From assembly GCF_964204645.1 (NCBI RefSeq), contig NC_134026.1, forward strand, positions 1,860,001 to 1,924,000: DNA of 64,000 bases. The letters run 5' to 3'. The translations under genes and the position numbers were made by a program. Origin of the DNA: Tubulanus polymorphus. Lineage: Eukaryota > Nemertea > Palaeonemertea > Tubulaniformes > Tubulanidae. Below, piece after piece: positions 1-64,000 of the stretch; the stretch's first letter is position 1, and each line of letters begins with the position of its first letter. The notes beneath the pieces were generated by a model. The model was not told where the DNA came from. It did not search any database and saw only the letters and a list, made by a program, of their open reading frames with translations.

Positions 1-459
1 AATGCGAACGATTAGAAAATCTGTCCTGAAAATTTGAACATTTTTGTACAGTAGTTATGTTAACAAATTAATGATGCAATTATTTAGATGTTAAATTATC
101 AAACTGGTTATCTTAATAATTTACGTATCGGTATTTCACTATTAGAAACGAAAGGCAGTTATTTGACGGTTAAATATAGGAATGACAACTTCACTTTTAA
201 GAAAAGACCCATGCATTCTTCAGTTGTGTTATTTCATCTAATTAGCAAAAGGTAATTTTCTATTGAAGGGCACCGACTGTGTCTAAGAGGATATCACATG
301 CATTTTATAAGAAATTATCTTTTTAACATATACTAGACAATCATTTAGAATTTTATTTTTCAAAATGATTTAACTTCCTTGTAATACATGTATTCTTATC
401 GTATTTTATATAATTCAATAAATTCACAGACAATCAGGGATTTTTTTTCTTAAGTTTAC

Positions 460-3400
460 CTGTGCTCTACCTCTTCCCATGAGAAATCAGTTTTATCAAT
501 CATTTCTCGTAATTTAGCGCGGTTGCTGAAAAACAGTGCCAAATCCGTAGCCAGAATGCAGTGCTTGATATCGGACAGCACCTGAACAGACAATCAGAAC
601 AATATTATAGAATTATCAATTCTTTTCTGTCTGTTCATCAGTCAGAGGAATCAATGAATTATTTTACCTGTTTATATTCGTCTGATGTGAGATGTTTGAA
701 TATGTTGTGTCCGTCGTGCTGAAAACGTGAAAGAAAACTTACATCAATGAGAAAACAAAACTATATTCATAAATTTGAAAAGTAACTTAATGTCGAACGT
801 TCAAAAATCGGCTGAATTTGATTGGTAATAAGAAAAGCGATACTAACTTAAAAATTTCGAGAAATAAAGATTAATGTGCTTTGCGTAAAAACGAAATGAT
901 ATTCATAAAAGTATTTGACTATTACAGCGTCAGGCGGCGCACTTAAAAAAAAATGGAAAATGGCGATGAAATTTGTTTGTGGGAAAAATCAAATCTTTGA
1001 AATTAACATCGCAATTTTCATAAACAGAATTAGAATATACAACTGGAAATGAAAAGCAATTGGTAATAATCCCATAACGACAAGACTTCATCTTCATTTT
1101 AGTGTCAAAGCAATTCTTGTCAACGATTCCGTCATCGGAATCAGGATTTATTTTATCCACCCACGCAGACGTGATTTGCGTGATCTCAACCTATATGGTT
1201 ATCGAGAGGCAGGTGTCGAAATTCAGTACGCCCGATGAGGGCTCAAATACACATTTACTTAAGAACTTTATACACTTTTGGTTGAATTATTGTGGGATTT
1301 CATTCGAAATTCTAACGTATTTCAGAGAGAAGATGGAGGTGTTTGAAAATGAAAAAAAAATCATAAAATAAACGTGCGGTGTCGTAAATGAAACTGAATA
1401 TATTTCCCACATAATAATAAACTGGGAAGTGATCGTAACATTACAAAAATCTATCTTACTTGTAATATGTTAACAGTATAGTTAAAATGGTGATTCTCCA
1501 TGGGAGAGGAGGAATATATAGCGGCTAGGGGAGACGCACTTTTCACTATAAATGCATTACTTCTCCCACGATGGTCGACATCATGACATAGGCATGCAAT
1601 AAAGAACGCTATTTGCTGAAATAAGTTAGAATGACAAAGTGGTACAAGAGTGATATTACATACTATATTGTTGTTAGTGGAGTAGGGGGGTAGAAGGGCG
1701 TGGTGGTCTGTATCGGTGGATCTCAGGGGTGATGGTGCGCCGCCAGACATATTCCCAGCAAAAAGACATCAAAAATAGATATTTTGATATCCGTATACCA
1801 GCTAGTTATTCGTGGGTTGTTGACTGACTACCTGTAGAATAGTGACAGTTTGGTTGAAATGATGATGTTCCATGGTCGAAGTAGAATAAATTGCGGCGAG
1901 AGGAGAGGCACTTTTCACCATGAACGCATTTGTCTTTCCTCTATGGTCAAGGTCATGGCAAAGACATGCAACAAATAATGCTAGGCACTGCAAGATAATT
2001 AGATTAACCATCAAACAACGTTAACGTCCACCAACTTTGAATAAAAGAACTATTTCTTTACGCAATGCTCTCGATCATCGAGAAACCTATCTGAAAAAAA
2101 ACATCATCGAAAAAGAATCAATTTCCTTTTGACCTTTGCGACCGATAAAAACGCGATCATTTTCACGATGGAAATTTCCTGTACGTACAGACTTCTTTTC
2201 ACTGACATGTTTACCCTTAATGACGTCACGGAGCAGCTACCCATTCAGTGGACTCGTGTATAATGTAGAACTAAGAATGAATTTCTATGAAATGAAGTCG
2301 TTCGTATGAAATACTCGATAGTTCGTGGTTCTCGTGTTTTCCATATCGGTTTTCGATAGCGAATACGATACGAACGCAGTGTTTGACCGTTAATTCGTGA
2401 CAATTCCGAGAACCTTCGGATATTTACGTTAAAAATGAACGAAGTAACGCGCACGTACCTCTAATGGAGTAAATAAATTTGTCGTTGTTTTGATAACGGT
2501 ATACATGGCATGCGCCACCGAGAAAGCATGCGCCCAATTATGATAGGGTACATTCCGATAGTTCTTCCGTACTGTAAGTGTGAACTTCATCAAACATTCC
2601 TTGTCGAATCTACGAGAAAGATTTAGAGTAATCAATGAAACTGGTATCCGTGAAAACGTCAGTTTTAGTTCCAACGTGAAAATTTCTTATTCCATGCAAA
2701 ATTCCACGTAACTGCAAAATAATATCATCAAGTAAAACAAGATTATATTTTCTTTCCGAACGAATTCAGTTGACTTAAGATGGGAATATTTCTTATCGAA
2801 ATATCGATAGCACTGAAAATCATAACCCTTAATTTATCTTTCATGCTTTTTATACGAACAGATTAATGGTGCGTAAAACGTATTAAGACTCAGTGAAAAC
2901 ACAGGAAAACTCGACACGATCTGAGACTAATATTTAACATCGAACTATTTCGAATAAACAATCGTTCACTACAAGAATGTGTCTGAAAATGCGCATATGT
3001 ATATAATTTTTTGTTGTATTTCAGTTTGAAAAAAATCACAGCAAAAAAACAAGAAATCAAAACCGATACCATATGATGATATACGTATATATAAATGTGT
3101 CAAAGAATATATCATGAACTCTACGGAAGGATCGAGGTTAGGTTGAAATTCAACGAGTCGATAAAGTTGAAATCTACTATAAATGTTAGGTGTGGACTGC
3201 ATTTATCTCATCAAACCATTGAGATATAGGATTATGCTCTGGATTTCTCGAAGGACGAATTGAAAATCTTCATCTTCGTCATAGAATGATAGAAAGAAAA
3301 TCAGAATTAGAAATACCTCCACCGAAATTAATTGTGAAATAAATGTTAGACGATTGGTAAAATTTCTGAACAATTGGATGACATACTGAGATGTATATAC

Positions 3401-6400
3401 ATACAATCCCCTAGATTTGTACGAACTACACGCATCGCTCTTCCTATTTTATCAAATAGAATAATTCGATTCAGGTTTCTCCAAATCACTAAAATCTATA
3501 TCTACAAGCAACAGATAAAAAAAACGCCGGGAAAATATTTGAAAGAAAAAAACCTCAGCCACCGTGTTATGAGAAATACTGTTAGCAGTCGACACAGAAC
3601 TAAAGTAACCTCACCTCTTGTCAATAGGGAGCGATTCAAATTGCTCCGCTCTTCGTTTTGAAGCACTTAGAATGAAATAAAAACGGTCATGAGAATCGAT
3701 GTAAATCCCGAATAAAGAAATGCTCGAGAGCCCGAAATAAATCACATAGAAAAATATTCAACAAAACATTAGGCAGAAGAGAACGTTCATAAAATGTGTA
3801 TCTTTTTTAGATATGATATGATATCCTACAATGAAATGAGAAAGAAGCAGTCCACACCTCTGGCTTTCTAGAAATAAATTTCGGATAATCATTATAAAAA
3901 GGTTAAGATGATATAGAAAGTCCGGTGTATATAAGGCTATATACCTTGTATCTGTATCTTTTAAACTAATGCTAAAAGAGAGAAAATGTCCAATCGTGTT
4001 AATTGGTTTTCTGTGTTATTCCACTGAAATCCATCGGAAACATGATCGTGACAGTAATTATTAGCTATATCATCTTCTACAGTTGCTTACGTAGGTTATT
4101 TCAGGAAATTATTTATTTCAATGGAGCAGCTTTTTACTCGGGTTACTATCGTAAATCACTAGTAATACGATAGGCTTTGTTGTCGTAACGGGAATTAACT
4201 AATGACAAATTTATTTTTACCTTTGTAACTTGAACAAATCTTCAAACATATGAATAACGACAAGCGGCTTATCGTCACCGTCTATGGACCACGGCGAAAA
4301 TTCATATCTGCAAACATGAAATACGAGTACAGTTGAAGTTGAATACGCAATATTCATTATATTAAGACATTAGTGTATTTTGAATATCTTACTCTTGTAG
4401 ATGTACTATCGATGACGGCAAATCTCTTGTTTTTAATTTTTCCAACTCGTCCTCCGAACACTGGCTGTGATACGACAGAACCTCCAACGCTACTTTATAT
4501 TTCTGTTCCGATCGCCGAATCTTTTCGTACAGCTATGAAATACAAAATCGAACACTCGTCGTACCGAACGCCCAACTCGCTATACGAGGGTTTTTATCAG
4601 ATTTATTCGGTTACCTTGGCATGATGCAGCGCTAGTCCACAATAAATGGCAAACGTTTCGAACGAATCTTCATCAGCGATCGTAAATTTACCGTTTAGTT
4701 TATTCACCATTTGAACGACGCCAATTATACTGTAACGATAGATCAACATCCATACAGTAGCAGTTTAATCGTGAGTAACAGGGGCCAGTTGCATAGTCGT
4801 GACTTAAGTCCAAAAGTGGTCACAAATCTTTAGACTGGTCTTAAGTTGTTAGATTGGCTATAGAACTAATTTGGTCTTAGACTGGTCTTAAGTCTAAGCC
4901 ATGACTGCGCAACCGGCCCCTGAAGTCGATTTTCAATTTTCAATCAGAAGAATTAGAAATATTTTTACCTTCCACGTATGTATATAGGCATACAAAGTAT
5001 CGTATTTGTTGTGTAACCAGTCTGAAGATCGACATCTCTGAAATGACCAGATATCATTGTCACCATATTCCAGGGACAAGCAAAGATACACGCTCACATA
5101 CGGTAGATAATCTTCAATTAAACCCCGATTACCGGTTAAATCTTCCATTAGTCCCCTCGTCTTACCGGTTAAATCTTTCGTCTTGATAAGCATCGGGAAT
5201 ATTCAACGTTTGTCCAGTCGAAGCTACGTGACCGGCGATACCTTTATCAATCGGAAATCTGAATTAGATATTGGCAATCAATTAGTTAAACTATATCATC
5301 ATCCTTTATTAGAATTGATAACTGTATATTATCTTTAAAGGAATTTTTGATTTAATCATTTCAAATGCAAACACCAATGAATTTCCTCTTAAAGAGAAAT
5401 TGATGAAATATAATGCATTATTGCTATCGAGGATATTGGAGTTGAAGATGATCTTTGTCGTAATGAGCTTCGGTAATAATTGTCACTCGTCGCCGCTAAG
5501 CAGACTTCAGGCAACTCTTCATTATACATGGGCGATCTATGAAATTTGTTTGATATCTCTTATCAAATATTGATGCGGCGGTAATAATTTCCGTGAATCG
5601 ACTGTAGTGTGCAATCGGTGCAATTAACGCGCACTGAATGCGAATCGGAGAGTTTTCCAGGAGGCATGGATGACGATGATTTCTGTACAAACATAGTTAT
5701 AGAAATGACAGCGAAATTACGAAAGTAACATAAACCAGTGCATACAGAGTACGAAGAGAGATAGCTTTAGGTAAAGGGATCCACCGTTCCAGAGTAAATG
5801 GAGTTGAATAATATATGGTTTCGAATTGGTTTCAGGATCCGAGAATGAAATTTCTATCGAATTTAGTTATTAGTTTCATTCTACGGATTTGCGAGGTTGA
5901 TTTGACAGGGATAGATTATTCATTATATATCGAAAGAATTAGCGAACACAAACACACGTAAAGAGAATCAAAATAGATTACAAAATTAAATCCAGCAATA
6001 ACTGTACACTTGATCAAAAATACATGTATTTTTGACTAGATAGATAAAGAGGGATAGAGCTTTCACATTGACGCTAATGAGAGATAATGCAAACAGAACA
6101 AGTGTTCAGTATAGTCTGCAACCTGTCAAAACGTGGGAAGGAGTCTGCGAAAGAATTTTAAGTAATCAAATATTAATGAACGTATAATATTCATGAAAGC
6201 CAAATATACGAACACAACAGTGCTTAACACGAGCAGTCATTGTGATTTTGATACCGTTATAACTGAGTACACCAGCACAATATAAACTTCTAACGGACCA
6301 TGAATACAGTGGCAAGTGGCTTGGTTTTGGGCATGAGGCCAAAACAGATTAGAAAAGCGATCGTGAAACAGCCCCTAAAAAGCTTAGTGCAAGCAATGCG

Positions 6401-9400
6401 ATTTAGCGTGCTATAATACGTGCAAGTCACCATAAACCATGAGTTAAATTTTCAGCAGTCAATTAAATACATCAGCAATTCACGTGTGATTGAAGCTGTT
6501 CTATTGAATACAAGCCAAATTGATTACGTGCAAACTTTCAAACCTGATTTCTTTGCCACAGTCTGGTATGAAATCAGTATCATCTATACTACCAGTATCA
6601 AAGATCCTGGCGTATAATTCCATGGTATTTATGTCAACCAGAAACAAGGATGCCCGGTCAGCATGTACTAATGTTTTAGCGTAATTCTGTGAAAAAGAGA
6701 ACACACCACAATCCACATTTAAAATGTCATGCAACATGCAACGTACACCGCAAAACCGTTGTGATGATCGGCCGTTTTGCCGATCAATTTCTGGGATTTT
6801 CATCCCCACAAATTTCAAATACGTATTGGAAAAGGTTTCGTGATTTTTTGCTGATGGACAAAACCAAGTTTCATTGAAAAATGAATTATTGGCCCAAAGT
6901 TGGAAATGAAGAAAAAGCATGCTGAATTTCTCGGCGTTTCGATGACTCTTTTGACGAACGCTTTTTAATTAGCGACTCAGCAAATCGACATCTTATGCAT
7001 AAGACATGGGCAATAATCGATAGGATTTTGAAAACAAATCCATCGAGGCCCTAATCAGTCGCCAAGGCAACATGGTTCACGTTGGGCATCATCATCAATA
7101 TTGGTCAACGCAGCAGTCAATAAACGAGTTCTTTTCTCAATTCAGTGATTAATATGCCGCGGTCATATTGAGACCTGAGCAATATCTCCATTAGGCTTTC
7201 CATAAATCTCAATTCAACCTGTCTGATGAGACACTCATTAAATATATATATGATTCTACTGCCGATACCCCAGCCCCGCGACGACAATGACCTTGACACC
7301 CCCAACGAACGTAATAAGTAGATTGTAATCAAGTAGACGCAACTAATTTGTTTCTTCGTGCAAAACAATTCACCAAAAAAGCATTTTGTAAACAGCAAGC
7401 AAGGGTGCATGCAGCTTGCTCCGTCACACAATGCCGCCTTAAACGCAGTGAAAACCTGGAATTCACACGTAGAGACAGTTGGGTTGAAACACTGAACGGA
7501 TCATCGTTAGAATTCCTCGATATTAGCGAGACGAAAAATGAATCGAAATTTTAGATTCTAACCCTCAAAAGAACAGCAGAGGCGTGATCACTTCTACTTT
7601 TCTACTTCCTAGCGGTAATTCTCTTGTAGTGTGTGATTTCAACAGAAAAGTCTCTACGCTAAGGTAACATTGAACGAGAATTTCTACCTTATCTCTTTGT
7701 GTTGGCTATCAGCAGGCTGAGCACCCAACCCGTTACCAACATCAAATATTCTCGCATATAACTCCCTAGATACGTTGTCTAGTAGGAATAAAGATGCTCT
7801 ATCTGCGTTCACCAACTTTTGAGCATAGTTCTGTAGCATTGGGCAGAAATCAATCATAAATTTACAATGATATTTAATGGCAACCCTTATAAATTTTTGA
7901 AAACATAATATATATAATATATAATATATGATCTGAATTGGCTTCGTACTATTTTGAAGTCAAACTTATTATCGTATTTTTCAATTACATCTTTTCCGAA
8001 TTTTCAATTCAATTTTCTTCTGACGAAATATATGCGACTTACCATAATCTTCATGATCACCGTGTCCATGCTGACAATATCTTGAAAGATCGACCTAGAA
8101 TTAAATGAAAAATTAGAAAGACGCGGCAAAACCTATCGCGCATAATGATAACAGTAATTACTCTTCGTAAAGCAAGGAATAATGACATGATGTTATTAGT
8201 CACGAATGTCGTTACAAAGACAAGCTGCATGCACATAGAACTTATTTTTGCTTAGAAATATATCGATAAGACCGAAGCGTTATTTCTTACTTTGTCACCG
8301 CTAATAGGAAATCATTGAGTTTCCGTTGTTTCGTCATGCTGTGATACATCTACAAAAAATAAACATTGACAAACGTACATTACATTCGTAATGTTCATCG
8401 CAATAACGCATTGACAGAAATATCATAGTTGCATCGGTGATAGAACTACTTTATTAACGATTTTCATTTTGATATCAATTTCTTTCAAGACGCGTAAAAA
8501 AATGAATACTGAAAAGGCACTGAATTTTACAAATTGACAAATTAGACAATATGTCATGATTTCAACAGTATTTTTTGATTTGAGAAATATAGCATCAATC
8601 AATAAGGAAGCTACAATCGAGGGCCAGATACCAGTAAAAGATTATCTTTATTACACGAATTTATATATAATTCATAAAAATTTGAATTAGAATTCCTGAA
8701 AAGAAATTATGACGGAAATTTCTCTGACTTTACCAAAGCATTACCAACGGCATTACATACAATGAATGTAGCAGACATGCGATAATTTATCTAGGCTACT
8801 AAATTCAACGTTACAAGAAAGAGTTGTTAATAAAACAATAGTGCACCGAGAAAAGTCATTGATTGAAAAGATTAGATGTTTTCTTTTTTTTGTTAGAGTT
8901 TACTATAATAGTTAGACATCAGCGTTTACTTAGTTCCAAAGTTTTCATCGTTAATTGGGTGAAATATGAATGTAAGCGATGGGAGGTTATGTGCACTTCA
9001 TGGACTGTGTGAAAATCATATATCTAAGCATTATATCACTAAGGACGAACCTCATTGTCCATATAATTCTGAAAGTGCCAGCAGCAGGAAAGGCAAAATA
9101 ACAGGGAACTTATTAAAAATCCCAACTTATATCCCAAGTAAAATGAGCAAAAATGTAGAAATCAACTTCGATAACCCATTATGAAAAATTGATAGTCAAT
9201 GAGAGTTGGTTTATGTGGCTCTTATCCCGAGATGACAAGATCTTTTACTCTATAATAAACCCCTCGTACTAAACTATAACTACTGTAACAATGTGCAGTG
9301 TAGTAATCATTACTAAGATATGTTCTCCGTTGATTTCCATCGGAGAAAAATAAGAAGTCACAATATCGTACACAGAAATAGATTGCCCGATTCGGAATTC

Positions 9401-12400
9401 TAAGGTGGCAATAGAAGAAGAAGTTGTACACATTGCTAACACAAGATACGAAAGAAGCATGCAATAGTATACCTCCGCTAAATGAACCGTTATACTCCCC
9501 CATATCAGAAGGCTGCTGCATATCTGGTCAGTAAGAAACATAAATATACAAGCAAGCAATTAGTGTCCAAACACTTGAGAGTATGATGTATGATGCAGAA
9601 AAAAAAGAAGCTGTCTCGGGACCATGTCAACCGATTTCAATCACTTAGATTTAAAAAAAAATCATCCATTTTGGGAAAATTTGGTATGCAGGAAATAATA
9701 AATTGAGAGACCATAAAACCGAGCGAATTCAAAATTGCCCCAACACACAAAAATCTGATTCCAAAATGCCACGTCAACATAGAACATAAAAAGGATATTA
9801 CTCCCAGCAGAAAAAAGCGCATAATGTCAACATTGAATTGCGGTTCAGCACAATTTCGACGCGTTCAATGCGAGCAGGTTTGCTTAGAGACAGGTTTCTA
9901 GATTTCTCCTCACAACGACATGTTGAATTATACGGGTTGAATTGAGTTCTGCATACAAAATACCGTTGAATTTTTTGAAACTTATTCCACCAGAAATTCA
10001 ATTGTTGAATTGAAATTGATTGTTTATATCCAGATCATCCAGGAGACAGCTTCATTTTTGCATTCTAGTGAGGATCGAAATTGTGCACTGAATTAATGTA
10101 TTCAGAGTAAGAGGGAATCCACGCCTGGTTGACTAGGGATTAAGCACCGGTCTCCACCAATCCCTGACTGACCATAGATTTTTTTACCTCGGCACACGAC
10201 ACTGCTACATTTCCCCAAACAAGATAACTGCTGGTAATCTAGAAACAAATAAGTTTTATCAATGCTATCTAATGTATATTACTGACAGTCAAAACCACGG
10301 ACAATATTGTTCAACCTCGCTCAATTAATCTGTAATGATATTATTACCTTTCACACTGCATTCGCTTTAAAAAAAAGTGTTTATTGGAATATATTCCTGT
10401 TGAATAACTATGAACTAACCAACAGTTTTATTTTTCCATCCGTGGCATTAACTATGAACTCGAGAATGACAGGTGAACGAATGCAGGGTAAAATGTAGAA
10501 TTAATTCGTTGTTAATGGTAAAAATAATAAATTTGATAAAAAATAGACATATTACAAACAGCATTATATTTCATTGCAAGCCCAAAGTTGTAATAGTTTG
10601 TGATAGGCTGATAGCCTGGCAAAAATGAGAGACAGCCATTTTTTACTTGATCGAAGGAAATTCATCCACGAAACCATTAAAATGATACCATTAGAGACCG
10701 CGAGTTTATTTTATCCGAAGTTATCAATCATTTTCACCGCAAGCCAATCAGACCTATTTTGTAATATAGGATATAAAGGGATCCCGGACACCGGCTGAGA
10801 GTGTGATGTGTGGGGTGATTGAACGTTGCAGCATTGCAATTTTTACCTCTTCACATTTTAAAGCTAAATGACTCCATAATAAATGACTGGCTGCCACCTA
10901 CAGATAAATTCATCAATTTCTAAAAGAAATTTTCTCCCAGAAAAATTTACGGTTGCAAATAAATGCACTCTTTAACGTCATCGGTTTATTAATTTTTCGT
11001 GTGAATAAAGAAAACATCACGAAATTTTAACCATAGGATCAGTTTTATCGGAGGTGGAATGATTCAGAACAAATATCTATAAATATATATACATGTCGAA
11101 AAATTATAGGGTCAGTGTGAAAGATGCTAAATAAATGTGAATCGCTCGAGAAGATGTTTCAAACAATTATGCGAATCGGTGGAATGTTTGTTTTCATCAT
11201 GGTATTTATACCCGGGGTAAAATGAATGCGACCTTTTGTACGTGACGTTTTATATCATTGGTTATTTGTCTCGAATGATGAGTGGCGCGCGCCGGACGTG
11301 ATTGCCATTAGGCAAACGATCAACCAATTACTGCAATTTACTGAATTTAATTCTACGCGAATTCCAAGCCATCAGGTTTATTTTTGAAAAAACGAAACCA
11401 ACTCGTCTGTGTATAAGATGTGCATCGTGCCGACCAAAACGGCGATGAAAATGCTCAAGTTCACGTAATGATTAATAGTTATAATGTAAACATTCATTGT
11501 TTGTAGACCCGGCAATACACGAAAATAAATATGGCTATTAAAGACAACAGGCATTTTAGATTGCGGTATCCATTGCATTCATATAATACGGCTGTAGCCC
11601 GACTACACTGAAATTGCCTGTTTGTAGGAAATGGCTGAAGAAAATATTATATTTGATATCAAATATCAAGGACGTGAGGACCGACCTCCCTGCAAATAAC
11701 AATCATTCGGATAAATCTCATAAAACGGTCCACAGCGACGAAGCGTTGGTAAATTCGTAAATTCGAATTTTTTTTGTTCGAGCTAAATCTGAATTTCCTA
11801 CCTCTTCATCTTCTTCGGCAAATGCAGCGGTTCCGACGTTTCTGTACAGTTCTACCACACCTGATTTATAACGAATATAATTCAATATAGAACAAATACA
11901 ATTCAATTTCGGGGTTTGACATATATTGCTGCATACAAGAAAAGATATAGAAAAGTTTTTAAATTTTTCAATATTTATCGATGTGAATTTCATGTTTTTA
12001 AAAGCTCACCAACGACTTGTCCATTAGACTGAGTAATTGGTTGCGCTAATACTGTTTGTGCATGGTCACCCCCGATACCAATCCCTTCTGGAAATCTTTC
12101 ATCCTGAAATATCACACGAACTCATGCAGTCAAATAACTATAAATACCACGGATGATACTATATTTAAAATAAATGATAAATGGTCTGTGCTCATATTTC
12201 ACTAATGATAAGTCAGTCACTCACTCCTAGTATTTCACTGGTGCGTATAGTCTCTTTAGTCGTAGCTACGTAAGCCGACAGAGTCGTTCCTTTTCCTAGT
12301 TTTCTCGAAGAAACGGCACCACTGAAATTAGGTTGGTTCTTCTGATTAGATATAGGATACGCAGTAACTAACTAATACTTGAGGTATTAATGATGTAGTG

Positions 12401-15400
12401 AATATAAATGATGATTCCGCGAACTCATTAATGAGTGGTTGTCATATTTGCATCTAAATGATCAAATCAAATAGGCAATTCGTTTTAACATTATGCTATC
12501 CTCTCGGTGTAAACTTACTCTTTCGAATTCGGATTAAAATGTGATATCGTCTGAAAAAGAATTGAGAAAAGAACTTAATTTCCGACTCGAAAAATATGAC
12601 CGGAATAAACCGAAAACATCCGAGATGATGCATGCCTACCTGGCCACAGTCATCAACAAGATATAAATTGTATCCATCAGCATTAATAGCTGCAAAACAA
12701 AAATGATATTATCTGTGAAATGTTTGTACTACTTTTAAGGGTGAAAATGATAATGGCTTGCAACGTTATTATTTACCAGCCGCGACACAGCTAACCAGTT
12801 CATTGAGGACTTGAGCTTTATTTTGATGTTGATGAATATCCCTCGTCAATTCTTGAAGCATTTTTCGTTTGTCGGCGTGTACGCAGAACTAGTGAGAATA
12901 TTATACAAAAATAACCAATTATCTGTGTAAAAACAGATCCACATTGACTTTGACTATGATCATCTTACCTTCCATTTTGATAAGCTAACCCTCCTTTCTT
13001 CTTGCGAATCGATTTCTGAAATATGGAATTTATTTTCAACTAAGGTCGTAATGTTTACTTATTTCTTCATGAAAATGCACGATATCCCGATGTGGTTTTA
13101 CAATAGAGATACATAAACGGCATTCGAACTGAATACTTACGAGATAATGTGTTTTCTAGGCCATTTTTCTGTTTAGCGTGTTTTTGATTGTGAGTCCGTC
13201 GTATTAGCCAACGTTCTAATTGTTCTATAGCTACATTTGATATGAGATATTTTTCTAAGAAGTCCGGATTTTCATTGAGATACGCTGTCACCAGTTCAGG
13301 ACTCAGGTCTGTAAAAACAAATCGTGTTGTTGAGTATCTTTAAGGTGCTAAATCATTTTAAACTTTAAACTTCATAAAACATAGCGATTATATCACGTTT
13401 CAGTCTGAAAGCTCTTTATTCCGATTTTCATTTTCGATACGAAACATTGATTTGAGTGAATACACATTTGGAAGCAATATCTACAGATGAAATTACATCC
13501 CACATCCCATGTGTCAGGTTTCATTTCAATTCTCATAATGCAGCATCACCCATGAGATTTCAGATTTCGATTTAACGTATAATTAGCACATATACCTTAT
13601 GATGTCATGAGTTTCGTCGGTAATTCAAAACTCATATACACGCATTGCCTTTACATTTCGCAATTAACTACTCTTGTTGCGTAAATCGTCTATGTTTGAG
13701 GTGAAATATTTCAATTTCATCTCGATAAAAAACAACAAGACCCAGTTCCACAGTTGTGAGTTAGAGTTAACTCTGAGTAAAAGTTAGTTCATTTTCAATG
13801 GGTTTACTCAGAGTCAAATCTTAACTCGGAACTGAGGAACTGGACCCAGAAATATATCTTAAATTCACTTCTCGAAACCAGTTTACTACGGCAGGAATAT
13901 GATATCTGAAATACCTATTATCAATTTTTCAATCTTAATGGCCACAAACGATCTTTTGGAATTTTTCATGAAGATCGCTAATGAAGGATTAAGGGACCTC
14001 TAGAATTTTAGTCTGCGTGTGAAGAAATTCGTCTGTTGACAGATTGTCATATTAGCAGCAGTTACGTATCGATTCTAGTAGAATATAACAACTCTTGTGA
14101 TCAATCACGATTTCACCTTCTTAAAAGGTTAAATTCACTACGCTTGTGGAATACATCAGTTTTAGCTTTGGCGAATTCTGTGAACAATTCGAATCTTGAA
14201 TAAGTTTGTGCCCAAACTGCAGAACAAAACTAACCTTGAACGTGAACTTTAGAATTCCTGCGAGTAGAAAATCGCCCCAAGCAAAAACAAGCTTTTAAAA
14301 GACCATCACAATCGTAACCAGCCATATCGTATTATCTGAACCAGAACTCGCCGCTTCTCATTCTTATTAATGATAATTAATTGATATCCGTGAGACGCCA
14401 ACTACGTTCGTACTATATATAGTTCATTTACAGTGCACGTATTTGCAACCACACTAGATCCATCCGGACACAATTCTGAATAATTTCACGTATATATGAC
14501 ATTCTAATACCATCTCGGCTGCTGCTGCTAGTTTCAAAGGTCTGATAATTGACGAAGTAATAGACGCAGCTTCCAGCTAAACAAGAATTCGAATGTACAT
14601 ACACACACCGACATACGCAAGTTTATACATACTAGATATATACACATACAACGGGCTCTAAATATATTCAGTAATTTCAGGTATCTTATCAGTCCACCAA
14701 GAGGCTAGAGAGTTCAAATACCAGCTTTAAATAAATGCCGACTAATAGCAAATAACTGATCATAAATCTGCGAAAGAAAAATAACTACCCGGTAGTTTTT
14801 TATTTTACTTGATCGTTTAATTAAAAGATGGTCGTTTTAGAGAATAATTTCTTAACGAACTGTGACTGTTGTCGTTAATTTGCTTTTACTTACCATTCAA
14901 ACTGAGTTTCCTTTTAATACCCGAATCAAGTTTACAATTGTTAGAATTTACCGCGGCAACTTGTTCCTTAATTTCCGTCATTTGGATGGCGCTTCCAGAA
15001 CTCATACACTGTCCCATTATATATCCGTCAGACACCGGAGCCCTCCCTCCTAATCCGATGCCAATAACCGAAATTCTATAATATATCCCGATGCGAATAG
15101 TCACGTATAATTCCTTCGTTGTAGCTGATTTATGATGTTTATCATTTACTTCCTTCTCATCGGTAGAATGATGATCATTAGAAATGTTTGTCTGTCATGA
15201 TTATATTAATAAGAATATATACCGTTACACGCATATAGAATATAGATGTGTGGTCACGCCTGCTCTGCAAGAGGCACTCGCGTCAGTCGAACCAACACAA
15301 CGGCGCTTCATTAACTGACTTATCCTTACCAACGTAAACTGTGTCCAGTAAATTACTTGTGCCAGTCCGTAATATTGTCATTATTAATATTGATATATGT

Positions 15401-18400
15401 CTAATATAAACGTAGTGTGAAAGATAACAATATTGTGACCAGCGCAGTGAATCTAGCTGATAACGCGCTTTGATAATAGTGTCCAGCTATTGACATTCCG
15501 GACGTATCAACTAATCACCAAGTCTCCAAACGAGATTTACAGATCACTCACATGATTATGTATAATACATCAAATTGAATCTCATTCCTCACGCTCAACT
15601 TAAGCTATATCCAGCAGCGTCCCTCGGTGAATAATCAGTTCCTTACTTCGTCAACAGAAAGATTTGGTAAAAATGTTACCCGTAAAATGCCATCGTTGCT
15701 GTGCTATTAATCCCACATCTATTAAATTGCGCAGAAAGTTGGATTTAAAGTATCGATTTAACTCTGGGGTTCTATAATCCGCATGGCATCACTCACCATG
15801 GTAATCCCCTCACATCATAAACACATTCGTGCATGTTTTATATTTTATTAGATTTCGACTAATACTCGTTATTTAACGCTTCACGCGTTTCGCGATTGTA
15901 TCAATTTAAGAACTAAATGCAACAACAGATGGCAATAACAAACCTACTGAGAGATGAGAGAAAAGAGAGGCGATAGACGTAATGTAGATGGAACGTAATA
16001 AAAATTCGCCCAGTAATCATAGAGATCGGCTATTGCGTTAACAAGAACTCGGCGTAAAAAAAAATCTAATGTAATAGTAACCTTTTAGATTACAACACGT
16101 GTTCATTGCAATTATGGTGAATAATGCCCATCAATTTCGAGCTACTGAATAAATCCTACGCTTCAAAGTCGAACATACACATACCCAAAACGTGTAGAGA
16201 TTTATTGAAGAAATGTGAGTTTAAGATTTTAGAAATGTTAGGTTTGAATTACCCAGTAGGTAGCCATGGACGAAACTGTTTTGTGGCCATTCTTAAATTT
16301 TTCTAAATATTTATTTTCCTGTTATACGTTTTATCATTTGAATAATGTATGGTATCGTTTATGATAAGTAATTCGAATACTTACTATTGTTATTATCATG
16401 GTCTATATCGTGTCTACCTCGTCGACAGTTCATGGCAGACAGAACTAACGCTAAAGCATTCTGCATCTGTTATTTTAACTATCCAAAGTATGTTTGAAGT
16501 ATTTAAAACATGCGGGTGATAAATTCCAAATCTCGCTGCGCAAAAACTTCAGTTTTATTCGATTTAATCCATTATGAAACAACAAACAAATTTGACCGAA
16601 AAAAAAGTAGTCGAATGCAGGATTAGAAATAGTCGTATCCAGACGGTTTTTGGTATACACAGGTGTGTATTTCAGTGCTTTAGTTTTCTATAGCGTTGTA
16701 ATTTCTATATAGAAATCGTTACTGCTCAGGTTATAAAGATCGTGTAGCGTGACCTGCCACAGTGACGCAAAACTTGCAGCGAATCAGTGTACCATAACCG
16801 GCTTATTCCATAAACAACTATTTGTGATTAAATCAACGCATAGGCTATCCGCAAATGATCTCCTTCATTATCATAACAATTCCTGTAAACGTCGCAAAGC
16901 ATTTCACCCTTTGAAATACGTCAGAGAAGGCAGTTTATTTTTGGGTATTTATTTTTGAATGTGAAAAAGTTTTCGAACTATAAAGACCATAAAAAAAGAG
17001 AATCGTTATTATCTGATATTCGCGACCATTCAGTCACAGTGAATTAAATGTTAGTGTTTAAAAATGCCAGTCAAACACAATATCTAGAATATAAATGATT
17101 CGTTTTGCAAGAGCCCTGACCTGAATTACGCGCACCTTCGAAATGAGCGTTAAAAAAAATAAAGAAATCGTATCAATCGTTTGTATATGATAAAAAATGA
17201 AATTGAATGACAACTTTCTGGTTGATTAAATGGATTTATGCCAGCGGAGATATCGGGTTACTGATCACATGGCACATTTACACGTTCTGACGTTCATGCC
17301 CTATCTATTAAATGACCTATCCGGACTCGAGTGCAGCGGATCCCGAGAATTACAGCACCAGATGTGGAATTGTCCGAAATCTTCGATTATAAACGTTGCC
17401 ATAACAATCGATCTCAAATGATATAACAAATTATCAGATATTCCCTTGACGGAAAATTCAAAACAAAAGCACATACCCCCCCCCCTCCCCCAATAAGCCG
17501 TAAAATTAGCACATATCCATCAGGAATACAATGGAGGGTGCGGTGATTCACTTTGGAAGCGAATCAATGACACTATAAATATGTAAATAGACAATTTCCT
17601 GAAGCGCTTCCAATTTATGATGAATATTTTAATCAACGATGAAAAAACCTAGAAAATTGATATGGCGCGGTAAACTGCAAATACGCGCCAAAATAGAAAA
17701 ATTGAGTTATCGGTCTTTGAGTAAACTGAGAGTGCCAGTGTTGTGTGTGCGTGTGTAGATTCCGCTTTCCTTGTGTAATTATCGGAATGAAATCATATTT
17801 CAGTAAACCCTGAATACAATTCAATAAGAACCAGACTGAGACAGACATTTTCCACAGACAGACAGATGAACAGGTTTTTTTTCTAATTTGTTTGCGATAT
17901 GACTAATTTCCCACGGTTTCAATAGTTCTCAAATAATAGGAAACAATATACGCTCGTTTTTCAGCTGGAAATGAAACTGATTAAGTGTGATTACTACGTC
18001 GAGTTATATTGAGTTGATATTTTTGTGTACTACGTCATCAATATAGGGGCTAGACTGGTTACCATCTAAATTCAAAATATTTTATCCAAATCATCTTATT
18101 CATTGTCGACATTATCAAGCGACATATATGTACGTTATTTTTCAAAGCATCAATAAACTTTCAAATTAGTTTTCTAGTTATGCGTCATTTCCGATCAACC
18201 GATATGATGTCGGCTTTGATCGATCTGATATATCCGGCTAAATGGACTCCTAATGAGGCGACGATACCTGTACAAAGAAAACACTACTGTCTGGTGTTAT
18301 CTTCAATTACCACCTACGTCATCAACTCATTCCCGCTTATAACGCCCTCGTTTCCTCAGAACAACCATTCTCTCTATACATGCCTTCTTTAACCCGAGTT

Positions 18401-21400
18401 GATTTCCACGGATTGATGCCTAAAATCTACTGTTTCCTTGTTTTGCAGCAACCAACACATCCATTTCATCTCGAATATCACTATTTTCCTATTTTTTTAC
18501 TACGTATTTAGTCCGGGTTCGCGAAGCCCATTGAGGTATACATCTACATTTGGCTTTTCTTCACAGATCCGGCCACATAAAACTGTACAATCATAATATA
18601 TAATCGTGTATTGTTTGTAACATCTTGTACGGTAATAGATAGGCTACCTATCAAATTTGTTAATTTTCGATTATTCAAATCAAGTTTTAACTACAACGGT
18701 GGAGCAGGATCTGGATACCATACATTTGCAATTTTGTAGCTCGGGTGACGGTACATTCTAGTGTGCTGAAGGACGTTTCCAAGGTCAATGATGTAAAATC
18801 AAAGGTTTGAGAGAGAGGATGCGTCGTTCCACAAAATATAATGATTTATCGCGTTCTTACTCATTGACCGTAAATATAATGATTAATAAGACATCCCTTC
18901 GCGCTTCAATGGACATTAATTACTCAAAAGCCACGATTCCGTTGCTAGGAATAAAATTTTGATGATGAATGATCGCCTTGGAGATTCAGCGTTCCGACAA
19001 TTGCAGCTATCAAATAGGGACACGTGAACCGTATCGGTTTTGGTGGAGAAAATCACGAATCTTTCCCCAAACCCGTTTGAAATACTTCCGTTCGAATGAT
19101 TTATGGGAAATAGTGAAAATCTTACCATTTGAAGTCATTGGACGGTTTTGGTGACTTCCGTTCAAATGAGCGTATGGCTGGCCTGAAAGAGACACATCAA
19201 TAAGCAGTCAATATCACCGTCTGGAAAGTGAGCGCTCTATTCAATAAAGCAATAATCAATAAGTGTTACCGCCATTATCCCATCCTGCAAAATCATTAAA
19301 CAGATTTATTACCGAACGATAGAAAAAAACATATGTATTTCTCGCAATATTATCATGAAAAATAAACTCGTTGTTATCATCGTTAGTAAAATCAAAAACC
19401 TGGGATTCATGAATCGTTATTGCACTCATTTCACAAAATGAATATTAAATACAGGTCGCATTAAAGAAACCCATGTCAAACGAGATGAAAAACAGCACCG
19501 TGAGGTTGTGTGTATATGTCTTGTTATCAATTAATCAAATTGGGTATTTGATGTGTTTTAGTAGAATTAATTACACCCGATGAGTACGTGTTATTACGCA
19601 CATCAGAACCACCCACCGGTAGCAGACTCTCTACTTAGTTCGGCAATATTTTTGCTCGTAAGAAAATGAACGCGTTTTACTGAGAGTTTCCGTTTGCGCC
19701 CTTTTGAGTTGTATACGTGGATACTTCGATGGACTGAAATATAACGTAAACGGTTGTCGTTTAAGCGGCGAAAATTAAACTGAAACTTATTCGTCAGTTT
19801 GGAAGATAATATAACGACACTCGTCTGACGTTTAAACCACTCGACTCTCGGATTCTTTCCATGTCCCGGTCAAGATGATCACTATACATTAAGACGACCG
19901 GCTAAGTCCCGGTCTCGACTACGTGGATTACATCGCCCATCAGCGTCGTCGTGGGAATTGGATGGAATATTCGATTTCCATTTTATATATCGAAAACCTG
20001 TGCGCGTGATGTATGTTGTATAAATGTACTAATATATACATTAAGAATCTGAATGGATACTTCTTGAGAGTTCAATGATGAATGCTAATCAACGTCGCGA
20101 ATTCCATTTACGTCGATATGAAAGATGAGAACCTTTAACAGACGAGATCCGTTTACTGGAAACCTGGCAGCTATTCACATTTAAAGCTGTGTAGTAATTT
20201 CCCTAGCGTGATTCTCTCATACAATGAGACCAGTACCTGGATAATTATACACGTCAGATGAAAAGTGACACGTCGCCAATAGCCATCGGAATAAATCTGA
20301 ATTGGATCTCGATTATCTTTGCCTCTCGCACGGCGGATCTCATTTTGAACTATTTTACACGCGCCTATAGTCATATGCATAATCATAAATATTCAAAGCC
20401 TTAAAATATGACATACACACAGGTACCAAAATAGACTCATAACAGTATTGTATTTATAAATGGCCTGAGAGATATAGGCTTTACGTGTAGTTTTGATCAG
20501 GTGAATGAACAAGTGTCTAATAACGCTATACATCGGGCGAGAAAGTAGAAATTCAGAAAAGAAACGATGACCTAAAAAATAACCCTCATTCAAACATCAA
20601 ACTCAGATCGCTTTCATTAAGAAACCGTGGAAACGATTGTCATCTATAGATATATTTTGCTCATAGCCACGAATGGGTTGATTCTTTGTTTGATTTTTTT
20701 TTTTGTAATGCTTTCGGGACGATCATTTCAAAACATCAATAGGTAAACGCCATTAACAGCGAGTATTGATGTCGTTTTGGCCGAGTTTGCCGTTGAAATT
20801 AATTTTGAGTTAGCAGCGAACATGTCAATATCAGTGACCACATCGCAAGCGCGTTGCGGGTTTATATCCATTGTGATAAAATTGATGTTTTTCCTGATCA
20901 ATGCCAACCGTCAATAAACATTACCGGCGAATGGTTACTGTCTATACTTGATCAAACCATTACAGAGAGAGATATATCAACTCTCCCCTGGGGTATACCG
21001 TAGTTATGTGTTTTCCTAAAGGGACATATCGTTACAGAAGGAAGATGCGATTCAGATATACGTAACATCTACATACACCAAAAATGAGTGAAAACAACCA
21101 CCGAATGTAAAACATATGAAATATCGAAAATATCAACGACAAAATGATATCCGACGAAACATTTCAAATTTTTATGAATTTCAGGGAATAACGTGAAATA
21201 GCCTAATTAGCATAATTATGATGATAAATATCGCGCGATTATCTGATATATAGATATAGTAATCCTACCTTATTGCGTCTGTTAATCTCTGCAAGCGTCG
21301 TATATAGACAAGATCGTTCGAACAAATACGTCTATATACGTGTATTTTCAGACGCAGTTTATTTATGGAGCTGATGGAAAAATATAGTACAACTATACTA

Positions 21401-22811
21401 TCGATTACTGGTATTTGCAATATATATATTTGTATATATATTTATATTTTGCTCATAAACATTGACACCGTGCGACGGAGAAAGATGTTTCAATCTACGT
21501 TCGAGCAAATTCGAAAGTTTCGAGGGTTACATTCTCAGAATTGTATTATCGGAGAAATTTAAAACTACGCTCAGTTGAAAATGTGTTTGGCGCCAGATAT
21601 GCTACTTCCCATTTGCGCATTTTACCTGTGCCATTTCGTTGCCACTTCAAATAGTTTTTTGTCAACCAATTGGCTTCCGTAATTTATGTGAATGAGTATT
21701 TGGACGAGGGGATGACTTTCTCTAATCCTTTTGTAAACCAAAAATTTTTTTTACTGTTTTTTTTCAAGATAATTGATTTGTGAATACTAACTATACAATA
21801 AAGATTACTTTCAAGATATTATTCGTAATATCGTATTCATTATAACGAAGATAATTCATATTGAATATGAGTATTCATTAACGGTATATCTGAAGCGAAA
21901 ATGGATATAGCGAATCGTCGGCTGAGGGTTTGGAAGATATTTATTTCACGTGTAAAAGGAGGAAATTATAATGAAAACGTAAACATGCCGCGTAAACGAC
22001 CATAATGACTAGAGTACAAACCGAGCCAAATGTAAATATGAAAACCAGTCTATATTTGTTAAACTCGACTAAATCTTGGCCGTATATATGTAGTATAAAT
22101 ATACCTTCTTCACTTCGCTAGTGAATTCACTTGGCAATTCTATGTTCATTCTGATGTAATATATACGTATATAGGCAGAATTGCAGAATTGCAGAATTGC
22201 CATGACGTACGAACGAATTTCATTTTAGATGCTTTTACGTAGTTGGAAATGTCAAATGAATCAATAAGGTTGCGATATAAAGCCGTTGATATAGGTGTCT
22301 ATATAATAGACATTCGTACACGGGTAAATAACAAGAAAATCTGCGAAGAAATCATTTCGGGGCATGCTCCCCGGTTACTATAGAAACATGCACAATACAA
22401 AGGTAGCAGTACCAGAGCGCATCGAACTCCAATAAAATTCCCGCAATAATGCTTCAATCAGTTGTAAATTTCACTTGTCTGTTTAAAAGGTACATTTAGA
22501 AATGAATAATATATAATTTCAACGTTCAGTCAGCCATCTATCGATATCAAATGTTTACATCGTTTAGATTTGCGATGATGGCATTAGTTCGATTTACCTT
22601 TTCCTTTTATGACCATTCCAGTAGAATCAATCCCAGATCGGCTTACACCTTTACCGGATCCACCAGATCGTGAGCTGTACGTGCTTCTCATGTATGATGG
22701 ACTACCCGTTTTTAATACGTTCCGCGACGGCACAGGGCTAAGCAGCTTACCAGTTACCCCCGGCAGCGGAGGTAGTCGTCTAGAATTTATTTGCCGAGCA
22801 GGGCTAGACAT
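460..22811 (-). CDS. PDE10A: PDE10-type dual-GAF cyclic nucleotide phosphodiesterase, partial (C-terminus beyond left edge)
   Basis: Hydrolyses cAMP/cGMP; PDE10 enzymes have two GAF domains and a class I catalytic domain. Minus-strand exons, 5' to 3': a first exon (22598-22811, 14894-15017 or 14235-14325), then 13141-13308, 12969-13015, 12777-12888, 12640-12689, 12519-12550, 12225-12321, 12010-12103, 11802-11860, [one of 10847-10897, 10188-10238, 9473-9523], 8291-8349, 8043-8094, [7688-7830 or 6544-6686], 5166-5258, 4969-5037, 4615-4729, 4393-4532, 4221-4307, 2459-2609, [1832-1987 or 1460-1615], 668-718, 460-581. Every junction is GT..AG and phases agree; one path gives 679 codons and then leaves the window. 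Seen motifs: DERFP and VVELYR in GAF-A, NADR and the NIPDAY segment in GAF-B, YHNWAHA with the catalytic His (exon 2459-2609), HDLDHRG metal motif, [11 protein letters not shown]10 rather than PDE5/11 because of the short N-terminus and the STSTME-HHF type sequence. About 90 C-terminal residues are missing. Confidence 0.93.
1460..1615 (-). CDS. PDE10A: PDE10 alternative catalytic exon, copy b (HDVDHRG)
   Basis: 156 bp, phase 0-0, TTATTTCAG|...|GTAAGA with a good branch-like CTAAC upstream. Encodes [20 protein letters not shown] and [15 protein letters not shown]. Metal-binding His and Asp are kept; changes against copy a include TSTMEH to SSPMEN and NQTV to NYTV. It lies 216 bp downstream of copy a and is fully intact, so it looks like a functional alternative and not a decayed copy. 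Confidence 0.92.
1832..1987 (-). CDS. PDE10A: PDE10 alternative catalytic exon, copy a (HDLDHRG)
   Basis: 156 bp (52 codons), phase 0-0, TTGCAG|...|GTAGTC. Carries [20 protein letters not shown] and then [15 protein letters not shown], including the His-Asp pair that binds the catalytic metals. This copy is nearer to vertebrate PDE10A than copy b. It follows ...LFTPLE of exon 2459-2609 and precedes [10 protein letters not shown] of exon 668-718. Confidence 0.93.
2221..2228. promoter_or_regulatory. Perfect CRE palindrome in a PDE10 intron
   Basis: TGACGTCA, the full CREB/ATF site, in the intron between the YHNWAHA exon and the duplicated catalytic exons. Function is inference; no exon or promoter signal was found beside it. 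Confidence 0.35.
4780..4922. mobile_element. MITE with GGGGCCAGTTGC-type ends, in a PDE10 intron
   Basis: Starts AGGGGCCAGTTGCAT and ends GCGCAACCGGCCCCT; the whole 143 bp folds back on itself (GTCTTAAG repeats inside). Diverged relatives lie near 26,505 and 51,850. Confidence 0.65.
6544..6686 (-). CDS. PDE10A: PDE10 alternative GAF-B exon, copy b
   Basis: 143 bp, from TTTCACAG to AG|GTTTGA, same length and phases as copy a about 1 kb upstream. Encodes [18 protein letters not shown]...LYARIFDTG...KEIR. The loop after FDTG is [12 protein letters not shown], more acidic than copy a. The donor GTTTGA is weaker than the GTAGAA of copy a, which hints that this copy needs help to be used. Either copy joins 5166-5258 ([13 protein letters not shown]) in frame. 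Confidence 0.88.
7688..7830 (-). CDS. PDE10A: PDE10 alternative GAF-B exon, copy a
   Basis: 143 bp, from CTACAG to AG|GTAGAA, entering in phase 0 and leaving in phase 2. Encodes [18 protein letters not shown]...LYARIFDVG...KEIR, the first strands of GAF-B (human YAKNLVNADRCALFQVD...LYSDLFDIG). The loop after FDVG ([12 protein letters not shown]) is the part that differs most from copy b. Confidence 0.9.
9473..9523 (-). CDS. PDE10A: PDE10 alternative linker-helix exon, copy c
   Basis: 51 bp, phase 0-0, TGACCAG|...|GTATAC. Encodes [17 protein letters not shown], closest to copy b (SS-L--WG) and with His and Ala placed as in the vertebrate AIHQVQ segment. It joins exon 8291-8349 ([16 protein letters not shown]) in frame. 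The flanking frames stay open by chance, so the ORF around it is longer than the exon. Confidence 0.78.
10188..10238 (-). CDS. PDE10A: PDE10 alternative linker-helix exon, copy b
   Basis: 51 bp, phase 0-0, TTTCTAG|...|GTAAAA. Encodes [17 protein letters not shown], aligning without gaps to copies a and c with Ser, Leu/Val, Trp and the final Glu conserved. Intact splice sites and frame. Including two copies together would keep the frame but lengthen the helix by 17 residues. Confidence 0.8.
10847..10897 (-). CDS. PDE10A: PDE10 alternative linker-helix exon, copy a
   Basis: 51 bp, phase 0-0, TGTAG|...|GTAAAA. Encodes [17 protein letters not shown]. It matches the human PDE10A stretch that follows the GAF-A LYRHWG region (pattern VxxxxLxWxxxA) and leads into the helix joining GAF-A to GAF-B. 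It follows exon 11802-11860 (...EEDEE) in frame. It is one of three same-length copies; copies b and c lie downstream. Confidence 0.85.
13739..13847. mobile_element. Palindromic MITE with GACCCAGTTCC ends, in a PDE10 intron
   Basis: 109 bp, left end GACCCAGTTCCACAGTT and right end AACTGAGGAACTGGACCC, with ACTCAGAG-type internal inverted repeats. The right half is shared with 44,578-44,613. Confidence 0.6.
14235..14325 (-). CDS. PDE10A: PDE10 alternative first exon 1a (cysteine-rich N-terminus)
   Basis: ATG at 14325, 30 codons plus G, donor GTTAGT. It begins [17 protein letters not shown] and continues with Arg/Ser/Lys residues. The Cys pair in ACFCLGRF beside basic residues resembles a palmitoylation site. 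Phase 1 fits exon 13141-13308. It is the first exon nearest the shared gene body. Confidence 0.65.
14894..15017 (-). CDS. PDE10A: PDE10 alternative first exon 1b with MGxC acylation-type start
   Basis: Reads MGQCMSSGS... for 41 codons plus one G, then the strong donor GTAAGT. The phase (1, ending G) is the same as exons 1a and 1c, so it joins exon 13141-13308 as ...SLN-D-LSPELV. Gly2 with Cys4 (MGQC) is the usual form of an N-myristoylation/palmitoylation signal and would attach this isoform to membranes. A second in-frame ATG at 15104 would bury the signal, so the start is not certain. Basic residues (IKRK) follow near the exon end. Confidence 0.6.
15105..19125. other. Long intron of the PDE10 gene; no gene seen
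   Basis: AT-rich with only short chance frames; a C-run near 17,480 is the only notable tract. No exon or repeat supported. Confidence 0.5.
19126..19182 (-). CDS. PDE10A: PDE10 optional 57 bp coding exon in the long 5' intron
   Basis: Minus-strand TTTCAG|GCCAGCC ... TCAAATG|GTAAGA bounds a 57 bp phase 1-1 exon. It reads [18 protein letters not shown] between a split Gly and the split Asp that opens exon 13141-13308. Joined after exon 1c it keeps the frame. It also has an internal ATG (MTSN) that could start a short N-terminus. Being symmetric, it can be included or skipped without a frameshift. Evidence is splice sites and phase only. Confidence 0.45.
19183..22597. other. Long intron of the PDE10 gene; no gene seen
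   Basis: No supported exon. Contains short AT tracts and a small GCAGAATT triplication near 22,180. Confidence 0.45.
22598..22811 (-). CDS. PDE10A: PDE10 alternative first coding exon 1c (Pro/Ser/Gly-rich N-terminus)
   Basis: Open frame from the first in-frame ATG ([10 protein letters not shown]) for 71 codons plus one base, ending AAAG|GTAAAT. It ends in phase 1 with G, exactly like first exons 1a and 1b, and so can splice to 13141-13308 or first to the 57 bp exon at 19126-19182. The encoded segment is rich in Pro, Ser, Gly and Arg and is probably disordered. The frame stays open upstream of the ATG to a TAA near 22895, and no clear acceptor was found, so the 5' end is uncertain. A non-coding 5' exon may lie at about 23.4-23.6 kb. 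Assignment to PDE10 rests on phase and position, not on homology. Confidence 0.6.
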
Positions 22812-23392
22812 ATCGTATTGTTTTTTCTTAGATTTACAATTTTTCGGTCTCAAGTATGAGAATTGTATATAACAACAATTTGAGATGATTATTTAATCCT
22901 TTCCTGGGTGGTTTTGATATTTCCATTGCAACCATCTGAAAAGATTTTAAAGGTTGGCTAAAAGCGAGCGTTTCTACGGAACTTATTTTTTAAGTAAGTT
23001 TGTTACGTGTGCTTGGTGTATTCTAAGAACCATTATGCACATTGTTTTGTACAAAATCTTTGCAAGTAAATTAAAGTCTTATATCCCCTGTCTGTAAGTG
23101 GATTTTACACGGGTGCTTACGCGTAATCAAGGAACTTTAAGTTTCTGTATATTAACGTATTTGCGTCACAGAACTCACAACGACACGGGGATATTTCTAT
23201 TTTGAGAAACACGGCAACTCTATCATTTGCTTTCGTCGCAAACACGTCATCGGCTACTCAGCGTGATTAACCGATAAGGCGAAAGGAGCTCTAACGCCAA
23301 AAGCTTTCTATTCGGGTTCTATTCGAAACGAACATTAACGCAATGCAATATAGTATATCATATAATGACACATATTCAGTAAATTCTCTTAC

Positions 23393-23590
23393 CTGTCGTT
23401 GTAAAACCAGTAACGCGCCAACAACCGAACCGAATTCATATATGACAGTACAGGCACATGGCAACTCTGTGGCGTCAGAGTGTTTATGTTAGCGTTGATT
23501 CGCTGACCGGTTTCCCGCGACTTTCTATTCAACCGTCGCCTCCGCGAATCCAATAATCGAATCGAACGAATCAATCACCCCCGACTACAG
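23393..23590 (-). other. Possible non-coding 5' exon and promoter region of the PDE10 gene
   Basis: On the minus strand a strong donor (GACAG|GTAAGAG) ends an open stretch at 23393; its upstream limit is not visible. The frame does not match exon 1c, so if transcribed it is probably 5' UTR. It lies about 550 bp from the divergent CABIT gene start at 24149, so 23.6-24.15 kb may hold both promoters. No TATA box or other defined motif was recognised there. Confidence 0.3.
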
Positions 23591-24148
23591 CCAATGATCA
23601 TCACAACACAACCAAAGGCGCTTTTGTTTTTCATTTTACAGCGGCTGCTTGGTGATAATCGAAATCACCTGCAAGTCTTCCATCCCCACTTGGCGCGCTT
23701 TTGTCCTGCGAAAACAGCGTCATTATTGAAAAATAAAACAAAACAAATTATTCTAATCTAAATAAAACCTTGTTAGAATCCGTTCAGATGAAATTTTGCA
23801 AATTCCATAAAGGCCACTGTGGCTGCTTCTTGGGGAATATCAGCCTTATGAAGAAAGTGAGTTAAATGCGTTTTTCTTAAATTCGTATAAGCGAATCGGG
23901 CCTTGTGATCATTAATGCATTTATAATAAGCGAGGTGGCGTCTTGTGCATGCACGATTTCTGAACATGAGCGAACCTTAAATCAACAAAAACCAGTACGC
24001 ACACCAATTGTGATTAATAAAGGCCAAGTGGGACAACATATTTATTCTACCCAAAACAGGTTGGGTGGTTATAAGTGTTAAATGTATAAATAGAGAAGTG
24101 AATATGAAATACGGTATCAGTATATATGTGCCATTATAAATTTGGAAT

Positions 24149-25873
24149 ATGGCGCAGAAATCAGAAAATTCGCCGACGCTGCTGTGGCTTGGATCTTCGG
24201 TTTATTTGAAGGATTATAGAGCTAATTACAACACTCCGAATATCGTTAAAGTTACGAAAGGCGAATATCTTCATTTGGGAACAAAGGATGAAGCCAATTC
24301 GTCGAACCCGAACAGACAAGATGAAGCTTATCTTCACAAGGTGCAGAGAATATCGAAAGTGTTGGCGGTTAATATGAAACATAGTCACGACGCGATGAAG
24401 ATAGTGCAAACTAACCAGAAATTAGCGATACCGGTATCTTATCGAGGTTGGTTCGAAGCTCTTTCCGAAGAAGGACGACAAATTCGACCTATCAGATCAA
24501 TTACTGAACTAATTCGAGTCTCGCCTCATACATGTCTCGTCCGCGAAGATATCCGCGGTTATACTTGTAAGGATAACGGTGAAATATCGTTGGATCATTA
24601 TCGCATCGTGAAAGCAGGTGAAACTCTGACTCTGTTCGGAGTGATAAACGCGACAGCAAATAAACAAAAGCAAACGACACAAATTCGTTTTTTGCGCTGC
24701 TTGGACGAAAATGGACAAACTGTTCAGTTCAGTGCCGAACAAAAGGGTACGTTTAGTCCAGTGGCCGCTCGTAATATAAGCGGTGTACATAATATCAAGA
24801 GTATCATATCGAACTTTCGTTTGCCCGTGACTGTGCATTTGGCGTACGGGCCTCGTCCCCGAACTGGTGATAAAATCAAATTCAGCGGTATTGTGCGTTT
24901 ATTGTATGTTTATGATGAAGAAATTGCGTTCACGTGTTCATTAACGGGCAATGAAAGAATGCTGCCGATTCCGACTCACGTACCCTTGAAGATTTTGCCG
25001 TCTGCAAATTTCGAAGAGATCAAGAATTCGCCCGAAATGAGACAGGTGAATACGAGATGCGGTAAAATGGCCCAAAGTTACTTGAACAGCATTCATGTTT
25101 TGTACGACGTAGCTGTTGATTTGCCCGAAGAGGCCCCAAAACAGAATCATCCCGCAATCCGACAACCACAGAGTCCACAGCCTCCCGAACCAGAAATCCC
25201 GGATAAAGTTACTCAACTGCCTAAAGACGAAGAAGACCAACTTTTCGACGAGGTTGAAGATATCTATCTGTACGTAGTGCGTTACGGTATCAAACCACCC
25301 GAAGGCCTCGTTAAGAGACATAACTGGTCTGAACATGACAATTGGGAAGAGCCTATTTATCAAACGCTTCATAAAAAACCAAAAAACAAAGACAAAGACC
25401 AACCGCAAAAACTACAAAAATCTATGGAATCTGGAGGACATAACAAGGTCTTTCGTTTTCATCGACCGAAACAGGATACTGCAGAACCTGTCTGTACAGT
25501 AATACACATGAGTAAAGAAGAGAAATTCGATCAGGTTGATTCATTAGGTGATATACCATTAATGATACCTCAACAACCACCACCATTACCGGCTCGAAAA
25601 TACGAACGATCGCACAGTGTCGGAGATATCGTCGAACCTTCACCACTCGACCGTAAACAAAAGCCAAACGCGGATGTTTCTAGGCGCAAATCCAACCCTG
25701 CCATCTTCCGTATATTCGGAGCGAAAAAGAAAACGAAATTGAAAACTATAAAAGCGTCCTCGCATGATAGCAGTGACGGCAGTAGTAGCCCTCAGAGTCC
25801 GGGTGGTTCAGGAGACAGCGATGAGAAGGTTCAAAAGGTCCGCAGAAACAGTAGAGTGAATATGTACTTATAG
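24149..25873 (+). CDS. CABIT-domain adaptor protein, GAREM/THEMIS-like, single exon
   Basis: 574 residues in one uninterrupted exon. The first ~330 residues look like a two-lobed CABIT domain: IPVSYRGWFEAL near residue 95 matches the IPV.Y.G.F..L signature of GAREM/THEMIS, and FRLPVTVHLAYGPRP near 225 matches the second-lobe RLPV.V motif. The rest is low in order: a Pro-rich segment, tyrosines in acidic settings (EDIYLYV, EEPIYQTL), a PPPLPARK SH3-type ligand, basic patches and Ser runs. That layout suits a cytoplasmic scaffold that is tyrosine-phosphorylated and bound by SH2/SH3 adaptors such as GRB2. Vertebrate GAREM has a C-terminal SAM domain; none is seen. The lack of introns, unlike its neighbours, raises the possibility of an old retrocopy. 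Exact orthology is not settled. Confidence 0.7.
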   Translation: MAQKSENSPTLLWLGSSVYLKDYRANYNTPNIVKVTKGEYLHLGTKDEANSSNPNRQDEAYLHKVQRISKVLAVNMKHSHDAMKIVQTNQKLAIPVSYRGWFEALSEEGRQIRPIRSITELIRVSPHTCLVREDIRGYTCKDNGEISLDHYRIVKAGETLTLFGVINATANKQKQTTQIRFLRCLDENGQTVQFSAEQKGTFSPVAARNISGVHNIKSIISNFRLPVTVHLAYGPRPRTGDKIKFSGIVRLLYVYDEEIAFTCSLTGNERMLPIPTHVPLKILPSANFEEIKNSPEMRQVNTRCGKMAQSYLNSIHVLYDVAVDLPEEAPKQNHPAIRQPQSPQPPEPEIPDKVTQLPKDEEDQLFDEVEDIYLYVVRYGIKPPEGLVKRHNWSEHDNWEEPIYQTLHKKPKNKDKDQPQKLQKSMESGGHNKVFRFHRPKQDTAEPVCTVIHMSKEEKFDQVDSLGDIPLMIPQQPPPLPARKYERSHSVGDIVEPSPLDRKQKPNADVSRRKSNPAIFRIFGAKKKTKLKTIKASSHDSSDGSSSPQSPGGSGDSDEKVQKVRRNSRVNMYL

Positions 25874-27678
25874 GATCATTTCGGATTTCTTCATTATTTT
25901 TCATTTTCGATGATATTCGTCGTGAAAACATACGCAAATAGGTTGCTTCATATATTTCATCTATACACGTCGTGACGCAAACAGGTTCCTGGTTTACAGG
26001 AAATTACAGATCATCAAAAATACAGTATAAAGACACCATTCTTCATGCGAACATTTGCAATAGAATGGTGGCTTGAAGGCTTTCTATTTTAATATGGCAC
26101 CAGTTTCATAGAATGGAAATATACATATCGTAAAAATAACTGAAAAGATCATAATCTGAAACTATAGAATTCAAATCAATTTGATTTTACGGTTTTAACA
26201 TAACTTTCTCAAATATCTGATGAAATGATCGGTCCTCGCCAGCTATGTGTGGCTTTACTGCACCGGCTATTGCAGCACTATTCATTTATGTATCTATGTA
26301 TGTAAGGATTTATTGTAGAAACTACACCTTTATGTGTTTAAAGAATTAACTAAACCATTTTATGTTGTTTTATTATGGAAATACAACAATGAACTAGTTG
26401 TATTTATATTCACTTGAGAAAATAAGTTTCATTGTTTCAATAAGAAAGGAAATCGATTACGAAAAGTTCGGCAACTTACAAAACGAACGGTTCTTTATGC
26501 CAGTTGGGGAATGAACTTAACCCAAGGTGATACTTGGACCAGTAGTTTTAAATTAGATCTGAGACTGGCTTAAGTTTGGTTAAAGTCGTCTTTGGGTTTT
26601 TAAGTCATAACTGTACGACTGACTCTTGGTCGGATTTCTCTAACCAGGGAGGGTTCACTCCTACCTCCCTGCTCCAACCAACGCCTATTGAACCATTCTA
26701 ATCACACGTAATACCTTCGCCTTTGTGATATTCATGTTGATATTCGAGTGAATAATTAATAAATAGATGGTTGGGATATGACTGGACTCTATGAGCTGAT
26801 TGAAAGTCTTTTAGAATTCACCCACTGAGTGAATTATTTCCTCTGTAACGACTCCTACACAGTTGTATTACAATCCTATCAATGACTCAGCTTGCGAGAG
26901 ATCCCGAAATTCAAAAGACAATAATGAAAACTAATATAGGATATGTACAATTTTATTAATAAAGTTCTTTGCTGTGACTATTATACAAATCTAGGTCAGT
27001 TCTAATACAGGAAAATATTCTAAATTTTGATGACATGACGCAAAAATAATTCGCAAAACATTAATAATAATTACACCAGATGTAAACATTGTTTATACAT
27101 ATGCACGGACCAGAAATCTTTCATAAATAATTATCTATTTCGATAATAATGATTTAAAACCAAATAAATAAATAATTTTCGTTATTCACTGTATATATGT
27201 ATGTATGTATGTAGATCAACAGGCGTTTCCAAGAGCTTTTGAAAACTGGTTTAATGCAATAAGTCAGTCTGTAAAGAAACCTGACATGAATATCTCTTTC
27301 CTATTGACATCTATTTTACGAATTCAAGCTCGCACCAAATAAGGAGCTAATAAAGAAACTTGCTCAGAATAATTATAGAAATAGTGCTTGTATTGATGTA
27401 CTTACACGTATGGTAAATCGTGTATCAACAAGGAAATAAATATAATTTTGATTGCCACATATTTACATTAGAATTATATCAAACATGTTACACCAGAACT
27501 CTCATATATACCATTTAACATATATTTTCGAAAAGCTGCAAAAAAAAAATCTGATGAGACAAGATTTTTGAAGCGACAAAGTTCGGTCTATTTTTCGTGA
27601 AATTCAGCACCTTACAGCATGATTTTTTCTTGTATTCATCACGAATTAAATGAATCTATTGAGATTGTTTTATGCGAA
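25874..27678. other. Intergenic: 3' flank of the CABIT gene and of VPS28
   Basis: Holds the MITE relative near 26,500, AATAAA near 26,758, and a short TATG microsatellite at about 27,191-27,214. No gene seen. Confidence 0.5.
26500..26635. mobile_element. Diverged MITE of the GCCAGTTG family
   Basis: Contains GCCAGTTGGGGA, TTGGACCAG, GACTGGCTTAAG and TTAAGTCATAACTG, which parallel the element at 4780-4922. Ends are decayed, so the limits are approximate. Confidence 0.45.
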
Positions 27679-29385
27679 TCACGAGGCTGTATGTAACACA
27701 CGGTTAAAGTCATTATACGCCGATTCTAGATCGAATAACATCTGTCGCACTTGGTTATCATCTAATTCATCGCTAACCTGCATCTGACTGAGAGTTGACA
27801 ACCTGAAATCGATAAACACATCCAATCAGAAATCATTCCAACAACAACTAATTTCTACTCTTTTATACGCATAATATACAGTGGACTCTTTCTTACTCCT
27901 GATTACAGTCAATTATTTCAAAATCTCTGACAATTTGGCTGATAATTTGGCTCCTACGATTTGACCAATGCCTTACCAAATAAGGCAGGGCTGTTCTACG
28001 GCTTGTATGAAGTGGAAGAATGACAAAACCTTACCATTGTTCTACTTTGTCTTTGCCTTCGAAGTCATTTGGTAATATACTTAATGCACTCATACTTTCC
28101 ATCAGCTCTTTAACATCGGGATAGATCTGAAACAGTCGTGGAAAATAATGTCATCTGAGAGATGTGAAATCATCGATTTCAACCGAGAACAGTAGGTTTA
28201 ATAGGTTTACCTGATCCATTGCTTTAATCTCGAGACGAAGTTTATCCATCACAGTTATAAAGAGCTGGAAAAATTACACACATTTAAAGCAACGTAAAAT
28301 TCTCTATATTCACCACAGATTCCAAGAAAACATATTCAAAACACTTACAGATACAATATCGGCAATACATTTGATGCTTGTATTGCCTTTGTCATCTTTA
28401 ATCGTAATTGGGCGATCTTCTTTTATCCTTTCTAAAGCTGCAGGACAATCAAGCTAAAATAACAAGAACATTACAAACTACAATCATTTTTTTTACTTTG
28501 ATTTTAATGTCATAAAACCATTAATCGAGTTCAACTTTCAATAAAAGTTCTTTCACGCATTCTTCAAAGGTAATAAAAAGTGTAATTAAGCCTTTGTCTC
28601 TTTCACAAAATAAAATGCAAACTGTACCTTCATTTTCTTTGTGAATGCCTCAACTGTCGGAAATTCATCGTTTTGGACTTGACGAAATGCAGCTTTATAT
28701 TGCACTAATAGTTTTGAACACGCAGCAGTATATCTGTAACATAGAGTAACAATAATCAGAATACATGATCGTAAGGCTCACTGAAAATTGGTACAATCTC
28801 GTACTTACTCTTTTGGGGTTACTGCGTCTTTTATATAGGCTTTCTCTAGACATTGTAGAGTATTAATAACAGCAAATAAATCAGCCATGTTGTCATACCT
28901 GTGAATTGATATATGTATCCAGAAAAGTTACTGAATAACTTTTATCCCAATTTCCACAATTAATGATTTGGCAAATCGATTCATAAGGGTACCTACTTTT
29001 CTCGTTCTTTGCCTGTTTTGTACAGTTTCACCTCCTGTCAAATGAGTAAATGAATTGAAGAACTTTTTAAGAAATCGTTAGCAGGCTTTTTGACTGGTCC
29101 AAAATTCTTGTATAGGCCTAATTACTTACCTCATATAATTCGGGTCTATTTTGAGCTACAAAATAGAAGATACAGACCAATAATTAGCTGTGGCTGACTC
29201 GGGCGGTTGGCATTAAAGAGGTTTTGTTTGTGACCAAATTATCGGTGGAAAGCTTTTAAAATCGGATGAGCTTATACCAACTGGTGGTGGTGGTTAGTGA
29301 TCATATCCTAGCATGAAACTAAACCACCACCACGACAGTCAGACTTACCAGCATTAGGGCCTGAAGTGGTTATTCCAGCAAACAT
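27679..29385 (-). CDS. VPS28: VPS28, ESCRT-I subunit
   Basis: Sorts ubiquitinated membrane proteins into multivesicular bodies as part of ESCRT-I, binding TSG101 through its N-terminal part and ESCRT-II/III through its C-terminal helical bundle. Nine exons on the minus strand: 29349-29385, 29130-29155, 28997-29034, 28809-28898, 28628-28733, 28349-28453, 28211-28264, 28035-28126, 27679-27802. All are GT..AG, phases agree, and together they give 223 residues against 221 in human. Diagnostic stretches: [59 protein letters not shown] and [20 protein letters not shown] near the end. ATG at 29385 (MFAGITTSG), stop TGA at 27681-27679. It is divergent from ANKRD66, with 650 bp between the start codons. 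Confidence 0.97.
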
Positions 29386-30035
29386 ATCTTCTTTTTCGGC
29401 AAAGAAGCGTAAATTACACTAAATCTAAATGAAAATATGAAATTGAGGTAATTGAAGAATCTATTTGATGAACAAGAGTATGAAGAGCCAGAGATTTAAG
29501 GAAAATCATATATTTTTCAAAATTTCAATAACGACATGGCACTTTGGATATTCTAAAATTGATATATTTACGTACTGAATATGGATATTCTGCAACTGCT
29601 ATATACCATACAGTCAGTAGGCTTCGTAAGAAGTGCTTTTAACAAATGTCAATTTTCTAACATTAAAAAAACGAAACCCGGAAGTAAACTGTGAAATGAA
29701 GAAAGTTACGCCAATCAATCTCTGAAACGAATAGGTTCGAATCCTGTTCAAATTGCCACATTTTTTATTCGTGTCCATATCTTACACAATAATGAATAAC
29801 CCATTTTTCAAAATCTTGCTTTAAATGATAATGTAAATATAGGCCTACTCTTAGATCTATTTCGTTGCATGCGTTGCTGTTTCATGAAAATCCTATAGGT
29901 GGCAGAGTGTTTTGTTATGACAACTGTCAACCATAACAAAGCCATGTGGACAGTACCTGTCAATTTAATCAGCTTTAGAAATCCATAGCAACACAGACTC
30001 AACTAATTGGTATATCATCTAAAAGTCTGAAAGAA
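29386..30035. other. Divergent promoter region of VPS28 and ANKRD66
   Basis: 650 bp between divergent starts. Includes a tRNA-like T-arm (AGGTTCGAATCCT near 29,732) followed by TTTTTT, without a convincing cloverleaf. No TATA or CRE recognised. Confidence 0.4.
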
Positions 30036-30775
30036 ATGACAGACAACCTTGCAGGACTGGTGTTACACGAAGCTGCAACTTTGGGTGATTATGATTCATT
30101 GGAAGAGTATCTATCCAGTGGGAAATATGACGTGAATTTGAAAGACGCAGAATGGGGTTTCAGAACCCCGTTACATTGGGCATGTACGAAGGGTATGTAG
30201 AATGTGACTTTTAACATGTGCAAGAAATGAATGAAAACGAAGAAAAAAATGTATTCATATGTTTTATTGTATCTTCGCTGCAGTTGTTCCTTTTTCAAAT
30301 CGTCTAGGGTTAGCCTACAGCTTATCTTTTTATCATTACAGGTTACGTAGAATGCATTCGTTTGTTATTAGAATACGGAGCAAAAGGAACATCCAGAATG
30401 GTAGATGGTTGGACACCTGCTCATTGTGCTGCAGAAGCCGGAAAACTCACTTCGTTAAGGGCCCTACATACGGCACATGTTCCTATGAATAAAACGAGCA
30501 AATATGGAGACACACCAAAACGAATCGCTGAAATATATGGTTTTGATGATTGCGTTAAGTATTTAGAAATGTTAGTAATAGCTGATCTTTTTATGGCGAT
30601 TGTGTTGGTAATGCAACAGCTTCGTTTGATCATTCTCGACAATTTATCATATTTGAATGATCAATCTACTTTCGACAGGGCTGAACAAGAAGACAAAGAG
30701 AGACGAGTCAAACATCGGCTTCCAGATGACGATGGGAACGATACAGATCCAGATACGTTAGAGGACATGTATTGA
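30036..30775 (+). CDS. ANKRD66: Ankyrin repeat domain protein 66-like
   Basis: Three exons, 30036-30192, 30342-30570 and 30679-30775, give 160 residues. Ankyrin-type segments: [60 protein letters not shown] and GDTPKRIAEIYG. The last and the [12 protein letters not shown] segment are typical of ANKRD66, a small protein of unknown function. The third exon is acidic and ends DPDTLEDMY. Intron 2 (30571-30678, GTTAGT..CGACAG) is 108 bp and has no stop in frame, so an unspliced message would insert 36 hydrophobic residues. Splicing is preferred because it joins YLEM to AEQEDKE, as in vertebrate ANKRD66. A poly(A) signal lies 76 bp after the stop. Confidence 0.85.
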
Positions 30776-30850
30776 AAGTGATGTGAAAACCCCGAGGACA
30801 CTTCAAGCATCCATGATGATAATTGCATTTATGTTTAGTAATTGTACATG

Positions 30851-30856
30851 AATAAA
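30851..30856 (+). terminator. Poly(A) signal of ANKRD66
   Basis: AATAAA about 76 bp after the ANKRD66 stop codon. Confidence 0.7.
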
Positions 30857-30927
30857 ATTCATACTCAAAAGTTTTCTTTCGTTTTTGTGTATGCCGTCCA
30901 TCCTTTTTCGCAATATGACTATCATAT

Positions 30928-30965
30928 CCTTAGCAGGGATTCGAACCTAATGGTATCTTGGCGTA
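30928..30965 (-). repeat. Repeat with pol III B-box-like core, copy 1
   Basis: GCAGGGATTCGAACCTAATGG then TATCTTGGCG; shares its core with 52,080. No tRNA cloverleaf. Confidence 0.35.
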
Positions 30966-32079
30966 TTTATCTTAACTGGAGAAATAAGTAGAAATAGGAT
31001 ACTTACATATAATATTATCTTTATTTCAGTTCATACACAATCGCAAAAGAACAAATAATAATGTATATATGTGTAAGCACCATATGAACAAATATAATTA
31101 CCATCCGGTATTATAAATCTATATATATATAAATCTATATATATTTGACAACAGAAATGATCATATAATCATCATTAGATGTTTCTAAAACATTGAAATG
31201 AAATATATCTACCGGAAAATATCACTTTAAGCACAGAATATATAAGCTCTTTTAATAGTCGACAGTTCAATGGAATCCATATTACCGTTATTCACTTTTC
31301 ATAGAAATAAGAAATTTAAAATGCATATACACATATCATGATAAAATAATGCTTTAAAATAGTTTAAGCACTAATATACAAACACCAGAGCTTATGGATT
31401 ATCACAACCTGCAGGTCAGCATTCATTACACAAGGTAATGGCAAATGATATACAATTGTATAGATTTTCGAAAATGTAAATATGTATATATGTATGCACA
31501 TGCAGTCAGTAAAAAAAATGTATGTTTTTCGGCACATTTTTATAAATTTTGCAAATGATTGTACGGGACTTACTACAGTGTGGTATTATTCAAATATCTG
31601 ATGATGAGATATGGAATGATTTTGCAGGACAACCAAAACGTTTACAAACAGGAACAAATCTGAGCAACAGTTGACCAGTGAATCAACAGACCTAAGTCAT
31701 TTTGACATTTGATTCATCACCAAAACATAACGTTATAAATGCTTAAATTCTCTACTTTAGAACATGTCAGTCAGATACTGATTGAAATGCTCAGGGAATG
31801 TGACACGCTGAAAATTGTCTTGCTTGTTCAAGTCTAATGTATAAAAAACGTTAATAATATAGATATTAAAGATATAATTTGATATACAACAGCAGCATAG
31901 ATAGCAAAGACTCATATAGATACGTTCGAAATATATTTGCATATCATTCTCCATATAAGGTAAATAACATGTGGTCATGCATAAAATGAAGCAAAATACC
32001 ATAAAATGGTGAAATACCACATGTACTTCATAATGGTAACTGAATATTCATGGAATTTAGGTTAGTAATTCCCTGTATT

Positions 32080-32126
32080 AGCAGCAGCGGCGGCGGAAGC
32101 AGCAGCGGCAGCAGCCGCAGCAGCAA
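32080..32126 (-). repeat. Interrupted CTG/CCG trinucleotide tract in the presumed BCR 3' UTR
   Basis: Plus strand reads AGCAGCAGCGGCGGCGGAAGC and on to about 32,126; in the BCR message it is CUG/CCG, about 230 bp after the stop. Interruptions (GGA, CGC) should limit its instability. Confidence 0.6.
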
Positions 32127-32358
32127 TAAAAAGTAATCCTAAAAAACTAAACCAAGAACTGAATAGTTCAAAGTATGACATAGTTTAGCTATACATGTTT
32201 GTATATACACAGTATAGGGAATGTTTAAAAATCTTAGTTCATCTTAAACACAGGTCTGAATAACCAATTTTTTCGAATAAGGCAATGGTTTAACAAATAC
32301 TTCATATATAATAATATATCTGTTATCATTATGATATACCGTATCTGTTTATCTATAA

Positions 32359-35300
32359 CTAGATCAGATTTTCTCTGGTGGGTCTGGACAGTGAGTCTTC
32401 ACAACTGAAATCCTTTCCAGCTTTAATCATTTCAAGAAATGTTAACAGAATACTCGATTGACTCATCATCGACTTAGTAGCAGACAACATAGCAAGCGGA
32501 GAAGTGTCTTCCGTTTCAGGTACAGCCGGCCGTAAAAGAGTCGGCCCAAATACAGTAGCCAGGTTTTGAGTTGTCATCTTGTTGATGTCATCTTTATCAC
32601 TGACGTTGACCAGATGTCTCAGAATGAATAACGCGGTGTGATAGTTCGGTTCTGGAAGTTGTTTAAATAATGCTAACATGCATCTTTCTTTCGCAGCAGG
32701 ATCGACCAGACCTAAAATTACGACATAATTTCAGTGAATATCGAAATTCGTACTGAATTCAATTCAAACATTGAATACGTTTGTATTACCTTGACCCTGA
32801 ACGAAATTGATGTATAGATTATCGGTAAACAATGATTCTGGGAGTTCGCGGAAATACAGTTTTATGAGACCGGTAACTGCATTAATGTCTGCCAGTGTTA
32901 ATTGCTTCAGACCAATACTGACATCTGGATTATAAAATAAGAGCAAGGTACAGTCAGAAAGATTTGAATAATACAATTTTCAATTTCAACTGAATGAACT
33001 ATTTACTTTTATCAAGCTGTTTTTTGAGGTTCTGAATATCTGAAGTAACACCAGACACTCGGTATATGCCGACCTCATCCATTCCTATTCATAACAAACA
33101 ATATGGCGACCATTTAACAAATGAATATCTGATGGTATGTTTGCATGTACATCTACAATCGAAGCACAGTGAACCCCCGATATACCGCCCTCCCATTTAT
33201 CGCCACCCCCAATGTACATCTTAATACAAATGCATAGTAAAACACCCCCGATACACCGCCATACTCTCTATACCACCAAAATCGAGCTGCACCGATGTGG
33301 CCGGTATATCGGGGGTTGACTGTACATATCTACTTACCTCTAGTCTCTATTTCACGAACGCAAGCTTTGACAACAGATGGGACATCATTGCGCTCACGGC
33401 TATAATACAAAACATACATTTAAAATATTCTGCTTTATCAGATATCATGTAAATCGATGTCAATTTGTCGGTGTTTTTTAGACTTTCCAGTTTTTGCGGT
33501 TATAAAATGAAAATTTGAAAAGATACAACCAAAGACAAGAATAGTAACTTACGCAGTGATGCGACCCAAAGGAGTTCCAAAAAGAGCACTTTTGATTTTT
33601 GAGACATTTCGTTTGATAGTATTTGAACTGCTTGTGTATTTGACAGAGACAACCACATTCACCTAAAATAGAATCAACAATGATATATCTATACAAAGGC
33701 AACATTACAATAGAAATAAGATCTTGTGTCTTTTTTTACTCACTGCTTGTTGCAGATTGATCGTGTATTTCACATAGTTTCTCGACAGCCAAGATTTACT
33801 GAGTTCTAATGCGCCTCTACCGATGAGATTATCCTGATCAGCAGACGTTTGATGATAGCACAAAACGCGTAATGTTTGTGAAGAGTCCAGAGGCAATTCA
33901 AAATCCTACGTAAATTAAGCATGGATTAAAGGAATTTCGCATTAGCGTACATGTACATAACAGAGAATACAAACAAGACTTATCTATGTATGGTACCTGA
34001 TTCCAGTAAGGATTTCCAACTATTGTATTCGTTCGAGCAAGAACTGAAAACTGTCCGAATGAATCGACTTCCAGTGTACAGTAAGTAGCTGCAGGTTCCT
34101 TCATGTTTTCGATATGATGAATGGTGACATTCAACATACCATTAATGACCTCCTCATCTTTGCCTACGAAAAATACATGTGAAATAAGCTTGCTAATTTA
34201 TATTCTCAATCAGTAAACTACCGGGGTATATGTAAATATTTCTATCTTACCTTCCTGTATTAGGATAGTTCCAAGATTATTCACTTTAATCTATATTTGA
34301 AGATTTTTGAAAATATTTTCAATTTTAATAAACATGAAAAATAAGGATACAGGTAGGTTCAGTTTATTTCAGAATAGTAAAAGAAGTTTACCTGTCGACA
34401 AGAATTGATCAGTGACTGAACCTCAAAAACACTGAAGTAATTTTGCCGAGGTCTGGCAACTGAAAATGATTTCGACGATTCATTGAATACTGAAAACAGA
34501 TATGCGTAGATTTCAGTGAAAATACACTGCGGCTAGTGTATTCAAATGATAAGATGAATACGTCACGTATGTAGAAGTATGACTAGATTGATAAATAGGA
34601 ATTACCTTTTTTCTGAGTGACAGCTATGGCTTCTCTCCACTCATCTCGTTCATAGTCAGAAGTCATCAGCAATGTGTAGGCTTTTCCATGTTTATTAGTT
34701 ACTTTAAATGCCAGAGTTGGTGAAGCGAGGACAAGGTTACATTTCTAAAGAGTAGAAATAATCAAACAACTGCATAAATCAGAGAGTGCTTGTACACATG
34801 AAATATGTATCTACATACATCTACTTTGAACACCTCTGTTCACAAACCCGTACTTACAGCTTCAATCAGTTTCTTGCGCAGTCGATCAACCTTACTGCTC
34901 ACCATTGACCAGACCTTGTCTCCTCTACCAGCTTGATCTTCTTTATCTATTTCATATTTTAATTCATGTTTATACTGTTTCACTTTCTTTCGAAGACTTT
35001 CTACGTCTTGTTTGTTTTTTGTCTCCAGATCTTCATCAACTGCACAAAATAAGTCAATAACATGTGTGTAAAACTGCATTATTCAGGATTGTGTTCAAGT
35101 TGTTTCTTTGAATGCTGTCACAAATTAACAGATGACAAAAACTCAATTTCAAGAGAAAGCTACATCGACAATTATGGATTACTGGCATATACTGTAATAT
35201 TGACACTGCACCAACACCAGACCATTGAAATTGTTAAGAAATTTATGATTTGAAAAAATAATCAATTGATCCAATAAAGCAATTCTGCTGTACCATATAT

Positions 35301-38300
35301 GCAAATCATGCTACAAGAAAATTCCTTCAATAGATTTTTTCGGAGTAATAATCTTATGACTCGTAAAATTTCACAGTTGCTTTGATCAGCAGATAAACAA
35401 ACATACGGAATTCAAAGCAATAATATCTCATACAAAGTTCACGATTTGAAAATGATCTTTACAACAACGATATACAACTAACACCAATAATAATGCATAT
35501 GAATTTGTTCAATGTACGCATGGTCATTGAAAAATCAGATAAATTTCTGAAATAAATTTTTCTGATATCATTGTCATTGAAAAAAAAAACGTTTTCTTAT
35601 AAACTTTAAATAATGCTATAGAAATTTCTACTTATAGAATAGATATTTAATACATGTAATAGTAAATGACATGTTGAACATGCAGAACAAACTGACTCAT
35701 GACAATGATATAAGACTTCTGTTCATGCCTCTAAAATGTGTTAGAAATAAATTGATTTTGTGCTCGGAATACCTAATGTCCTATCACTAGGACGACGAGA
35801 TTTTGGTCTCAGAACATTTTGCCGAGAATTATGCACGGCATCAGGATCACCGGCTAAAATGTGAAATTATTCGTTGAGAATGTTAGTAAGATTATCAGTT
35901 CGTGAAAGATAGAAGATTGTGTTTTTACATTACGTTACACATTTACCTATAGATTTCAATGTTTCACCCATATCAGCTGTTTCTGCCAAAGGAATGAACC
36001 ATTTAACCTCAAACGTACATTTATTCCTAGATTTTGAATAGATACAAGTTTAGATTTTAGATTTTCAGCATTTCAAAAGATGTGGTTGAGATAAGTAGGG
36101 CTACTACGTACTGTTTCCCTTGTTTGGGCTTCGCGCATACAAGAACATCACTGAATAAGAAGAGATGTCGCAATTTACGAGAACCGTGCACTTGTTCAAC
36201 CATCAAACTGTTTCTGACAAGAATTCTCTCATTACCAATTGGCTGCAACAACAAATATATCAGAGTTTAAGTAGCGAGCAATAAAAAGGGATTTATATAA
36301 CTATTTTTGACAAGATTAACATACCCTTTCAGGGCTCTGACTTTCGGGTAAAAACACATCAACTTCTTCGAGGAAATTTCCAATTAATTTCATCGAGCTT
36401 TCAAGTTCTTTACGATCTGGATGATTGACAGGTGTCTGTTTCAGTAAATCCTAAAAACAAAGACAAATTATTTGCGCTTTTATACTTTACTAATTATAAA
36501 CGCCAGCAAATGGGTGGGCTAATTCAATATACCTTGAGTGTCAGTGAATTCCTTTGAAGTCGCACAACAGGTTTGAAAAGTAAATCTAAAAATAAATGAT
36601 TACCAGGGTACTTTTTAACTTCAGTTTTGTTGAACTAGAAATGTGACTTATGTAGTGTCTTTTTTTGAACGTATCTAATGAAACAGAGCATTTTTAGTCA
36701 CATTTGCTGCTGGCTTTTTACAAACCTCTTAATGTTTCCTTTTCCTCACGATCACCTTTAACTGTTACTTCCTAAATATCATAAAATCATGATTATATAA
36801 ATGTTGAACACAACAGAAAAGCTAACCATTGAAAACCTGTTGTTGATATGATTCTAAAACCGTAATTACCTCAGCAATACTTCGGAATATTTCATTTTCA
36901 ATAACAAGTCTATCGACTTCACTCACAGCTGTATGATAATTTTTGACATATGATTTTACAATTTCTAATTCAAACAAAACCTAACATGGAAAGAAAGAGA
37001 ACAAAAGCTTAATTCAGTTGTTTATGCATCTTTGATATCAGATGTTTGAATGTGAAATTACCAATTCTTTAATCGGGGCAGCAACAACTTGTTGCAGTGT
37101 CCAATCCTTCAACTGATTTTCTAGATTTTCAGCAAACTTGCGATGAAGTTCGTAAAGTGTAGGAATGCCATAGAATATAATCTTAATCTGTTCTTGCGTA
37201 ATCACGGGATTAGTTGTAGTGGCCAGAGAATTTTGATACTAGAAAGTAAAACATTTCATGATCAACTGAAATACTGAATGTTGAGCAAGTGAGCTGTATC
37301 AGGAGACAAGCAGTTAAGCAAGTACCTGTAAAAGTGTCCTCAGGCAATCTAGATACTGAGACTCACTGTCTAATAGCTGAGTCACAATAATCTTTCTTAT
37401 ATCAACACTTTCAACTTGTGTTTCTGGCGTTTCTTGCTCCACCAACTAGGAAATAGATTAAAGGCAAATACATGTTCAGGGCATTTGTTCATTTGAATTC
37501 ATGTTATCTCAAACAAAATAACGAGGGTACCCTGCTATATTCTATCAGTAAATCTTAGAATAATTTTACATGTATATTCCAAATTGATCTCAAATGCATA
37601 CAGAGAATTCGTGTAAATGGTGGAATGATTTTATGCAGTCAATTCTATTGAGGAAGTTTATGTTAACAGCAAGTACATGTAAACAGTTTTCAGGAAGTAA
37701 ATGATTCAACGTACCAGTATGAAATACATATAATTTCTACTAGACCATTCATAATTCGAGTTATTTCAAATGTAGATATTAATAGAACAGGAATATATTT
37801 CGTATTGTTAAATCTATTCGATAATGAATAAACAATTTTTGATTGGTACTAACAACTCGTTCTGTTGGCGCATCCAATTCATCGGGATCTTGATAAAAAC
37901 TCTCCTCATCAGTTGGTTTCATAGTATTCATCATCGATTGTAAAACATCTATCGATTCTGTACTATCACATCTTTCTGAAATGATATATTGATATTAACA
38001 TATCATATAGATACAGCAGTTGATTTAAATAATTCAAGTAGGAACACACTTAAACTAAGCTCAGCAGTGTCCATTGATATTTGATTAATTAAACTGGAGA
38101 CTGTTACCTAGTTGTATATTCAAACACTGAAGAATAGCCGAATAACCACATTCAGATGTGGAGAATAGATAATGAAATTTAAACCCACGATAAACACAAT
38201 AAAAAGAATGAAAATAAAAAACACGACATTTTGAAGTCGCTTTTAGAGACCATCATCAGGTGGATTATGGTTTGTTTTAATGAAGAGTTACCTGCGTCCG

Positions 38301-39801
38301 ATTCTGCTAAATTTGTACAATCGACGCTCAATCTTTGATGAAGCGTCTGGGGAACTTTTCCGCATTTCAACTTTTCTCGTTTGCGATTTCGTATTTGACT
38401 ACGGTCGACGTACAGCATCGATGGATCGATCTCTTCTTTTGTTTTCTTCGACAACAAATGGAGACTAGCGTACATAGAATAGATTTCATCGTCATCGTCA
38501 TCATCATCAGTAGATAAACATTCCGCATTAACGGCTGCAGCAATTTCCATATCTGATACATTATCGTAGAGATCGTTCTCTACTATTTTAGCGTTGTAAA
38601 CAGTAAATGCGTTTGACGCTGCTAACATCGGAGATTGGTCATTGGGGTCGGGCGTCTCGGAGACGTCAGTTTCCGTCGAAATACAAGAATCGCGTTCAGC
38701 AAATACCGGGTTGACGCAGCTATAGATATCCTCCTCGTCCTCCTCTTCTTCTTTGTCGTCATCGGGTTTCTGCGCGACCTCGCTGTTGCAGATAGCTTCG
38801 ATATCTTCGTAAAGATCGATGTCATTCGGATCCGGCTGCGGATCGACGTCGGGTAAATCTTCGTAAATGTGACGCGACTGGATTAATCCGGATTGATCAG
38901 ACAACCTACTCGACCGATTCGCCGCCGCTGCATCAGAGCCCGAATCTTCGCATGATTCAGATGCTTCAGACGACAGGACACTTCTGTGTTTGATCGAACG
39001 TTTCAAATCATACAAAAGTTCGTCATCAGCGCTATTTCTTTGAATCATGCTCTTTTTCGTTTTTTCAGAAGTTTTTTCAGCGCATTGTTGTTCCGTAGTG
39101 ATGTCTATTGCCTCCTCTGAATTATGCTTCTCGGATTTCAATTTCGAAAACATTTGTTTCATTCCTTTATTACTCAATAGCTTTGGTTTTGGTTTCACAG
39201 CTGGAGGTTTAGCGCTAGCACTTCTTTTCATAACAGCGTAATCACCATTTTCAACGGGAATTCTGCTTTCTTGATTATCAGACTTTGATTCAAGCGACAG
39301 AGACAGATGTCCCGTAAGCGAATTTTCCATCGTGGATCTTGGTCTCGGTAATCTCGGAGCACTATTGTTCATATCTAGTCGATCATGGTTTATGCTCGAG
39401 GACAGGTTTTGGTGGTTTGCGTATTTTGTAATTCCGTCGGATGTACTCCGCAAGCGTCTGTCTTCTTCATTTTGTCCTGTTTCATTCAGATCTGTAGAAG
39501 CACTTTTTGACTTGGTTTTTGCTAATTGCAGCATATTATTCATTGACTCCAATTGCCGGATTATGAATTGCTCTTTCCGTTGTTCTGTCCGATGCTTCAT
39601 AAGTGACTTCTGTAATTTCTGTTCAAGTTTCGTGGTTTTTGAAATCATAGCCGGACCGGAGCGAAGATCGTGGTCACTGATAACGTTTTGTAAATGCGTT
39701 TGACAATGTCGGATGATGTCAATCGCTTCCTTCGGTAAATCGGCATCCGGAAAATCATTCTTCCAAGCTTTCGTAAATTCTGTGACAATATTGACTTCCA
39801 T
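32359..39801 (-). CDS. BCR: BCR-type RhoGEF/RhoGAP protein
   Basis: Acts on Rho-family GTPases with a DH-PH exchange unit and a C-terminal GAP domain. Minus exons: 38292-39801, 37854-37975, 37326-37445, 37062-37238, 36870-36980, 36726-36771, 36533-36585, 36325-36450, 36112-36242, 35947-36026, 35773-35853, 34858-35039, 34606-34744, 34392-34489, 34251-34290, 33997-34163, 33744-33905, 33553-33662, 33338-33399, 33007-33084, 32790-32924, 32359-32711. Phases agree throughout; 1,360 residues (human BCR 1,271). Order: coiled-coil oligomerisation segment (FTKAWKNDFPDADLP, residues 1-90), long acidic disordered region in the 503-residue first exon, DH about 545-755, PH about 756-960 split by a basic coiled coil, C2 about 1005-1115 (YCTLEVDSFG), RhoGAP about 1115-1330 with arginine finger in GIYRVSG (about R1181). 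The N-terminal coiled coil points to BCR and not ABR. LYDNV near residue 412 is a possible GRB2 SH2 site (YxN), as Y177 is in human BCR. Confidence 0.95.
33166..33323. mobile_element. MITE with GAACCCCCGATATACC ends, in a BCR intron
   Basis: 158 bp bounded by imperfect inverted repeats ACAGTGAACCCCCGATATA / TATATCGGGGGTTGACTGT; the inner part repeats CCCCCGATACACCGCC. It fills most of the intron between two RhoGAP exons. Confidence 0.75.
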
Positions 39802-40100
39802 TATGAATATGAATACCTTTAGTCACTCAAACCGAGAAATATTTTCGTGACAATTAATTAGTCACCGACCATTTTCTACCCAATTTTCGAATTCCAGCAA
39901 CAGCAATCCCACCCATTTTTATATTATTGATTATGGCGTTCAACGATAATAGTTACATCTCATCACAGCGATATATTTCACTTTTTCTTGTTGCCACCAG
40001 TTTCTCTTTTTCACTTGAGTTGTTGTGTTAGAAATGAAATCAACAAAATATAAATAACAATCTTAAACTTCCTGGTTGATGATTTCCGGGTTTCCTCGAA

Positions 40101-40132
40101 TGACGTCATTAAAGAGCCTTTGAATGACGTCA
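40101..40132. promoter_or_regulatory. Paired CRE sites in the BCR/XYLB divergent promoter
   Basis: Two perfect TGACGTCA palindromes (40101-40108 and 40125-40132), starts 24 bp apart, lie within the 368 bp between the BCR start (39801, minus) and the XYLB start (40170, plus). CREB/ATF control of one or both genes is inferred. Confidence 0.6.
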
Positions 40133-40169
40133 TCGCAAAGATCGGCGGCGAAGCGACGAAACACCAGCA

Positions 40170-43356
<3,187 letters not shown>

Positions 43357-43606
43357 ACTTTATGTCTCTCTAGTCTCTGGTCATGATACCCAGTTCTCTT
43401 TAATCTCGTGATATAGTATAGAAATATATAGGAACAAAATAATTACATCATTCCATAATGTTATAGAAGTATTTGTTGCAGCTGATATCAATTATTTGTG
43501 CAAATATTTGTCGATTGGTGCTATAGTAGGGGCCTTGTACTGTTTAATGCACATGGGGCTTAATGTGGGTAGAATGCGTATATGTATGCAAATGTAATTG
43601 TGAGTC

Positions 43607-43612
43607 AATAAA
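43607..43612 (+). terminator. Poly(A) signal of XYLB
   Basis: AATAAA about 250 bp after the XYLB stop codon. Confidence 0.6.
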
Positions 43613-43659
43613 TTTATTCTGCTTTTAAAAATGAAACATTTATTTTATTTTTTTTTTGG

Positions 43660-43760
43660 TGTGCGAAATGTGGGATTCGAACCCACATGCACTGGCGCTT
43701 ATCAGCTGATTATGACAGTTCTAGGAATTGAGGTGGAGATAAACAAAAAGTCTGTGCTGC
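43660..43760 (-). repeat. Probable tRNA-derived SINE fragment
   Basis: On the minus strand GTGGGTTCGAATCCCAC forms a perfect tRNA T-arm (pol III B box), followed by ...CGCACACC and an A-rich tail. No matching 5' acceptor stem or full cloverleaf is found, so this is a retroposed tRNA-like sequence and not a tRNA gene. The 5' limit is approximate. Confidence 0.4.
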
Positions 43761-43809
43761 ACAGTACTTGCACTACGGGGATCTACAGTGGACTCCAACA
43801 AGCTGAACG

Positions 43810-46787
43810 ATGGCTCTTGACCCTACTGCCTGTAAGCTATTCAAATAATTGTGTTTATTTACGGTATATTGTCAAAGTGTACTAATTACAATCTTTTAGA
43901 TAATAAAACACTAGTCTGAATACCAGTCGTTGTTACGGTTCCGTTTCTTGTTTCAGGAACAACGGCTAGGTACTAGACTAATGAAACACTAGATGCATCA
44001 CTGGCATTGGCAATAACATTCTCCTGGTTAATAATTTCTTGATTTTTTAGAAGCATTATTGATGGTAATTGCTAACTATTTTTAAATCTTATTTTCACAG
44101 GTGGATATCGTTTCTTGGTCCTATTTTTCAACTGCATGTTGACATTTGGATCTTATTTTTGTTTTGATATGCCAAGTGTTTTACAATCAGTATTTCAAGG
44201 AGTAAGTATTCGAATATTGATATTGTTTTGTAGTTCCTCTTCTGATACTGCAGTTACCTCTTCAATGCTCATTATCTCTGTGCTTAGTATCTACATACAT
44301 TTCCTGATGGAAATATTCTACCTTTATTTCCAGAATTATACCGATAACTGTCCTCAAAACGAAACTAATGCTACTTGCTGTACTGATTGTTTAGCTTTGA
44401 GCCCCAGTGACTACAATTTACTGTATGCCATTTATGCATGGACGTAAGTTAGAAATATTGAATAAGCTTGATCGTACTGGTGAATGTGTACACACTGGAC
44501 AAAAATTCATTGCTTGGTTCATTTGAAGATGAAGGCTTGATCGAGAATTGGTTAATTAAAAATTCATTTATAAGCTTGAGGGTCAAATCTTAACTCATAA
44601 CTTTGAACCAGACTCCTTCATGTATATAAGATAATGACAACAGAAAATTTGTGGAAAGGAGCTTGCATCTTAAGAAACACAGTCTGGTTACTGGCAGTTA
44701 TGGTACCATTTGTTCTTAGCACTTTCACTTTCAAGTGGTCACAATCTTTTAGTGGTGAGGCTACGCAACATGCTGTTTTTGCTTCAGTAATGCTTTGGTT
44801 GTTATTGGTGCTGGTTTCCTCATTGATAAACTAGGTAACAGGGGTAAGTTATATCATCCCGGTTACGTTTGTATCTCATAAATTAAATCACACATTGAAC
44901 TTTACTATTCTCTGCTCTTATTACAGTTGGTGTCTTCCTATTTTCCTTCCTCTGTGTTGTTGGATCGTCCACTTTTGCCGCAGGTCCATTTCTTCGAGGC
45001 ACAAATTATATTCTACCAGTGATGCTGATTGGGCGGCTTCTATTTGGATCAGGAAATGGAGCATTGACTAGTCAGTATTTCAAACATTTTACAATCCCCA
45101 AAATCATTTATTCATAACTGGTATTGTTCAGTTTATAAACTATTTTTTCTCATCCTTTCAGTTGTACAGAATCGAATTACAGCATTTTGGTTCCGAGACA
45201 AAGAACTCGCGATGGCATTTGGTATAACATTAGCATTCTCTCGACTTGGAAGTGTCCTCAACTTTTTCCTTACTGAAACCTTTGAACAAACATTTGGACT
45301 GAAATGGACTTTATGGTTTGGTGAGAATAACATATACTTTGTATCCACATTTGTGCAAATCAGTCAACACTGAAAGATTAGACTGACTGTTTGTTTACAG
45401 GTGCTATGTTGTGTGGTCTTGGATTTTTGTCCGCCATTGCTGTTAGTTCATTAGACAAATGGGGAATGCATCAGCTCGGAGAGGACCGACAACAAAGTGT
45501 CGAGTCTAAAAAGTTGGTAAGATAGAAAAAATCCACATTATATTCATCTAGTTGAAAATTGTTCTCAGTTTTGGTGACTGCTTTTTGGTGACTAACTTCA
45601 TTCTTCATTTTAGAAAGTGACAGATATAAAGCGTTTTTCACTATCATTCTGGTTGGTCGCTTTGTCAATCATGTTTTTCTACAATGGAGTTTTCCCATTT
45701 GTAGCTGATGCAAGGTACATAAACTGACTATAACATTTATGATACATGTACAATATGTATACAATAAAATGTTGTATATTTTTCTAATTGTAGCAAATTC
45801 ATCTCTGATAAGTACGGATTAGACCCTAAACCATCCAGTTATTTGGCTGGAGCAGTCTATGATGTGTCAATGATACTTTCTCCCTTCCTCGGTGGAATGA
45901 TTGTAAGCATGGCCTAAGACACATTCGATGGGAATTGATTAAACGAATAAGTAAACAATTCTCTTTCTGTCTACCGTATTTAGGATGTGATTGGAAAGCG
46001 TGGTGTTCTATCCCTATTATGCGCCGTTCTGACCATACCAGTCTTTGGAATTTTGGCCTTCACTTATGTCTATCCATTAGTAGCTACGTTGTGGTTGGGC
46101 ATTACTTATTCATTTGCAGCGGTAAGATTGACATTTATGAAATTTGACAAAATCCAATTTCTAAATCAAAGAAATAGAAATGCAAGTAATAGGTTAACAA
46201 TGATTTCAGGCAAGTATGTGGCCATCAATACCCCTGGTAGTCAGTCAAGCAACTATTGGCACAGCTATGGGTATAACCACATCCATTCAAATGATCGGTA
46301 TTGGAATATCCAACGTCATTGTTGGTCAAATTCTTGGCAATGACCAGGAGGACAAGTAAGTATTTACAGTACCTCGGCAGTTTCAGGAATATCTCATTAC
46401 AAACTGATGTGTATTTGATTCGATGTTTCATTTCAGAATTTTGCCAGAAGAAAAACTTCTGAAATGGAAGTACGTGATGATCTACCTATTAGGAAATGTC
46501 CTGGCTTGTGTTGCAGTTACGACATTCTTGAATGTCAATGACAAACGAAAGGTAGTAAAATATTCGTAAATGCTACCGCTATAAAAGGTATTCATTTTGA
46601 TGACAATGACACAGTTTAAATTCTCATATTTTAGGGAGGCATCCTGAATCAAAGTAGACGACTTAAGTTGTTACGTGAACGAGAAGAGTTTATGAGACGA
46701 CAGTCCGATGAATACTACTCAGATGAGGAACAAGGGGCAGAAACTGATCCACTTTTACCAGACTCCAGGAGAAATTACATAAATTAA
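43810..46787 (+). CDS. MFSD1: MFSD1-like major facilitator (lysosomal transporter)
   Basis: Twelve-helix MFS protein; vertebrate MFSD1 is a lysosomal dipeptide exporter. Thirteen exons: 43810-43831, 44101-44201, 44334-44443, 44788-44843, 44927-45070, 45162-45320, 45401-45516, 45614-45714, 45794-45902, 45984-46121, 46210-46355, 46437-46551, 46635-46787; phases agree, 489 residues. Segments seen: FGSYFCFDMPSVLQ in helix 1, LLYAIYAWTN, GFLIDKLGNR (MFS loop 2-3 motif), GRLLFGSGNGALTIVQNR, FFYNGVFPFVADASKF, GITYSFAAASMWPS. The luminal loop after helix 1 has Cys residues and N-glycosylation sequons (NYT, NET, NAT). The cytosolic tail has ETDPLL, an acidic dileucine signal fitting lysosomal sorting. 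The 22 bp first exon (MALDPTA) is the weakest part, chosen for phase, a GTAAGC donor and likeness to the vertebrate DP-containing N-terminus. Convergent with ASNSD1. Confidence 0.88.
44490..44613. mobile_element. MITE relative in an MFSD1 intron
   Basis: GGTCAAATCTTAACTC then GAACCAGACTCC matches the right half of the element at 13739-13847; the left half is weak (TTGGTTCATTTGAAG). Limits approximate. Confidence 0.4.
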
Positions 46788-46990
46788 AAGACGTTCCTTT
46801 TTAATCTACAGTATAGGCCTTTAAAACTTACATATCCAATGTAAAAATAATTGTATCCAGTTTAACCATAATCATTTTACTCATGCTCAAACGTTAAATG
46901 TTTATTGTAATATTCAGTATGCATTCATGGATGCTTTAATTGCTCAATGATTTATGTAGATTTTATGGTCAAATTATGATTTTTTTAAGA

Positions 46991-46996
46991 AATAAA
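46991..46996 (+). terminator. Poly(A) signal of the MFSD1-like gene
   Basis: AATAAA about 200 bp after the stop. It lies only about 200 bp from the ASNSD1 stop (47197) on the other strand, so the 3' UTRs of the convergent pair may overlap. Confidence 0.55.
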
Positions 46997-47196
46997 TTTT
47001 TAAAATATTATATATCATAATCCATCAGAGTTCAAGTCTTTTATCAACATTCTAGTTGAGGATGATGACAATGTTACAGAATGAACTGAAATGTAGGAGA
47101 CATTGGTAAAGCTTCTTCTTGGATAAAATCACGAACAGACTAGACAGAAAAGAGACTATCGCATCCAGTAAATATGAACTTGGACAAATATTTCAT

Positions 47197-50057
47197 CTAC
47201 GTACATGCAATTTTATTAAGTCTGTCACATACATCGGACGCTTTCTCTTTACTATTTTCAATTTTAGCTATTCTTGACCCAAACTGTATAGCTCGTTTAG
47301 GTAAAATAGACGTCTGTTGTAGACCTAATCGTAATGCAGCTAAACGCAGAAGATATTTTTCTCCAAAACCTCTTGGAAGATTGAGATTCATCTAGAAATG
47401 AAAGGATTTCATATGCATTCATATTTGCCATTGATTTAAACGCTTAATAAACCATGGTACATGTGTTCAAATCACCTTTTTCCAAACTGCAAGACTATTT
47501 AGAAATGAGACAACGTCTTCATCTAAGAATGGAAATCTTGATTCCCGTGCGTGATCAGTGATGATTCTATCATCACGTCCCAGGTTTCGAGATGAAATGC
47601 GATCAATTTCCATTTCTATTTCATCGATTAAACCTTTCCAATTATCCTTTCTGAAACATCAGTCGAAATGTACATCGATAACCTATGAACAACTAGTAAA
47701 GAATCAGTCAAAATGACGAACTTACTGATAAATTCCTCTATGTCTTGAGTACCCTCCTAGTTGTTCATCAGCACCCATACCAACGAGTACTACCCTAGCT
47801 GGACTAGTATATTCCTCTTGATTAAGCAGGCCGTATCCTCTAGCAGCAAACCATATAGCACAACCAATACTATCATCTAAAACAGTCTTCAGTGGATAGA
47901 CTAGATCACTTATACAATTCACTCTGAAAGATATGACTTCATAATTCAAACCTCGCGCTTTATCAAAGTACAATTTACACACATAAAAATTTTGACAAAC
48001 CTTCGTTTTTGAAGTTCCTCAACAGTAACATTTATCTGAAGAAGTAAGAAATGCAATATCGAAGAGACTAGGCTGCACGTGTAAGCTATATTAATGTATA
48101 CTTGCTAATACAGATTACCTCGATGAAATTCCATTTTCTTGCAGGATTTAATTTCTTCAGTTCCTCTAAGCCTGATAAACCAGTCAGTCTGTCTGGTACA
48201 GCGTATGGATCGCATGGTCTGCAAATCATGGACAAAATTAATCCTCGATTTCGAAAATGAATCATCGAATAATTCTTCAGAAGAGTAAAATACTTACATG
48301 TCTTCATTCTTCTGCTTACTGCGTGTGCATTTATTAAAAGAATTGGTTTTAGCTTGTAGTTGAAACGCTACGTTGAGCAGATCTATTGGTTGATCGGGTG
48401 GCACATGTCTGTAAGGTAAAACAAATTCCCCCTTTAGCTGTTAACTTATATTGTGATGCAAGAATTAGGCATACTCTCACAAGATGTAATTACCGATCAG
48501 CTAAAGCAGCGATCATCATTGAATCAATACCACCAGAAAATAAGACAGCTAATCTCGCATGATCACATCGTTTTGAGTCGGTGAAATTGAGAGAATCGCA
48601 ATGATTTGATTCTGATAGAATTTCCTTTAAACAGTTACTACACAGTAATGGCTGTTCAGACACTCGTATCTCAATCGCTCGACTCAAAATGTTTACTAAA
48701 TCATCAGCAAGTTTTATCATTTCATCGGATGCAGATTTGAAGAGATTTTCAGAATCGCTGCATTCTAAAATACCGGTCAGATCATTCATTGTGGGATTCA
48801 ATCTATTGAATGGATGAATATGCAGTGGAACTGTCAGTTTTTCGTATATTAATTCACTTGGAGATACAGTAGACCCATGCACAGGTTCTACCCGAGTAGA
48901 TTCACATTTCCTCCACGGAAACAAATGAACTTTCATATCGCTGTCCAAATAATAAATCCCATCAACAGGAATTTCTTCCCAATCCTGAAATTGACAAAGC
49001 GTTAATTCTAAGTTAATGAATTCCAAGTAAAAAGTGTAATCGAAGTGAAAAGGTCTCTTATACAAACCCAAGAACCAACTTTAATAGAACTAAGAATGAA
49101 GCAATCATGATTGTCTACCGGACGGTGCCACAATAGACATCTCCGGCCAAAATAATCTCTTCCAAACCAAATTCTTTTTAATTCTGCCTTAAAAACAAGA
49201 GAAAATACCTTATCATATCATTTAAAGACACTTGCTGTCGGGAACAAATATATATCTTAATATAAGTTAAAGTTTAAGTTACCGGGATCAAGTCTCAATT
49301 TTACCTGGTAATAAATGAACGACCAGGGGCCTTTTATTAAACCGAATATCTCCAGTATTTCACCGTCTGATTTACAATGAGACAACATTTCAAACAAAAC
49401 TTTGGTATCATTTTGTTCTGCGGGAATCTACAAAATCAAATGTGTACTGTATTTATGAGTCAGAGATCCAGTGTTCTAGGATTGAATGTTAATTGCACTG
49501 CAATAGTCGTACCTGAATTCCACCAAATATTTCTCCATTCCATAGAAGCGTGTTGCCTTTTCCATCAGATATTGGTTGTGAAGTCAGAGGGCCGCGGAAA
49601 TGTAACACACAGCCGTACATAAACAGTTTTAAACCATCTTGACCACTCGCATCAATATTATTGCAACTGTCTTGTCGATCTGGTCCCCTGTGCGGCAGTC
49701 GTGAATTTCTTATAACTTGTAAAATTTCATCAGTCTAAAAGAAAGAATAATCATAAGCCTTCTGCTACTAACAGGCAACAATATTGTTTTTAGGTAAGTG
49801 TACGTGAATTCACAGGGGCCAGACTACTGGGATCAAAAACTTGTTTCCGTCAGATGAGAGGTCTTGTTTGGTTGTGTCGTGGTGAAATGTAACTTCATTT
49901 TCAACTCCTTTTGTAAATGTAAGAAAATTAAAAACTCATGAAATTTGGTGAACTGTTCTCGATCTACAAAACATGAATCAATATCTAATAATGAATCTGA
50001 ACTCACTGAATGCGTATTGTCATTTTCAGGAATTAACAATGAGAAAATACCACACAT
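47197..50057 (-). CDS. ASNSD1: Asparagine synthetase domain-containing protein 1
   Basis: Family member with a class II glutamine amidotransferase domain fused to an asparagine-synthetase ATP-pyrophosphatase domain; its physiological reaction is not established. Eleven minus-strand exons: 50007-50057, 49513-49734, 49305-49427, 49068-49187, 48494-48984, 48298-48408, 48119-48218, 48001-48035, 47726-47923, 47476-47650, 47197-47391; phases agree, 606 residues (human 643). Seen: MCGIF start whose Cys2 is the glutaminase nucleophile, [28 protein letters not shown], the P-loop [58 protein letters not shown] and [13 protein letters not shown]. Two donors are the weak type GTTTGT. A perfect CRE lies about 100 bp upstream of the ATG. 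TTTTTTTAG just upstream of the ATG suggests a separate 5' UTR exon. Confidence 0.96.
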
Positions 50058-50157
50058 TGTATGAACAAAATTGATAGTAATCGTATCTAAAAAAATCTTC
50101 GCTCCGCGACCTTGAAATTACTAGTGTAAAGAAGCAGCGCTGAGTATGAATGAATGG

Positions 50158-50165
50158 TGACGTCA
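50158..50165. promoter_or_regulatory. CRE site upstream of ASNSD1
   Basis: Perfect TGACGTCA in a locally GC-rich stretch about 100 bp upstream of the ASNSD1 start codon, consistent with its promoter. Confidence 0.5.
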
Positions 50166-50481
50166 CTACCGCGCTTCCCACGATCGACGACGCAAGCCCT
50201 TTCCAAGCATAGCGCCTTAGCGGATCTCACCAGCGCCATAGCGCATTTTAGGTCAACGTCATACGACTTTTATACGAGTTACTAATACATTTCCTTGGTC
50301 CAAAAAAACTTCGAAATTATTTGGAAGCGTCATGATTTTAGACTTTCGTACATTAAACAGGTCTTCTTGAAAGTTCAAGAAACTTGAACCGCAAAACGAA
50401 TAGACCTAATTAGATTGGTAAAGAGCTTGGTTTTCATAAGAATAAATTCGTTGAATAATGTGTAGAATATAAAAACCCAAT

Positions 50482-50688
50482 CTAATCGAAAAGTATACAG
50501 AACAGAGAAGCCGGTGGCCGCTCTAGCCATAGAGTTCTGATGCCCTGAGCCGCTGCCGATATGCAATAGAGTTGGTTGCCGGTCACCACGAATGGACAGG
50601 CAACCAGTCTAGCGGCGGCTCGGCCGGCAATCCCGATCTGGCGTATACTATGACGTAGTACTTCTTCTTGAATCCCGGCCAACATCAA
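50482..50688 (-). other. Unassigned 68-codon open frame, unusually GC-rich
   Basis: Reads MMLAGIQEEVLRHSIRQIGI then alanine-rich sequence (AGRAAARLVACPF). Base composition is far above the surroundings and the codons look less random than most shadow frames here. No homologue recognised, no splice context established; it may be chance or a remnant. Confidence 0.2.
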
Positions 50689-51849
50689 CCAAAATTGTTG
50701 CTTGTTTACATTCTTCGGGAATCCCGTAACACTAAATCACACAAAATGGAATTACAATGAATAAATCATGGACATTGGACTCGGGACGAACTTGAGTCTC
50801 GCATCGCCGGCTCGTTTCACTGAGTCGCGCCGGTCCTTGGAAGGTATAAGAGGTGGCTGCCGTCCAGGACAGGCTTAGCCCATAGTCAAAACAATTTAAA
50901 ACAAATTATTTATTGTTCATTTATTTTAGAAACAATTTGTATGTTGTAAAATAAGACTGGATTTTCAGAAAAAGGCAAGGCTTGTCGGTGACTGACGAAA
51001 AAGGAATGTTAGAATAAATGTAGTAGTTGGTTAATAAAGAACTAAAGTTAAAAATATAACTACGTTAAATACAGGTATTTGAAAATACAACACACAATAT
51101 GCTACGAATATGACAGCTTGAACTGGATTCCCTAAAGAGGATTATAGATTGATAAGTAAATTATGGCGTTTCATCTTTGATTAGAAAATATTCAAACTTT
51201 TACTTTATTCTATTGTCTGACTAATTTGATTCCAAAGTTTAAGACCCTCTCCTCTTCAAGCTCAAGTGTAGCCTGTTCATCAAAATTCGCCATTATGGTT
51301 ATTAGAAATAGGCATATAATGCCTCCCGTTGGTTGTAACCGATACGATGGTTTCATTTAAAAACCCATATGCCAGAACAAAAAGTTTAGGACCCTTTAAG
51401 ATTTTCGTACGTTAGTATTTCTATTAACGACAAAATGGAGATAAGTCCTCGATGATGATTATGAATTGACGCATTTAACTCAAAAAGATCAGCGAACGTG
51501 CGAGGTAGAAGGTTGTGTGAATATTGACAATGATACAGCTACCCGAGACAAATTATCAATGCCGAGAGCCAACGGGTGAAAGGACATGAATTCACAGAAG
51601 GTCATATGTCATTCTAAAAAGCCTTTTTATTATTAGGAAAACGAATAACTACAAGCAAGGTTGACAGTTTACAATTTACCGATACTACTTAGTCGGAATG
51701 TGATATAGTTTGCGAGCTCATTTCCGACAAGATCACACTGTATGTTTTTCATTTCCCATGTATTAAGTTTTGTCATCACCCAAGTTAAGCGTTGCACAAA
51801 AACCGCTCCTGTCAAATTAGAAAATCCCTGTCCAATACAACGCTCAAAG

Positions 51850-52046
51850 TCCAGCTGCACCAGTCCTACGAGCAATTAATTGCTCGTAGATCAGTCGTAC
51901 TTAAGTCCATAAGTGATCTTACATTTTAAGACGATATAGTCTCAATCAGTTTGCCACATAAAAGTGGTCTCAGTAACGTTGTTAAATTGGCCACATAACT
52001 AAGTTGGTATTAGATTAATATTTAATGACTGTGCAACTGGCCCATG
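51850..52046. mobile_element. MITE of the GCCAGTTG family with a nested perfect palindrome
   Basis: CCAGCTGCACCAG at the left, TGTGCAACTGGCCC at the right, with inner TTAAGTCCATAAGTGATC like the copy at 4780. A perfect 24 bp palindrome (51866-51889, CTACGAGCAATT and its complement) interrupts the left arm. Confidence 0.6.
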
Positions 52047-52069
52047 GGCATCGGCGCTTAGGAGAAACC

Positions 52070-52130
52070 CCTAATAAGAAATAATATCGCGAACCATTGC
52101 AGGATTCGAATCTAATGGCATTTTGGTGGC
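52070..52130 (-). repeat. Repeat with pol III B-box-like core, copy 2
   Basis: GGATTCGAATCTAATGGC followed by ATTTTGG. The same core (GGATTCGAACCTAATGG) is at about 30,935, also in this orientation. The complement of GGATTCGAACC is the tRNA B box. Probably SINE-derived. Confidence 0.35.
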
Positions 52131-52197
52131 AAAAATCCCATTCATTTCTCCTCGGCGGGAATATCATTACTAGTCATTGGTCAGTCTTGTGCAATAT

Positions 52198-52266
52198 GAC
52201 GTCACGCCGGTGTCGGTATATAAGGCCCGGTCACGGGGCCACTCTTTCCAGTTCGGCCATTTTCAG
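52198..52266 (+). promoter_or_regulatory. Core promoter: CRE, TATA box, polypyrimidine initiator
   Basis: TGACGTCA (52198-52205), TATATAA (52217-52223) and CTCTTTCC (52242-52249) in order. A start at C52244 would be 27 bp from the TATA box. CTCTTTCC fits the TCT initiator (YCTTTYY) typical of ribosomal-protein and translation-factor genes. The presumed first exon ends CATTTTCAG|GTAAGT at 52266, so it is a 23 bp non-coding exon. Confidence 0.65.
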
Positions 52267-52492
52267 GTAAGTTATGCTACGTCCATTTGATTTTTTTTGT
52301 TGATGAAATGTTTCTTAATTGATTATCTAATATCTTGGTATTAATGATTCTTTTATTAATATTGCAGCAGCATCCATTACGCAACAGCAGCAGATATCAG
52401 CATCATTAACAGCAGCACCAGAAATCAAAATAACGACGACCAACAACACACATACAGCAGCAGAAGAAGAAGATTAAGATAGAATTAGAAAA

Positions 52493-55400
52493 ATGTCGTA
52501 CACATTTGTTCTTGAAATCTTGCAGGCGGTACAGGTCGAGGCGGTGAAGAACAGCGGGTCCCTCGACCTGTTTTGTATCATCAGTAAGTTTTTATTCATT
52601 ACCTTATCTCAGTTATTAAGCCTCAACTATCTCAATTACTTATCACGGTTACCTCAAATATTCAATACACAACAATCTAGCACAAATCTCTGAAATTTCA
52701 TTAAAAGATTTCTCGAATCCGAAATCTTAATAAACTAGAGTATCTAAACTGCTAAATACTTACCCAATTCTATTCAGGTAATATCTTTATTCATTTGAAT
52801 ACACCAGTTAATTGAAAGTTCAATTATTTCAATGCTTAATCTCAAAAACTAATCACAAAAATATCGAGTTTTCAATACCTCAAATGTATAATTTTACTGA
52901 TGTTAAATATTTCAATCATTTGATTCAAGGTCAAATCTCAGTTCAATACCAAAATATCATTGATTTTTTTCTTAAATCATTTATTTGTATTCTCAATTAT
53001 ATCATTTGATAATAGTTTAATATTCTTTTTATTAAATGACAACTCAATTATTCTTCATTGAAAAGTAAAATTTCATTCGATTCTGTTAATTCGTTCAAGC
53101 ATCTACAAAATTCAATAAGGAAAGGAAATTATTTCTATTTCTGCATTAAAACAATCTAAGTTACAAATTAACTGCAGTAATGACAAATATATCTACCCTT
53201 GATGTCTCATAGAATTTCCATTCCTTTGCTTCATTCGAGACTCAACACAAATATTCATGAAACAAAATTGAATTGAATTTAATACAACTTCACTGACTCT
53301 TGATGGATGGGATTTAATAAAATGATGTAAAAACTTATTTCCGGGTTCAAATTTGACGTTTGTAAAGAATCCCATCACTCCAAGCATGTATCATTGATGC
53401 TCTTTAATTCTTTTCAGAAAGCTGCAAATAAACAGTTTGAAACTGTTTAATAGATAATAGGGTAAAAGTGCAGATCTGCACCTCTCCGCGTAAACGGTTC
53501 AATCAATTATGTTAAATATCATTGTTTCAGATTCAAAATGTCATCAGCAATATATTACATTGCCATTGGTTAATTTTAAGATATTTTCACTAGAGAGTAG
53601 AAAGATTTTAGCCAGGATTCTGGCATTCAGCAGATTGCGTCAATCACGAGAGGTGCGGATCTGCACTTTTACCGATAATAGGCCTCGGTCATCATTGATA
53701 TCATTATCATGTGTATTTTTAGCAGGGTGGTGGCCAGTCCTCCGTCCATAAGACCACCCAAGCACAGGCCACATACAAATTCCAAATAAATAACTATAAA
53801 AAAGGCCTTTTATGTGAAGTTTGAATTTGCGTTGCGAGTTAGGCTATTGAAATTTTTACTGATTCATTTTTTATCCGATCAACAAGACTATATTGTCTTC
53901 AATTACTTTTTCTTGGTTCCTCGATTGTTAAATTAATTAATTATTTTTAGTTTGACTCGAACCAAAAAGCTTTATCATATTCTGGTTTTATTATCATACT
54001 ACATATATCATATCTATGGCTAGAATGTGCTGGCATCTAGGCCCAAATCGCCGATCTTGATCTTGATCTTGATTATATACTCGGAGACTGCACGTAAGCA
54101 CCTTTTTAATGTCACAGGGGTGTGTCGTATTTAAATGGCATGCAAGGCCGGGTCCAGTCAACGGGAAAAACAAGTTCCAGTACTCTTCTGTTGTGGACTG
54201 ATTGTTTGAAGTTTATTGTCATATGATGACCTAGTTTTTCTGATTATGGACTGAATATAGTCATTTGGGTCGACTGCTATTTGGTGGTTGATGATCTTGT
54301 TCATTAGTTGGATCCTTCAGTTCGGTGTTCAGCATGTGATAAAAATTTTTGGCTTTTCTACATATGCTGTGACACGGCTCTCTCGCTTGTAGTCATGACA
54401 GATGAACCTAGCCACCCTACGTTGCACTTGTTCTATGGAGTCTATAACTCGGGTTAGATTCTAGTTAGGGAAAGGCAAACAAGATATAGGCATTGAGTGG
54501 TGTGTGTTTGAGGTAACCCCAAATGAATCAGAGGGTTGAGATGGTTATTGCTGTAATGCATGTGCTTACTCCATTTCATGTCTGACAATAGATATTAAGT
54601 GCCTGTAACTTCTTCAGGATGTGGTGACCAAGTTGGTAGAAGTAGGATATGGGTGTAATGCTTCTCCGTGCGATGCCCAATATGTTGCACTTTTTGGTGT
54701 AAAAGTGCATACCCCAATTCAGAGGTCAGTCCTGGAGTGCCTCCAGGTCATGCTGTAGTTATATCTGGTCAGCAATTAGCTATATGGGTTTGTAGATGAT
54801 GCAGCTGTCTGTGAATTATAATCTAATGCTGGAATTAACTATTGTTGGTAGGTCATTGATGTAGATCAGAAACAACAGCAGTTCCAAGACTGTTCCTTGG
54901 GGTACTCCTAACAGGACATAAGCATCGTCTAATGTTGTACCAGGTCCATCTACCTGTAATTGTTGCGTACGTTGGCAGAAAAAATGCTTTAATCCATAAA
55001 GAATGAGGTTGTTGACACCATAGTGCTGAAATCTGATGCCTTGATTTCTGCTTGATCCCTCTTGTCAAAGGATCACATCAAGTCATCCATAGTGATCAGC
55101 AGTTGTGACTCGTAGGATCGGCCTTTTCTGAATCTGTGACATCTATGAGGATAGATTCTTCATCTTGGTGGTTCAGTATGTGTCGGCCTATCATGTGCTC
55201 CATCATTTTACAGCACACGCAAGTTAAAGATACTTTAGTTTTCTGACAGGTGCCTGTCTCCTTATTTTGACGACGGCATAACCAATTCTTTCTTCCAGTC
55301 GAGTGGTAATTCTTCTGATGTCAGTGACTGCTAGAAAAAGCAGTCATTGCAGGGGTGAGTTTCACGGCAGGCTCTTAGGATCCGATTTGGTATGTGGTCG

Positions 55401-57347
55401 GGACCACATGCCTTTTTTGGATTTAACTTCCGGACTCCCTTAACGTCAAACTGCTATTCCATGGGAGGCTAGTTATCATCTCTTGGTTCTGGTATGTTTA
55501 CCAGGTCTTCTCAGAATTTGTTGACATCCTTGGCTTGCGAGCGAGGATCGCTGTGTACCTTGTGTCCACTCTATATTGGTGATGGTAAATAGCCTACCTG
55601 CGATCTGGATGTCTCACTCATGATAACGCACAACAGCATCCAACTCCTGCTGTTTTTCAACTGAGGAATAGAGTGATTCTTTCGACTGGAATCCCCCACT
55701 CGGCTGGAATAGCTAAGGTGCCACCCCAGGGGGAGCCCTTTGGGATGGAGTTTTTATTTCTTCAAATCGCTACTAGTCCTACAGTTTTAATCCGATCAAT
55801 TCCAAATTTGGTATGAATGTTCTATGGACCAATACCTACAAAGTACAGAGCCCTTTTTGGATTTGGACCCAAAGGGGCACCCCCTAGGTATGCAGCTTCT
55901 ATTTCTTCAAGCTTCTATTTCTTCCATATAAGCCGATATGCTCCTTGTTTATCTTTCCTCTTCTGTTCGTTGTATCGGGTGTAGCTGTTTTCAGGAATGC
56001 CTTCCTGATATTTTCATTTATCCATGGTAGACCAAGCTGTTATTCTTATTATTATTCATTAGTTATACCCGAACTGTATTGAAAGCAATGGGCGTTATGA
56101 AAACAATATATAATTTGATAATTTGAGGAATGAAGAAGATGCATTTGAAAGCTTTTCAGCAACAGTGTAAAAGGCTGGCGCAGGTGATCATAATATTGAC
56201 ATCTGTATGAGTTTTCTCAGGTTTTCTGTTAAATCGTGAGGCTAGTTATTCCAAAACAAATTTATATAGTTGTGAAACCTGAACTGTACCATAATTCCAG
56301 TTGTTGGTATGAACTAATTCTACCTATGCATTCCCAAAACTATTACCATCCACTATTGATGCATCAACAGATACGATGACAAAACCGAAATTGCCTTCAA
56401 ACTCTTGATTTAGCAATGAATCAGATAAACTGGCAATTAATTGTAAAGATGATTCTGTCTAACAGTTGTTGGTATGATTTCAGTGATGAGTAAACAAAAT
56501 TTTATTCATCACTATCGTATTGACAGACATAAGTCTACGTGGTATTAATGTGTAATATTCGTGATCCTTAATAGTTTTTCTTTTCATTTCAGCTGAAAGA
56601 CTTGTCAGAGATGTCATCAAAAAGAAAAATGAGTCTGGCCACACTTATGAGGCGGCAACCCGTCTTCAACAAAGATTGCAAAGGTGTGTTGATCTTATGT
56701 CGTCTCATAAGCCGGTGGAGCCAATTCCACCAACACCTGAATTGGCTCCTCCGCAGGTGGTGGACCCTGCTCCTGCGGTGCAGGTGGTTGCGCCCACCGT
56801 ATCTTCGGATACGGAGGTCGTGCCACCTGTTATCGTGGAGCAGGAGGTCGCCCCTGCCGTGGTTGCCCCGACAGAGGCGCCACAGGTCCAGACTCCTGCA
56901 CCGCGCAGGTCGCCCCGTAGAAATATAAAAAAAGTTAATTATTCAGAAGGTTCGGGGCGGCCTAATAAAAAAAAATCTCCAAAACGTGCGACTCCTCCAC
57001 CACCACCATCTTTTGAGGAGTCGAGTGATGAGGAGTTATTTTATACTCCTGGAGCTCCACAACCAGGGCCCCCACCACCACCACAAACACCTGTGGACGT
57101 GCAACAAAAGAAAAGAAAGAGAGGTACATATGAAAATAATAATGAAAATAATAATGAAATGCCCGCCCAGGCTGGAACATCGGGCGCTCCAGCGGGGGTA
57201 CCACCCGCCCCCGCTGTAGAGCTTGTTGCACGTGGCCCTGGTTGGTCAAAGAATATAAGAATGAAAGATCCTATACAATTGCTCCGCGATGTTGAAGGGG
57301 CCTTTGATGGCAACTATAGATTCATTAAAAGACAACGGCGACAATAA
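52493..57347 (+). CDS. Unrecognised proline-rich, basic protein with two coding exons
   Basis: Coding exons 52493-52583 and 56593-57347 give 281 residues; exon 2 starts at 52368 after TATTGCAG and has a CAG-rich 5' UTR. Junction: ATC ATC A|GTAAGT joined to TTTCAG|CTGAAAGA, phase 1. Residues 1-70 are helix-like (MSYTFVLEILQAVQVEAVKN, then RLVRDVIKKK and AATRLQQRLQRCVDLM). Residues 70-140 are Pro/Val repeats (PPTPELAPPQVV). Then come basic clusters (RRSPRRNIKK, KKKSPKR), an acidic patch (ESSDEELFY), another Pro run, the NLS-like KKRKRG and a conserved-looking tail (DPIQLLRDVEGAFDGNYRF) ending in basic residues. A nuclear, nucleic-acid-associated role is plausible, but I do not recognise the family. 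The 4 kb intron is full of repeats, and the downstream exon is much more GC-rich than its surroundings. Confidence 0.6.
53461..53673. mobile_element. Short terminal-inverted-repeat element (MITE-like)
   Basis: 213 bp bounded by 26 bp inverted repeats, GGTAAAAGTGCAGATC.. and its complement, with one mismatch. Each arm has its own inner palindrome. No transposase; lies in the intron of the unrecognised gene. Confidence 0.7.
54010..56050 (-). mobile_element. Degenerate non-LTR retrotransposon (LINE), antisense in the intron
   Basis: Conceptual minus-strand reading shows broken reverse transcriptase pieces in order. LPWINENIR is near 56,030, GVPQGTV-like and LLLFLIYINDLP near 54,900, and the C-terminal VQRRVARFICHDY near 54,430. 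All belong to CR1/Jockey-type LINE proteins. Many stops and frameshifts make it inactive. At the presumed 3' end there are three tandem copies of TTGATC (about 54,052-54,073), like the short 3' repeats of CR1/L2 elements. Boundaries are approximate. Confidence 0.7.
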
Positions 57348-57838
57348 AATACCATCCCCCTTCACTCGCCATCACTCCGGGCAACAACACCAGCCCATAC
57401 ACGTCTGCAGATCGGCACTCCTTTCATCATTCATTTTTATTATCACTTGTCACTTTGTATTATAAGTGAGTTTTAAAAACTTATTCATTTCATTTCATTT
57501 TTCGTCGGTCTGCAGTTCGCGCGGTGCCACAAAATATCTGTCAACCCCCCTTGCATTAGGAACCAGTGGGCGTGCAGTCCTGCATTATTAATGTTTTTTT
57601 ATTAAAAAAAAAAGCAAAAACCAGATCTAACGAGTTTTTAACGAGAGTTTTACGGTTCTCTCAAAAAAATTAAAAAACAAAAAAATCAAAAAAATTCATC
57701 ATCATTTCATCAACTTTATTTATTTTCCTTGGATGAATTTAATTTCATTCCATCATGTCATTCATCAATATTTTAAATTATTTTCATTTATTTTCTGACT
57801 GTACGTCCCGCTGTGTTCCTACCAAACCTGCCCACACC

Positions 57839-58199
57839 ATTCCATTCCTGCATTCAAAATGACTCATGCAGTTCCATTCTTGCATTCAACATGATTTATG
57901 CAATTCCATTCCTGCATTCAAAATGACTCATGCAGTTCCATTCCTGCATTCAAAATGACTCATGCAGTTCCATTCCTGCATTCAAAATGACTCATGCAGT
58001 TCCATTCCTGCAATCAAAATGACTTATGCAATTCCATTCCTGCATTCAAAATTACTCGTGCAGTTCCATTCTTGCATTCAACATCATTTATGCAATTCCA
58101 TTCCTGCATTCAAAATGACACTCATGCAGTTCCATTCTTGCATTCAAAATGACTCGTGCAGTTCCATTCCTGCATTCAAAATGACTCGTGCAGTTCCAT
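57839..58199. repeat. 32 bp tandem repeat, about 11 copies
   Basis: Unit approximately GCAGTTCCATTCCTGCATTC + AAAATGACTCAT. Copies vary at the last few bases and one has a 2 bp insertion. It makes a chance plus-strand reading frame of repeated FHSCIQNDSC-like units. Confidence 0.85.
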
Positions 58200-59724
58200 G
58201 GATTTTTCAAATCAAAAGGACAGCTATGATTCACATAATGTGATTCTTTTTGATACTCAAAAACGCAGAGAAGGAACAGCTATGTTTTACACATAATGCG
58301 ATTTCTTATCAAACTACATTGGAATACTTTTTTTATTGTGTTCCATGTTATCCCACCCCTGATACTATGACGTTCATACGTCAAGTTTAAAATCATTGTT
58401 TATTGTTATTAAAATACTTGTTTTTCTAATTACAGATTTAAAGATTTATTTGATTTATCACGAAAACTTGAAATGTTAATATCTATTGCCAAATAGCAGA
58501 AGGAAATCCTTTAAATGTGATTGGAAGGACTTCAAATATTCACTCGTTTAAGAATAGGAATATGTATTCATACGAATAACTGCGTGACATTGGATAAAAT
58601 TTTGAGCAAAAATGGAAATCACAGCAAAAACAACGGTAATCAATTTCATTACATTTTTAGGATCAACCATGTTGATCCTTATCGACATCCTTACAGTTCT
58701 GAGAGTAACTTTCTGTTAGCTCTGGGTGGTCAAATTGTAACTACTGGATATACACAGCTGATATTTTGTCATCAGAAGAGAAATAGGTGTTGGAATTAAT
58801 ATGGAAAGTTGTGTCCATCAGCTCTTTGTCGTTTGGAAGTACTGGGAGAAAATGAGCAGATGAATTTTCCCCATTTCTAATGATCGATGCTTGACCTTGT
58901 TTCTTGATAATATCATCACTGGGAGAGCCCGTCTGCATCCAAGTTCAATGTTATAGAATAAACATTGAATGGATCGTCTGCCATGTGCAGTCATGGGAAT
59001 AATGTAATACCATGCATACTATCACACACGCTTACTACTGGTGTTGTGTGCGCCAAGATTTCATCTTCATACCTTATTGCAAATCCCACAACAAATCCAT
59101 TTCAATGCTCAACGGTTAACTGTACTCAGTTGATCCTACTGCACCCATGGTCCTTTATTAGGGTGTAAAATGGAATAATTCACTTGATCCATGATCAATA
59201 CATGAATTTAATAATTGATAAATACGATAAATAAAACCTTATAAAATTCTGTATAGATTCAGTAAAAGAATGATCTCTGATAAGAGAATTTGTTGTTGTC
59301 AAGTCGGTGAAGTTGTATTGGCTGATAACGATCCTAATGATCATCAGGTTCAGAATTTGACTTCATAATTCTTGTTTATTGAGCAGAGGAGAGAGAGTAG
59401 TTAGCGTTGATGAGGAGTTAAGGTGTGATGATTTAGATTTTTACACCAAATAATTGAGCATTAAATAAAAGATAAGATTGAGATATTTTTAGATAATGTG
59501 ATTGAAAATTCAGATTTGAGAAATAATCATTGATATTTTGAAATGAAATCGCTGGGATATGACCTAGGATCAGCAAGTATTAAAACATCATTAAAGATGA
59601 ATAGAAATGATAATTCTAATCAAAATCAGATATTATTCATATCTTGGATATTCAAAATTGCCAAGTGTATAGAGGATATATATATATATAAACTTGGGAA
59701 ATTAGGAAATTGAGTTGGGGAATT
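58200..59724. other. No supported gene
   Basis: Chance frames up to 92 codons on the plus strand (58521-58799) and 65 on the minus (58741-58938). None has recognised homology or splice context. May contain old transposon remains. Confidence 0.35.
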
Positions 59725-60979
59725 GATCCCTTGTATAGAGGATAGTCATGGAGAGCAGGTTGAACCCCCTGTATAGAGAACAGTCAGAAAAGGGAAGTTA
59801 ATTCCTGTATAGAGGGCAGTCATAGAAGGGAAGTTCATTCCTGTATAGAGGACAGTCAGAGAAGGGATGTTAATTCCTGTATAGAGGACAGTCAGAGAAG
59901 GGAAGTTCATTCCTGTATAGAGGGCAGTCAGAGAAGGGAAATTAATTCCTGTATAGAGGGCAGTCATAGAAGGGAAGTTCATTCCTGTATAGAGGATAGT
60001 CATGGAGAGTAGGTTGAACCCCCTGTATAGAGAACAGTCAGAAAAGGGAAGTTAATTCCTGTATAGAGGGCAGTCATAGAAGGGAAGTTCATTCCTGTAT
60101 AGAGGACAGTCAGAGAAGGGATGTTAATTCCTGTATAGAGGACAGTCAGAGAAGGGAAATTAATTCCTGTATAGAGGACAGTCAGAGAAGGGAAATTAAT
60201 TCCTGTATAGAGGGAAGTCAGAGAAGGGAAATTAATTCCTGTATAGAGGGAAGTCAGAGAAGGGAAATTAATTCCTGTATAGAGGACAGTCAGAGAAGGG
60301 AAGTTAATTCCTGTATAGAGGACAGTCAGAGAGGGGAAGTTAATTCCTGTATAGAGGGCAGTCAGAGAGGGGAAGTTAATTCCTGTATAGAGGACAGTCA
60401 GAGAAGGGAAGTTAATTCCTGTATAGAGGGCAGTCAGAGAGGGGAAGTTAATTCCTGTATAGAGGACAGTCAGAGAAGGGAAGTTAATTCCTGTATAGAG
60501 GGCAGTCAGAGAGGGGAAGTTAATTCCTGTATAGAGGACAGTCAGAGAGGGGAAGTTAATTCCTGTATAGAGGGCAGTCAGAGAGGGGAAGTTAATTCCT
60601 GTATAGAGGACAGTCAGAGAAGGGAAGTTAATTCCTGTATAGAGGGCAGTCAGAGAGGGGAAGTTAATTCCTGTATAGAGGACAGTCAGAGAAGGGAAGT
60701 TAATTCCTGTATAGAGGGCAATCAGAGAGGGGAAGTTAATTCCTGTATAGAGGACAGTCAGAGAGGGGAAGTTAATTCCTGTATAGAGGGCAGTCAGAGA
60801 GGGGAAATTAATTCCTGTATAGAGGACAGTCATAGAAGGGAAGTTCATTCCTGTATAGAGGACAGTCAGAGAGGGGAAATTAATTCCTGTATAGAGGACG
60901 GTCAAGAGAAGGAAGTTCATTCCTGTATAGAGGACAGTCAGAGAAGGAAGTTCATTCCTGTATAGAGGACAGTCAGAGG
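59725..60979. repeat. 36 bp minisatellite, about 35 copies
   Basis: Unit approximately TTAATTCCTGTATAGAGG + CAGTCAGAGAAGGGAAG. Because 36 is a multiple of three, the minus strand stays open for over 1 kb as a 12-residue repeat (INFPSLTVLYTG). Between about 60,310 and 60,820 units alternate as 72 bp dimers (AGAAGGG / AGAGGGG). An approximately 254 bp block is duplicated near 59,741 and 59,995. Confidence 0.92.
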
Positions 60980-61779
60980 TTGGTCGCATCCAACAAAAAC
61001 CAGCATCATCATCATCATCATCATCAATAGCCAGCAAACATTTCAGTAATATTCCAGTTATTGAACAGTTAGTGTTCAGATTATTACCGTTACAGTTTTT
61101 CACTTATTTCCTAAAGATTCAACCAAATTCATTTTATAAAAGTTACCGGCGTCAAACCTATCGCATTCAAGAAGAAACTATTATCTTAAAAACTATTTTA
61201 TCTGAATCTTACATCAACTATTAATTATCTAAAAATTGTTTTATCCACATCTTAACAACTCTTGAATATCTAAAAAAAATCTGCGTTGTTAAACATTATT
61301 GAATATCACGGAACAAATTTTATGTATATCATATTTTAAATTGTTTTATTTGTACTTATTTTAAACTATTTTAATCTTAAATAATTTCAAACCATTTTAT
61401 ATTTTTTAAGAACTAGATTATATTCGTTTTTAAAAACTAACCTACAGATCAATTTGATGAGTTATTTATCTTATATTTGACTATATCATATACTGGAACC
61501 CAAGATATTTGAAACGGATAACTGAAGGTCCAGGTTTTATCACTGAATACTCTTTGACACAATTACGTGGTCCACAACACAGATACAAATAGTGGTTATA
61601 TAAAAGGCCCATATATTATAATGCACGCACGAAGAGCTTGTACTCATAGTTCATATGAAATGTGATTGAGAACTTCTCATACTTTATTTAATCTTCTTTT
61701 CTTGATTTTTCTATTTTGTTTTAAAGATATTTTCAGTTTGTCTGTGAGTTTATTGTATTCACTTTTTGATTTCAGTTTA
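60980..61779. other. No supported gene; AT-rich flank of the minisatellite
   Basis: Runs of TTTTAAA-type sequence and a short ATC triplet tract at about 61,004-61,026. No coding potential seen. Confidence 0.4.
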
Positions 61780-62160
61780 TTTGTTTATTGTGTTTAGATC
61801 TAGTTATTTAAGTCTATTCATGGCTATTTATTTAAGTATATTTCTAGTTATTCAAGTCTATTTAGGTCTCGCTATTTAAGTCTATTTAGGTCTAGTTATT
61901 TAAGTATATTTCTAGTTATTCAAGTCTATTTAGGTCTCGCTATTTAAGCTAGTTATTTAAGTATATTTCTAGTTATTCAAGTCTATTTAGGCTAATTTAC
62001 TTAAGTATATTTAGGTCTAGTAATTTAAGTATATTTAGGTCTAGTTATTTTAGTCGATTTTTAGTTATTCAAGTTGAGTTATTTAAGTATATTTAAGTCT
62101 CGTTATTTAAGTTTGTTTGGGTCAAGTTATATTATTATTTTAAAGTTTAGTTATTAAAGG
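61780..62160. repeat. Degenerate short-period repeat (TATTTAAGTCTATTTAGGTC-like)
   Basis: Irregular repeats of TTATTTAAGTATATTT, CTAGTTATTCAAG and TATTTAGGTCT of variable spacing. Very AT-rich; no coding potential seen. Confidence 0.7.
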
Positions 62161-62199
62161 TATAAAGTCTGTTGTTTCTAGGGTTCGGAATAAACAAAT

Positions 62200-63850
62200 T
62201 TTCATCATTGATAAAATCACTCTAGGGATCATCAATAAAATACATTAATGTTCAGGTGTGATAGAATACTGTTAGGTAATTTTATTGTTTTATGAACTGG
62301 GGGTAAATTTGTCATCGATAGAATTACTCTCGGGATCATCAGTAATAAACATTTATAAAATGCTTCATGAGATTTTTTTTTTTGAATTATCAAAAATTAT
62401 TTTATGGAAACAGTTAATAATAGAATTAATTTTTTTGAACTGAGGGTAAATTTTTCATTGATAGAAAGAATTACTCTCAGTTCATAAGTAAACTACACAA
62501 ATGAGGTTCAATATGTTTTTTTGTATTGATGATAGAATACTCTTAGATTATGAACTGAGGGTAATTTTGTCATTGATAGAATTACTCTCAGGTCATCAGT
62601 AAAATACATCAATTATAAAGTTAGTAGGATTATCAGTGAAATATATTTATATTAAATTTAATCAGTTTTAATTATGATAGAATACTGTTAGGTTATTTTT
62701 ATTGTTTTATGAACTGAAGGTAAATCTGTCATTGATAGAATTACTCTCAGGTCATCAGTAAAATACATTAATTATAAAGTTAGTCGGATTATCAGTAAAA
62801 TATATTTATAGTAATATTGATCAGTTTTAATCATGATAGAATACTGTTAGGTTATTTTTATTGTTTTATGAACTGAGGGTAAATCTGTCATTGATAGAAT
62901 TACTCTCAGGTCATCAGTAAAATACATTAATTATAAAGTTAGTAGGATTATCAGTAAAATATATTTATAGTAATATTGATCAGTTTTAATCAGGATAGAA
63001 TACTGTTAGGTTATTTTGTTCTATGAACTGAGGGTAAATCTGTCATTGATAGAATTACTCTCAGGTCATCAGTAAAATACATTAATTATAAAGTTAGTAG
63101 GATTATCAGTAAAATATATTTATAGTAATATTGATCAGTTTTAATCATGATAGAATACTGTTAGGTTATTTTATTGTTTTATGAACTGAGGGTAAATCTG
63201 TCATTGATAGAATTATTCTCAGGTCATCAGTAAAATACATTAATTATAAAGTTAGTAGGATTATCAGTAAAATATATTTATAGTAATATTGATCAGTTTT
63301 AATCATGATAGAATACTGTTAGGTTATTTTTATTGTTTTATGAACTGAGGGTAAATCTGTCATTGATAGAATTACTCTCAGGTCATCAGTAAAATACATT
63401 AATTATAAAGTTAGTCGGATTATCAGTAAAATATATTTATAGTAAAATTGATCAGTTTTAATCATGATAGAATACTGTTAGGTTATTTTATTGTTTTATG
63501 AACTGAAGGTAAATCTGTCATTGATAGAATTATTCTCAGGTCATCAGTAAAATACATTAATTATAAAGTTAGTCGGATTATCAGTAAAATATATTTATAG
63601 TAAAATTGATCAGTTTTAAGTATGATAGAATACTGTTAGGTTATTTTTATTGTTTTATGAACTGAGGGTAAATTTGTCATTGATAGAATTATTCTCGGGA
63701 TCATCAGTAAAATACATTAATAATAAAGTTAGTTGGATTATCAGTAAAATATATTTATAGCATTAATTGATCAGTTTTAATTATGATAGAATACTGTTAG
63801 GTTATTTTTATTGTTTTATGAACTGAGGGTAAATCTGACATTGTATGAAA
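62200..63850. repeat. About 159 bp satellite array, about 8 good copies plus degenerate ones
   Basis: The anchor GAATACTGTTAGG recurs at about 62680, 62839, 62998, 63153, 63311, 63470, 63628 and 63789 (steps 155-161 bp). Each unit contains GAACTGAGGGTAAAT, GATAGAATTACTCTCAGG and TCATCAGTAAAATACATTAA. Older, less regular copies start near 62,200. The monomers are very similar, so the array looks recently homogenised. Confidence 0.9.
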
Positions 63851-64000
63851 TTGTTTATATTGGTACTCGTTCCTTGATTGTGGTGAGTTTAAAGGTCATT
63901 GGTTTCTGTATGAATTCACCTGGCGTATTGTCAGATTGTCAAGCATTTCGACCAGAGGACATGGTGTCCCTGGAGCACTAGTGTCACCACTTTTAAGGTT

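Follow-up and report, generated by a model that had tools for sequence, protein, structure and literature searches.

A PDE10-like phosphodiesterase gene with four clusters of tandemly duplicated exons, probably spliced as mutually exclusive alternatives

Structure of the gene

The window, a stretch of 64,000 nucleotides from Tubulanus polymorphus, carries on its minus strand a PDE10-like cyclic-nucleotide phosphodiesterase gene, which leaves the window on the left and reaches its stop codon at contig C2:1857981, on the contig that holds the window (Table 1). The 25 exon positions are read through in order in one continuous frame, in keeping with a preliminary description that had assigned these exons to one gene, and all borders are GT-AG. 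The product contains a PDEase_I domain with the HD...D metal ligands (class I cyclic nucleotide phosphodiesterase, E = 1.8e-36).

Four of the positions are occupied by tandemly duplicated exons, nine copies in all: C1 (51 bp, three copies), C2 (143 bp, two), C3 (156 bp, two) and C4 (112 bp, two). Within each cluster the copies share their length and phase, and all nine have an open frame between AG and GT borders; a stop, an indel or the loss of a splice site was found in none of the nine, and every one-copy-per-cluster combination (24/24) has a single open frame to the stop. The preliminary description was exact for the seven minus-strand copies inside the window (1460-10897) in limits, lengths, phase, frames and borders, and correct in its view of independent tandem duplications, one in the helix that links GAF-A to GAF-B, one in the ligand domain of GAF-B and one at the metal site of the catalytic domain. 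Its three clusters must be joined by a fourth, C4, which sits 143-908 bases left of the window and encodes the metal-ligand Asp and the pocket helix. With one copy per cluster, the 12 protein cores of that description become 24 with C4, and 48 with the two candidate first exons.

No fifth duplicated exon was found in the gene region from -6000 to 24000, and a genome-wide PDEase_I scan revealed no other locus with two open matches to one profile segment. The sole long constitutive intron contains a 51-nt open stretch (3665-3615) with AG/GT borders, a weak acceptor and no homologue among the exons.

Table 1. Exons of the PDE10-like gene and arms of the candidate C3 stem, in window positions; negative positions lie left of the window
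Feature	Position	Strand	Remarks
E1a, candidate first coding exon	14894..15017	-	MGQCMSSG...; joins 13308 in frame; ATG, donor GTAAGT; frame open through gene, 808 aa
E1b, alternative candidate first coding exon	14235..14325	-	donor GTTAGT; frame open through gene, 797 aa
Constitutive exons, N-terminal helix and GAF-A	13308-13141, 13015-12969, 12888-12777, 12689-12640	-	GT/AG borders, unbroken frame
Constitutive exons, N-terminal helix and GAF-A, continued	12550-12519, 12321-12225, 12103-12010, 11860-11802	-	GT/AG borders, unbroken frame
C1a, 51-bp alternative exon	10847..10897	-	GAF-A to GAF-B linker helix
C1b, 51-bp alternative exon	10188..10238	-	GAF-A to GAF-B linker helix
C1c, 51-bp alternative exon	9473..9523	-	GAF-A to GAF-B linker helix
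Constitutive exons, start of GAF-B	8349-8291, 8094-8043	-	GT/AG borders, unbroken frame
C2a, 143-bp alternative exon	7688..7830	-	GAF-B helix and beta1/beta2 segment
C2b, 143-bp alternative exon	6544..6686	-	GAF-B
Constitutive exons, rest of GAF-B, linker and catalytic-domain start	5258-5166, 5037-4969, 4729-4615, 4532-4393, 4307-4221, 2609-2459	-	YHNW in catalytic-domain start
C3a, 156-bp alternative exon	1832..1987	-	metal site, ...TMEHHHF...
Upstream arm of candidate loop-out stem	1735..1749	-	TGTCTGGCGGCGCAC; intron between C3a and C3b
C3b, 156-bp alternative exon	1460..1615	-	metal site, ...PMENHHF...
Downstream arm of candidate loop-out stem	928..942	-	GTGCGCCGCCTGACG; intron after C3b
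Constitutive exons after C3	718-668, 581-460	-	gene exits window beyond 460
C4a, 112-bp alternative exon	-143 to -254	-	contig C2:1859857-1859746
C4b, 112-bp alternative exon	-797 to -908	-	contig C2:1859203-1859092
Last exons, left of window	-1544 to -1624, -1776 to -1864, -1947 to -2019	-	stop in the last, contig C2:1857981

Divergence of the copies and selection

Copies of the same exon have diverged by 25-76% in protein and 29-53% in nucleotide sequence. Copy-to-copy protein scores within the 30-kb gene region are 217 for C3, against 9 for the best other match, and 106 for C2, against 11-16. In C1, the pairs C1b/C1c and C1a/C1b score 49 and 46 against at most 26, whereas C1a and C1c, which are only 24% identical, score 26 against 22 and are not distinct as a pair by themselves.

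Purifying selection acts on C2, C3 and C4. With synonymous sites saturated, pN/pS is 0.17 for C3 (95% limits 0.09-0.29), 0.33 for C2 (0.19-0.53) and 0.50 for C4 (0.30-0.82); selection on C1 is borderline, with an upper limit of 1.46. The metal ligands are kept in both copies, the HD in C3a and C3b and the ligand Asp in C4a and C4b, as are the equivalents of Phe300 and Phe686 (PMC4833291, PMC5748027). The residue corresponding to human position 683, a Tyr, is Phe in C4a and Met in C4b.

Relationship to PDE10A

The label PDE10-type, used in the preliminary description, is sound as a statement of similarity: the catalytic chains score 312 bits to PDE10A versus 262 to PDE5, and GAF-B scores 206 versus 165. 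These are comparisons among the matches listed, which include no PDE11 chain; PDE11 was compared only as a sequence from outside them. Like human and rodent PDE10A (PDB 2ZMF, 2Y0J), the gene combines GAF-B (57% identity) with a PDEase_I catalytic core (51%), conserves the metal ligands and the Gln/Phe clamp, and has alternative, here candidate, N-termini.

As a statement of descent the label fares less well. A second PDE10-like gene lies at contig C1:21,253,000-21,268,000, with about 52% identity to the window gene, and in a small unrooted tree it groups with human PDE10A (90% bootstrap) while the window gene falls outside; the tree thus gives no orthology of the window gene to PDE10A that excludes other genes of the genome. 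On this grouping the second gene is the more likely orthologue of PDE10A, and the window gene is better regarded as its PDE10-like paralogue. The second gene keeps the Tyr683 and Val668 equivalents, unlike the window gene with its Phe or Met at Tyr683. Its exon boundaries are those of the window gene, but each of the four cluster positions holds one exon only (51, 146, 156 and 112 bp), and these single copies of matching size are consistent with an ancestral single-copy state. PDE10A itself is not known to carry duplications of internal exons.

Frame, introns and intronic structure

Known barriers to the joint inclusion of alternative exons are a short intron, a mixture of U2 and U12 sites, frameshift with nonsense-mediated decay (NMD) and RNA structure (PMC6071210). 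Exclusion by a short intron is found at no cluster, because the introns between copies (216-1001 nt) are too long for steric exclusion. The 13 introns that touch alternative exons measure 212-1285 nt (median 635), whereas 15 of the 16 constitutive introns measure 80-239 nt (median 123) and are shorter (P = 5e-5). Frameshift applies to two clusters: C2a and C2b together lead to a stop at residue 357 of 845, C4a and C4b together to a stop at residue 734 of 835, and omission of C2 or of C4 also shifts the frame.

A search for helices, judged against shuffled sequences and against genomic controls, identified a candidate stem between the two introns that flank C3b. The helix has an energy of -30.6 kcal/mol, equalled in 0 of 1500 shuffles, and a predicted pairing probability of about 0.98. 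The arm motif occurs only twice in the 268 Mb genome, which contains no further such complementary pair, and a dispersed-repeat origin of the arms was therefore rejected. As a loop-out element for C3b the stem is, after correction, suggestive only, since it is the best among 15 intron pairs tested and same-geometry genomic controls equal its strength twice in 800 draws and twice in 150. No stem for C1, C2 or C4 survived the controls, and for C1 none of the barriers named above was found. The candidate resembles srp-type stems in being formed by intronic sequences around one alternative exon, and differs from the docking/selector pairing of Dscam (PMC6071210) in being single: nothing else in the upstream intron pairs strongly with either of the C3 arms (at best -16.4 and -12.2 kcal/mol), and hence no competing structure of that type was found.

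Discussion

Our data point with considerable confidence to a gene in which independent tandem duplications of four exons have furnished sets of mutually exclusive alternatives, giving 3x2x2x2 = 24 protein cores. We infer this use of the copies, one per cluster in each transcript, as the likeliest from the frameshift at C2 and C4, the candidate stem at C3 and the long introns around every alternative exon. Double inclusions at C2 or C4 would yield frameshifted nonsense products that are removed, probably by NMD, and pairing between the introns around C3b would favour the omission of C3b, so that C3a is left. The choice of copy may tune separate properties: the dimer/linker helix through C1, cyclic-nucleotide sensing by GAF-B through C2, the metal site through C3 and the pocket helix through C4. 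In its fullest form, which we put forward tentatively, the model is a combinatorially spliced phosphodiesterase with separate choice of linker helix (three), GAF-B sensor (two), metal-site segment (two) and pocket helix (two), yielding up to 24 enzymes that differ in activation and in substrate or inhibitor properties, with the C3 choice set by the intronic loop-out stem.

Exon choice could instead depend on regulatory proteins, such as Rbfox acting through TGCATG sites, and not on an intronic stem at C3. Introns touching alternative exons contain seven TGCATG sites against 2.7 expected (P about 0.02, uncorrected, for one of several motifs tried), and three of the seven lie between C2a and C2b. 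This enrichment is weak, however, the C3 introns contain no TGCATG, and the C3 stem is strongly predicted to pair, so that we regard control by such regulators as rather unlikely.

It is improbable that a single copy per cluster is functional and that the others are decaying, skipped relics of duplication. In favour of decay, a simple position weight matrix finds a weak acceptor in C4a and weak donors in C2b and C1c; as groups, the alternative splice sites are no weaker than the constitutive ones. Decay is further opposed by the intactness of all nine copies, by pN/pS values well under 1 for C2, C3 and C4, and by the active-site and ligand-site residues conserved in both copies. Neutral drift simulated to the observed divergence attained the protein identity of C2, C3 and C4 in 0 of 5,000 cases, and an open frame alone had a probability of 0.03-0.11 per copy.

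There is likewise little probability that the copies are cassette exons, open to joint inclusion or skipping and not strictly exclusive. C1 and C3, being multiples of three, would hold the frame with two copies or none, and the introns between copies exceed the range of steric exclusion, but C2 and C4 lose the frame in either case. Judging from PDE structure, a second C3 would moreover duplicate the HD metal-site segment within a conserved catalytic fold, and a second C1 would lengthen the linker helix by 17 residues. An assembly or haplotype artefact, with the tandem copies allelic or mis-joined, has nothing in its favour and can be dismissed in view of the nucleotide divergence of the copies, the restriction of the C3 repeat similarity to the exon, with no other direct repeat joining the introns, and the ordered reading of all 25 exon positions.

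Phosphodiesterases are known to vary by splicing mostly at their N-termini, which target the enzyme. In the mutually exclusive reading, the window gene would exchange its active site itself, as well as its sensor and its dimer/linker helix. Genes with several clusters of alternative exons are already known (Dscam1, Mhc); the literature searched, from which subscription papers were mostly absent, yielded no phosphodiesterase whose duplicated exons are mutually exclusive, and the preliminary description knew of none. The Drosophila muscle myosin heavy chain gene Mhc1 has five clusters and 480 mRNAs (PMC2257972). As in insect Mhc1, one enzyme has several independent clusters of tandemly duplicated exons, each at a functionally distinct site, and single-variant paralogues exist (mosquito Mhc3/Mhc4; PMC2257972); Mhc1, however, is a motor protein with established splicing, whereas the window gene encodes a cyclic-nucleotide phosphodiesterase whose splicing is inferred from genomic sequence. 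Insect Dscam1, with four clusters and 38,016 isoforms, shares the number of clusters of tandem alternative exons, and RNA base pairing has been implicated in the choice (PMC8042237, PMC1397879); it differs in its far larger arrays, against two or three copies per cluster here, and in its product, which is no enzyme but a protein of cell-surface recognition.

Because its alternative clusters share one transcript, the window gene is a compact system in which to test the different means that keep several independent clusters exclusive. It also carries natural matched swaps at two studied PDE10A positions, the Phe300 segment, mutated in chorea, and Tyr683, a residue of the selectivity pocket, which makes the effect of each segment directly assayable.

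Four clusters of tandem exon copies in one gene

The preliminary description of a PDE10-type gene with three exon clusters was exact as to copy number and length (C1, 51 bp in three copies; C2, 143 bp in two; C3, 156 bp in two), and 7/7 copies have open frames and AG/GT borders. The model was extended with 16 kb to the left of the window, which spans contig C2:1860001-1924000, and a fourth cluster (C4), 112 bp in two copies, lies beyond the window edge; no fifth was found in the gene region scanned with every exon. The 12 protein cores first proposed therefore become 24, and the frame is open in 24/24 combinations of one copy per cluster. The gene has 25 exon positions with GT/AG at every border, and its unbroken frame of 766 residues encodes GAF domains and a PDEase_I domain. 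At the protein level, copies are 35, 53 and 24% identical in C1, 56% in C2, 75% in C3 and 50% in C4.

Two candidate alternative first exons with an ATG are reminiscent of the N-terminal variants of mammalian PDE10A; the MGQC start of one would suit N-terminal lipid modification, and the product of the other is Cys-rich. The sole long constitutive intron contains an open stretch of 51 nt, bordered by AG and GT, that would be in frame if included; none of the exons is homologous to it, and its acceptor is weak.

Coordinates of features (window positions, negative values left of the window, unless a contig is named)
Feature	Position	Strand	Remarks
Exons of the gene	13308 to -2019	minus	stop at contig C2:1857981
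Candidate first exon	15017-14894	minus	MGQCMSSG..., in-frame splice, 808 residues total
Candidate first exon	14325-14235	minus	MAGYDCDG..., in-frame splice, 797 residues total
C4 copies	contig C2:1859746-1859857; contig C2:1859092-1859203	minus	
51-nt open stretch	3665-3615	minus	in intron 4220-2610 (1611 nt)
C3 stem arms	1749-1735; 942-928		introns either side of C3b
25-nt inverted repeat	6320-6344; 6844-6868		flanks C2b
TGCATG examples	7413, 6740, 6733, 9463, 302, 215	transcript	introns adjoining alternative exons
Sister gene	contig C1:21,253-21,268 kb (G000:C1:21253001-21268000)		
Repeated-peptide ORF	60000-61103	minus	

Origin and maintenance of the copies

Haplotype duplication is excluded by the 29-53% of nucleotides at which copies differ. 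Chance or decay is a very unlikely explanation of the C2-C4 copies: synonymous sites are at or close to saturation, pN/pS is 0.33, 0.17 and 0.50 in C2, C3 and C4, with upper limits below 1 in all three, and neutral simulation to equal divergence reached the observed identity in 0/5,000 trials, with an open frame surviving in just 3-11%. In C3, similarity is confined within the exon edges. The upper limit of pN/pS for C1a/C1c is 1.46, the 17 codons of C1 being too few for a firm statement.

A second PDE10-like gene in the same 267.8-Mb genome, animal by its gene content, has a single copy at each of the four cluster positions, with exons of 51, 146, 156 and 112 bp in the same phases, so that the duplicated exons match an exon structure common to both genes. 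In a small tree of GAF-B and catalytic core, this sister gene groups with human PDE10A (90% bootstrap) and the window gene falls outside the pair; the catalytic core alone gives a support of 81. The PDE11A row in the catalytic tree serves as a lead only. Exon trees pair C2a with C2b (68) and C3a with C3b (75), and leave C4 unresolved. From these comparisons, the most fitting name for the gene is PDE10-like paralogue, a label that retains the PDE10 affinity first proposed and places the sister gene closer to human PDE10A.

Sites of the swaps in the protein

The placement of the first three swaps in the linker helix, GAF-B and the metal site was borne out. C1 encodes the helix joining GAF-A to GAF-B (alignment to PDE2A 3IBJ), C3 the HD metal motif, preserved in both copies (CHDLDHRG or CHDVDHRG), and C4 the metal Asp (TACDLC/TAADLC) and pocket helix; in PDE structures, the linker helix acts in dimerisation and this Asp is a metal ligand. 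Two of the four swaps fall inside the catalytic domain. C2 covers the GAF-B segment with human Phe300 (CALF in 2ZMF), as placed by our own count back from Phe334; this residue sits at the bottom of the cAMP pocket, and cAMP stimulation is lost when it is mutated (PMC4833291). Its equivalent is kept in C2a and C2b, which diverge in the next strand and loop. Tyr683, a contributor to the inhibitor selectivity of PDE10A, was placed with Phe686 as reference (PMC5748027); its position is occupied by Phe in C4a, Met in C4b and Tyr in the sister gene.

Probable mutually exclusive splicing

Mutually exclusive choice is the best-supported reading of the clusters; that individual copies are used, how strictly they exclude each other and how many combinations really arise are inferred. 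Four means of exclusion have been described: short introns, mixed spliceosomes, frameshift with decay, and RNA structure (PMC6071210). The first two are unlikely here, the introns between copies being 216-1001 nt long and every border GT-AG. Frameshift would serve C2 and C4, where inclusion of both copies brings a stop at residue 357 or 734, respectively, and omission likewise shifts the frame. C1 and C3 lengths are multiples of three, so these clusters need other means; none was found for C1.

For C3, 14/15 positions pair between the introns flanking C3b (-30.6 kcal/mol; equalled in 0/1,500 shuffles), with a pairing probability of about 0.98 (partition function, 1.8-kb pre-mRNA). The motif occurs twice genome-wide, as these two arms in opposite orientation. 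If formed, the stem would place C3b in a loop and so promote the use of C3a. As the best of 15 intron pairs tested, equalled by genomic segments of the same geometry in 2/800 and 2/150 draws, the predicted stem is only suggestive as a means of exclusion. The imperfect inverted repeat (76%) around C2b belongs to an intron pair for which the helix test gave no significant result.

Long introns adjoin the alternative exons (median 635 nt, against a median of 123 nt for constitutive introns; P = 5e-5), consistent with regulated splicing. The Rbfox-type motif TGCATG occurs seven times on the transcript strand of introns next to alternative exons (2.7 expected), three of them in the C2a-C2b intron.

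Relation to known multi-cluster genes

We know of no described example of such exon clusters in this enzyme, and no multi-cluster phosphodiesterase appeared in the literature searched; other papers or gene annotations may hold one. The gene resembles Mhc and Dscam1 in having several clusters of tandem, here putatively alternative, exons: five in Drosophila Mhc, giving 480 mRNAs, and nine in Daphnia Mhc (PMC2257972), and four in Dscam1 (PMC8042237).

Elsewhere in the window lies a minisatellite-like ORF of many repeated-peptide copies (SLTVLYTGINFP).
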